Below are positions 1 through 64,000 of a DNA stretch of 64,000 bases, piece by piece. Below the pieces are notes generated by a model, which saw only the letters and a program-made list of their open reading frames with translations, was not told where the DNA came from and did no database searches. Location of the stretch: the NCBI GenBank assembly GCA_034509925.1, contig CM067530.1:7752001-7816000 (forward strand). Reading direction: 5' to 3'. The position numbers and the translations under genes were made by a program. The stretch is from Hirudinaria manillensis. Its lineage: Eukaryota; Annelida; Clitellata; Hirudinida; Hirudinidae. Every line of letters starts with the position of its first letter. Position 1 is the stretch's first letter.

Positions 1-193
1 CTCTCATAGCCTGGGTAATGCATACATATTTTAAGAAATTGTAAAATAAATAAAATGAAATTATGGAAAATGCTACCTAATAATTTTCTAAACTAGCTCC
101 AATGTTTTGTTTTGGCATACTCTGCCAGAATTTTAAGAAATACTTTTAGTTCATGATTAGATATTTTTTGAAAATCAGTGATTATTCTTGCAG

Positions 194-3100
194 ATTCAAA
201 CATTCAGCATAGAAAGGATAACCTACAGTGACTTAATCGATGGATATTTATTGAATGAAGTTTTTCAACAAATGTAGGTTTGGAGTAGTTCAATCAACAT
301 CCATCATATCAATTAGAAAAGTAATTTGTTTTCCAGTGATAGTAGATGTAGCCTTGAGGGAATTATTGGAAAAGTTGAGGATGTGAATGATAGGATTCAG
401 AATTGGGAGATCCTGTTGAAAAATGTCCGATCCTTTTATCAGGTGCAAAATTTGCTGCTATATTTTTAAATGAATTTAAACCACAGTTTTCAGATTTTTT
501 TTAAAATTAGACTTTAATTATTCAAAATTAACCAGCGGTGTGGAATTTGAAAAGAATGTGATGACAAACGTCAAATTACTCCTAGCATAAATAATTTTTA
601 AAAGGTGTGAATGTCTACCCTCAAAGTCCTATTCATTGGCAATGATGATTTATTTGTATGGCAATCTATGCGATCTGAGCAAGCAATTCTGTGAAGTGTT
701 TAATATTTCTAACTGTTGAAATTATCAGAGATTCTCTCTCAGTTTTGAATGGTGACTTGAAACTTGTGCTTCCATTGTTTACTGTATGCATTTCAAAGTG
801 AATGCTTCAAATATGATTCTCACTTGAAACATCAGACAATGTTTCCAGTAGAGAGTGCAGCCAGCCAGCCAGACCCCGTTATGTTATTATTGTTGTTAGA
901 CCTTGGCACGTTTACCCTGAGAAATTGTTCCTGGGGAGATTGTTTCCATTTAAACTCGCAAAAAATCCGCACAAAGGCTCGCTCTGTGGAAAGGAACCAC
1001 GTGTGTTGACTGAATCATTGTGCTTGCAGGAAGTTTTGCAACAGTATATCATCATGAAGCCACCTGACATCTTCTTCATCTGCTACCAACCAGACACTGG
1101 TGAGAGTAGCTTTGCTTTCCAATTTGTCCGATCGCGATATTACTAAGTGCCGAATAGTTTGCTATTTGTGCCTAAAGTCGTTAATACCATGGTATCCATC
1201 GTTTACCATTTCTCCATCGTTTACCATTAGCCAGGTGAGAGGCACCGCGTTGGTTGCTCACGCACGTACGATTCAGGTTAACTCGATTGTTATGGGCGTG
1301 TGCACGCGACCTCCGGTACGAATTGTAATTGCTCGTCTACATCTTCCGGGTCGCCGCCGTGATTCTCACGGATAACTTTTCCATTGTTTTCCATCCATCT
1401 CTGGTTTAACGGGAGTCGCTTTTCCATCAAAGCAAGATGTTTATGAATCTCTTGGACGAAATCTGAATTTTCGACTTAACCGATTGCATTTTCTTTGTTC
1501 CTGGGCGGTCCAGATGTGACTTTCGGCTCGTGAAACGCTTGGTCGAACAGTTTGAATTTCTCGCTTTGAAATTTCATCGATGAACTTGTGGGCCTCGTAC
1601 AGAAGCTGTCGGTAGGAGACAGCCTCTCGCGTGCTGCTCGGAAAGCAAATCATACTCTCACAACAGTTCTAGACCTTGACTCATCGTCCTCTTTTTGATG
1701 CTGATTCCGAAAACAACATCACTTCTTACCATCTAATTCCGAGTGAATGCTATCCCCTCTCACTAATACATAAATTAGGGTGACCAATATACACCCATCG
1801 ACGAACAATTAAATTAATACCGATGATATTTTTAAGCTACCGCGAGGGACCACATAGATGCAGCCATCCTGCTCTTGTTGGGTTGTGCCGTTCAATGCGA
1901 GGAGCGTGGAAATCACATCCAAGTCATCAAGGAACTCCACGTGGACATACAGCACTCCATCATGCAGTACATCAAAGAGGTTTCTCCTCAGTTCATACAT
2001 TCATTCCTTCATTCCGCCCTAGTTTCTCTGTTGCATCGCGGTCACGATTATCATAATCATTAGCTGGGGCTCCATCATCTTTATCGTCGATACTCGTGCG
2101 CCAGTTCACAATTATCATTGTCATGATTGTGCGTGATAGTTACATTTTCATTCAGCCACTTCCCACTTAGTAGGCTGTTCTCCCAGTGACTCAACTTGTA
2201 TATAAGTAGGGCAAAGTGATGACGACATACAATTCCATATCACGGTAATTAACAAAACTACAACATTGGCAACATGGCGTGCAAGGACGACCACGTAATT
2301 TCTGTGATAAAACTTTCATTTAAAGACATTTTTAAGAAGTTACGTTTGCAACCGGCAACCCATTTCTTAGACATGTAACTTGTCTGCCCGGCATGATTGA
2401 CGGCCTCCTTCGTTGGGCAAATTTTAAAGTGAAGCGCCTGAGACGAGAATTTTAAGTACTCTGTTTTTTTTTTCTGTAAGGCGTTCATCATCTTCTGTTC
2501 TGAAAATATTTCTATTCTTAAAAATATTTACTAGTAGAGACTTGTTTACCTTTTTATGTTACGTTTACGCCTTATGATAATGGTTTATCTAATTGCATTT
2601 AATCGTTCGGAGCCAACAGCTACGCTTTAATTGCCGTCTCCGGCTGTAACTTATCCTGGTAGATGTCTATGATATGTTACAGCTTTCCTCTTGAAAGTTC
2701 TGCTTTTTTTGGTTCTTCTTTTTGACATTTCATGTCGCCTCTTTTGAGTCTAAATGTGGATGCAAATGTGGCTAATTAACATTCCAACATTAGCAATCTT
2801 TTGATAAAAACTTTCCATCGTGAAAATGAATAAGATCTCTTTCGAATAGCATCTTGTGGTCTAATTTACAGTCGCGTCCATTCATTACGTCCACGGCAAG
2901 CATATTATTGATAATAATTGGTATGAAACGCACCGCTTCAAACGTATTAATTCGTTGATTTAGGAGTGATTCATAGCCTTATTTTTTTTCCTTGGCGTGA
3001 TGCTAAATCCATCAAAGCCACTTAATATTATTTGATAATTTTTTTGAAGTCTTTGAACCTTTCTCTAAAAGCTATTTATGTTCAACTCTCGTTCACCAGT

Positions 3101-6100
3101 GAAACCATCCATCGTTCATCCAAAAATCATTGACAAAAACAGGTAACAGATTTTTCCAAAGCAGTGCTCAATGTAAACATTCCCTTGAAGGATATTGATG
3201 ACTCAACGCTCACTCTCTACACCCATCTCAGCAACCTGATAAATCAAAGGGATGCCTACATCCAGGTTTGAGATCATGTTTATAATTAGTTAATTGTAGC
3301 ATTATAATTATACCATTAAGCATTTTTTTATTTGATTTAATAAATAATAATTGTTTATTATATTTGGATATTAATAATATTTAACTGTTTGTCTAATAGT
3401 TGCTTCTATTGTGAAACCAGGAAATCAAAGCCCTTCATCAAGCACTGAACGTGATCAACATCGATGACTTTGGCAGGATTACTCTGGACAACCAATGGGG
3501 TAATAAGGCAGGTCGCAGAAATAAAAGCTCCAACAGGCTGTCCTTGATAAATCTGGAAATGTCCAACTTGGTTGGCCAAGCAGAATACAAGGCCATCATG
3601 AGGAAGTTAAAGCAGGAGTTGTGAGTCTTGTTTGGTCGTTTGTCATTTGAGACCTTTTAAATAGAAAACTGATACCATGATGCAGAACGTTAAGTGAAAT
3701 TGGGTTAAAATAAAAAAAACCTTTTTCAAGGAGAAACTTGTGTTGAGGCATAGTTGAGTTCATTAGGTTTGAGTGGATGTTTGGAATTATCTGAGCACCT
3801 ATAATGCCCTCTTATCTTAATCGTTTGTAAATCATCGCTATACTAAATGCTGATGCTTCTTAATCAATTCAGTTGTAAAGATGGAAATGTCAGTGCTTTT
3901 CTTGCCACGCCTATTATTTTAGTTCACCATTTTGAAGTTGTTAGCTTATTATCTATTTGTTGAGCATCATTAATTGGTATACATTAGAAATATTAATTAA
4001 TATTAATAATAATAATATTAATTAATAATTTATTTAACTAGGTTGGACAAAGGTGATTTGGTCACTGAGCTGGAGGATGAAATGGATCTTCTCAAGAAGA
4101 ATCTTCAGAAATTAAAAATTGAGGTGTTTAACCAATTTTGCTTATATTTATTTGATTGTTATTATTTTGAAAATCATTAAATATCTGTATTAAAAGCTCT
4201 GTAGGTGTATATTGCTTTTCATTCATTTCTGCTTACTATAATATCCTTCTTTTATAGCTTATCAGATTTAGACTCTTTTTTAATTTAATTAATTTATTCA
4301 TAAATTTGATGACCTCATTTTTGTGATTGATAATCACTATCACAATCAGTCTGAGTTTATAGTGAGACTTCAGTTTTGGAGAGGTTGTGCTGGTGCACAA
4401 TTGGATATTAACATTTCTGACATCACTTCTACATGTTTCAACATGATTTCTTCCAGACTTTGAGATTGTTTTGCTTGTGAATTTATTACTTGGCATTTAT
4501 TACTTGGCGCAGAGTTTATGCCATTTGCTTTTCTGCTCTTTGGAAATCGTAAAAATTATAAAAGATTCCTTTCTTTCGACCGACTTAATTGCTCGGCATT
4601 TCCCAGTTGAACTGCCATCTGAGAATTTGTCTTTGTGGTCCTAGACCTGGGTTCTTTTGTCTGGGAAATTGCTGTCATAATATTGATTTTATCATTCTCA
4701 CTAAAGTTCATGAACATGTTGTAAAAATTATAAAAATTATATAATTAATAATTGTCGAATAATTGTTATCAAATATAATATCATTGGAGGAAGTGGTCTT
4801 ATGCTCTAAGTTAATAAATTATATACATGCTAATGTAACACTCTTTACATCTCTTTTTTAGAATTTTGACTTGACTCAACAGGCAAGGATGGGTAAATTC
4901 TATAGAGATGAATTGGACATCTTTAAAGAAAAGGTTAACGAAAATGTCATCTTTATGGTTGCACATGATAATGGTTGTTGTTATAAATCATTAAATTCAA
5001 AAATAATATTATTAATTATTAAATGTTTACTTTTGTTGTTGTCTTTCTTTAGGTTGAATATAACTTAATTTTAAATTGTCGTTTAATATCATAAATAATT
5101 AATTAATTAACTAATTAATTTTTTTATAGGATTATTAAAAAGATTGCTAAATAGCACCATTTGTTGAAGCCACATAGTTTGTGTGTTTACTAAGAATTCA
5201 ACTTAGTAGATGAAAGCTCTCTTTTCATGTGTTTGCAGGCAGAAGTTGTGGACAAATTGGAGAAAGAATTGCAGAAATACAAGGATCAGATGATTGAATT
5301 TGATTTTCTTAAGGACAGAGTGGAAGAACTTCAGGTGGACAACTGTGTTTTGATGGACAGCAAGAAGGTTCTTGAGGATCAAGTGGAATCATTGAAGGCC
5401 AAGTCACAGCTTCTACTCGAAACTGAAGTTGAATTGGCTAGATGCAAGAAGGCTGTTGATGAGAACAACAAGGTAATCAGTAGTCGGTTTTCAAAGCCGA
5501 TCATCGATTACTTGGGTAATTTTTTTTTAATTTTCGTTTTTTTAAATAATTTTTTTAAATTCAGGAGTTGGAGGAATACAAGGAAAAGACAAAACAGCTG
5601 AGCTTGAAAATTGAACATTTTGAGATGGAAAAGGAGACTAAGAAGAGAATGTCATACATGGAGGATAGTTTGCATGCCCCTATCAACTTTGACGGCAGCC
5701 AAGGTGTATTGAATTGTCATTGATTGCTTTAAACATTCTAACTATTAACTGAATAGTAATTAACATAGTAATTCATGAGTAATTTTAAACATTAATTTTA
5801 TGTTTTTTTTTAAGATGGCGTCGGGTCGCTTGCCGATCAACTGCTGCAGGCCAGTCAGTCACAAATCATTGCACTTGAAGCAAAACTGCAGAAATTGGAA
5901 CTTGAAATGGAGGATAAATTCTACTTCTCAGAAAACCTTTTGAAGGCATTCAATCTCGACAAAGCAACAATCGGCACAAACTCTCCTGGCAACGATGACG
6001 ACGACATGGACGAATGCGACGGGTCCGTCAAAACCGGCAGAAACGAGGAGGTTTTTCTCAGCAGGGAAGAACTAGAAAAAGAAGTCCTTAAGAGATTGGC

Positions 6101-9100
6101 TCTGCTTAGAGATGACAATGAAAGACTTAAGAGCCAGTCCCAAACTATTAATCAACTTTTGGAGCAAAGTCAGGAAAGAATTAAATCTCTCGAGTCAACG
6201 AATGTTAAAATGGCAGCTGAAAAGCAGCAATTCGTCCTGAATGCGGAGTCTGCAGAGAAGAAGGTAAAGAACCTTCTGGAAGAAAGAGACAAGCTCGAAT
6301 CAGAGCTCGTGGAGTTGAAAAAGATGGCAGACATTTGCCTGAAGAGGACCAAAGACCTTGAGAGCTGCCTTGAAGAAGTGAAGGCCAAAGATGAGACATA
6401 CCTTCAGGACAGGATGGAATTTGAAAAGGAGTCAAAAAGACTCAAGGCTCAGGTAAAGGACAAGTCGTCTGTCATCATGGAGTTGGAAAACAACATCAAT
6501 GAAATTACTTCTGAGGTTGTTGGTGAGTGTCACTTTTCAAAACATTGATAAAACTTTAAGCATGTAAACATTTTTGGCCGCATTTTTGAAGAATTGAGAA
6601 AGGCCTCAGATGATTTGAAGCATTTGGAGTTGAAATTACATGATTTGGAAGCGGAGGTCGACGGTCTGAAGCAGACGACCGATCTCGACGGAAAGCTCAT
6701 CACCTCCCTCAGAGAGGTAGGACTCCATCTTGTTTGCAAACATTTTTGTTTTCGCAATTGTTGTTGTTGATGTCATCTTGTACTGTCGACAGGAATTGGT
6801 CAACGAAAAGATTACGACTCAGAATCTCACTGAAGAACTGTCACGATTGGGCAAGAAATGTGAAGCATTTGCATCTGGAGAATTGGCTCCTCCTAAGTTG
6901 AAGTAACCATTTTTTTTATGTTAATATTTTATTAATACTTTTATTATTATTATTATTATTATTATTAGTTTAATATTCATTGAAGGCCAGATGAGGAATT
7001 AATAAATTTATTCCAATAGATAATGTTTTCTTGTTTCTGTAAGCTGCAAAATGGAAGTTATTCCCGACGATGTTTATTTTGTTAAAAGAATTTAAAAACA
7101 TTTTTTTGCCAGGTTGACAGAACAACTGCTCGAAGATCAAATTATTGATGCTGGAAATAAACAGAAGAAAATAAATGAACTGGAGGAGAAGTAAAACTAA
7201 TCAAGAATTTATAATATTTATAATGATTTTTAATATTTTAAGTCTAATTTAATTTTTAATAATTTTGATTTTAATATCCTCCTGTCATTTAAAATATATT
7301 ACAACGATGATGAAACTTGTTAACTTTGAGATCATCTCAATCGAATCAATGCTTTCAGTTTGGACGAGCAAAAGAATCAGATAGAAAGACTGCAGTCAGA
7401 AATAAATTCTCTCTTGAAAAAAGAGGAAATCAATGCATCAAAGGACAGGTTGATTTCTGAAATTTTTCTAAACATTTCACAGTGAATTGGTGAGGAATGA
7501 TGCCATTTGAATTCCTTGAAGGACCCTGATAGTGACCCAGAGGTACGGGCAGTCTCCCGGTGCTACGCAAGAAATTCTCAGATTGAAGGAAAATCTTACA
7601 AAAACTCAGAAGCACGTTAGTTCTAAGAAGTGCTGATTATATTAATGGCTAATCAATCAGTTTTTGATTGATTGAATTTGTTGATTGATTTTAAGACCTC
7701 TGAATGAATTCCTTGATCTGCTTGCAGAGGGATTCATTGCTCCAAGAAGTGATCGAGATGAGGAAACAGGTGGATTCCCTAAGGAGCACCCTTGAGGAGC
7801 ATCCCCAAGAGGACTCGTCTTATGTGGAATCCCTTCAGATGCAGCTGCAGAGAAACCAGTCACTGCTGGCCAGTCTACAAGTTGAGCACACCACCACTTT
7901 GTCTCAAAACGCTGCCCTGGAGTCTCAGATCGAAGCCTTGAAGGCATCCTTGGCCGAAGGAGCTGCCAAGACGCAGTGTTTGACGTGCGAAAGAAACTCT
8001 TTGGAAGACAACTGCAGGGCCCTGCAGAAACTGCACGACAAGTTAGGAGTTGAATTTGAGAGGCTTCAAGAAGACCACGGAAGTCTCAAGGGAGTCCACA
8101 GACTGCTCAAATCGGATCTTAAACTGGCAAGAGAAAAGATCTCATCTCTTGTGAGTTGAAATTCTTGAGATTGCATTAATTGCAAGCAATGGGATTGATT
8201 GGGTGATCAGACGTTAAGATTTGCTGGTTTATGATTTCATGGTTAATGTACGATACCATCTCTTGTGAACTTGCTTGTCTCTTGTTTAGACTTCTCAAAT
8301 TCGATATCTATTATTTAATGAATTAAAATTTAATAGGAAAAGCATCTGGAAAAGATCAAGAGCTGTTCAGTGAACACAGAGGTAACAGCCTTGAAGGAGG
8401 AGAATGCCAGCCTTGCAAAGACCGTCGAAGGCCTGGAAAATGACAACAAAAACCTGTCCACAGAGATGAGAAAGAGTTCTTTGGACGTGGATCGCCTCAA
8501 GGATTCCTTGCAATCGTTGCAGAGACAGGTGGCTGACAACAGAAGTACCATAGCAGATCTCAATGTTGAGATAGAAAGACTGAGAAGGATTGAACACGTG
8601 CGTTTTATTTGTTGTTGTTGTTTTATAATTATAACATTTTTATTTTTTAACTGAGTTAAGTGGTCTTTTTTTTTTGACATTTTGATATTACTAATCAGAG
8701 ATTAAACAAAATCGAAATGAAGGATTAATAATCTAATAATTAATAATTTAATAATATATAATAATATTTAATAATATTTATAATATATGATAATATCTAT
8801 AGATTAATAATTAAATAATAAAATTTAAAGATAATTAATATGAGGAATTAGTTTCAAACCCAGAGAACATTTTGATTAGTTTAATATTTTAATAATATTT
8901 TATCCCAGCACAAATATCCATATGACGAATTTACTTGAGAGATGAGCAGTTTTAATTAAATTCAAACAATTAACTCTTTATTTTGAAATTAATTTTTTTA
9001 TTTCTCTCCCCTTAAGATGTACGACCGAACGGAGGAAGAGAACCAGATTCTGACGGACCAGTTGAGGATGTACAAGGCAAATGTGGAAGATGGAAGTGAT

Positions 9101-11699
9101 GTGAACCATCACGAGAACCAACAGCAACAAAAATCATTGATGTGAGTTTATCTAAATGTAAATCTTTATTATTTTATTAATTATTTTGATTCTCTTTTGA
9201 AAATCAAATGTTTATTTCTAGTGAAAGGCTTTCTGAGATGAAGAGCAAGTCATCAAAGAATGATAACCAACCATCAAAGCCTAAGAAAAAGTACTTAATT
9301 ACGTCTGCCTTTGTTTATAATTTTAATTGTATTTGTTAGCGTTTATTTTATTTTATTTTTTATTATTTCACTTTTTAGGACAAAAGAGGTTACAAATTCT
9401 GCTAAGAAGAAGCAATCACCGAGCACTGATGTGAGTCTGGCACATGCATTTTGTATTGACATGGATTCCATATTATGCAATATTTCTTTTCCTGTTTTTT
9501 TTGTCATTTTTCAAATAAATTATTTAAACATTAAATTTGTTGTCATTTACAGTCAAAATCCTCAGAACATCTTGATTCATTGTCAAGTCTCAGAAAGGAC
9601 CTCAATGTTGGAAGTCCAATGAGTAGAGTTTACTTTTCATTTTCAATTATTTCTATTTTATCAAATAAACGACATAAACAAATTTCTCTTTTTTTTTTAG
9701 AGAATTACTTTCATTTAATTTAGTCATATTTAATAACTGGCACTTAAGCAATTCTAAGATGGTGAATGTAATTACACAATTAACATTAATTAATATTTAT
9801 TACAATTATATTAATATTAATTAATATTATATTATATTAATTATAATATTAATATTATATTAATTAATATTAAATTATATTAATTATAATATTATATTAT
9901 ATTAATTTAATGAATATTAAACTACTCAGGAAAGTCACAGGACGACTTCATCTCCATCGAGACCACCCCAACCCTGTCGGAGTGCAAAACCGCTTCACCC
10001 TTTGAAATGAGTTCAAAGTTTGGAGACTGGAAGATAAAAACTGGTCAGAAATGTACACAGTTTGAATTATTATTGTTATTATTATTATTGCTGTAATAAT
10101 TATTTTGAGTTTCATAAAGAATTTAAGTTATTTTGGTTTAAATTTTTTTTATTCAATTTGCTTTCTTTATAACAGTCTTTCGAAAAAACAAGTCTGTTGA
10201 CAGTGCACAACAAACAGGTGAAACACTTGTTTCCTTCACATACTATTCTTTAATATTAATATTAATAATTAAATAATAAAATTTAAAGATCTTTCACGTT
10301 TTTCCAGCTTTGGACAAAGACATTCCGGGGAAAAAGAAGTCCAAGAGAAACATTGGAACGAGTGATATTGATGAGGAGACAATAACACTCAATCAGTTCC
10401 TCAGTGAATGCAATCAGTCCCCAAAGTCCAGGGTACAATGTGGCGCTTGTTCGACTTCCATGTTTTTGTTGAAATAGTTTTATTCGTTTTATTTGTTGCC
10501 TGTAAAGACAGAGTTATTGTGAAACTTATTACAATTATGTATAATTAATTTAAATAAACATTTTTATTTAAAACTTAAATTGCCCAAATAAGCTTCTTAT
10601 AAGCATTTTATGTTTTCGTTTTTCTTCTGTTTATAGAAAATAAATTGATTTTAAGTTTAATTGAGATTAAATTAAAACATTCAAACTTGGAGCTCATCAA
10701 AACCTTTTCCATTTCCAGAGGAAGTTTTTGATTCAGAAAAGAGTGGCATTGGACGACGACGTCTTTTGCGACAAGAACCTGCCCCTCGATCCCCGCCCCC
10801 CCGTGATCTTCGAATCTTCTCAAACGCTGACAAGGTGCGGAAGATCCGAGGGCAGCATCTTCGGTCCGGGAGCGACCGACTCCGGGAACGGCACTCCGCC
10901 GAAGCACGAAAGGATCGACTGCCCGAGGAGTGCGGAACGCGGCGGTTCCGGGAGTGCGGCACGGGACGACGTCCGGACTTTCGGAACGAGGAGTAAACGA
11001 GCTTCGAATTCCCTTCGTTATTCCAGGAGTCTCCAGGAAAACTTTGCGGATCACGGACCGGAAAGCGGGAACCAGAAAGTCAGAAACGAGTGCAGAGAGG
11101 CAGTTCGAGAAGAGCATGCCACGCCTTCGAGGGGGTTGAGGTGTGTTTTTGTTAAAAGCGAGTCGCCAGATGTCGGCGGGTTTTTGAAAAATGCCGATCA
11201 CCACTCTCCTGTGGTCGTCATGAGGAAAAAGGAACCCAGAGAACCTCAACACCAACAGGCTGTGAAAGGAAGAATTTACACGTCCGAGGGAAAGCAAGGT
11301 TTCGCAGTGGAGGATGTGCCTTACCAGCCCGACGGAGTGGTTCAAAATCTGATCAAGTCGTATCAGAAAAGCTCAGAAGGTCTCGACGGTTACCACGCGT
11401 ACGGACAGAAAGAATTTAACTTTTCCAAACTGAGTTCTGCCCAAACTTCTGCCTTCTCCAGGCCCAAATCGGCCGGACCCGGTCAGGATCGGATCGTCGG
11501 CAGGAAAGCCACGAACGATCGATCGATTGAAAACGAAAGCCACCCGGGAAATCCCAAAGTCTGCATGGTCAGACCGGCAACTGCCACCGTCAAAGTCGGC
11601 AACGGTTCGGGTTTTCCGCTAGGAAGTGCAAACGAAAGGAGCAGGGACCTACAGTCTTCAAAAAAGTCAAAGGCACTTTATGAATACAGCTGCGTATAA
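194..11699 (+). CDS. CCDC88: Girdin/Daple family protein (CCDC88-like), 5'-partial
   Basis: Spliced model of about 24 exons; the N-terminus lies before the window. Exons at 194-273, 337-442, 1030-1099 and 1864-1979 encode the end of a HOOK domain; 'LGCAVQCEERGNHIQ' and 'EVLQQYIIMKPP' match the human family closely. From 3143 to about 9140 the protein is almost pure coiled coil ('YRDELDIFKEKV' is the family's hinge motif; the largest exons are 5815-6522 and 7729-8154). The exon at 10309-10432 carries a GBA-type motif and the last exon, 10719-11699, a disordered Ser/Arg-rich tail ending in YSCV. Family members are cytoskeletal and trafficking scaffolds that bind microtubules or membrane through HOOK, activate Galpha-i through GBA and, in Daple, bind Dishevelled through the C-terminal PDZ ligand. 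The YSCV end and the GBA motif make Daple (CCDC88C) the nearest type. About nine residues seem missing between 1099 and 1864, so a small exon may have been overlooked. Confidence 0.92.
10379..10417 (+). other. GBA (Galpha-binding and activating) motif within the CCDC88-like protein
   Basis: Encodes TITLNQFLSECNQ. In human Girdin the motif reads TLQQFLEESN, with the Phe essential for binding Galpha-i. Here the Thr-Leu-x-Gln-Phe-Leu core, the acidic residue and the Asn are kept, and the motif sits at the same place, between the coiled coil and the C-terminal tail. It shows that the sequence could bind Galpha; activity is inferred. Confidence 0.8.
11688..11696 (+). other. C-terminal class I PDZ ligand (SCV) of the CCDC88-like protein
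   Basis: The last codons read Tyr-Glu-Tyr-Ser-Cys-Val-stop. Ser-x-Val at the C-terminus is a class I PDZ ligand. Human Daple ends in Gly-Cys-Val, which binds the PDZ domain of Dishevelled, so Cys-Val is shared. Confidence 0.8.
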
Positions 11700-11932
11700 T
11701 CTGGGAATTCACTCTTTTTGATGTTTGTTTAAAATTTGCAGCTTGTGTCATCATTTCTAGTTTTAGTTGAATTGTGAATGTTTATTTTTCAAATTTATTA
11801 TTGATCCGAAATTTGTGCATAATGATTAGAACCGTATTTAACATGTTCTGAAACGGTTATTATGATGTCAGGCCATCGATAACAGCTGTTGTTGAACTTT
11901 TGTTTATGTTAGGGATTTGAAATTCTATATTT

Positions 11933-12201
11933 GAATGAATGAATGAATGAATGAATGAATGAATGAATGAATGAATGAATGAATGAATGAATGAATGAAT
12001 GAATGAATGAATGAATGAATGAATGAATGAATGAATGAATGAATGAATGAATGAATGAATGAATGAATGAATGAATGAATGAATGAATGAATGAATGAAT
12101 GAATGAATGAATGAATGAATGAATGAATGAATGAATGAATGAATGAATGAATGAATGAATGAATGAATGAATGAATGAATGAATGAATGAATGAATGAAT
12201 G
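11933..12201. repeat. (GAAT)n microsatellite
   Basis: About 67 perfect copies of a tetranucleotide, 230 bases after the CCDC88 stop. Because 4 and 3 are coprime, every 12 bases encode a four-residue repeat, which creates long artificial Phe-Ile-His-Ser reading frames on the minus strand; these are not genes. Confidence 0.97.
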
Positions 12202-13149
12202 TTGGCAATGATATGTTTGGTAGATTTGATGTATGTGTTTCTTATTGTTTGTTTGTGTAGATAAATCATTGTTGTTGTTGTTGTTAAAAGTTGTCAATGT
12301 TGTTTTCATGCAAATACAGCATGATTCCCTCAATATGTTAGTACATAAAATTAGGTGATTAACAGATGTCTTTTTTTAATTATTCACAAATAATTATTCT
12401 GTCTTAAAGTTTTAAATGCTGTTGTAGCCCATTTAAGTGGTGTTTCATGCACAGCATCAGAGGCTATTTGTTAGCTGTATAACTGTGGCACTTATCATCC
12501 ATGGGTCTTTGGGGACATCTTCCTTTGTAGAAGGAACACTTCTTGTTCGGTGTGCTGTAGAATCTAAAGTAATTTTAAGTGACTTTGACCCATTAGCAGG
12601 CATAGTATAAGGACATATGCTTGGAGATTTTTTGGTTAAGAGCTGCTGGGAGTGGGTTATTTAAAACCCTTATCACAATTTCAAAATCGAGCCCAAATGA
12701 TTTATCAATGAAATCAATTATTAATAAGGATATGCTGGGCAATCTTGCATCACCTTAGTCTGCTTTGGGTAGGAAGGGGTCATGGTGATGGAGTACTTGG
12801 CTTCAGTGGCCGCTGGTCACCCTAATGCTAAATATCTATAATCACTTATAGATACTAATTCAGAATTTTATGGATTAAAATTGAGAGACATCAAGCATTA
12901 TTATTTATTGAATTATAAAATCTTGTAGAAATAACATGATGGAAAAAAATTTTAAAAATGTTGAGCACATTGTAATCTCAACAAAAGCAAGAGTAGGGAT
13001 GTACGGAATGCAAAACGAAATAGTGGATTTTCCAATAGTTTCGTGAGAAGTGTTGAGTATGAGAAGAGAAAAGTTTGAAAAGTGAATCGTTTAATAAAGT
13101 ATTAATAAAGTAAAATTGGTTAGTAAAGTTGTCTGCTGTTTGTTTGAAA
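12202..13149. other. Intergenic: no gene recognised
   Basis: Spacer between the microsatellite and the PARP14-like gene. The part at about 12420-12840 has more balanced base composition than the flanks but no convincing reading frame. The 13000-13149 end is presumably promoter and 5' leader; no clear TATA box. Confidence 0.5.
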
Positions 13150-16100
13150 ATGGAAGCATCATCTGCTACGAACTTGGAAGAAGATTCGGAAGATGTTCTT
13201 GAGATCTCCGATATCCCAGATGGTTTTAAAGAGGATCTGCTTTTGATGTTAATAGAAAATAATTCTGATGGTTATGGTTGCATTGCGATTCGAGACTTTG
13301 ATTCTTCCCGTAAAAGGGCCACAATTTCAATAAAAAGTCCACAAAGTAGGAACATGAGTATTACATTCGAATCATCTTCTTAAGGGTCATCTAATACTTT
13401 TATTGTATTTCCAATAGTTGCAGAGAGAATTTTAAATAACAGCTTGAATTGGAACAATAAAACAATGGGGACTAAAAGAGTTTCTGCCCATGAACATGAA
13501 CAAAGTAATGAACATTCTCTTCCAATTATGAGGACAGTTCAGCTTACAGGAGATTGTAAATCTCTCAGTAAAGAGAATCTGTTGATGTATCTTGAAAGTG
13601 AAAGACATGGTGGTGGGAAAGTAAATGAATTCCAAGTTAACAGCTCTGGCTTCCTTGTGACATTTGAAGATGCCAATGGTTATTACATATATTATTTCAA
13701 CATGTGGGGAAAATTCTTAAGTCTTCAATTTTTATGATTAATTATATTATTGTGCAAAGTTATTTTAATGATAAGTAACCTATAAATGTTAATATTAATT
13801 ACAGTTCACTTATATAGTTTTAAACATTACATCCTCTCCATTGATTTGATATTTGTTTGCTTTGATTTCAGTCGCTCGTGCATTTTCTTCTCGAGATCAT
13901 GAATTCTGTAAAGTGAAATTTAAAGCTTCATTATTGGAGAGTTGGCCAAAGACAAATGGCAGTTGTGCCATTGAAATTATCGCCACTGGAGAGATTGATG
14001 TTAACACAATTGATATGTTATTGGAAAGCTGTCGTTATGGAGGTTCACATGGCATCATTGAGGATCATTTTCAAGATGATTATGATTCAAACAGATTTGT
14101 ATATACTTTAAAAAGTCATGAAAGTGAGTCGCATAAAGATAACATTTTATGATTTAAAATTGTTCTTTCACTTGAAGTCAAACTCATCAGCTTCTTAAAT
14201 ATATTGTTTTCTAGATGTCCAAAGTATTATCGAAAAGACTGATGGCAAAATAAAATTCAATCGTATAGAGTTGACTTTGAAGATTCTCTCCCCAGCAAAA
14301 CCTCCAACTTTTGTGGAGGATCCGGACAAGAAAAAGTTGATTTTTTTGGAGTTAAATGCACAAATTTTGGCTGACAAGGAGGAACTTCAAACTTTTATCA
14401 AAAATTGTTCAGAAACTGATGTTCAACAGTTGTTCTTTTGTTGTGAAAATGATTGCATTCTAGTTCAGTACAGAGAAGAGCCAAGTGAATAATTTATATT
14501 TATAATATAAGTTGATTTCATAATGGGTGGCTTGTTATTAGAAAAAAAAATTAGAAAATGTCAATTTGAAATAACATTCATTTCAGAATTCGAAAACATT
14601 ATGAACATCCTTTGTTGCAAGCCATTCAAAGGTTCAATGATATCTGTCCAGAGAATAGCTAAAACCAAACAAATCAAAGTTTACGGTTGGAAGAAGCATG
14701 AAGATCTGGTTGCACTTCATTTTGAAAAATACAGCAATGGAACTGTGGAAAATGTTTTTGAAGACGAGGAAGGTGTTCTAACAATCACTTTCCAAGATTT
14801 TGATTGTGAGTTTCGAGTATTTCTGGCAAATTAAGAGAAGATCGAATTCAGGTGGGAGAAGCTTTAGTAAAATTTATTTTTCCAAAGCTGTGGATGAAAT
14901 TCTGAAGCAAGTTAATGAGATTTCAAAAGCTGAGGATATTTCCATCGTTCCTTACATTGAGGCATTTGAAGGCAGAAGTTTCAAATATTTGGACCCCCCT
15001 CCATCCATTCCGGATGATGTCAAAATCCCGATCAAACGAGAAGTCAATGTTCAACTTTTTGTTTTTTCTTTTTGAAAAAATTTGGTAAAAAATGATACTG
15101 TTTTTAATTTAATTAATTTAATTGATATTTATTTTAAGATTTATGGATTCCTGTATGAAAATCAACGATACAAGGTTCAAATTGAAACTGAGCTAAGCAA
15201 ACTCAATTGTTCACTTCAATGGCCGACTTCTATTTCTAATGTTGAAGCTACACTGACCTGGGATAATAAAAGGTCAAGCTGTCAAAATATGAGATCTTGG
15301 TCTTCAGATGTGATAAAGTGCTTCAAGAATAAAATTGAGGAGTTAGACTATTGTGAATTTTCACCGCCCAACGATACTTTTGACTTTGTTGCATCTGAAT
15401 CCAAGAAATTCAAGCCAGGTATAACTAAATTATTAAAAAAAATTGATGAAGAAAATAAGAAAATATTGTTTGCTGGTCTGAAAGATGTTGTCCAAGAATT
15501 TAGATCACTGCTTGGTGAACAGGATGAAATCGCTCGAAATATTAAGCGACAGTCAGTCAAGTTTAACAGACATCAATTTCTGCTCATCACCAGGTCCGGT
15601 CGTATTGGAAACCTTAAAAAGAATTTTAAGATCACTGTCTATGAAGATGAAAACGATCATTCTATATTGCTCAAAGGTCCAGCAGAACATGTGAAAACAT
15701 GTCAATTGAAACTCGAAGAATTAAGGAATAAAATTAAAGAGGAAGAGGTGCCTTTGTTTGGGAAACATTTGGAATTCTTTCAAAGAGAGGATGTCATGGA
15801 TAAAGTAGCAAAAGAATTTGAATCGAAGAAAATTATTTCAGTTCTGAGTGTCAACTCTGATTCCCTGCTGCTACATTCATTTGACGATATCACTAAAGCT
15901 CAGGATTGCTTGGCATTGTTATTTACAATATCAGAATTTGAAATTGATAAAAGCGAGGTGGAGGCCATGAGTTATGTTGAATGGTCTAACTTTGAAAATA
16001 ATCTGAAATGTAAATTTAAAGAACCCTTCATGTGGTCCTCAGTTAGTGGCAAAATGTACATATTGGCAGCTACGAAAGAACACGACAAAATAGAGAAAGA

Positions 16101-17447
16101 ATTTCACAAATATTTTAAAGAACATGCAAAAGTGACTGAAACATTTATGAAGCCTCAACCAGTTGTGGACTTTTTAATAGCAACGAATGAATTTCAAGAA
16201 TTAAAAATAAGGGCCGGGTAAATGAGGCTTAAAATCTTGAAATCCTTTTGTTATAAACTTAGGAATTATTGATGTTTTTAGCAAGAAAAGGTAGAAAAAA
16301 TGTAGAAAATAATGCTTAAATGATAGTGTTCGAATTAATGGCAATAGTCATAATGTGACTTGTTCAATACCTAGCTTCCATTGCCTTAAGAACCTCTGAC
16401 TCTTTGTAGATCAATTTCATTTGCATAGCATATTTTTTTTGACAGCACATCATTATTATTATTATTATTAATATTATTATTATTATTATTGTTTTTTTGT
16501 TAATAAATAAGCCTCAGAGTGGCAGCAAATGAATTAATTGTTCCTAAATTCTATTTAAACCTTTATTCAACAGCCTAGATGATGTTCAGTGGCAGGTTGC
16601 ACGTGGCTCACCTCTCCAGTTGTTTGGACAAAGGGCAAAAGTGGCTGAAGTTAAGGTTGATTTGGAGAAAATTTTCTCTAGAATCGTTTCAAAAACACAT
16701 CTATTGGAATGCAAAGCCAATCATTTATTTGAAGCTAAAAACTCAAATATATTTGTGGGCATCTGCAGTAAATGCAAGGTTTGAGATTGTGAATTATGAA
16801 TTGAATTTATTAAAATTCTGTAATTCTATAATTTAATTTTAAGGTCCACATCAGCCTTAAAAATCCTAAACAAAATCATGAAAGAGATGCATCATCTCCA
16901 ACCAAAAATGGGGATTGCAAAATAAGTGTCATTTGTGGCTCTATAGCAGACCAAAAAACTGACATAATCTTCAACTGTTGTCCTTCAAACTTGGAATTAT
17001 CTCATTCTGCAATATCAAAGGTGAAGTATCTTCTAATCTCAAACTCTTCTCACGTCATTACGTTTGTGACAAAATAATTCTTTCAGGCACTCTTGGAGGT
17101 TTCAGGTTCGCAATTACAAGATGACTTGAAAGCAAAGTGTGGGACTAAGAAATTATTAGCTGGAGAAATTGTTGAAACTCCGGGATACAAGTTGAATTGT
17201 GACAGCGTTTACCATGGCTACATCATACCCTGGAATAAAAATGCTTCTGAGAGTGAAAAGGTCATTAGACTATTAGGAATTATTCATTTGCATATAAAAT
17301 AATAATAATCAGAGTTTATTAAAACAGAATTTCATGAGTTATTTGCATTTATTCACATATATAATTTAAAATGTGCTTGAAAATTCATCAGAATATAAAT
17401 CAACTCTTCATTTCATTGAATATGATGTTGAATGCTCTGATCTGCTC

Positions 17448-17484
<37 letters not shown>

Positions 17485-20400
17485 ATCGCTCAATTTTACT
17501 TAAATTTTAGATTAAAAATCACTTAAATAAATTTTCTAGACCATCAAACAGCTCATAAGAAACTCTCTTGAGAAAGCAAACCTTGATGGGAAGACTTCAA
17601 TATCTTTTCCTGCCTTTGGGACAGGAAAGTTGGGTGTGCCTCAAGACAAGGCTGCGAAAATCATGGTCAGAGAAGCCAATGACTTTATTAGCAGACATTC
17701 ATCATTGAAGGATATCAGATTTATCATTTACGAGGGAGATAAATTTTTAATTCAGGTTTCGTTTGAGTTATTTATTTATTTTTTTGTTTTTTTTCTGTTA
17801 ACATTTGTTTATTAAAATTCTGTTTTGATTGATTACTTGCTCATTGCAGGCTTTCCAAAATGAATGTAAACAGCCAACCAGTGGAAACAGAGGTTTTTTT
17901 AAATGTTCCTTTATACGAATAATTTTACAAATAATTTTACTTTTATTATAATTATTAAATTGTTCCTTAATTTGATCTTTTCATTTTAATTGTTTTTTCC
18001 TTATTTGCATGTATGTTTTGAAATTGATTTATGAAACCATTTTATCTTAGCACCTGATGGAATAGATGGTAATACCTTGCTCAACTTAAATGGAGTTTGT
18101 CTGAAGGCCGTGAAACGGGATTTGCTTGAAGAAAGGTGTGACGCGATTGTCAACAGCACCAATCATGACATGGCAGTCGATGGAGGTTGGCATTTGGAGA
18201 ACTTATTGTTAGGAAAGTCAAGCAATAAACTTACCTAAGTATTGTTCAAATTGGTAATTAAATGTTCTGATTATAATTATAATAATTATTATTGAGGAAG
18301 TGCATTTAATGAAAATAATAATGCTAATAATACTAATAATAATAATAATGTTTGTTGTTTATTGCATCTTCATTTGTGATGAACTTTCTTAATTGGCATG
18401 AATTGAGCATGAATGAGTTTTAATGGATCTTTTGTAGCATCTGCAAGTACTTTGACAAAAGCCATAATGGAGAAAGCGGGAGACCAAGTTAAGAAGGAGT
18501 GCGACAACATGAGTTTGTATCGGAACGATTTGTTTTCTGTGAATAAAAGGAATTTAAATTATTTATTATTTTAATAATAGAAACACTTAAGGATGGCCTG
18601 GCTTTGACCAGTTCAGGAAACTTGCAAAATTGCAAGTACATTTTCCATTTATCTGGCAAGGATGTTTCAAACTGGGAAAAGGTGATTTCAAACATGTTGA
18701 AAGAAGCCAACAAAAAGGATATCAAATCCATTGCCATGCCACTTGTTGGGACAGGTGAAGCCTAAGTTCAATTTAATTTTAATTTAATGCTGGAATTAAA
18801 CATTCTTAGGAGCCTACATTTGGGGAGTTTATTATTAAAATAAGTGGTTAAAGACATAACAATAGGAGAAAGATATTAGTTTGTTTGGGCACAATAAGAT
18901 CAAAATAATATTTTAAAAACTAAAATTTAATTCATATTAACTGGATAAGTGTTTCTTACATAAGCTCAAATATGGCTGCAATTCTATTCAATGAATATGT
19001 TTAGCTTGGAGATTGTTTCTTCGTAGTTGATTTATTCAGTCACCAATGAATGCAAGTGATCAATTAACCGATTACCTTCCAGAATTGGCAATAGCAACAA
19101 TGAGTGAGTGTTCAAAACCGGGCTTGCAATGGCACAAGTGCTCTTGGAAGGGTGCTCTAAGTCAATGCTTAGCGAGGGAACATAAATGAGTCAAATACAT
19201 TGAGTTAAATTCATTTCATAATTACAATAATGCATAATTAGTGGTCCAAAGAATTTTATACCTATGTGATTTTATATAAGTTTCCCTTCTTTCACCAAAT
19301 TGTTTTCATAGTATATCTCTCTTCCATTGGCAGACATTGATAAATTAAAGTTCAAAATATCATGCAGGACATCATAGAATCAGCATTGAAGATATTGCGC
19401 AAGTGATCTTTCAATGTCTTAAAAACTTAACAACAACCAAAAATTCATCTTTAAAAGAATTGAAAGTCATGATTCCAAAGCCAGCAAACCTTTCCAAATT
19501 TAAGGAAGCAATCTGCAGTCTGAATTCTCCAAAGGGTAATTAAATTTCAAATACAAAATAGCTTTACAAACAAAAGTCAAGTGCTCTGATAAATTTTCAT
19601 AAGCTGGTCGCTATTGTTATTGTCATTGTCAGTGATATTTTCAAATTTTTAACCAAATTAATTAAAATTATGGATTTCAAAGGAAATAAATGGATTTCAA
19701 AAAATGGAGATAAAGTGGAAATAGAAATTTATGGTTTTAATCATGAATCTCTGGAGAAAGCTTTTGATGAAATTCAGAAGGAGCTCAATAAATTGGTTAC
19801 AGAAAAGGAAATCTCACACTCACTGTCAAATATTTCTCATAGTTTTGTGAGGATTTGCACCAATTTGATTTGCATCCATTTCATAATTCTCAATTTGTTC
19901 AGACAAGTCCAATTCAAATTACCTTTTCCTTAACAGTTTGTTCAAATTGAAAAGAAGCACGATGTCCAAATTACGTGTACAAATGATACAATTAAAGTTG
20001 TTGGCAAAAAAGATATTTCGGCTGCGATATTAGAAATTAACGACGTGGTGAAGGAGCAAATGAAGAAAGAATTCAAGTCATTGGAGTTGGAAACATTTGA
20101 AAAATACGTTTGTTCAATTTTAAATTCAGATTTAAAAAAAAAAACTCATAAATTTGTAATTCCAGTCACAAAAGTGCATTGCATGCTTTTAGGTAACTTG
20201 GAGTTACTGCAGCAAAGATGGAAAAGTTATAAACTATGGAAAACGTTCAACCTGCCTCCTTGAGAATGCTTTTCAAAGACAAGATTCTGGTGTACAATTT
20301 GTAGATAAAAATAAAATCAAACATGATGTTGTTTTTAAAGGAATGAAGGACACAATAAATGGAAAGTTTATTGCTGATGTTTCTAGGGTGCTAAAAGGTT

Positions 20401-21575
20401 TATTTTTTACTAATTTATTTATTTATTTATTAATTTATTCAAATGAATTTTGCATCTGATCACATGAATTAGATTTGATTATAATCTACCATCTAATTGA
20501 TGCTTGGCACATTATAATATTAATTATAATATTGCTGATGAATACTGAATAGATACTGGAAAGCTTCCATATTTTCATGAAACATTGCCCTTAAATAAAT
20601 TGGTGGAAAATAAGTTTTTTTTTTGAAATATTAAGTCTGAATAAAATTCCATTTTATTTGATAAAATACCAAATTATATGTTGCAACAAGGGTTCAGGGT
20701 ACTACGACAATAAGTATTTAAATGGTGAGTAAGATGTCTGATAGGTCTCATCCACGAAATGTTTCTATTACTAAGTTCCATATAATATGTTGCCAATATG
20801 TTTAGGAGAAATTAGTTTGCCAACATCCTGGAGTGTTACGTCACAGAAAAATAATGTTGACCTGATTGCACTAAACAAAAATTCTACCGAATATGACGCG
20901 GTGCAGAATCTTTTTCATGCTGGTATGCTGAAACCAAACATCATAAAAGTGGGTGCATTTTTTGTTAATGATAATATTGTGAGCTGCATTCCACAGTTCA
21001 AAATTGAATTCTGAATGAAATCTGTTAATATTAAGATTGAAAGAATACAGAATGCCAGTTTGTACAGACAATATCAATGCAAAAAACAAGATATGGAGAG
21101 GAAAAATAAAGGCATTGAAGTGAGAGTTTGGCATGGGACCAGTGAAGTAAACGTCCCTAACATCAATGCTAACAATTTCAATCGTGCTTTTGGAAATCAA
21201 GGTTTGAGTATCGAGTATTTGTATAGAAATTATATATCCATAAATGATCCACAAGCACATCTTGTGCCATAAACATCTTGGTTTCCTGATTCACCAGGTA
21301 CAATTGGAGTTGGCGTTTATTTTGCCATTAATCCTGATTATTCAATACGGTCTTATTGCCCACCTGGAGTCAATGGAACTAAATGCATCTATCTGGCAAA
21401 AGTCCTTATCGGCAGAGTTGGACAGGGAAGTCGGGGAATAAAAGAGCCACCGGAACTGGTTAATGCCAGCAAGGAGCGCTATGATTCGGTTGCCGATAAT
21501 CCCGCTTCTCCGTCGATGTACGTCATATTCTACGACTGCCAGATGTACCCAGAGTACCTGATAACATTCCAATGA
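13150..21575 (+). CDS. PARP14-like protein: RRM repeats, KH-like array, two macrodomains, ART domain
   Basis: Spliced model of about 20 exons, starting at the ATG at 13150. Order of parts: RRM-like modules (about 13180-13330, 13530-13679, 13980-14120, 14330-14490, 14670-14810; typical 'YLESERHGGGKV'); a KH-like helical/beta stretch at 15140-16220; macrodomain 1 (16850-17760, 'PAFGTGKLGVP'); macrodomain 2 (18060-19540, 'DAIVNSTNHDM'); a KH/WWE-like piece (19670-20400); and the ADP-ribosyltransferase domain (20805-21575, 'WHGTS', 'GVGVYFAINPDYS', ending 'YPEYLITFQ'). This is the vertebrate PARP14 order. His and Tyr of the catalytic triad are present and the end matches the mono-ADP-ribosylating H-Y-L group. 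An apparent stop at 21012 lies inside an 86-base intron (about 20950-21035) that restores IIK-IERIQN in frame. Likely role: intracellular ADP-ribosylation signalling or innate immunity. Confidence 0.88.
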
Positions 21576-22238
21576 GAATGTTCCTTTTCTGTCAATCTCC
21601 ATAATAGCTATTATTACTATAATACGATAACAAATTGGCTTTTTTCTGATGACGACGACGAAGGACCAAACATTTTTGAGTGATTTTGAATTATTAAATA
21701 TGCAATATGAATTATTAATTGGATGTCTTAAGTGAATTCTTAATGTTCTTGTGGCCTGGGAGCCTTCTGTGTTGGTACAGCTTTCTCAATATTTTGTGGC
21801 ACTAGGTCTGATGCACCACATAAAGACTGATAGCCCACCTCCTGGGGGACATAAAACACTTTGTAAAAGTTGCAAGGAAGGTTTATTTGGAAATAAAAAT
21901 CATTTGATACATGAATGCATTGGAGGAGTAGAATTGTGACTGTTTCTGACAAGAACAGAAAATTAGATCAGTCATCAGGGAAATTAAGAAAAACCATGTA
22001 ATTATTTGAAATTCTATTTGCAAGTTTGACTATAGGCCAACTTCAGACTATTTCTAATGTCTCAAATGTGGTAAATCCTTTTGTTTTCCACATTGGAAAA
22101 GATAGTTAGAGAACAACGGTGTTTCAAACTGGGTGTTAAATTTTAATAACCTCCTAACGAGGGTCAGAAAAAAATAAAAGAAGTCTTATCAATAACAATA
22201 GCAATGATGATAAAAAGTTATAATCAATTCTTTCTTCC
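21576..22238. other. 3' convergent spacer with a possible zinc-knuckle remnant
   Basis: Lies between the stop codons of two convergent genes, so it should hold both 3' UTRs. The only coding-like part is at 21751-21939 (+), where the frame has CKSC ... HLIHEC, a Cys-x2-Cys...His-x4-Cys spacing like the C-terminal knuckle of some non-LTR retroelement reverse transcriptases. There is no start, no other RT motif and no element boundary, so at best it is a remnant. Confidence 0.3.
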
Positions 22239-25200
22239 TCAAATTGAGAAGAAGCTTTCTCTATGAGGCTTCACTGTCAGATTTGCATCTCCCAACTTCT
22301 GTGGCTTTTTCACAACCCTTTCCACAACTGCAATTGAACACACAAAAAATTCATTTAAATAATAAAAGATAATTCAAATATAAATTAATTTCAGAATAAA
22401 CCTATTCTTAAATAAACTTCTCTTAAATAATTATCATTTAAGCCGGTCAAAATTTCAATTTCTGGAGGGAGGCACATTTGGCCAGCAAATTCATGAGGAA
22501 CAATTTCAAATTCGATTCTGCCTCTCGTATCTGAGGTCATCAAAAGGAGAGGTGCATATCTGATTTGTGCTTGTGCTAACCTTTATAATCTTCGAACTGA
22601 ACAATGTACGTGTTGTCCGGACAAGGCCTAATGTCCTTGATGCGACCTCCGCTGCTTCTGGGGTTTTCAAAATAAAGTTTCAACAGTTCCGGCGAGATGT
22701 TGGTCTTGGAAGTGATGGAAACGGAATCCGTGAATGGTACTTTCTCCACTGAGATCATGATTCCGCAGAAAGGATAACGACACAACGTTTCTAAAACGTT
22801 CCTATAATCTGTTTGGATTTCAAATGGATTTCACTTAGAAAAGATATTTGCTTAATTGAGAGTAAGGCAATTTACCTGGTTTTCCAGCGAATTTGACCAG
22901 AGCTTGTCCACTCTCTTTCTCGAACGTAACCTGTTCCACGGTAGATTTTGCAGCAGCAGAGACGTAATCTTTGAACTCTTTGTGGTTAAGCGACGACAAA
23001 TAAATCTCCGTGAATGTCAGACAATGGGGATCGACCTCGATGTCCTGACCGATCAGAGGGGGAGGCCTTGCCGGACGACAAGCGACGACTTTCAAATCCT
23101 CTCCCAACTTCCAAGCTCCCTTGGCCAATATGCTCGACACAACTGTCAGAAGTCGTAACTAACATTTGGTTGGTTGGTTTTATTGTCGAGCTTAGATTTT
23201 CAACCGGATTTCACTAACCAGACGGATCATTGAAAACGAGACAAGCAACACCATTCTTGACCAAATGCACCTGCTGCACAGATTCCGATTTGCCGCCACT
23301 CCTTGGATTTTCAAAATACAGTTTGAGGACATCGATGGCGGTCTTCTTGAATCCTTCCACGTAAATGGCGCAGGGCTTCACGTCTTCTGGCCAAGGTTCC
23401 AGCATTGCCGTGGCCACTCTTCCCTTGAAGTAGGTCGAATGATCTCTCGCACAAAACGATTCTGCATCTGTTTGGAGAGGATCGTTCATAAATGGTTTTA
23501 GCAGACAATGATCGTGGCAATTTCACATATATTGTCAATTGGCAAGCCATCCAACCTTTTGCCGAACAAAATTGGATAATGAAGACGGAGGGGTTTATTT
23601 CAGTCATGTTTTTGATTGGCCCTCCACCTGATCTTTTGCTTTCAACATATAGAATGATTTCTTCTTTGACCATTGAAGTCTCTAGTTTGAGTCCGATTAT
23701 TGAACTCCGGACATTCTTTTCAGTCACGCCTGAACACTCACCAGAAACCTCTGTGCTGTTTAAATTGAAAACATTTTAGTTTAAATTAAAATATAAAATG
23801 GATAGTTGTAAATGATAATGTTTTAAAAAACAGATAGTTGTAAATGATGCCTTTTGTGCCCATGGAGCCTTTCATAAATGAATGGCAACAGCCGTGCAAT
23901 AACCAAATGCAAATAGCAAAATATGTGAAGAATTATAAATATAAAATGTGTTAAAATACTTCAGGGTTTATAAGTTAATAACAAATAATTGTTTCAAAAG
24001 GTTTAATATATTATTTCAAATGTCAAAATCAAGTTCAATTCAGTTTTTAATAAATTGTAAATTCACTTTTCTTGAGAAGCAATAGCTTTTGCCTCTTGCA
24101 CTCTGAAGGAATTGTTCCCATCGAGTTTTACCACTCCAGCACTCAACATGGTGCGAGCCACTGCAGCAGTTAATGTTTAAGTAAAGATATGCATGGTCTA
24201 CCAAGATATAATATTAATATTAATATTAATAATCATCACCATTACAATAAGCATTTAAAATAAATATTTTTAAAAACAAATATTAAATACAATCTAAAAT
24301 ATGCACAGATATGATCGCATAAAATATACTTAGTAAATTTAGTGCTTAGAATTATTAAAAATATTTTTAAATAACCTTTTATAGATAATAATAATTGAAG
24401 AATTTCTTAACAAAAGTTTGCATGTAGTTAACTTGAGAACATTGAAGATGATGGAGTTATCAGTTTATAATGTCAACTAATCTAATTTAGTATTCAATGC
24501 TATCCTTATTAATTAATTAATTTATTTATTATTTTATCACTTAATCAAACAATCAATGATAATTAATAAAGAAATAAAAGATTTAAAAATACACACCTTG
24601 ATCAGAAACGAATGAGAAATGTGCCACCTTCTCATCATCAAAGAATTGGTATGAATGCAAAGCACCACCCCCAAACCTTTCATTCTCCAAAAGCATTTTC
24701 AAATATTCCTCATTGAGATACGAAGGGAGTTGGAACGCCCGAAGGATTAATTTCTCGTCATTTTCGACTTTTCCTCCGACGCTGCCGACATCCGACGAGG
24801 CTTTTCTACTAATCGAAACCACATTAAAACGTTTCAGTTGCTGAGGATTATCCCCAAATGGTGGAACATCTTCAATGCTATCCTTCCACTGTTCCTTTCT
24901 GATGATATCAGATACGAGATAAAATCTAAATTGCGGTCGATAAATGCCTGGAGGGAGGAAGGAAATAGACAGCAACTGACTCCCCATTTTTAAAGTACCT
25001 TGATCGACAAAATGCCTGGCCACTGACAACATTAAGAACATTTATGAACATCAAACCATAAAATTGAGTAATGCATTGAAAAGTTAGATGAAACTTTCTA
25101 ACCTTTGCTTTCCACAAAAGTGACTTCAGCTGCCTTTATTTCGTCTATGAACATCAAATCCTTTATGGGACCTCCACCTTTTCTAGGACTTTCCAAAATA

Positions 25201-25685
25201 CAATCCAAATCTTCTTTAAAGCTTGGAGGAACATCATAGATATAAATAGTGGATTCTCCTGGTGCCCTTGCAATAGGCATTTCATGACCAAGTATAGTTA
25301 AATTTTTCTTTTCAACGAAACGATCAACATCTATAAAATATTAACAATGCATTGGATGTTTTTTCCCAAAACGATGCCTCAATTTAACATTGTCTGACAG
25401 GATTATGTCTGCTTAAGTCTACGTCAGTCTTGAACTCGAAAGCTTAAATGTTTCTTAAATATTTTAGCGATTATAATAATACTACTACTACTAATAATAA
25501 TAATAATAACAATTATAAATCAAAACTGAACCTGTTTCATTGACAAATTCGATCATGACACACTGTTTCGAGACATCATAATCGAACGACTTCAATCTGC
25601 CTCCACCCTGACCCTCGTTCTCTGCATAAACCTGAACAAGATCGACAAACTCTGCAAGAACTGAAGTTATGAAAACCTTAGCCAT
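22239..25685 (-). CDS. Tandem RRM-like array protein, PARP14-related, without macro or ART domains
   Basis: Starts at the ATG at 25685 (MAKVFITSVLAEF) and ends at the TGA at 22239. About seven RRM-like modules of the PARP10/14 type are visible, each centred on a motif such as 'YAENEGQGGGRLK' (25600), 'LESPRKGGGPIKD' (25180), 'LENERFGGGALHS' (24690), 'YVESKRSGGGPIKN' (23640), 'YFENPRSGGKSES' (23300), a diverged one at 23000, and 'YFENPRSSGGRIK' (22660). Each module ends Phe-x-x-x-x-Gly and is cut by a phase-1 intron in that Gly codon. The 24063 'stop' can be avoided by a donor just before it (AA|gtgaat), which joins in frame to the exon at about 23750; without that splice these would be two genes. 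No macro or ART domain is seen before 22239. Function unknown; probably RNA or protein binding, and perhaps a partner or regulator of the PARP14-like neighbour. Confidence 0.78.
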
Positions 25686-27583
25686 TTTAAGTCTCACGAA
25701 ATGCTTAATCGGGATACTTTAGGGCACTACTTCTAGTGCTAAAAGAAACAGAAGATAAGGGGGTTTCCAGAGTCGCGCATCGCAAAGTAAAAAATTAGTA
25801 TCAATTTGTAATTAAATTTATTTGTAATCAAATATATTTCTAGAATTAAATGTTTAAAGTGAATATAAATTTTAAGTAAGTTTTACTATGGTCATCTATG
25901 GCACTAGACAATAAAGAAGGCAAAAGTAATCTTATTAGAAATTGAATATAGAAATAAATTGAAAAATAACTTTAGACGTACGTCTGAAAATGATATTTGA
26001 ATACATCGAAAAAGACTTCACGGACGCTAGTTTTAAGATCACGGACACAACAGTGGATTGGCAGCTGCAGCTCCTCGACAAATGTCTATGATGTCATTCG
26101 TGCAGCTCACAGATCCATAAAGGCTGTGCAACCTTCTCATGGTGTCTTTAATCGTCCGTTTAAAAACTCATGGATGCCTGGAAACCAATTGTTCCACTGC
26201 CAGTGATTGTTCACCTTGAGCAGACAAATTAAATTGCATGCAGATTCCGTACCTGGACTCCATACTTCGGAAATGCAAGAAAACAGAATTCGTTCACTGA
26301 AACCTGAAACTGAGGTAGATGAATCCAAAACGTCAATGCTTTATAAGGTTCGTTTATGTCGTCATTTGTCTCGTAGATTATAACGTTTGGTCGTTGACCT
26401 GGAAAAATATTTTTGTTATGTTACTTATTTCTTTTCACCATAGTCACAAAATTATTTTTTTTAAATAATAATCTTGTAATTTCAAACAATGTTACTATTT
26501 TGATAAAGTACAATGTTACATTTTATGTCTATTTCATACTATGTTAACTATGGAATAATTTTTTTTTAAATGCACTTTCTTAAATGAATTCTCCGATATT
26601 CAAAATATGTAATCGTTTAAACTTCCGCTAGCTGCTCAACAATCTTTTCTCCAAGTTCGCGCAATTTTTCACATCTATCATGGACCTCCGTAGGGCAACA
26701 TTTGATTTAACAATCAAGAAACGACAGGTAATTGATTAGCAATTACTAAATGCTTCATTAGAGCTCGTCAACTCATAAATCTTTCAAAAAGTGTGAGGTC
26801 TATATTTCTTCTGGAGAAATAATTTGGAGAAGCTTTTAATTGTAAAATATTTATTTTCCAAATATTTCAGAATTGATTTGCGACTTTTGCTGATAAAATA
26901 ATTTTATGAGGCTTAAAGAATGATTTATGAAGAGCAGCAAATGATGACCAAGCACGTAATGAGAAATGACAAATGAATCATGGACAAATTATTTTCGAAA
27001 AATACCATAAAATTTTGAAAATTGAATAAAATAATAACAATAATAAACTCATAACAAGCGAACCATTTCTTTCCATGTTTCAACCAAATCTGTTGGGGGC
27101 ATCATTGAAATTATTCTTCACCAGGGTTTAATGAAATCTTTCCAAATAAGCTCAGAGAATTGAAAGTGCAGAATGTCGTTGGGGACGAATTTATCTTGGA
27201 AATTTCCAAATTAAACAAGAACCAATTAAAATAGATCGCGAAAATAACGAGGAGTTGCTTCTTTGCACCAGTAAATTGAATGTTTATGAACATTGAATGC
27301 AGATGAACAAACTCGCCACTGAAAATAACATGAAATTCGCTTTAAATTAGAACGAAAAGACCGGAAATCCAAGAAAAATTATGTTCTCCGATATTTGTTC
27401 GACGTAAGCGGTGATTCACAGTGCCTCGTTTGTAAGGCTTGACCACATTTATCTTTCCCTCCGAAAAAAAAGAATATCTCCGAACTATAAATATGTTCGT
27501 GCTTTTAAAAACATAGTTCTTCCCTTTTTAAAGGCATGTTTCGCTTCCATCGCTGGAAGTCATGTGAGTAATTCTTTTGTTAG
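25686..27583. other. Divergent intergenic region, possibly holding 5' exons of the ERG gene
   Basis: No convincing gene. A short open stretch at 26680-26727 (+) begins MDLRRATFDLTIKKRQ, ends at a good donor (CAG|gtaatt) and is in phase with the first supported ERG exon at 27584, so it could be a start exon; this is speculative. Another stretch at about 27127-27232 (+) is open but ends in a stop. Confidence 0.35.
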
Positions 27584-30500
27584 GCTCGGAAGAAGTTCGC
27601 CCTCTTGAGAATTCTCAATGAATCGAAAGAACACTCGAATCTTTATCACTCCGTTTTGTTGAACGTGGAAAGAGGTCACCAAAGCAGGTCATCCATCGCC
27701 TCCAGACAGGTATGGATATCCCTTGTTTCCATCTCAAACTTTGTTTACAGCAACTTTAAATTTCCAGTGCGATCATAGTCCAAACGGATGTCAGGGAAGA
27801 GAAGAAGAAGTCAAGAAATCTGCACCACAACTCGATGAAAGTACCGGAGGACAAACCGCAAATCCCGGTCCCAATCTTCCGAGGTGCGTAATTCTTCATT
27901 ACAGTCCCTTCAAGGCCATCTGGGACTGGATAACTCTAATTCTTGTACTCTACATCGCCCTGGCAACACCGTACTTTGCAGCCTTTCATTCCACCACTAG
28001 CAATATCACTCCAGTACAAGATTCTCCAAGACGAGTTTCAGAACCCTTCGAATATTCAACAAACGTATCTCAACAGACCTACTTAACTGTTGATACGAGA
28101 CCCTCTAAGTTCTCCAAGAGAGGCTCGATCAATATTCTCGTCATAGTGGATTTGGTGGTCGACATCATGTTCCTTACAGACATCCTCATCAATTTTCGAA
28201 CTACTTACCTCAGTGATGGAGAGGTGGTGACCGAGCCAGGAAAAATTGCCATAAATTACATCAAAGGGTGGTTCTTTATCGACGCACTGGCAGCCATTCC
28301 TTTTGATTTGCTTCTCTTCAGAGTTCCAACAGACGTGAGAAACATTCAATTAATTTTAACTATTCGCAGCAGTGCCATCGCTTCTTGACGGCGGTAATGA
28401 AGATAGAAACTAATGGTCCGTTTGATAAAACATCTGCGATTCGAAATTTTCTTTAAAAGTCTTAAGTAACAGCAACATCGACATTGTCGAAATTGCAAAG
28501 CTTCTGAAGACTGATTAGAATCTTACATCTTGGCCCGCAGAGAGTCACTTTGACTGGGGTTCTTAAGGCTGCTCGGCTGTTGAGACTTCTGAGAGTGGCA
28601 AGAAGGATTGACCAGTATTCGGAGTATGGGGCAGCGGTTCTCATTCTTCTCATGGGAACTTTCGTGCTCATCTCCCATTGGCTGGCCTGCATTTTCTACG
28701 CCATCGCTTATTATGAAAGACTCATGCCGGATGCCCTTCCAATTGGTTGGCTGGATGGGTTAGCAAACAAGACAGGTATGCCCTACATGGCCAACGATTC
28801 GCTGAGCGGTCCAGACACTGGAACGAGGTTCATTTACTCATAAATAAAAGCGGATTCTCTTTTCTAACGAAACAAAATTTAATTCAATAAGTCATAAGAA
28901 ATGTTTCTTTTCTTTTACTTCCAGCTATATTACGTCGCTTTATTTCACCTTCACCATCCTGACCAGTGTCGGATTCGGAAACGTGGCTGCGGTTACAAAC
29001 TCTGAGAAAGTGTTCACAATAGTCGCCATGCTGGTCGGATGTGAGTTCTATTCGGAAATGTTCTAATTTTCACTGCTTGCACTTTTAGATTTTAGAATTT
29101 TTCGATATTCTCGTTTCCCGTTTCCTTCTTTAGCGTTGCTAAGCGCAGCCATTTTCGGCAACGTGTCTTCCATCATGTTGAGGCTCTACCAAGGTACCGA
29201 GGAGTATTTGGAGATGCAGACGAGGATCAAAGAGTTCATCAGATTTCACCAAATTCCAAAGACGCTGGCTGACAGACTGATAGAGTCCTTCCAACACTCG
29301 AGATCATTTGCTCACGGCATCGACATGAACAGCGTAAGAATGGAATTATGAGCACAAATGTTATTGTTCCGACCAATTACACTAATACTAGGTGAAATCT
29401 CCTGTTGATTGAATGAAACGTTCGGATAATTGTCAAGGATAACATGGATTACACGCAGGTACTCAAGGGATTTCCCGAATGCTTGCAAGCAGACATTTGT
29501 CTCCATCTCAATCGGGTCTTGCTCAGCAACTGCGAGGCATTCGCAGGAGCATCTCAAGGTACGCTAATTAATATGATACCTATGACAATAATTATTAATA
29601 ATTACTGTATTTATTTATTTCTTTTCGTTAAGTCTTTATAGCTATCTATTCGTTATACTCAGTTGCATGATGGAAGAAGTTCGGATCTTATGTCGGACCC
29701 AACTATTGGTTCGCAAGTTTTAATAAAGTCCTCACATATAAATGTTTAAGTGCTTCTCCTAAGTAGTTCTCCGTGAATAGAAGGAACTCGATAAAGAGAT
29801 TCATTTCTAATTTCGTGACTGTGCAGCACCGTAATTCCAAATAAATACTTTTTTATGTTGGTCTCAAAACTGGAAACAGTTCGGTTTTAAAGTCTTCTTT
29901 TTTTATATATATTTGAATGATAGAATTCTGCAAAACTAGTTAAGGTTCTAGAATTGAATCCATCTTTCGATGGGCTACAGAATATTTCCTTAAAGCCATA
30001 TAGTTGTTTTGAATGTCGAGACCTTTCGTCTTTTGTTAGAAATTGCCAAAAAATATGGCTTAAATAAAGTATGATTTCTTCTTCATCCTAATTAACTTTT
30101 CCCTGTAAGAACACGATGACGTTGTTGTTTTAATAAAATAAATTGATTAGATAAATTAGCTAACAATTAATCTCTCCAATTAAATGCGCTCCAAATTGTT
30201 TCCTGTTGCTATTCAGCCCTTGTCGTCATGGCCGTCGACAAATTTAATTAAAGATCTTTCCTTACCTTCGAAGGATGCTTGAGAGCTCTTTCGGTGAAGT
30301 TCAAATCCACTCACTGCCCGCCAGGGGACACTTTGGTTCACCCGGGAGACATAATTGAATCCATGTACTTCATTGCTAGGGGTACAATTGAAGTCGTGGC
30401 TGACGATATCATAATGGCCATTCTAGGTTAATAAATTCTAGTTCAGCATCAAATTTGAATCTTATTTTTAATGTGACGTTTTAATTACTTTTCTTTTAAT

Positions 30501-33500
30501 GGAATTATTTCGATAACTGATTAATTAGATAAACATGCATGAATTATCTCTTCTATAAATTTCAATTAGCACGGAGGCTAAGAGACAGGTGTGACCATCC
30601 GGCTTATGGAGCACGTACATGTGATTGAAATTTATGACTGAACTAGTTACTTGATCGCCGGAGTTAATTACATTTCGTGGAATGTGAATAATTTATTATC
30701 GGGATTTATAATTTTAAATGATTTCCACATTATTTCCAACAATATCAGTCAAAATTATGCTATAATTTCGAACCTCAAGGAAAGGGAGACATTATCGGGG
30801 ATGATTCCATATTTTCTGCTGAAAATTTCTTCTACGCCGAGAGCAAAACTCCCCTGGTTGTCAAATCCAGTTATTCTGTGAGGGCAATTTCTTACTGTGA
30901 TCTCCATACGATCACCGTGGCTGAACTCAGATCCATCCTTGAGGCTTATCCTGAGTTTGCAGGAAAGTTCGTGCAGAACTTCAGAGTAACTTTTAATCTT
31001 AGGAAGGTTTGACCGATTACTGATGCCTTACTGTCATTTTTAAAACTTTGCAATATTGTTCTCATCGATTAATGTATTAATTAAATAAATTTTATAAATT
31101 ATGCCCTACGTTATCACAATGCATGAATCACCCATAGGACGACAAAGAATTTCGCCCAAATACTCTGGAGAGATCAGTCAAGAGATTGATTGGTCAAGAA
31201 AAAGCTGCAAAAGAGAAACATTCTCCATTAACTGGTCCGATATATATTTTACTATAAAGGTTGTGAATTTTATCGTTGTCATCGGCGTTGTCGCCATCGT
31301 CATCATCGCTACCATCAAGAAGCCAGAAATGAATGGTTACGCTCGAATAGATGTTACAATGCAATTTCGAACTGATGATACAATAACGAGAATAAATGCA
31401 TTGCCAAATTCTTAACCAGCCCGGGAAAGAATTGCCAGTATGAGGCGAGTTTTCTCGACCAAAGGGCCATCATCCTACGGTATGGAGCCAATGACGAAGG
31501 AGATTCCAGAAGAGGATGCTGGAAGCAAGGGAAGCATCGTCATCCTATCTCCATACGGGGCCAGTATTCCACCCACCGACGAGGACTTCAGGCCTTTCCA
31601 CGCCTCACCCTCGCTTAATTGTACCTCGTCCACGAAATCAAAAACTTCCAACAAGAAAACTCACAGTGGTAAATGAAGTTATTTTATCTCCTTTTTTTAA
31701 AATTTGATTTTATGTTTCCTTAAAATATTTCTAATGCTAACAAGTCAACTACGCGTGACCGAAGTCTAAATGGCCAAAGAAGGCGAAGGGAAAAGCTAAT
31801 CGGATGAATTCAAATGTGACGTTAAAAGTACACGTCTTTAAAGTTTAAAAGTTCATTATGGAAGATTTCAAGACATCAAAAACATTAATCAAAGACTAGA
31901 ATATTAACATTTAAATTAACTGTCAGGTCTGACGTAAAAGAGTGACGATCTTAAAACAGCAATTAAGTTTTGTCTTTGAAGCATCAGACATTGCATCCTG
32001 GTCAACGAGCACCCAACGACCTCAAAGCATCAAGAAACAGGGTGCTGAACCATCCCACATCACAGTTCTTTACGCCAACGGAGGCATTAGCCACACCATT
32101 TCGACCCCGCACCCGATCCTACCACCCGCTCAATTAATAAAACCATGTACCCTCCAATCGCCACAAAGTGGAAAACTGGATTCTGCCGATGGAATTCTGT
32201 CGTCTAAGAGGGAGATTCTGACCAGCTTGCATGCGAACATCAATTCGGGATCAAAGTCCTTCGACGATCAACTGAGTTCCAGAGATACTGACGCATCTAC
32301 GTTTCTGAACATCGTCGAAAGCTCAAAAGGCAAGTCCGCCTCGTGCGGAGAGCCACAGGCGTACTTCGGTTCGCACTCCGTCCAACAGCAGGTCATCAAG
32401 GATGCCTCGCTCATCATTCAACACCCGAGTTGTCATTTCTCCAATTTCTATTCCAATGACATTCCACAGCCCCTGAAAAACATCAACGATCGATTACGTG
32501 AAATCAACAGGTCAGATTTTTATTCCTTTTTGCTTTTCGTGCAACAATTTTCAAGAGAAGGATTCATTTTAAGATGGAGTTCGGTTCGATTCGCACTTTA
32601 GATGTAAAGCTATCTGAATTATTTTGCCTCGCACTGTTGCGGAAGGCGAATGAACGCGACTAGTTTAAAAGTGGAACTTATTAAAAATTATATTTTAAAC
32701 GTAAACACAGCTTTATAGAGTTGAATAATATCTTTGAAGGGCACATCAGTCATTTCAAAGGTAGATAATTGTTGTATCTTTACTTTTACCCACAACAATA
32801 ATATACTAATAAAAGTTAATTTAAGCAAATTTATTTCAAAGGCGGCGCTTAACATTGTCACTACCGAAACTGAGAACAAACCCAAGCTTTAAAAATACCC
32901 TCCTTCCTTTTTTTAAAACTAGTTTTGACATTGAACCGCTTTTGTTTTAGTTACTTTGTGCAAGAAGCCTTCGGTGAGTTATGGGCATTTTCTTCGGGAG
33001 TTCCTTCCTTACTAGAAGAAACTATCCGACTTAAGCACCTGAGACTTTCTGCAGTCTGTTCAGTCAAGCGTGGAGCGTCATAAATGGATTTTTACAAATG
33101 CTTTGAAGTTAGCAGGGCTGCTTGTGTGCGTAAACCTTGACTCTGCAGTTACCTGTCCTAACGTTTATTACCTGTATTGCTTGAATTGTGAATCACAGGT
33201 AGAATAACATTCTAATGATTCACAAGCACAATAAGATTTGGTGGGATCAAGTTGACAGTATAGGTACCACTTGAACAGACTCTAACTCATTATTAATGGA
33301 GTATGATGATGGATCCGACTTTAAATCTAAATTGGCACATTTGTTGCCTAGCAGATGGGAGACTGTCGATCAAGATTTAAACTCCATTATAGCCGTGACC
33401 ATATTAAGACTTCTCAAAACAAGAAACTTGTGCAGCTGCTCAATTTAACACTCGTTTAATGCCTCAGTAATTGCGACCTAGCCGTCAAGAATGGCTCGTT

Positions 33501-33711
33501 ACAATGCATTGAAAGCGTTGATAGAAGCACAATTCATACCAGGTTTTACGTTAGCAGAGGCCCAGCAAGAAGGGGGAATCTGCTTTTGCCACGACTAGGC
33601 GTCATGTTTGAAAAGAATTCTTTACGGAGTGGAATGCGAGATGCCTTTGCGGGTGGGTAGCCGTGCTCGCTGAAGCGAGGAATGAGCCCCTAAAACTGCC
33701 TTGATTGTGAC

Positions 33712-33746
<35 letters not shown>

Positions 33747-33960
33747 AGGCAAATAATCCTTTCGTATTTTCCGATGTCAATTGTTACTCGGTTGAAAATA
33801 AGATTTGTACTTCTTCGTATTTTACAGAAGGATGTGGGCTTTTGAGAAAAATCTCTTCACAGCCGTGGACAAAATTCTGGAGATGCTGAACGCACAGCCA
33901 CATCTCTTTACCACGTTGCCGACCAACGCCGGTCAACCACCTGTGGACATCTCACCTTAG
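27584..33960 (+). CDS. ERG-type (KCNH2/6/7-like) voltage-gated potassium channel, PAS domain not seen
   Basis: Twelve exons fit in frame: 27584-27709, 27768-28334, 28541-28827, 28925-29040, 29134-29333, 29459-29558, 30274-30426, 30780-31006, 31138-31234, 31420-31668, 31982-32510, 33828-33960, about 928 residues. S1 '[17 protein letters not shown]', S3 '[16 protein letters not shown]', S4 '[18 protein letters not shown]', selectivity filter 'TSVGFGNV', C-linker '[10 protein letters not shown]', and a cyclic-nucleotide-binding homology domain starting '[16 protein letters not shown]'. All match ERG rather than EAG or ELK. The last two exons join across a 1.3-kb intron to give a coiled coil ([18 protein letters not shown]) and then the stop, the place of the ERG tetramerising coil. 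Likely role: delayed-rectifier K+ current in the plasma membrane. The start is not fixed; the exon at 27584 begins at an acceptor. Confidence 0.92.
33711..33747. repeat. (GA)n microsatellite in the last ERG intron
   Basis: An almost pure GA run, 80 bases before the terminal ERG exon. It may influence splicing of that exon, but nothing in the sequence shows this. Confidence 0.9.
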
Positions 33961-36179
33961 ACGACCTGTGGAGTCCACTTGGATCAATGGAGCTGTTTGA
34001 ATTTTAGATTAGTAGCCAGCCATTTCAATCAATTCGATGCTGGATTTTGCTTAGAATCCTCCTTCGTTCGTCCTTCAAGGCGGCAGCTTTTCTTAAGTCC
34101 GAAGCTCGAGTTGTTTCGAGATTCTCGTGTTTTTTGTTTTCGTCAGAAAAATAATCAGCAACCGTGGTCTGACCAATTGCCGAACTTACTTGCGTATGAT
34201 TCCAGTTCGTACAACGAATGTTATAAAGTTCTTGCCCAATTCTACATTGCTTGTGCGCACATGTCTGCCAAAGAATTGATTTGTTTCAAATCTTAAATAA
34301 TTTTTTTGCGTAAATTCCAACATGGAATCATGATAATCGTGTTCCTAACGATCCAGTTTTATGATGTTTGTTTTTGTGTCGTACTGTTGTTTTTCTGAGA
34401 CTTAATTCGAATGAATCGCCAAAGTATTTTAAATTCCAGCCCTTTAGACGTTACCAATGTTTTAACTGGTTTTCAGAATTTTTTGAACCCGTTTTGACCG
34501 GAATCATTCTTCATTCTTTCCCGTAAATTATTTTGTTGCGTTTTAAAAGCTTTTGTAGTCACTTTTGCACCAAGACAGAATTGAAATATGATTTCTTTTT
34601 AACCTGAAAAACGTTTTGTTGGACCGGTATAAACCACGGATGACAATCCAACGGTGAAAATCATTTCGAGATCGAACTCCGTGCTGTTTTGCCTTCGGCT
34701 AGTCTTAGTTGAAATTCAATAGCTCTGGAAGAGAGGCGGTGACAAAGGAAAATATGTAGATCACTCTCGTGCGAAATAGACGAGTGTATATCTAGTCATG
34801 GTTCCAAGAAGACATGGACTAGACATCCAATCGCCAATTAACAACACGATCGACTCCAACTGAATTCGACCTGAAAGCCTATAACATTCAGTCTTATGTT
34901 AATGAAGTGTACAAGCATGTTCTGCGGTTCGCTGTGTCATCAAATATTCATCGAAACAAACCAATCCACTTCAGGTAATCTCCTTGCAGTTGAGCTACGG
35001 CTTGTGGCTGCATGGCAGATGTACAAGAAACTAACATTAACATAGTAATATAAATTAAATTAACTTGCATTATTGTAAATTAGCGAAATAATTTCGCCAA
35101 AGAACATCCACATTCCACGAATCGAGCCTTATAGTAAAGGGAATTGACGAATAAGGAAGCGAGTGCTGATAATGAAGAGGTAAAAGAATACTATTGAGTA
35201 GTTAAGTTTTTAAATCATTTAAATCCTCAACTTACCTGGATTGTCTCTTCACCTCCATATTCCCACCTGCATATTACCTCGTATCACCTGCGTAGTCTCT
35301 ACCACTAGCACTCTCGTGAAGTGGACTTGAGGAGCGACTACAGACGACAAGCACAGGAATATAAATACTAGCCGGCTCAATGGGTTCATTGCTTGTTGCT
35401 CAAAACTTTAGGAGCCACGCTGGCACACCTGAGTACCAGCTTGCTTGTACCTGCTCTTTGTGGCACGTACGTGGGCGATGCGCTCTTTACTCGACAATGT
35501 CTCGCCCGTATCACACGGACGCCGAGTTCAGCATGAATTGAGTGCTCTTTGGGGGAACCTTTGAGGCAACTCTGACATAACCTCGGATCAATCAGATCCG
35601 GTAAAATACGATGGATTCATTACGTAAGACTTCGGGCGGACGCGCCACTAGTAATCCTCTCAGGAGCTGCGACTCTCAATCTCAGACACACACAAAGCAT
35701 GCCGGTCTGAAATCTCCGAGTGAGTTTGAAACAAAGCCTCAAGCATGCGCCGGATATTCCGACATTATAGCGGGGTGACCGCGGAAACTTCCACTCGCTG
35801 AAACTCAGAGCGGACTGCGTTGGCATCGCCCGAACTTCGAGACACCGACCACGCTTCAAAGAACACGCCCCACCATCCATTAAATCTGCTGACCGCCGTT
35901 CGAAACCTTTGCTCGATCGCTTACTTGGTAGCACGAGATTTCACCTGAGCATTCACAATGGCTGAAAAGAAAGCGTGCAACCAGAAAGACTCCATGCCAA
36001 GCTCTCGGCAAAAACGCAACAAAAAAAAACCCCGTTCAGTCCAAGCAGCACATAATCAGCTTTTTCTTATGACAGTATTCAGATAAAAAAAAATCCTTTC
36101 ATAATATTTTCAAAATTTATTTTCACAAAGATAATTTTCCTTTCGATAGCTCGGCGAGCGTTCTCAGAACGAAGTCTAA
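33961..36179. other. Intergenic: 3' region of ERG, then a GC-richer block
   Basis: No gene recognised. The first 1.5 kb is AT-rich. From about 35400 to 35940 base composition rises sharply in G+C and a 104-residue frame is open on the minus strand (35620-35934). I see no known domain in it, no splice partners and no terminal repeats. It could be an old mobile-element fragment. Confidence 0.35.
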
Positions 36180-37758
36180 TCACAATCTCCTGGCTTTGCG
36201 AGGTCTCGGTCCGGCGTGGATGAGGGGAGTCGTGTCCGTGAGGGATACGATGTTCAACCCGGCCATCTGAAGCCCTTTGATCGAAGGCTGCAATGAAAAG
36301 TCTCCTTTCGTACACTCGTGCCTAATCGATAAAGCGGTCGATCACTCACCAGCCTTCCGGATCCAATTCCCTTGACTGCAACTCTGATGTTCTTCAAACC
36401 TTTTCTCATGGCTTTCTGAAGTGAATACAAAATTAAAATGTACCTGCACTTAATGAACTTAACATATTATAATGAGGAATAAAATTATAAAATGGAGTCC
36501 GAGAAACTTACTAAACCGGCAGAAAGTCCAGTAGCTTGGGCTGCCACCGTGGTACTTTTCTTAACATTCTTGAACCCTTCCATGCCCTGAGCAAGTGAAC
36601 AAACAAACAATTTAACATCAAAGGTCGGATCAACGCTGCAGAATTACATGCAACTCACGCAAGATGATTTACTGATGACTTCACAACCTAATAAGACAAA
36701 AAGAATATTCAAATCAACAAAGTAATTCTGGAGAATTAACAACAACAACAACAACAACATCAGTGACATTACCTGTATGATCGGTGATGATTATTATGGT
36801 ATTGTTCGGGGAGGACTTAATGTGGGCGATATGCAGCATGTCAAACCTAACACCGTCTATCTCTGATGATGGTGTATCCTCAGTTGGAATTGTTATGCCA
36901 TAACTTGGAAAAATAAATAAAATAAAGTCTTAACTAAACAGCAAGCTTTGTCAGAATATTGGCAATTATTACCATATTAACTATAATATTATTTTAACAT
37001 CAGCAACAACTTTTAAACAGTTTCTATAAATTAACATATGATCAACATACTCTGTGAAGCCATGATGGACAGACAATGATTCAATTTTCTCTTCACTGGC
37101 CTGTTTAGCCAATTGCTTTTTGTATTTATGTGAAGCATCAAGAATCATGGACGGAGATGTTCTCGAGATGAGTCTCTGGGAAACTGCAGACGGAAAACAT
37201 TAAAGTTTGAGTGGGCTTCTGTTGAATCTTTCATTTTATCAAACCAGTTTAATAATTTAAAACTTTATATGCGTTCAGAACTATATTTATTGTTCCACCA
37301 ACAGGAAGACTTGAGTATAAGATATACATCTTTGGAATGCATCATTCGGAGTTGAAAAACCATGTCGTTTGTTGTTGACAAATTGGAGAAAAGTATTTTC
37401 AAGAATTTTGTGCCAAAATTATCTGATATACAATGCAAACAATAGCTAAGAAGCCTGCACTAGGTTCAGTTTCTTGAGTGAAAACTTAATTTAATCATTT
37501 TTAGATTCTTTAGCAGAAAGTAAAATCTGACGACTAAACATGATCGACTTATCACAACCCATTTACGGCGTTTTTCGACAAAATACATAGCCCATTAACC
37601 ATAAGTTAGAAATAAATTCGTCCTGAAATTCTCATTTGCATCCTAAATGCAATAAATGCAATAAACCCCGAACCTTGCAAGCATGCTGGAACTGACGTCT
37701 GGCGTTTGATGAAGGTTGAAGTAAACTGAGCACAGAAACCAAGGCCTGACCGAATCAT
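36180..37758 (-). CDS. MRPS11: Mitochondrial small-subunit ribosomal protein uS11m
   Basis: Minus-strand exons: 37758 to about 37678 ([20 protein letters not shown], rich in Arg, Ser and Thr with no acid, a typical mitochondrial targeting start); about 37185-37050; about 36903-36773, with '[18 protein letters not shown]', the uS11 core; about 36690-36665; about 36590-36512 ('[13 protein letters not shown]'); about 36420-36350 ('[17 protein letters not shown]'); and 36287-36180, ending '[18 protein letters not shown]' and stop. uS11 binds 16S-type rRNA in the small-subunit platform; this copy acts in mitochondria. Junctions were checked for the first two and last two exons. The identification is secure from the NNTII and GPRPRKARR motifs. 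Confidence 0.93.
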
Positions 37759-39387
37759 TTTTGTAAGTAACGGCGCCTGACCCAATATGATAAAGGCAGA
37801 ACGATAATTTAGAATGTTGAGTTTTGAATGGGGATGGCTGATAATATTAAGAGAAAGTGGCTCGCATTTTTGCTTTTTTTTTAAAGTCACTTTTGGACTC
37901 TGTGAATTTACAAAATTGTTATTGAAGCCACATTTTCTTTAAGTCACGAAAACAAATAAGTTGATGTGCCGAATCTACATATGCATGCACTAGTGGCGAG
38001 GAGATGGATTGCAATTTATTACGAACAAACTTCCGATAAGTGGTTTAATAAATCAAAATTTGATTCATAATCATCTACTATAGACTTCCCAGCCACCATA
38101 AATCGTCTGAGGTCAGGACGACCATCATGAGTGACAAAATAACATTCTTGTGTTAATTTTAATATAGTTTTTTTTCGCCAATGATGCCGAATTTCCAAGT
38201 TCATAAGTATAAAATAATGAAACACTGAAAATAGAAGTTATTCAAAAGGTGAATGAAGGTCATTTAGAATTTGAATTTGAATTAAATTAATTTATCAAAA
38301 TTGTTTAGGCTGACTGGAAGGCAGATGAAGGATCCCAGCTAACACACCCCGGAGGGGCTCGCCCGGAACCCGTGCGGGCATATTTGCGGGACCCGCGTAG
38401 GTTTTGTCCGCGGGAGTGCAAGGGACCCGTGCGGGCTGCCCGGATATTAGGCTTGGGTTGCCCTACCAAATCCCAATCCCGGCCTTCAGTCAAGGGTTGC
38501 CTAGCCTAACAACCCGCCACAACTATTAACAAAAGTATTATGTTTATAAAATATTTATTTACAAAAATCGTTCATTCATCGACATTTAATTTTCAATATT
38601 GTATCGAATCATGCTTAGAATGGAGGCATTAATTTATATAATTATTTTTAAAAGCACTTTAAATTCTGATTTTTACAGATAATTGTGCAGATAACGTGCT
38701 TTGTTAACTAAATTTAGGTGTATCTCCAGTGGTTACATCTAATTAGATTTGACAGCATATTTTGTAAAAATATTTTTACAATAATAATCGTGCCATTTAT
38801 TGTAGCAATAACACATAATAAGAGATGTGAAGTTAACGCTTTCTTGGAATTCTGGAAGAAAACTTAAAAATTACAATTTTTGCCGCTAATTGCTTTAATC
38901 GTAAGTTTTAGTGAAAAATTATTTTTGAAATAATTTGTTACTGATTTTTATGATAATGTAATCGTCTGTAATATGGCAGCAGAGCAAATTGCTAAAACTG
39001 ATAGTCTGGTTATTAAATGTCTAAAGAGGATAATTTTATTACTATGACACCTTCAATTCATAAAATATATAATTTATAAAGATCTTTTCATTTTCATCTT
39101 AACCAATCAGCTGATTGAAATAACCAATTTATTGACGCTCAAAGTCCCTTCGATACATTTTTGTGTCGCGGGTCAAAGGTACATAATACCCGGCATAACT
39201 GCCTGTCCTCTTGCTAATTAAACTCGTTAAGTTGTTTTGCTGGGTTACGTCGCCTTGGGTTATACTGCGCTGTTCCTGCTAATTAAAGTTGCTAAGATGT
39301 TATATTTAAAAGAAATTGTTTTAAATTAGTTGCTTTGATCTATGCATATATGTTAACCGAGCATTATGTTATTCGAGCAGACAAATC
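37759..39387. other. Divergent intergenic region (MRPS11 / ADI1)
   Basis: AT-rich apart from a GC-rich island at about 38335-38515, described separately. An open minus-strand frame at 38019-38225 has no recognisable domain. It should include promoters for both flanking genes; no distinct promoter motif found. Confidence 0.4.
38335..38515. repeat. GC-rich island with repeated, partly palindromic CCCGTGCGGGC motif
   Basis: A 180-base block of strongly raised G+C inside AT-rich DNA. The 11-mer CCCGTGCGGGC occurs twice, about 65 bases apart, with related forms such as GCGGGACCCGCG, so the block can fold into hairpins. It looks like a dispersed repeat or small mobile-element relic, but I see no terminal inverted repeats or target-site duplication. 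A CpG-rich regulatory island is the alternative. Confidence 0.45.
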
Positions 39388-40285
39388 ATGGTGCAAGCCT
39401 GGTATATGGATGACGATCCGTCGGACCGTAGGGCCGTCCATCAAACGAACCCCCCTCAGTTTGTATCTTTGGATAAACTGCTTGAGTTTGGCGTCCATTA
39501 TTGGAAGGTTTGTGGTCATTATTTATTATTACTATTACTAATAAATTTAATTTGTTATCCAAAATATTGATGGTTGAATCCTAAAACTGATGTACGTGAT
39601 ATCAACTGGACAGGTTCAATCGCAAGAACAAGTCGATAAAATTGCAGCTGAAAGAGGATATGAGTTCAACGATGAGTTAACATGTAGCAGGGAATGTATA
39701 CCAAACTTTGATGTGATGGTACTGAACTGATGTCTTGAAGGCATTGATTGGAATTTCATAATATTGTAACCTCTCCAGGTTGAAAAATTCTTTCAAGAAC
39801 ACCTGCACACTGATGATGAAACTAGACTTGTCTTGGAGGGATCAGGGTACTTTGACATTAGAGATCCAACAAACGACAAATGGATAAGAATTCATGTTGT
39901 GAAGGATGACTTTATTTCAATCCCACCAGGATTGTACCATCGTTTCACTGTTGATCAAAATGTTAGAACGACACATGGTCACTTAATATGTATTGAATTT
40001 TTCACGACGATATTTTTTGCCTTCAATATTTCTCTAGGACAAGATGATTTTTTAAATTTAATTTTTTAAAAGCTTAAAAGATTTGTAACTGCCTTTGCAT
40101 ATTAATTTTGTTGTTGAAAATTTATGAATTTCGCTAAGCTTTCTGTTGCAATTATTTGCCAGAACTACATAAGAGCAAAGAGATATTTTAAGAGCTCACC
40201 TAATTGGACTCCCTACAACAGAGAGGATGGAGATCACCCATCATACAATGAATATCTTCAAGAATATGCTGGAAGCAAAAACTAG
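39388..40285 (+). CDS. ADI1: Acireductone dioxygenase (methionine salvage)
   Basis: Four phase-0 exons: 39388-39507, 39614-39718, 39779-39961 and 40163-40285. The start [15 protein letters not shown] is the usual N-terminus (human MVQAWYMDD). The cupin metal site is intact: '[10 protein letters not shown]' gives His-x-His-x4-Glu, and 'PPGLYHRFT' the fourth ligand. It ends '[18 protein letters not shown]', as in the family. It oxidises acireductone in the methionine salvage pathway; product choice depends on Fe2+ or Ni2+. Complete, with normal length for the family (about 177 residues). An AATAAA lies at about 40386. Confidence 0.97.
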
Positions 40286-41301
40286 CAAATATGATGCTTT
40301 GATGACACATTTGCCTGCTTATACTAAATTTTTTCCAATCAATCCTGTATGGAACTTGTTGTTCTGAATTTGGTGCCTTCTTAGAAATAAATTGTATTTC
40401 CAGTTACAGAATTCATTTCTCCTAATATGATTTTATGGGTATTGCTCTGTATTTTCTTGCAACTTGTAAAAAATGAGGCATTATTTTTGGATCCTCAAAA
40501 GCCAGTCGTTGATAACCCAAGTTAACAAAAGTTAACCTTCAGACCAAACAAGAATTTTCTTGGCCGAATTTGATCAGATCATTGCTTATCAAATTAGTGG
40601 AATTAGAAGTAGAACTATCACTTAAGTGACACCTACAAATATCCAACTGAATTCAGTTTGTTACCAATTCAAGGATTGATTTTCCGATAAAATATATAAA
40701 ACCTCGTCATCTATATGAGATAGCACCATAATGAAAAAAATGAGTGCATATCTTCTTTAATAAGATATAATACAACCTTACCCTTGTCAGCTCCTATAGA
40801 GAGACTTTTTAACTCTGCAGGACTTTCAGAAGCTCCGAAAAGAAATACTCTAGTACAAGATTTTCAAAAAACTATTGTTATTAAAAATAAAGATTGTTTC
40901 ATGTAGTTGACTGTTATTATTGTTAAGTTAAAGCAAAAAGTCAGTGAAATGTGTATATTAATATTCCCTCCACCACCAAATGATGATTTGATTTCCAAAG
41001 TCAAAAATCACGATTTGAAATCATTTTAGATGTCCTGATTTGATCTCAAATCACTTCTCACGTTATTATCCCCATAACTGTTTAAGACAATGCAAATTTA
41101 TGGCCGACATCACAACACACCACTTCCCTCTGACATCAACATTTTTTTTATACTCAGCAGACACGAAATATTATTTTTAAGTCAAAACAAAGTACTTCAG
41201 TTAAGCCAGTAACTTTTTGTGATGTTATTTATATCTCCAAAGAATGTTTTTGCAGGACCTTTGGAGTGATTATTAATTAAACAGAAAATCGTTCGAATGT
41301 T
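40286..41301. other. Convergent 3' spacer (ADI1 / NOL12)
   Basis: AT-rich, no gene seen. Expected to hold the 3' UTRs of both neighbours. Confidence 0.5.
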
Positions 41302-42721
41302 TTATTCTCTCTTAATTGGCTTTAAGTGCTTCTTTTTAGTTTTGCTGGCGTTTTTCGACTTCCGATATTTGGGTTGCTTTGACTTCCCCGGCTTTGTGCC
41401 CTTAGGGGTGGGTTTCCTTGGCTTCTGTGTTTTCCTGGAGGTTCAGTCAATCAATGTAACAAACACTTGAAGCTATGATTGTAAGTGATATAAAAAATGA
41501 TTTGAATATTATTACGTCTGAACTTTCTTTGTTTCTTTAGAAGCTGAAGTCTGTAAAAATTAAGATACAAATTAAATTTCTGTCTTTTATTAAGAAAGAT
41601 TTGGAGTCTAACCTTTTCTGATCCTGCATTTGTGTTGATGTTGTCGTCTCCAGTCAACATATCATATTCAGTGATGACTACAGAATGATCTCCAAGGTCA
41701 AATGATCTGGAAGTACTCGGTACTTCTGATGGCATTTGGATGACTGTCTTCTTTTTCTAAATGCAAATTGTGGTTGAAGAAACATTGCTTCGATTTATGC
41801 AAACTATAAGCACACACATCCAAAATTTAAGGATCTTCATTGAACCAAACAAAACCACACAAAAAACTGAAGTAGATGAAATACACAAAAAGCTCTAGGA
41901 CTAGCAATAACATACTGATATCCCTATCAAATTTATTTTAAGAATGTTATCATTTAATCATCGTTGCTTGTTTCTATTTCACTCTATTTTCTGTTGTCTA
42001 ATGCTATTACAAAATGTGTAAGTGGTCATCCGACGATCCTTCATTTTGCTTAAAAAAATAAATAAATAAAAATGTCCCTATAAATGTATCTTGTCAAACT
42101 GACCTTATTCTCTGATTTGATTTCTTTTAATTTTCCAAGTTTTTCCTGCTCAGCTTTCTCTCTCCTCAACTTTTTCCTTTTGCTGAATCCGGTCAAATAT
42201 TCACTGAAAGCAAAAACTGAATATTATGCATCGTTATTGAAAATATTTAGCCACAATGGTTTAGCCATGCAAAATGCAACTAAGTGAATTAGAAACTATC
42301 AAAGTTTAAAAAGAACAATGTTTGTTTCATTTTTTATATATAAAAGAAAAATTTTATTCAATTGGGTTGTTTTAAATTGGTACTCTGTTATATTTCTTAA
42401 TTTAATATAATCGATCTTCCAATGCTGAACTAAACTTATGTCCATTTAATAATCCATTGCTTGAAGTATAAGTTCCCACCTTACAGCAGATTCTAGAAAT
42501 AATTAAAAACCTAAGCTTATAATATAAATACCAGGTAATAAGCACACTTAACATAAAATCATGCCATACTATCACTTCTGATGAGCCAGCTTCTTGTTAA
42601 GCCATATGGTCTCATCTAGTTTTGGCAAAGTATAATAACAGACTTACTCTCGTTTCTTTTCATCAAAGCTTAAAACAAAGCTTTGTTTCTTTCTTGATCG
42701 AGAATTTTGCGTTCGAGTCAT
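41302..42721 (-). CDS. NOL12: Nucleolar protein 12 (Nop25/viriato family)
   Basis: Five exons: 42721-42648, 42203-42104, 41756-41613, about 41551-41517 and about 41433-41302. The first two join to give 'FVLSFDEKKRDEYLTGFSKR', the diagnostic N-terminal signature of NOL12, followed by a basic coiled helix ('KLRREKAEQEKLGK'). The middle part keeps the 'DHSVVITEYDML' stretch that matches human HPNHTVTVTTISDLDL. The C-terminus is a Lys/Pro-rich tail typical of nucleolar RNA-binding proteins. NOL12 acts in nucleolar rRNA processing and RNA turnover. Exon 1 to exon 2 is phase 2. The middle helix seems shorter than in human. Confidence 0.92.
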
Positions 42722-43565
42722 GTTAGCGAGTAACAAAATGCTTTCACGTATTTTCGTCGATACAAATATAAACAAAGAATGCTGAAATACCAAAGTAATA
42801 ATATTTAATCCAGTTGCGAAAAATATATTGTAATATTCATTGAAATAAGGGAAAGTAATATTTTCTCTGCCATCCTCCCTTAAAAAATAACTTTTGCGTA
42901 AAGTCTTATACAATAAAAAATAAGATTGTGCTGCAAAGAACTTTATTTTCAATTTATTTTAATTCGTTGTATTATTTAAAGCAGCATATCCAGCCTTTAC
43001 GTCAAAGAAAACATTTCTGATAGGAAGTCTTCAGTATTGAAGTTCCGTTAATTCAAATGTTATTCAGTGTTCGTACGACATGATTATAGCTAAAATTAAT
43101 TAATCTTGAACAAAGTAGTTTAGCTTTCAGGTATGCTGGTTTAATAACCTTACTTTCTGCTGAGAATCAATATTTTGCCACACCATATAGAGTGACTGGC
43201 GTGAAGATAAAGTAGATAATCCTGTACATTTATGCAACATCTCACCTATATAAACAAAATAGCTAGTCAAAAATAGGAAATATTTCGTTTGAATTAAAGT
43301 AAGCATAACAAATTAAAACATATTAAAGGCGGTATTCCGCACACGTCTACCTAGAGAGGATCAAAACAATACGCCCGCTTCACCTAGCTTGTGTCGGACC
43401 CGCATCTGGTGGATCACCTTGCAATCAAGCCTAGCGCCATCTTTGACGTTTGAGAGGATTTCGTTGCATTTCGATTTGCAATTTATGTCTTTCTGAGCGT
43501 AACTTAACGTCTCTGTTGTTACAAAGCTCGATTTTGATCGCGGTTAATAAATAAATAAATAAGTT
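42722..43565. promoter_or_regulatory. Divergent promoter region between NOL12 and the ankyrin-like gene
   Basis: 844 bases between two divergent start codons. The right third (about 43330-43530) has more G+C than the rest. An in-frame TAA directly precedes the ankyrin-like ATG, which supports that start. No TATA box is evident. Confidence 0.45.
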
Positions 43566-46500
43566 ATGTCTGGACAACTTGAAATCGGAGTTGATAATTT
43601 AGAAGATAAACTGGATTCACCACAGGTAAGCTTTGCAGACAGCTTTGTATTCCTATTAGAGACAGTTGTCGCCATTTAAATGCATGGTGCAAAGAAATTT
43701 AATAATAAAGTTTGCTTTATAATTTGCGAATTATGATCACGTAAGTTTGGATCCAAATTGTATTGTAACTGTTTGTGCAATATTTTAGAATGGATCCATA
43801 AATCACGAACATTTGTTGAGGAAGACTCCTGCCTCGCCAGGGTTTGATTATGCGATTTTTACATATTTTTAGCCAACTGATGTACACGCGTTACAGCGTA
43901 TTTTTAAAAAAATTTATTTATATGTTTATGAAAAAAACATTAAATTGAGTATTGCATATTGTCAGGTTTTTGGTTAGCTTTTTGGTGGATGCAAGGGGTG
44001 GTGCCATGAGTGGTCAGAGACATTCGGGGGTGGACATAATCATACCTCCCAGTAAGGTCTGCATGCCGACCAGGCTGACGTGTCGATTGTTGAAGAAGGA
44101 GAAGATCTCCAACCTTCCATCACTCGGAGAGGAGGAAGCATTTGCCAGTAGGGTCCTTGAATTGGGACCAGTTGGAACAAAGTTCATTGGGTAACTTAAA
44201 TAGATTTTGCACTTCCTTTCAGGAGCTTTTATAAGATGATTATATTAGATTAGATGATTTGTAAGATCATTAGGATTAATTTATAAAAGTGGATGTGTTA
44301 TGCATACATATTATTATATATAACTAAATCTTTTCTGCTAGCCTTTATTTAGGAAAACCTAAATGAATATAATAATACAAATTAATAAATATATATGTAT
44401 ATACTTATATATATTCTTTAAATCACAATAAATAAACTGATTACTATGAAGGCCAGTGGTATAAGTTGAGAGATAATGAGAAAGCTCACTAATGTAAATG
44501 ATAGAATCTATTTGCATGACAGGTGCAGTACAATATCTTGTTTCAGCTGGTGCATTGTTCAAATTCTTTAGGTTGGTGTTGATAGAACTTCCTCACTTTG
44601 CCTCAAAAATCGGTCAGGAGAGGGAATTGGTGATCCTCAAGAGCGACGACGGCTCCGTTTGGCAGCAGCACAATGAACCCCAGCCGTCAGAAAAAGTCGA
44701 GCAGACATTTTCCACCTTGACCAGAGGTTTCAGTTGTTGCTGAACTTTAGCACATTGATTGCTTAAACAGTGTAATTCGACCCAGGTGTTGAATGCTGAT
44801 GGTTTCCTAAATGCTTCATAGATCTGCAAGATCACAAACAAAATACATGTTTATTTTGAATGCCATTATGGTACTTTTCACTTGGACCTACTTAACTCAA
44901 AATATTCACATGTTGCATACTTTGCATTAAAGTGCATCTTGACAATAAATATTTAAAAATTCCACTAAACACAAATTATCCACATAATTCCTGTTGTAAA
45001 ACAGAACACAGTGGAGATAAAAAGCTGGTGGCCAAGATATACACTTCCTACTTTCCGAAATATTTTGTTGCCGTATCAAAGGCCAAGCAGAGCAGCAAGA
45101 CACTGGATGCCAAGAGCAACACGATACAGTGTTCCACCTCCCACATCATTCTGCCCAAAGGAGCCATCAACAGGGAAACGAAGATCACATTGGAGGTTGG
45201 TTTGGCTCGGTTCACGTTTAGAGATCGTTATCAAGATTGCCCGACCCGATAGTAAACGAAGTACGGCAAATATTTGGACAATCCTTTTGTAAAATCTTTT
45301 CCACAAGCTTAATTCCAGACATGTTATCTGGATATGTTTATTTAATTTAAAGCACTTCCTTTCAAAACATTTTTGACATGTGGATGTGCAATTAATACGG
45401 CTCTTCACAAGACTTTAAAACGTCGGAATGGCTGCCTTAATTCATGCCATGCATTTGACTTCTATTTGCCTGAGATTTGCCTGCATTTTATGCAGGTTTG
45501 TATAATTACATGCTGGTAGAATAGATTTGGTTAATACAAGCCAATGTAGTCAGCATTGTTTACCAAATACATGCAGGCCACGGTGCACTTTGAAGTGATC
45601 ATTAAAGAGCACGGTGCTCCTCATTGTTTTTAAATTGACAACACCTCCCATATTAATTTTCTTCTAAACCCTCTCCGAGCTCACCGCATCTCTCTTGCGT
45701 CTGCAGGTTTTGTCTGTCACGAGAGATCAGGCGCAAGAGGCACTGGGAGTGGGAATTGAGACTAGCAACATTGTTTCAATCAAACCTCTGAGGAGGAAGT
45801 TCCATCAGCCGATCACCGTCGGGATTTCGGTGAGGAAGGAGTTGCAGGATAAAATTAGGAACCACAAAAGAGGGTCGCAACCTTTTCCTGCTCTTCTCCT
45901 TTACAGCATAGCAGGTTTTGTTGGCTTCTCTTTATCCAGAGGAGATTGCCTTAAGTTTCACATCGATTAATTTATTTCTATTATTACGTTAAATATTAAT
46001 AAATTGTTGTTGATAATAACTGATAAAAAAATAGTTAGATAAGATGCTTGATCTAATAAGTTAATAAGTAGGGATAAGATTTGCTTGTGTTTGCTGTACT
46101 TGAATGTGGATGGTCTGGCCACTGATTGGTGGTCCTCGCTAATTATTAATAATAATGAAATTATCTTTCACTGAAGAATAATTATTTGCTCGTATGATTC
46201 AGGGGGAAATGCTCCTGCTGCATGGGAAGATATAACAACCTCTGCTCCTTATGCCTTGGATAAGGACACAGTCACTTTTTCAACTACCGTTTCAGCTAGG
46301 TAAGCTAAGCTCATCTGTAGCATCTGTCTAGTCTAATTAAGTCTGGCCATAACTTGAATCATCAGGTCTGCCTTCAATTAGCTGCTCCTCAGTACTATCA
46401 AGTTTTGTTTTCAATGTACATTTCTAAGTTGAATGTCTTTACATTTTGATGGCACACTTCTGGTTGAATTGATGTTCAGCGAACGTCAATCTAATGTTCA

Positions 46501-49500
46501 GTAAACATCAATCGATGTCCAGTAAACATCAATCAAATGATTGTCTTAATGGGTTCAATTCTTGCTGAAAAGTCTGAGTGCTCTTTAATTACTGTTTTTG
46601 AGTTTGCTTGATTGATCATTTGATCATTCATTTGCACTTGATGCGTGCTGCTATTTCTCTACTTTTTTTTATCATTTCTATGATTTTTAAAATTTAGTTA
46701 AGTTGTGATTTCTATTATTTTATGCTATTATTTTTTATTATTTTATATAATCCTTAAATTATAATCAAATATTTGGTAAAAGTTTTTACTTTTTTTTTAA
46801 CTTTGATGCACTTGGCATAAATATTTAATGAATTTGGTGCCTGTAATTAAGCTTTTTTTTTATAGATTTTTCTCGTTACTTGTGACTACTGGTGTCTGAA
46901 TTTAGTTTTTAGAAATTTTGGTTGTCTGCTTTAAATTGCAAGAGGGGCATTCCATTCTCAAGGAGATGTTCTCACTTAAACATTCACATGTCTCGTTCTG
47001 CTCTTGAGATGATTTTATCAAGCTTATAAAGTGGAATAAATGATAAATATTTTAATTTAAAAGTTTCGATAATAAATCAGGAGTAATTTTGGAATAAAAT
47101 TAGAATTCCAAGCTAATTTGAGGTGACAGAAAGAAGCAAAGTTTTTCACCATGAGTTTTCAATTCCAGTGCAGATTCAGAATTTCATTTTCTCTCTTTCC
47201 AGATACTGGCTCGTGGAAAACAATGCCAACATCATTGAACAGGCCAAAGCCTTGTACAGTGAGGCCATTTCAGTACCCTTCTATGCCTGCTTTTACGTCC
47301 TTGCCAAGAAGCACAGTGACACGGAGGTGCAAGTGAGGATATTGTGCATGAACGACGGTGACATCAAACAAACGCTCGAACACGAAGAGAACTTTGTTCA
47401 TCTGGCTACCAGCAACTACGTCGAGGTAAGTTTGGTGGAACTATTTTTCTACAAATAAAAACATAATAATAATAATAATAATAAAATAATAATAATATGC
47501 TTATTCTCTCTTTGTTGTTGTTGTTGTTTATTTAAAATTTCTTTATTGCAAATGCAAAATGGCCATAATTTCTAATTATAATAGTTGAATTATTTTTATT
47601 CACAAATAATGAGTGGAATCAAATAATGAAACTGTTGATTTTTAATTCATTTTGGTGCATATTTGAAGGGATGTTTTTTTGAACCTGTTTTCTGGCTCTC
47701 AGCACATTTTTCTTAAAATCTGACTTCTAAGGAGATAATTGGTTCCCTGATTGAGTTCATTATGGCATGTCTGCATCACTCCATTTGTAAATAACCTGTT
47801 AACCTTTTTTTTAATAGCTTTAATGTTACTTTGGAGGTATTATGTTTCATGTAAATGTTACTTAATCATTTTATTAATACTTTTTAGTTTGATCTCTTGA
47901 ATTTCCATTATTCAAAATCACTTCAATGTACTTCATTGCAGCATTGTAAACAATATGCCTTGCACAAAATCAGACTTTACATCATTTTATGCCATCACTT
48001 CAGGTATCCAATGGCAAGCCATACAACATGGAAATCTCAGGAAACATGGTGCCCTTTGCTGCTTCTCCAGGACAGCTTTTCTTGATCTTTCATTCGTTCA
48101 GGGTCAACAGACTTTCATACATGGCAAGAGTTCAAGACGCCTCTCGGCCGCTCGCCTGCCAGATTTCCGTCTTCAGGAATTCGCACGCCAGGACCAAGCA
48201 ACCCGTTTGCACCTTGGACGTTTCTCTGGAACATCTCCGATCCTCTCGCACGGCCATGTCGCCAGAGGCCGAAGAGAAGTGGCGACAAGCTTTCGACAAA
48301 GTCAAGGAAAGCTTCGGTCAGAGTTCAAAGTTCGGGGCTTAGTTTGTTCGATCGCCCTTCGATTACTTTGCAATTGCAATTTCAGCCTCTCAGGACAACA
48401 TCAACAGGACGCCGGAATTGAAACTTTTGGACATCGCCGACCAACTGAAGGGCGACTGGGTCGCGTTGGCAGGTCGACTGGGAATCACTCCGAAGGAGGT
48501 CGCCAAACTTCAGACCGAATACGGAAACATCAACGAACAGGCACGGAAATTCCGAGATTCGTTTCGAATGCTAAGATCGAAAAAACGTGCGAGTTCTTGA
48601 AATAAGAACTTTTGCGATCTTCTGATTTCAGGCCATTTTGATGCTGCATTTGTGGGTTGATAAGATGAAAAATCAGGCGAAAGCAAGTCAACTGGAAGCG
48701 GCTTTGAGGCAGATCGGAAGGGAGGACATCGTTGAGAATTGCATCACAAACAGCGATTTCAAGAGAAAGTCAGGTATTGTCACTTTCAATTGCTTGCTTT
48801 CTTAAAGAGTTTCTTTTTTAAAAAATGTGGATTTTTCTTTAAAATGGACTCTGTTAAAGTTTTATCAGTCGAGTTAGATTTTTATGACGAAAAACTATCA
48901 AGAAGAAAGATTCTTTAATGATTACATAACAAAATAATGAATATAATAACATATAATATAATAACAAATTGAAAGTTAAGGAGATTTGTTTGGCCAATGG
49001 CAGATTATCAGTGGAGAATGTAATTAGACTTGAACGATGTGATATCGCTATTGATGATAACGTTGTTGTTTAACGTACAGATGAACCTGTACATCCAATT
49101 GATGACTCTTATCATGAGGTTTGTTTCTTTCAAAATATGGCTGCTTGATTGGCTTTATTGATCCTTATGCATAATTTATGTTAATTTTTAGGCCATCCTC
49201 AATTCGTCTGCTGCTAACGGTGAGCCAGTTCAGATTTATCTTTCTCTTTATCTTCCCTTTATCTAAATTTTTGCTTCTATTTTGGACTCACAATATTTCA
49301 CAGATTGATGAATTCGATGAATTTATTTTTAATATTTAGAAAATACATTTTTTTAGGCTTATAAAATCAGGCATTATTTGGAGCAGAAATAGTGGCACCA
49401 CTCGCAAAACGTTTGCAAAACGCGACGACCAATCGAAACACTCGAAGTCGTTAATTATTCAAAACTGCTTGTTGTTATCATTATCATTAAACAACAAATA

Positions 49501-50659
49501 ACAGCATTTGATGTTCATAGTTAAGTTTGCAGTGAAATGATTTTTGCTGATTTGTTACTGCTGCAATAAAATGCATTTCAATGAAGTTTCTGTGGTTCTG
49601 TTGAAGAGCAATGTCTATATTGAAAATAATAAAAATATTTATAATAATAAAAAAATATTAATATATATAATAATAATAAATAATAATAGCATTAAAATCA
49701 AAGCATTTTGAGATGGCCTTTGAGAATATAATTGCTGAAGTGTTTGGTGACCACTTGAATTGACTTTTGAACATCTTTGGTTGTTGTTGTTGTTGGTAGT
49801 CTTTGCTTTTAAAATGATGTTAGTTGATGGAGTGAACGTAGATGAATAACAGCTTCAAGAAGATTCAAGAATGATTTTTATATGGAAAGCAGACGCTTTA
49901 GATGCTAATTTTTTAATTTACGTTTGTTGTTGCATTAATTGTTAAATTAATGCTTAATTATTTTAATTAGTATTGCTTTCTTTACGTCTATTTGTTTCTT
50001 ATTTATGTCTATTTATTTATTATTTATGTTTATTTATTTCTTTAGGTTTTAGTGAGGTGCAGGAGGGAAATGTTTACGAAGTGGAAGACGTTTGGGATGG
50101 AAACGAGTGGCAGAAGACGAAAAAAATCGTTCCGACTCTCGTCGAGGATCCGATTCAGTCGTCAGGTTTCGAAATCTTTTAATTACTCGTTAATTAATTA
50201 ATTAAATTCGTTTTTTATTATTTCTTCCTGGTTAATTATAATAAATCAACTTGTTCTTAATCCGATTGTTAGCGACCGACAATGTAATGAATGTCGTTGA
50301 TTAGTTTAAAACTTTCCAAATGTGAACAGAAGTCGAAGAAGGTGAATCGCAGGATTTAAAACATGTCCACGGACGAGAAATCGAACGGGAACCGTGCCTC
50401 CTCAGACCCGACATTCCGACCGTAAGCGTTTCGAAAAGTTCTTTTAAGTGCACTTGCGACGTTGCGATGCTTGTGCTCGACACGAAAGGGTTTTCTCTTC
50501 CAGTTGGAAGTCACGAAGGTAGAGGACGACGTCGAAGACGAGGAAGAAGAAGTCACCGCCGTCGAAGAGACGCAGGAGGTCCTCGAGGACGGAACGGTCG
50601 TCAAGGTGAAGAAAATCAAGTCCGTGATTGCTCACAAGCACGACGAAAACGTCGCTTGA
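43566..50659 (+). CDS. Ankyrin-family protein without ankyrin repeats: ZU5-ZU5-UPA-death domain
   Basis: About 15 exons. The ATG at 43566 (MSGQLEIGVDNLEDK) has an in-frame stop just before it and its exon ends at a good donor (43625). ZU5-1 begins in the exon at 43966 with 'GFLVSFLVDARGGAMSGQR', near-identical to vertebrate ankyrins, and continues to 'IELPHFASKIGQERELVIL' (about 44585). ZU5-2 is in 45003-46299 ('FPKYFVAVSKAKQ', 'PAAWEDITTSAPY'), UPA in 47200-48330 ('RYWLVENNANIIEQA', 'EENFVHLATSNYVEV'), and the death domain in 48388-48777 ('LKGDWVALAGRLGITPKEV', 'ILMLHLWVDKMK'). An acidic tail ends 'EDGTVVKVKKIKSVIAHK', recalling the ankyrin C-terminal motif. Ankyrins link spectrin to membrane proteins: this keeps the spectrin-binding and death-domain half only. 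No ankyrin repeats occur upstream in the window. Confidence 0.92.
46471..46537. repeat. Tandem repeat of about 21 bases, three copies
   Basis: Three diverged copies of a unit like TGTTCAGTAAACATCAATC, inside an intron of the ankyrin-like gene. No coding role seen. Confidence 0.6.
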
Positions 50660-51803
50660 AATGATTTTCAATCAAGAAAATCGTTACCTGGTTATTTGGC
50701 TGTAAATTTGTTATGGCGTCGGAATACTGCACCGGAGTTTTGATCGATGGTTATTCTATTTTTGTCGTCGTCGTTGTTATTATATTCTATTTACAGGTTG
50801 ATTGGCTTTGAGTTCATATTGCTTCTTATCTCTAGTTCAGTTCATATCAGTTTTTTATCGCAGATTACAATAAAAAATTATTCTCCGTTTACATCTCGCA
50901 CGACGCGTCGTCCAGGATCGACTCCTTTGCGATGCTTTGCTTTGGACGATTCTTATTTATTTTATACATCGATTCGTCCGATCCTGCTTCGTCGCTTCTT
51001 AGTTCCCGGGCATTCTGTTCGCTTTCCTCGGATCCGGTCGATCGCTTCCATCGGGAAGTTTCGACGTTGCCTTCCGTCTCGGCGGTTCGTTCGGGTGATC
51101 TTTCTCAAGTGCCTTGATGAACGATGAATTTGTTGTGACTGCGTGTTGTTCGACGTGCCCTCGGATGTCTTTGAAAGTCGCCTACTTGAGTTGTTTCAAC
51201 TGCTTTCCTGAATCTTAGGGTTTAAGTTTATTATCTTATTTTATTGGAGCTTTCAATTAAGCAGAATTTGCAATGTCGCGTTGAATGATTTTTTTTTGCT
51301 GTTGTTTTTTTTGTGTGCAACTCTCATTGGCAGTGTGCTTGCTTGGATGATTCTTAAAACATTCCCAAAATTTTGAAATGGTACCAATAAAATGTTAGTG
51401 CTTTTGTCACATCTTTTCCTTGCAGTTCGTTGCATTAAGTTTCCTTTGCAACCCAATTTATTGGTTTTAAGCTTCAATGGCTCCAAAGATGGTCAAGGAT
51501 GTCGACCTAATTTAATTAAATTAAATTAATTTAATTTCCCAGATAAAATCAGTTTAATTGAGGTGCGTTTCGTTTCCTTTTTTATTGTTCTGCTAATGGA
51601 AGAAAAAACTTGTTCCTTAAATTAAAAGTTGCGAAATCGAATCATGATCGAGAAAATTATTGAGGTGCACTGCAAAATCTTTGGGGACGGAGGAGGAAAT
51701 TTGTGGTTTCTGATACCTCAATCTCTTGCTAGGCGGCTTCTTATCATGTCCGTGCAATCTTCATGACCTGGTTAATTAATTAATAAAGTTTCAGATAAAC
51801 TCA
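50660..51803. other. Convergent 3' spacer after the ankyrin-like gene
   Basis: Begins with the 3' UTR of the ankyrin-like gene. A 126-residue open frame at 50747-51127 (+) has no domain, lies wholly 3' of a stop and has Arg/Ser/Phe-rich random-looking composition; not called as a gene. Confidence 0.5.
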
Positions 51804-52647
51804 TCATTCGCCAAGAGGATGTGAAGCTTCTGCATTATATTTTGCGAAAATTTCGTTGGTATTCTCACCAAGGTATTGAGCGAGCGTAATGGCGTTAAAA
51901 ACTTCGGTGGATCCCAACGTGAATTTTAAATCCGTAAGGTCCTTTTTGCCCAGGATTTCGAGCAGAAGCCTTAAACAGTCGGACCTGTTGAATACAATTG
52001 CATTGTACAGCGAAGCAATGTATCTATTTATCTCCATCAAGGCTGACAATGGACCAAAAAAACTTTCTTTGTCTTTTGAGATCATCCTAGCTCGTTCGGT
52101 CATGTCTGTAACGTTCAAACGTGTCACAAAGATTATGCGGGAGTGTATACAGCAATTCTAACCTTCGAGGTGAAAATATTTTTTAACAATTTCTCTGGAT
52201 GCGGAATTCTCAAGGAGTTTTGACAAAATGTCTTTATATCCCTTGAAGGAAGCATATTCAAAACAGCTCATTTCACCAATTTTGAGGTGAACAGTGACCT
52301 GATGACCATTCTACAGAAGCAGATAATTGTTTGTACAATCACATGTGCTTTTGTATTTGAATTACCAAGGAAAACTCGTTCATTGACAAATTTTAATGTC
52401 GTTAGGTGGCACCTTACTTCTATTAAGTCTCTTAACGAACTGATATCATTTTCATAAATTGCTTTCTCCAGCGGAGATTCAAACGACGTGGGGGTGTAGG
52501 CAGTTTCTGGAATATTGCCCTTGTATTTGAAAATACAACCGGGCACCGGAAAAAGTAAACCGGATCTGTCCCTGTTAAGAGGCAATTAAAAATAGAGGAA
52601 TTAATTTATGAAAAGCCCCAGTTTAGGTGTAAATTCGAAATTTACAT
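51804..52647 (-). CDS. Small ankyrin-repeat protein with intron-split start codon
   Basis: Four exons in phase: 52647-52646 (only the AT of the start codon), 52571 to about 52422, about 52292-52163, and about 52109-51804. Reading upstream of the split AT|G meets an in-frame TAA within nine codons, so this is the first Met. The protein has about 200 residues: MDRSGLLFPVPGC, then helical pairs such as 'SPLEKAIYENDISSLRDLI', 'EYASFKGYKDILSKLLEN' and 'YNAIVFNRSDCLRLLLEIL', which fit three to four degenerate ankyrin repeats. No further domain. It is not the missing repeat half of the ankyrin-like neighbour, because it is on the other strand and its repeats are far from ankyrin-type. Function unknown. 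Confidence 0.7.
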
Positions 52648-53352
52648 GTTGCGCTTCTGCTCTTTGAATCGTTAAAACTCTGCCTGACGAAAACAAAGAT
52701 TTAGAGGACACACAGTAATCATGACAATGTCATTTTACGACTTACCTAACACTTTTTAATGTCGTAACATCCCCTGCTTACAGCTTTTAAAGAGACGGTT
52801 ACTAGAATGGATATTCGAAAAACTCACTTGTTCTATAAAACTTGTTAAAAACAAAATACCTAAAACTAGACTTCAAGCGTAAATTCGTTAGCTTATTCGT
52901 TTTCTACGACGATTAGAATAACTCGAGAATAGAGGCAAATTGCCAACAACATTACCAGAGTTCTAGGCCTGCAAAGCAAAAGTGAATGTTTAGTACTTGA
53001 ACTGCTGATAACAACTGCAAAACTGGGAAAGAGGCGGAGTCGAGCTCTCGCTCATAGTACACAGAATTGTTTGAAAAACATCTGTTACCTACACATCCAC
53101 ATGTTTCGATCAACGCCAAATACTTTCTGAAGCAAACTCGTTTTAACTCTAGTTACGGAAGACACTTTGGAAACTGTCAGCCCTTGTCAGTAAAAATAAA
53201 TCCAGCTCCGGAACGATAAACACTACGCAATCATGACGTCACTAAGCAACCATTTTGTATGATCCCGCTCGTGTTTAATACCATCTAACAGCTGATCGCT
53301 TCGAAGTGGGCGGTGCTTTGTTATCTACGAAACCGAGAAGTTGGGAAAATTT
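52648..53352. promoter_or_regulatory. Divergent upstream region
   Basis: Contains the 5' leader of the ankyrin-repeat gene and presumably promoters for both sides. No gene and no distinctive motif seen. Confidence 0.35.
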
Positions 53353-53684
53353 AATGGTTTCCGCAAAAGGACTTCTGGTTTCGGTAATTGGAGATGATTT
53401 ATCAGCGTTTAATCACCGATAATGAATAAATAATGAGTAACTACTCATTGCCAGGATGTGAAAATTAGTGGAAGTTTGGATGAAAGCGAACTAAAAACAA
53501 ATACGATATTCAAATACGTACGATTTGCTGACGACCTTTTTATTGCTTTTCGAAAATCAATCAAGCCGAGCACACCGGAGAAGGTGGGGATAGCTTGCCC
53601 CATCCAAGTGGCCATCAAAGATGACTAATGATTAATAATTATTAAGCTCTTCAGGCGTTAATACCCTGCATTGAGGGCATTTAA
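53353..53684 (+). CDS. Possible small protein of 62 residues, unidentified
   Basis: Three phase-0 exons with good splice sites: 53353-53382 (MVSAKGLLVS), 53455-53583 ('DVKISGSLDESELK', 'IFKYVRFADDLFIAF', 'SIKPSTPEK') and 53655-53684 (ALIPCIEGI, stop). The fit of three exons in one phase, with a polypyrimidine acceptor before the third, argues that it is real. I do not recognise the family. The fold could be a small beta-alpha protein such as a roadblock-type subunit, but this is a guess. 'VRFADD' resembles reverse transcriptase motif C only by chance. The gene ends 180 bases from the convergent ATG10 stop. Confidence 0.45.
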
Positions 53685-53866
53685 ATATGCTTATAATAAC
53701 ATAATAATGTACTTTTTGTTTGGAACAGCAATACCTGCACATTTTTATTAAAAGCTCTATTTTTTTTTAATATTTTGAGACAACACTGGTTCAAATGAAA
53801 CATTTTAGGGAACTAAAATCAAAATAATTCCTGCTTTAAAAGCAATTCACAAAAGCTGTCTTCTGA

Positions 53867-55025
53867 TTAGACTTCTTTTGCAGGTTCTGAGAACTTCAAG
53901 GATAGTTCTAGGAGAACATAAGGAGCCACAGAGCTCAACCATATTAGAAAAAATGACCTGAAAATTAAATCAATTTAGGAATTTCTTTTTGTTAATTTTT
54001 TTGTTATTTTAATACCTAATAATTATTAATGCTGATAAATACATAACCAAGAGAAATATGATAAAAAATAAGCTGCCAATTTGTTACACAAATTCTCTAG
54101 CATTAGCATTAGTGAAGTATATCAGGGCTGAGCAAATGAGAGAATATGTTATTTATATTAAAACTTAATATATGGAGTGAAAAGGGGCAAAATGTAATAT
54201 GAAATCATGTTCCATTAAAATTGTAACTCATGGAGGCACTTGGGGATGTAATCTGACAACCCCTGGTCTAACTTGACATAAAGACAAAACTAAAGTGATG
54301 AAACCTTGGAGATTTTGACCCTTTAACTTGTTTTACAAGTTCAGAAGTTTGACAAGGATGGAAAACATAAAATGGCCTTTGCAGGATGGGATGTACCTAG
54401 AAGGAAAATGAAGATGAGCACTTTGTAATGTCTTCAATTCTAAGTAATCTAACTTCTTCTGTCAGCAATGACCACATGTTAGCATCTTTTGAAAATGAAA
54501 AGGTATGTTTTAAATGTTGCCATATCTCAGCCAGTGAAAGACGCTTTCCACCTACAAAATAACTTGAATAAAACAAAGTCTTTTCTTAATATCATGTCCT
54601 CAAAAACAACTTGGTTCGGCTATTGAAAAATAGATGACAGGAACGCCATAACTCTGATTGAACAAAATATGATGCTCAGTTTGACAAAACAGATCAGTGG
54701 AAGTTCCTGAGACACTTTCATCTTCCTAAAATTACGTTAAATTATTATTAAAGAGAACATCTTACGATGCTGAAGCGTAAAAATAAGATCCATTTACTTC
54801 TGAGTTATCTTGCACTTCGTTTTCAATGTTGACTTTAGAAAAGCCTCGTTTTTTTAAAAAGTAGTTGTCCAAATCCTGTATGTAGATTAAGAACTTGGTA
54901 TACTTCTTTCAGCAGTAACCGAGTAACCATACCTCAGCATTCTCAATGCTCCACCCTTCTTCGATGGTCTTGGCGTGATTGATAAACCATTGGGCAACAG
55001 ATATAAATTCTTGTATCCCTTCCAT
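53867..55025 (-). CDS. ATG10: Autophagy E2-like enzyme ATG10
   Basis: Exons: 55025-54933 (MEGIQEFISVAQWFINHAK), 54875-54766, about 54720-54620, about 54553-54460, about 54410-54290, and about 53955-53867. Diagnostic parts: 'TEHHILFNQSYGVPVIYF' (human EYHVLYSCSYQVPVLYF), 'SLAEIWQHLK', and 'HPILQRPFYVFHPCQTS' holding the catalytic Cys in His-Pro-Cys. The last exon, 'FLIWLSSVAPYVLLELSL', matches the Trp-Leu-Ser C-terminal helix. ATG10 transfers ATG12 from ATG7 to ATG5 during autophagosome formation. An overlapping 75-residue frame beginning at 55114 is in a different frame from the family match and is a shadow. The acceptor of exon 3 is placed a few bases after the obvious AG to keep the frame; that junction is less certain. 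Confidence 0.9.
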
Positions 55026-55799
55026 GGGTTTGATACAAGGAAAATGTAATTAAACACGAAGCCAAAAATATAAACTTCGGATAAAATGCACCCCGCGATG
55101 ATCAAGTCTTCCATGTTAGTTAATATTTGTAAACAAAAACATTAAATGTAAAATCATTTTTAGAATTCTTCAGATTGGCGAATACACTATAGTGATTCTA
55201 CTTTGGTATTAAATACCAAAAATGGTTTTACAGAGATAAGGGTTTAAATTATCTGTTTAAATATCCAAGTCAAACTTAAACCATGCGATGTGAGCACTAC
55301 AAATGAGCAAGTGAATTTAATGGATATCTTTTCAAAATTATAATTTAGTTATTTCTTGTGAAGAAATGGCATGAATTTATGGATTCCCAGTGAGCACAGA
55401 TTTTCTGTTTTTATTCAAGATAAAAATCGCTAAATTTAACCTTACAATAAATGTAAACGAGAAATGGCAATTCAAAATGACACTTCGGAATTCCTTCATT
55501 TACATCACCCACGCTTGACGCTAGGGTTTTTTTTGTTGTATATCCCAATGATCCAAATTCTTGTTATAGCAATACTTTTATTCTTTTCGGACTAAATATT
55601 CTCAAAAGCCCAAATTTAGATTTAAAAATTTTGAATCACCCCGACAAAGGTTGGAAAACCCAATTCATGAATTTTTGAAGTCACAGACAAGTCAACAATA
55701 CCGTGTGTTCTCACTAAGTTTTATTAATGGAAACACTTTCGCTTCTGGATACAAATCACTTCTGATTTTAAAACATCTCGTTCTCTGTTAATACTTTCG
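55026..55799. other. Intergenic: nothing recognised
   Basis: AT-rich spacer upstream of ATG10. No gene, RNA or repeat that I can support. Confidence 0.5.
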
Positions 55800-56015
55800 T
55801 TACCCCCAGATTCTGAGGGGAATGTGGACGTCCCAACCCTTCTGGCTTTCATCCTTGACTTCCTCTTCAGCTCTTTTGTTCTGGTTTCTGATATTTTCAA
55901 GATTACTCGAGGAAAAATAAACATCTGCAAACGGCAGTTCTTTTTGGTTCCTCATGCTGATAGCAATCGTTTGCGAGACCATAAAGACAATTGCCAAGAG
56001 AGGAAAAGAAAATGC
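55800..56015 (-). CDS. Candidate secreted peptide precursor, last exon, ending in RIW-Gly
   Basis: An exon starting at a strong acceptor (ttttttcag, 56016) and open to a TAA at 55800. It begins with a hydrophobic run (AFSFPLLAIVFMVSQTIAIS) that could be the rest of a signal peptide whose Met is in an earlier exon, or could start at the internal Met. It then has a hydrophilic stretch with a dibasic site (Asn-Lys-Arg), an acidic spacer (AEEEVKDESQ), a Lys, and the end GWDVHIPLRIWG. A Gly just before the stop is the usual amide donor, so processing could give a peptide ending Ile-Trp-amide. This layout is that of a single-copy neuropeptide precursor. No upstream exon found; not matched to a known family. 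Confidence 0.4.
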   Translation of the reverse strand, partial: AFSFPLLAIVFMVSQTIAISMRNQKELPFADVYFSSSNLENIRNQNKRAEEEVKDESQKGWDVHIPLRIWG

Positions 56016-56639
56016 CTGAAAAAAATCGAACAATTTTATTTCTTAAGCGAACTGGTTAAACTTATATAAATTACTTTCTTTCTATTACGACGATGGCAAG
56101 ATAATTAAAACACCTAATTCTGCTTTATTCCTTACATTTCCAAATTTAATTTTGTTCAAACAAGGACATACTCGTGAATTTCGATTAATTCGATTAGTAA
56201 AACCAAATTGAAACAATAATACGTTATTATATTAGTTACATTATCATCTAAAATTGCATTCATAACAAGTTAAATTATAAAAATATTTAACAAAAATATG
56301 TTAATAAATATATTAATTTTAATCCAATTTGATTTAATCAAAATGACTGAAAGATAGTCATAACCGACTAACCATATTTGCTTGGAAACGTTCAGCTATT
56401 AATGGGAATCAAATCTGACAAATGAAATATTTCGAGTCTTATTTATAAGCAAACTGGACTATTGCATGTCAGTGAAAAAGATGGATTATCTGCTTTATAA
56501 TTTGCAATTTTCTCGCAGAATTTAATGAGTGCAATTAATCATCAAGCCATCATCAAGTGTCGAGTCGTCATTAGTGACCAAGGAAAGATTTCATGAATAG
56601 TTGCGAAACTCGAACGGGTATTTAACATGAAGTCGCTGC

Positions 56640-56713
<74 letters not shown>

Positions 56714-57389
56714 TAGTGCGTAATCGATGTTCGCAGATCGTTGCATGTCGTAACAAGAAAGCTTGTTTGGCGTTGGATAACAGGAGCATTTACTGATCGA
56801 ACATATGAGGATCAGCCAGAGAACGGCATGAGCCAAGACTTTTCTCAGTGACCGGATATTCCTCTGACGATATCTCATTAGTTGGCACTGGTCTTAGCGA
56901 CCTTAGATTCCTTTTATCCGTGGATATTGATCATAATAAAGCCGATACCATGTTCCTGTCAGTATCGACAAACGCATAGCGCTTCCTTTCGCCAGTAAAC
57001 AATTCACATCAGTCATTGAAGTTTGACCGAATTCCAACAACTCTATAAGTAAATATTGAGGCAAATTGAAGTTTTTAGAGTCAAATCCAGGTAAAGAATG
57101 AACTATTTCTAATTGATTTAATGTTTCCAGTAGGTGAGTGTCTCAAATTTTAACGAAATTTAAATAAAATATCTAAAACTTTATATGAAATATTAAATTA
57201 AATATATTTAAACGTCCCACAATTCTAAAATATGATTTTCCCAAACCCAGTGAAACTAGAGATAAAGAATCAGCTTGCAAAGTACTTTATTCTACATTAG
57301 AACTTCAAGTCAAATTCAATCATATCAATCATGAAACCATATCAAATGAATTCATTCGCATCTCCTTCTATTCTTTGTTATTCCAAATG
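56016..57389. other. Intergenic, with an (ATT)n microsatellite
   Basis: AT-rich. Apart from a pure ATT run at 56641-56714 I see no structured element and no gene. Confidence 0.5.
56641..56714. repeat. (ATT)n microsatellite
   Basis: About 24 copies of ATT, intergenic. Confidence 0.95.
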
Positions 57390-60300
57390 TTAACCAAAAA
57401 GGAAGCCTCCCTGAAATCGAGATTAATTAATTATTATATTAATTAATACAATTAATACAATATAATATAATATATTATATTATTGAAATATTACCTGTCT
57501 CTGTTGTGGTGGAACAAGTCCTTCCTGAAATCGTCATAAAAATATTTTAATTAAAATTCTGAAAAACATTTTTAAAAAAATCAAAGCATAATAACCAATT
57601 CTTTGTTCACCAGACCACCAACGACGTTCTAAAGATCATAAATTAAATAAATGTAATAAATAAATGACTAAATAAATAAATAATTAAATAGATAAACAAA
57701 CTTTAAATATTTGTCTAGAAATTGATTAATTCTTAATAAATAATTTTATTTTTTTTACCACTCCACTCTGCAGAGCACCTCCGACTGGGGACTTAGAACA
57801 AAAAGAGAAAAAAAGGTTAATTAATTAATAAAAAAATATTAAAATATTAAAATAAATAATTAAGAATAAAATAAATAATAAACGCAGTAATTGAAGGTTA
57901 TAAATTCCTGAATGGACACCAAAGTTAACGTTTGAATTTATTAAATTTAATAGAAATATTTCATGTTTCGTTATAATGTGAACTTAAAACAGAATGGCTG
58001 GAAAACAATCCCTTACCTGGTTACCTCCAAACAATCCAAGAAGAAAACCACCTCCACTCTAAATTAAATTAAGTTAAATAATAAATTAATTAAATAATAA
58101 CTTAATTAATCATTAAATTTGAAGGTTGAAAGTAAATTATATTTACTATACTTTATACTATATTTACTATGAATTATAAGTTATAATTATAAATTATAAG
58201 TCTATAATGCACGTTGGTCGTACAAATTATAATATTGCTTTCTGGCACAAATCTCACTAATCTAATTATCAATTTATTTAAAGAATTATAGAAGTTTTTA
58301 AATAAATTTTAGATTTATCTTGAATATAAACAAAAATTGAAAAATTAAAGCAAAAAGATTAATTAATTATAATAAAGTGAAGTTAAAACATTCGATTGAA
58401 TTATTACCTGATCACTTCCACTGGGCTGAAACAATAAAATTAGATAAATATTAAATCAACATAAATTTAGAATAATTAGGTTATTAATTTAAAAGAATTT
58501 TATAAAAACAACTATTTGATTAATAAAAACAATTAATATTTAATAAAGACAAAAAAAATGTAAAAAGTGGTCTTTGTGACCAACCTTTCCTCCCAGCAAG
58601 CCACCAAGGAGACCTGTCTAAAATTATAAATAAACAATTTATATTTATTAATAATTAATAACAAATAAATAATTATTGTACTATCTTTATTAATAATTAA
58701 AATATAAATAAATAAATCATATTATTAAAGGTTTAAAAATATAATTGAAGTGACGTAAAAGAGCATTTACATTTCCGCCTAGCAATCCTCCAAGAAGAAT
58801 TAAATTTGAAATAAATTAATAAATCAATAATAAATCATTTTTTATATTTTTGTAAAATCACAATAATCTGAAAAAGAAAAGGCAATGAATAAAATATATT
58901 ATTGTGATTTGCTCATAATATTTAATATAATCTCCAATTAAGAGAAATATTTAATTGCATTTTTATTTAAAATCAATTCGAAGAAATTATTTAATCACAA
59001 ATGTCTTACTTTTCCTCCGAGGAGTCCACCAAACACAGTATTAAGGAGACTCTAAATAACAATAACATTAATTGGATTAATTAAAAAGAAGCAATATAAT
59101 AAATAAATAAATGAATAAATAAATAAATAAATAGATAAATAAATAAACAAATCAATAATTAATAAAATCAATAAATCAATAGACAATTTACCGATCCCAG
59201 TCCGAGGACACCACCGAGAAGACCCTGTAAAAGCAAATTAATTATGTAAAGATGATAATATGATGAGATGATGATGATTTTTATATTTTTGTTATTTTTA
59301 TATTATTATGTTATTTTTATATCATTATGTTATTTTTATATTATTATGTTATTTTTATATTATTATGTTATTTTTATATTATTATGTTATTTTTATATTA
59401 TTATTGTCTTATTTTTATAAGATCAACCAGCAGTTACGTACTTGACCAAGTCCCAAAACTGTTCCAGCAAGACCTCCAACTGCGTTCTAAAATACACACG
59501 ATTTTGATGTAAGTAAATGTATTTATTTATTTACAAATAATAGATTATTTAATTAATAAATTTAATTATATATATTAAATAATAGAATATTGAAACAATG
59601 TATATTAAATAATAGAATATTTACTCCTGCAGTTCCTACGAGACTTCCAACAACACCCTTAAAAATGAAAACGTTTCGATTTTAGAAAATGTTATTCACA
59701 AAAAAAATTAATTAATTAAAATTAATAAATAAATAAATAATAAAAATTAATAAATAAAATGCAAATCAAACTCACAACAGGATTCAAGAGGTCAGAGCCT
59801 AGGTTCTAAATAGAGATATTGTTTTTTGTCAGTAATTTTTTTAAAAATTGTAAATAAATAAACAAATAAATAAATAAATAACTGGTAATCTGAAATTAAC
59901 TCTGTTATTCAATGAACTTACGGCTGTCAAGCCACCGAGGGACAGCTTGAGCAGGTTGTTCTTCAAACCAGTTTTGACCAAACCCGGAAGTTGTAAATCG
60001 TCGAGAGTGACGGCAGTGAATTCAGACCAGAAGTCCAATCCCAGGGCTGTCTTGAATTTTGGTACACTTTGCAGGTAAAGCAGACGAGTTGCCTTAGGTA
60101 CGTTCAGAGGAACCCTGCAAATTAAAAGCGTTTATGTTCACGAACCTCAGAAATTAGTAAATAAATAAATGGATGAGTGAATCAATCAATCAATCGGTCA
60201 GTCAATCAATTAATCAGTCAGTCAATCAGTAAGTCAGTCAATCAGTTCTTTACCAGTTGATGAAGATTGGTTTCAATTCGGTTTTACCGCGAACTGACAC

Positions 60301-63300
60301 CGGAGCCAAGAAAATGGCGTATTTGGGTTCTCCTCTCTTCTGAGCGTTCAGGAGATCAGCCTTGAGGTTATCAAATGAAGCACCTGCACGTAAAGACAAA
60401 GAAATTAAGTCTTTTTTTTTGAATCTATAAAACCAATTAGCCTACCGATATCGGCAGCCTTTTCCAAAACAGCTTGACCGTTTCTCAGACTGAAGACAAC
60501 GTAACGTTTCAATCCTTTCAGAAGTTGTTTCACGGCGTTGGCTCCGTTCAGGTCGAATTTTACCTTAAAAATGAAATTAATAAAAGTGTAAATTAGTGAA
60601 TGATTATTTCTTTAGGACTCTGAAGTGGAATATTTTTGATAATCAAGTTGAAAAGTGAAATAATTACATTTGGAACGTTTGCATTTGGTTGACCGAACAC
60701 ATCTCCACCGAGGGTTCCCTGAAAGTATATGTAAACTTACATAATTTAAATTATAATAACCCTAACCCTAATTAATAATAATTTTAATGTTAACGATAAT
60801 AATATAACATGTAATAACAATTCCCTTTGTAAAACTCTTGAAATAATAAAGAATTGTTGACCAAAACCAGTTTCAAAGTCAGTTACTTGTCCTTCGTAAT
60901 CCTTTCCAAGTGCGACCTTCAAGATGGCATCGAGATTCAAATCGCCGACCGAAGATGCAGTGACATCGAGCAGAATCGGAGCCTTTGACAGAACTTTGAA
61001 CGACGGGAAGTTGGTTTCGTAAAGAGATCTGAGTCTCTCCGGAACGTTGAATGGGGCCCTGAAATGGATTATTTAATAAAATAATTAACGTGAAATTCAT
61101 ATTCACGTGGCCTTTTCTTTTCATTATCATTTTCCATTAGCTTGACTGCCTTAGCTATAAAGCATCCTTAAAATGTCTTAATAATTATGTTATTGTTTTT
61201 TTTTTTTTAAATTACCAATTTGCATATTATATCTCGTAAAAGAAATTCCCAAAAACATACCATAGGAAAGAAATCAGTTTTTGGACAACTGTTCCCTTGG
61301 TTCTTATCGGTGCCAAGTAAACAGCATATCTGGGTTCTTTGTCATTCTGAGCAGCAATGAGGTCGTCAATGAAAGCGTTGAAATCGGCCTCTGAAGGGGA
61401 ATAGAATTACGATTTCAATTTATGCTTTTTAAATTCTGCCTCAAATCACATAACGGTTTTTACTGAGTGGAGCCACTTTGTCGACCACGATGCTTGTCAA
61501 ATCTTTGGAGAATTTGAACAGGGCATATCTGATGGAACCTTTGCTTAGATCGTTGAGAGCTCCTTTGGCTCCAGCGTTGAAGGTGAACTGAAAGGACAAG
61601 ACAAGTGGAACAACTTGGATTGAAAGTTTTGTCCGCATAAATTGTCCAGTGTTAGTCTAAGTGTTAATTTCGTGAAAATATGGCGTTTCAACCAACTTTT
61701 AAATAAATCACAAAAATTATTTGTTTTAATAAATAGGAGAGAGATGCGATCAAGGTAGGTGGAAGTTCTTATTTATTTTAGATTAGTGTTTCGTGCATTT
61801 AATTGAGGTCAAACTTTGATACGAATATTTGATACACAAATATTTCCATTACCTCCACGTGTCCGGATTGTGTGGGAACTTTGCCTCCGAGAGCCAAATT
61901 GAGGACTTTATCGAGTTCCAGGTCATCGGCCGAACTTGTGGGGAACTCAAAGAAGAAGTCAGTTTTCAAAGCAGCCTTCAACTGAGGAACGAGTGACCTA
62001 ATTTTCACGCGGTTAGCATCAGAAACGTGGCCAGGAATCCTTGGGAATTAATGAATTAACGAATTATTGTTATGCTTATTGATGCTTCAAGTGATTGTGC
62101 CCTACCAATCAACCAGAAGTAACTTCTTTGCTGTTTGGTCACCCAATGGGACGTCGGCTGCAAACAATGCAAATTTTGGGGTGGTGGAGCGTTCAAGATC
62201 AGCAGCCAGGTCACTAAATCCAGCTCCTTTGAATTTTGTTTATCGATTAACTCCAAGCACTTAAAATCATTTTCTTGCGCATTTTTTTTTGTCATACCTC
62301 GCCCAGCAACTTTTTCGAGTGAAATTGTTGAAAAGTCAGATGATACGTCAAAGATAACATAAGAACTGGATCCTTGGGCAACTTTTGAAAATCCTGAAAC
62401 GGCACTGGCGTCCACAGTCACCGTATCCTTGCTCTACAAAAGACGTACCAAAAAAATGGCAGTTTTCAAAAGAAAACATGAAGGAAGTTTTTCTAAACTC
62501 ACCACAACAGTTTCCTGGAGATCGTAAATGTATTCACCAGATTCAATGACGTTGTAACCAGCCAAACCGCTCTCAACGATGTTTTCCAAGTTGAGATCGT
62601 GCTCGGAACCAGTGTGGACAACAACCCATACGTCAGCACCCAAAGCTTCGATTACATCGTCGGCTTCATCCTTGTAAACCTTTTTCAGTGAAACGGATGC
62701 ACTCAATGGGATCCTGAAATCAGTTTGGAACGGCATGTGTCGGCATTTTATCACAAGGATATAAGATTCAGAACTGATAAAATGAATCGTACCAAGCAAA
62801 GAAAAGCAGTTTGCTTTCGCCCTTCACCGTAGCAGAAAATACGGCGTATCTTGGCTGAGAAGTTTTTTTAGCGAGCGACAAATCAGCAACGAGACTTGAA
62901 AATTCACCGCCTGCAAATAAAAACTTTGAGCATGTTTGAGCTCTTTTCGGATAAAATGAGTCGGATGACATTTTACGATCGTCTTACTGGAAGATTTGTC
63001 GAGGGCCAGCGTTGTCAGATCATCTCCCAGCCTGAAGACTGCATAGCGTTTACTTCCCTGAACCACTGCCTTAAATGCCGCCGAAGCTTCTATTTCAACC
63101 GTGACAGTTGAAGAAACCTTTGCAACACGAATACAAAATGAATTTATCGAGCGAATATAAATAAAAAAATATATATAAATACGTCGTACACTAGATTGTC
63201 ACTAACCACGTTGAAGCACACGAGAAGAATTCCAATACTCAAACCAGTCAGCAAACCCTGCGATCAAAATTTCAAATTTTTACTTCTGACTCGACATTTC

Positions 63301-63331
63301 AGTACAGACATTTAAAACTCCTTCTCACCAT
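57390..63331 (-). CDS. Predicted secreted protein with four ADF/cofilin-like domains and a Gly/Leu-rich mini-exon tail
   Basis: The first coding exon is only ATG (63331-63329). The second (63257-63207) gives GLLTGLSIGILLVCFNV, a signal peptide, followed by VSSTVTVEIEAS. Four domains follow, each shaped like an ADF-H fold: a beta strand ('KRYAVFRLGDDLTTLALDK', 'SSYVIFDVSSDFSTISLEK', 'IRYALFKFSKDLTSIVVDK', 'KRYVVFSLRNGQAVLEKA'), a helix plus second strand ('QPRYAVFSATV', 'PKFALFAADV', 'PRYAVYLAPI', 'PKYAIFLAPV'), then 'KLLLVDWIP' or similar and a helix. Cofilin has the same order and the Trp-x-Pro. Approximate spans: 63117-62590, 62430-61850, 61590-60900, 60720-59922. After the last domain come about 13 mini-exons to 57390. 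Actin is intracellular, so binding it outside the cell is unlikely; an extracellular structural, adhesive or matrix role is inferred. I do not recognise this as a named protein. Confidence 0.8.
58771..58799 (-). pseudogene. Probable decayed mini-exon (LLGGLLGGN) without an acceptor AG
   Basis: Has the same coding pattern and a donor (AAT|gtaaat) as its neighbours, but no in-frame AG precedes it: the expected acceptor reads ...TTTAATT. Either a dead copy of the repeat unit or an exon using a non-canonical acceptor. Confidence 0.5.
59101..59160. repeat. (AAAT)n low-complexity tract
   Basis: Imperfect tetranucleotide run between two mini-exons of the ADF-H gene. Confidence 0.8.
59281..59410. 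repeat. Tandem repeat of 18 bases, about seven copies
   Basis: The unit is TTATTTTTATATTATTATG, with one base changed in one copy; it lies in an intron of the mini-exon region. Confidence 0.85.
60179..60246. repeat. (AATC/AGTC)n tetranucleotide tract
   Basis: Imperfect run of CAAT/CAGT units in an intron of the ADF-H gene. Confidence 0.8.
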
Positions 63332-64000
63332 CTTCACTCCAATGTCTTGCAAGCGATTTGAAGACTGCAAAGCAACTGGTTAATGTTGGCTTTTTATACA
63401 TTTTCAGTGGACGCGTGTCAAGGTGAATCGGCCATAAAGTTTCCTGAAACATGTCGTCAAAGCCTATGACGTGTGACATGTATATTTTCAGAAATGTAAT
63501 TTATATCCATGTTTTCGATCGATTTGTCCATATCTTATGGTTTAAACCTTCGTGCACTTTGAGTTGGAGTTATAGTTATCATCCTACTATACTAGAGACA
63601 CAAGATCACACAAAGCGCCTCCGAAGCTATGCATATGGCGCTCTACAAATTAACTATTATTATCCTGTTTATCATTCTCAACTGTTTTTAAACTATGATT
63701 AACGTCAAATTTTATTTTTAAAAGTCATTAAATTACTTTACGAGTTATTTTAATTCAATCAATTAATAATTATGGTAATATTTTATAATTTAAACACTCT
63801 GTGAATTTCCAAAGATATCTTCTTTAATATTAAACATTGTACAATTATAATATAAAATAAAACTTCAAAAACGTGGTTAATCGTGTTTTTAATCGTTAAA
63901 ATGAAGCTGAAATACCTTTTTGAGAATGAGATCGTCGGTTTGTTTAACAAATAAATAACAAAATAAAATTCTGGATAAATTAAATTTAAAAAAAAAAAAA
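63332..64000. other. Upstream of the ADF-H gene: no gene seen
   Basis: The first 100 bases should be 5' leader and promoter; the sequence TTTTTATACA (about 63390, minus-strand TATAAAAA) is a plausible TATA box about 60 bases above the ATG. The rest is AT-rich without structure and ends in a run of A at the window edge. Confidence 0.45.

Follow-up and report, generated by a model that had tools for sequence, protein, structure and literature searches.

A four-gene leech family of probably secreted proteins with tandem ADF-H domains

Gene 1 and its domains

Gene 1 of the leech Hirudinaria manillensis lies on the minus strand at positions 63331-57390 of the window (the whole 64,000-nucleotide stretch of DNA that was analysed), the same interval as in the first-pass annotation. 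Splice sites were read by hand, giving a model of 27 exons that encodes 750 aa; all 26 introns have an AG acceptor and a GT donor. An ATG-only first exon, which that annotation had also proposed, is followed by a signal-peptide-like exon, four ADF-H units, and twelve Gly/Leu-rich micro-exons. The features are as follows.

63393..63398, minus strand: TATA-like box (TATAAA), 67 bases 5' of the gene 1 ATG; a consensus match only
63329..63331, minus strand: exon 1, ATG only, donor GTGAGA; ATG candidates in all three paralogues
63207..63257, minus strand: exon 2, signal-peptide-like, GLLTGLSIGILLVCFNV, phase 0-0
62503..63117, minus strand: ADF-H domain 1, exons 3-5 (63117-62988, 62910-62793, 62713-62503); Pfam 56.3 bits; acidic, pI 4.6
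61853..62433, minus strand: ADF-H domain 2, exons 6-8 (62433-62298, 62226-62106, 62039-61853); Pfam 41.4 bits; pI 5.1
60887..61587, minus strand: ADF-H domain 3, exons 9-11 (61587-61464, 61390-61261, 61058-60887); Pfam 55.0 bits; pI 9.1
60668..60718, minus strand: exon 12 of the gene 1 model, 17-aa linker GTLGGDVFGQPNANVPN between domains 3 and 4
59922..60563, minus strand: ADF-H domain 4, exons 13-15 (60563-60446, 60383-60254, 60114-59922); Pfam 38.9 bits; pI 10.0
57390..59805, minus strand: tail, 12 micro-exons, 125 aa, Gly/Leu-rich, stop TAA at 57392-57390; six exons with gene 2 counterparts, order kept

Each of the four repeats is composed of three exons, with end phases 1, 2, and 0 in all, and the units are 29-34% identical among themselves. 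The whole protein matches the Pfam family PF00241 (Cofilin_ADF) in four stretches (E=6.5e-52), and each unit taken singly scores above the cut-off of 22.4 bits. In a PDB search with a profile built from 11 domains of the family, actophorin and cofilins come out on top (best E=6.8e-21, actophorin), whereas twinfilin-1 matches the same profile weakly (E=4.3e-5). The four ADF-H domains of the first-pass annotation are thus borne out by sequence profiles, and its repeated Trp-x-Pro pattern corresponds to a W-x-P motif present in all four units. No match to gene 1 residues 1-461 was found in NCBIfam, a prokaryote library, and none to the tail in PHROGs.

The tail micro-exons are 18-45 nt each and all phase 0-0. 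With 40 Gly and 26 Leu in 125 aa, the tail is as rich in Gly as had been described; it contains no Tyr, no His, and two Lys, unlike sabellariid cement proteins. A possible extra tail exon (ILLGGLLGGN, near 58795-58760) was left out of the model for want of an AG acceptor.

Four related genes on contig 5

Contig 5 of this genome carries four genes of the family, including gene 1. The other three are as follows.

9519388 to at least 9514903, contig 5: gene 2, four domains, paralogue of gene 1
7827962 to at least 7820381, contig 5: gene 3, three domains, then Gly/His/Phe/Lys-rich candidate exons
7853004 to at least 7837163, contig 5: gene 4, array of 15 units in uninterrupted phase

The family, the cofilin intron signature described below, and the 17-aa linker exon are additions to the first-pass annotation. 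Pfam testing covered the four gene 1 units and six sequences from genes 3 and 4, among them three of the 15 gene 4 units; five of the six match PF00241, the exception being gene 4 unit 1 submitted without its third exon.

The domains of gene 2 are identical to those of gene 1 at 64% of residues (12 exons, 581 codons), and each of the four gene 1 domains pairs with its own gene 2 counterpart in a tree. Counterparts to 6 of the 12 gene 1 tail exons follow in the same order. Because gene 2 conserves both the domains and these six exons in order, the domain pattern of gene 1 is real beyond chance. Over the 581 codons dN is 0.244 and dS is 2.18, which is saturated and to which 2 of the 12 exons, too diverged, contribute no value; the resulting dN/dS of about 0.11 indicates purifying selection between the two genes. 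Residues similar to the gene 1 linker GTLGGDVFGQPNANVPN are present in gene 2 as GNLGGDVFGEADDSIPS, and the exon finder ran the third exon of gene 2 unit 3 through them.

In the stretch behind the gene 3 units, the coding strand has 11 candidate exons rich in Gly and the other strand has none; the controls, five stretches with one overlapping pair, give 0-2 per strand. The candidate tail contains 50 Gly in 109 residues, a count to be read with the filter that chose these exons, which asked for Gly. Gene 4, from its uninterrupted phase, is probably a single gene of about 15 units. Eleven of the 15 are K-rich copies, and pooled dN/dS over 11 units is 0.08-0.16. The middle exon of unit 1 is weak (E=0.51). 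A stray first-exon fragment without splice sites is present at 7851775-7851740. No tail was found for gene 4; besides its domain exons we see a single candidate for an acidic linker and, downstream, a stretch that looks Ty3-like by eye.

The predicted beginning of the protein is alike in all four genes. Each has an ATG-GT candidate upstream and, at the equivalent place 5' of the domains, a hydrophobic phase 0-0 exon; a TATA-like box lies within 100 bases 5' of the ATG candidate in three of the four, the ATG candidates themselves having been chosen. In gene 1, the exon 2 segment GLLTGLSIGILLVCFNV contributes to the 19-residue stretch with the highest Kyte-Doolittle hydropathy in the protein (2.19). 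Behind the hydrophobic core, three of the genes have small residues at matching positions: VSS|T in gene 1, GSS|T in gene 3, and TSA|T in gene 4. The start Met is the sole Met of the 750-aa protein. Cys is nearly absent, with 3 in 3721 residues of the 26 family units against 9 in 442 residues of three cytosolic cofilins (Fisher p=2.6e-7, taking residues as independent although the domains are related). The signal peptide of the first-pass annotation is therefore supported, by four genes with an ATG candidate and a hydrophobic exon, near-zero Cys, and the lack of a second Met, but it stops short of proof, the exon being judged by hydropathy. On this basis the gene 1 protein is probably secreted.

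The same hydropathy values would suit a protein held in the membrane, by an uncleaved hydrophobic exon or a membrane-inserting tail, with the domains outside or inside the cell. The usual cut-off for membrane segments is 1.6. The N-terminal segment reaches 2.19 over 19 residues, but the tail maximum, 1.57, stays just under the cut-off, which narrowly disfavours anchoring by the tail, and the small residues behind the core in genes 1, 3, and 4 resemble those of cleaved signal peptides. We give this arrangement little credence. It is more improbable still that the gene model is wrong and that the locus holds an ordinary cytosolic multi-ADF-H protein with another first exon, or a decaying duplicate. 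One possible tail exon without an AG acceptor and the GC donor required by gene 2 unit 1 point that way; against it stand the shared layout of all four genes, the dN/dS of about 0.11, the placement of the only Met in the ATG exon, and the TATA-like boxes.

Relationship to the cytosolic cofilins

Two cytosolic cofilin genes of this genome, L004 and L005, share the intron positions and phases of the family units. A phase 0 intron precedes residue 2, a phase 1 intron separates the first exon of the unit from the second (its donor in L004 having been selected to suit the acceptor), and a phase 2 intron splits the Trp codon. The phase-2 Trp intron is also present in cofilin L001 and in the ADF-H gene L063, so on its own it does not single out L004 and L005. 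Descent from coactosin or GMF is disfavoured, as the probable coactosin loci L006 and L007 and the probable GMF locus L003 read through the Trp-intron position without an intron. A bacterial or contaminant origin was set aside on the introns common to the cofilins of the genome. Because the cofilin introns match, including the one before residue 2, we infer that a signal-peptide exon was inserted into the first intron of a cofilin gene and that the three-exon unit was then repeated.

With the ADF/cofilin family (cofilin, actophorin, UNC-60; PF00241), the family has in common the domain as judged by profile, the W-x-P motif, and the intron places and phases of two cytosolic cofilins. It differs in its signal-peptide-like exon, in the tandem arrangement of at least three units, and in its Gly-rich tail, and in having almost no Cys and no conserved actin-binding motif. 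The motif KxKMxYxSS[KR], read from the cofilins of this genome and presumably the actin-binding helix motif, is present in all three cytosolic cofilins and in none of the 26 family units. The cofilin N-terminus M-A-S-G-V carries a regulatory Ser; ASG is absent from the first 8 residues of all 26 units. Motif loss alone does not exclude actin binding, because coactosin and twinfilin domains also differ there.

Twinfilin also has tandem ADF-H domains in one chain. It is cytosolic and has two of them, whereas the genes here have 4, 4, 3, and about 15, together with a signal-peptide-like exon. No twinfilin gene was identified; of 15 PF00241 matches, 7 were at first without a locus, and a stretch with two of those 7 was later assigned to L063.

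The fate of the motif bears on a role in feeding. Hirudinaria manillensis is a blood-feeding leech and the cytosolic relatives depolymerise actin, so the protein might be a salivary or wound factor that binds or depolymerises host actin from damaged cells. Leech salivary secretion is reported to contain certain cytoskeletal proteins, attributed to apocrine secretion, in one salivary genome and transcriptome study (PMC7191736). However, cofilin, ADF, and actin have no occurrences in the main text of that study, and loss of KxKMxYxSS[KR] and of the ASG N-terminus in every unit disfavours an actin-scavenging saliva protein, which we hold to be distinctly unlikely.

Candidate role outside the cell

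We favour, with moderate confidence, the reading that gene 1 encodes a secreted multidomain protein, with four ADF-H domains and a hydrophobic Gly-rich tail, that belongs to a family of four genes, derives from cofilin, and is likely structural or adhesive. Its architecture, the family, the purifying selection between genes 1 and 2, and the exon structure common with cytosolic cofilins are read directly from the sequence; with less certainty, it may be a structural or adhesive part of a glandular secretion (cocoon, mucus, sucker glue, or cuticle). Reuse of the domains as an extracellular building block, which the first-pass annotation had put forward, has become more likely than before because the actin-binding motif was lost and the array grew to 15 units.

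The domains could instead serve a soluble binder or regulator, for example in the lumen, body fluid, or mucus, with the ADF-H fold turned to a new ligand and the tail incidental. Purifying selection on the domains (gene 1 against gene 2, and the gene 4 units) fits such a protein, and the pairing of each gene 1 domain with its gene 2 counterpart suggests units that are specialised rather than interchangeable. Growth to 15 units, with K-rich copies making up 11, and Gly-rich repetitive tails are, however, typical of structural proteins, and we consider a soluble binder unlikely.

The computed pI of the first unit is 4.2-4.6 and that of the last unit is 9.0-10.0 in all four genes, so that by this measure the N-terminal domains are acidic and later domains are basic throughout. 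For the structural reading we propose a tentative route by which a cofilin gene would have become extracellular material. A signal-peptide exon would have entered the intron after the start codon, directing the product to the secretory pathway; actin binding would have been lost; and the three-exon unit would have been repeated as a rigid bead, up to about 15 times. Acidic starts and basic ends could then bring about head-to-tail association and condensation of the chains, while hydrophobic contact would pack the tail, aided in gene 3 perhaps by cross-links through His, Lys, and aromatic residues. That a leech cofilin gene became in this way a self-associating matrix, with acidic heads, lysine-rich bodies, and silk- or cement-like tails, is a reading to which we assign a chance slightly short of even.

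Possibly comparable materials are known from annelids. Sabellariid tube-worm adhesives consist of Gly-rich basic and His-rich proteins packed via complex coacervation, according to the accessible part of PMC12621633. The cement proteins Pc-1, Pc-2, Pc-5, and Sa-5 are likewise secreted annelid proteins, with Gly-rich repeats or a His-rich basic composition that recalls the candidate tail of gene 3; that part of the text names no ADF-H domains for them. The Theromyzon cocoon protein of the leech cocoon wall is, as the family proteins may be, a secreted leech protein of extracellular material with repeated domains. Its domains, according to PMC12838937, are six repeats of antistasin-like plus EGF domains, and it is Cys-rich by the title of a work cited there, whereas the family is almost without Cys. 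Among the open-access papers listed in our literature search, none deals in its title or abstract with an ADF-H protein that is secreted.

ADF-H domains are regarded as intracellular actin regulators. If the reading is correct, their extracellular presence, with as many as fifteen copies in tandem, would be an unusually readable change of compartment, in which the ancestral exon layout, down to the first exon of ATG only, can still be made out in the family genes. The family would be a candidate building material of leeches, for which the Theromyzon protein is the one cocoon protein encountered in the literature consulted.

Exon structure and domain assignment of gene 1

Gene 1 is modeled with 27 exons, with splice sites placed by hand, giving a predicted product of 750 residues. 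All 26 introns have AG/GT borders.

Exons of gene 1 (window positions 63331-57390, - strand)
Exon 1, (-): ATG and nothing else
Exon 2, (-): hydrophobic segment GLLTGLSIGILLVCFNV
Exons 3-5, 6-8, 9-11, and 13-15, (-): four repeats, with end phases 1, 2, and 0 in each
Exon 12, (-): linker of 17 residues
Exons 16-27, (-): tail micro-exons of 18-45 nt, phase 0 throughout

The protein contains one methionine, namely the start, so within this model no alternative ATG is able to open the reading frame. The first-pass annotation had proposed four ADF-H-like domains and a glycine-rich tail. The former are confirmed by Pfam Cofilin_ADF, which matches four stretches (E=6.5e-52 over the whole protein), and the latter is borne out by composition (of 125 tail residues, 40 are Gly and 26 Leu). 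Each unit (one ADF-H domain encoded by three exons) exceeds the Pfam cut-off by itself, and the four are 29-34% identical to each other. In a phmmer search, residues 1-625 match actophorin, UNC-60B, and cofilins.

A stretch inside the tail (window 58795-58760, -) reads ILLGGLLGGN and has a donor without an AG acceptor; it is perhaps a dead micro-exon. A gene 1 intron contains the telomere-like unit CCCTAA twice, at about 60760-60773. Elsewhere, the window contains an open reading frame encoding a KH domain of the PARP14 type (PF23084; 15076-16218, +) and an ion channel exon (PF00520; 27663-28385, +), which we take to resemble the EAG potassium channel family.

Paralogues on contig 5

The genome (G000; 148,429,096 bases, 23 contigs) was searched, with match counts being lower bounds. 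Gene 1 residues 1-625 give at least 34 exon matches (E<=1), 33 on contig 5 and one on contig 7, the latter in a cofilin gene. Searching with units 3 and 2 of gene 3 gives at least 41 and at least 20 matches, respectively, all of these on contig 5. Profile search and splice scoring yield exon models of three paralogues there, genes 2, 3, and 4, with 4, 3, and 15 units; with the four of gene 1, the family has 26. W-x-P is found in 25 of them. A profile from 11 family domains retrieves actophorin at the top (E=6.8e-21), cofilins next, and twinfilin-1 at 4.3e-5. Five of six submitted gene 3 and gene 4 sequences are above the Pfam cut-off; the sixth was without its third exon.

In gene 4 (contig 5:7853004-7837163), 15 ADF-H units follow a signal-peptide-like exon in common orientation and phase, with 15 first, 15 third, and 14 middle exons, plus a weak middle exon in unit 1 (E=0.51). 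We infer that the array is one transcription unit. A candidate acidic linker exon, KPEEADEDEDEDDDEP, lies within it (contig 5:7843072-7843025). A tail was not found downstream of the units, where contig 5:7836930-7832768 carries what we take, by eye, to be Ty3-like retroelement sequence. In gene 2, the first exon of unit 1 (contig 5:9519156-9519027) has a GC donor (gcaaga), not GT.

All four genes have a phase-0 hydrophobic exon and an ATG|GT candidate upstream. There are 2, 1, 3, and 6 such candidates within 1.5 kb of the hydrophobic exon for genes 1-4, and the closest was chosen in each. TATA-like boxes lie upstream of the chosen candidate in three genes, gene 2 being without one.

Six tail exons of gene 2 match gene 1 tail exons in conserved order; for the remaining six of gene 1, a counterpart in gene 2 was not established.

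Matching tail exons (gene 2; gene 1)
Pair 1: NLGSDILNPV; NLGSDLLNPV
Pair 2: GAVGCLLGTAG; GVVGSLVGTAG
Pair 3 (low score): NLVGGLTGAVLGLGQ; NAVGGLAGTVLGLGQ
Pair 4: GIIGGVLDFGM; GLLGGVLGLGS
Pair 5: NLIDSFFGGLFGGK; SLLNTVFGGLLGGK
Pair 6: VGLFGGIFNKK; TGLLGGLLGGK

Behind gene 3, Gly-rich candidate exons number 11 on the coding strand and 0 on the opposite strand, and five control stretches (two overlapping) contain 0-2 per strand. A wider scan, requiring Gly to make up at least one quarter of residues, finds twelve places there; of their 109 residues in total, 50 are Gly, 18 Lys, 12 Phe, and 9 His.

Contig 23 is the mitochondrial genome (15,581 bases, reading N at roughly 5.0-10.0 kb). The cox1 gene, located with Pfam, reads sensibly under the invertebrate mitochondrial code; the other protein genes are presumptive identifications by eye. 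The tRNAs were called with ARAGORN, disregarding a few weak or antisense calls. The order, with weak or positional genes bracketed, is cox1-N-cox2-D-(atp8)-G-Y-cox3-Q-nad6-cob ... C-M-(rrnS)-V-(rrnL)-L-S-A-L-nad1-I-K-nad3-(S)-nad2. A cox1 match with equal E-value and score at contig 9:3026446-3027786 is probably either mitochondrial DNA copied into the nuclear genome or the result of misassembly. The H. manillensis genome paper reports 22 scaffolds totaling 148.59 Mb, with 13 chromosomes whose sizes run from 14.76 down to 8.30 Mb; the mitochondrial genome is given as 15,581 bp (PMC10671345). For the leech Whitmania pigra, the conserved clitellate mitochondrial order is described with trnA-trnS2 and trnY-trnG inversions (PMC4866719).

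Relationships among units and probable descent from cofilin

A tree built from all 26 units, in which four inner nodes have support below 0.5, pairs each of the four gene 1 units with the gene 2 unit of the same number. The first units of genes 3 and 4 form a pair, gene 3 unit 2 groups with gene 4 units 2-4, and gene 3 unit 3 with gene 4 units 5-15. From this grouping, gene 4 looks like the gene 3 layout with unit 2 in three copies and unit 3 in eleven. Genes 1 and 2 are 64% identical over 12 domain exons (581 codons), with dN 0.244 and a saturated dS of 2.18. Gene 4 has 11 lysine-rich units, among which pooled dN/dS per exon is 0.094/1.177, 0.069/0.813, and 0.246/1.551 (55 pairs each).

The intron structure is common to the family and two cytosolic cofilins of the genome. 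In the cofilin loci L004 (contig 7) and L005 (contig 4), a phase-0 acceptor lies directly before Ala-2, a phase-1 intron matches the end of a unit's first exon (the L004 donor was picked to suit the acceptor, and an other-phase donor scores slightly higher), and a phase-2 intron lies within the Trp codon, as in family units. ATG|GT candidates are present upstream of both. The third cofilin (L001) and another ADF-H gene (L063) each have only the Trp intron in common with the units, so the Trp intron by itself is not diagnostic. In the simplest history, whose direction we infer, a cofilin gene would have gained a signal-peptide exon within the intron that follows its start codon, after which the three-exon unit would have multiplied.

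Composition and possible function

The helix motif KxKMxYxSS[KR] is found in all three cytosolic cofilins and in 0/26 family units; the cofilin N-terminus ASG is likewise found in none of the 26. Family units contain 3 cysteines in 3721 residues, versus 9 in 442 for the cofilins. In each of the four genes, computed pI increases from the N-terminal units to the later ones; the limits of some units are approximate.

Computed pI by unit
Gene 1: 4.6, 5.1, 9.1, 10.0
Gene 2: 4.4, 5.0, 8.0, 9.0
Gene 3: 4.2, 5.1, 9.9
Gene 4: 4.4, 5.5, then 9.3-9.7

In sabellariid worms, oppositely charged proteins coacervate, and cement proteins include Gly-rich and His-rich basic ones (PMC12621633); this cement is a parallel to the family in its proposed adhesive role. 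One known leech cocoon protein is also a repeat protein, but of a different kind (PMC12838937). Judged from sequence, the family most likely consists of structural or adhesive secretion proteins.
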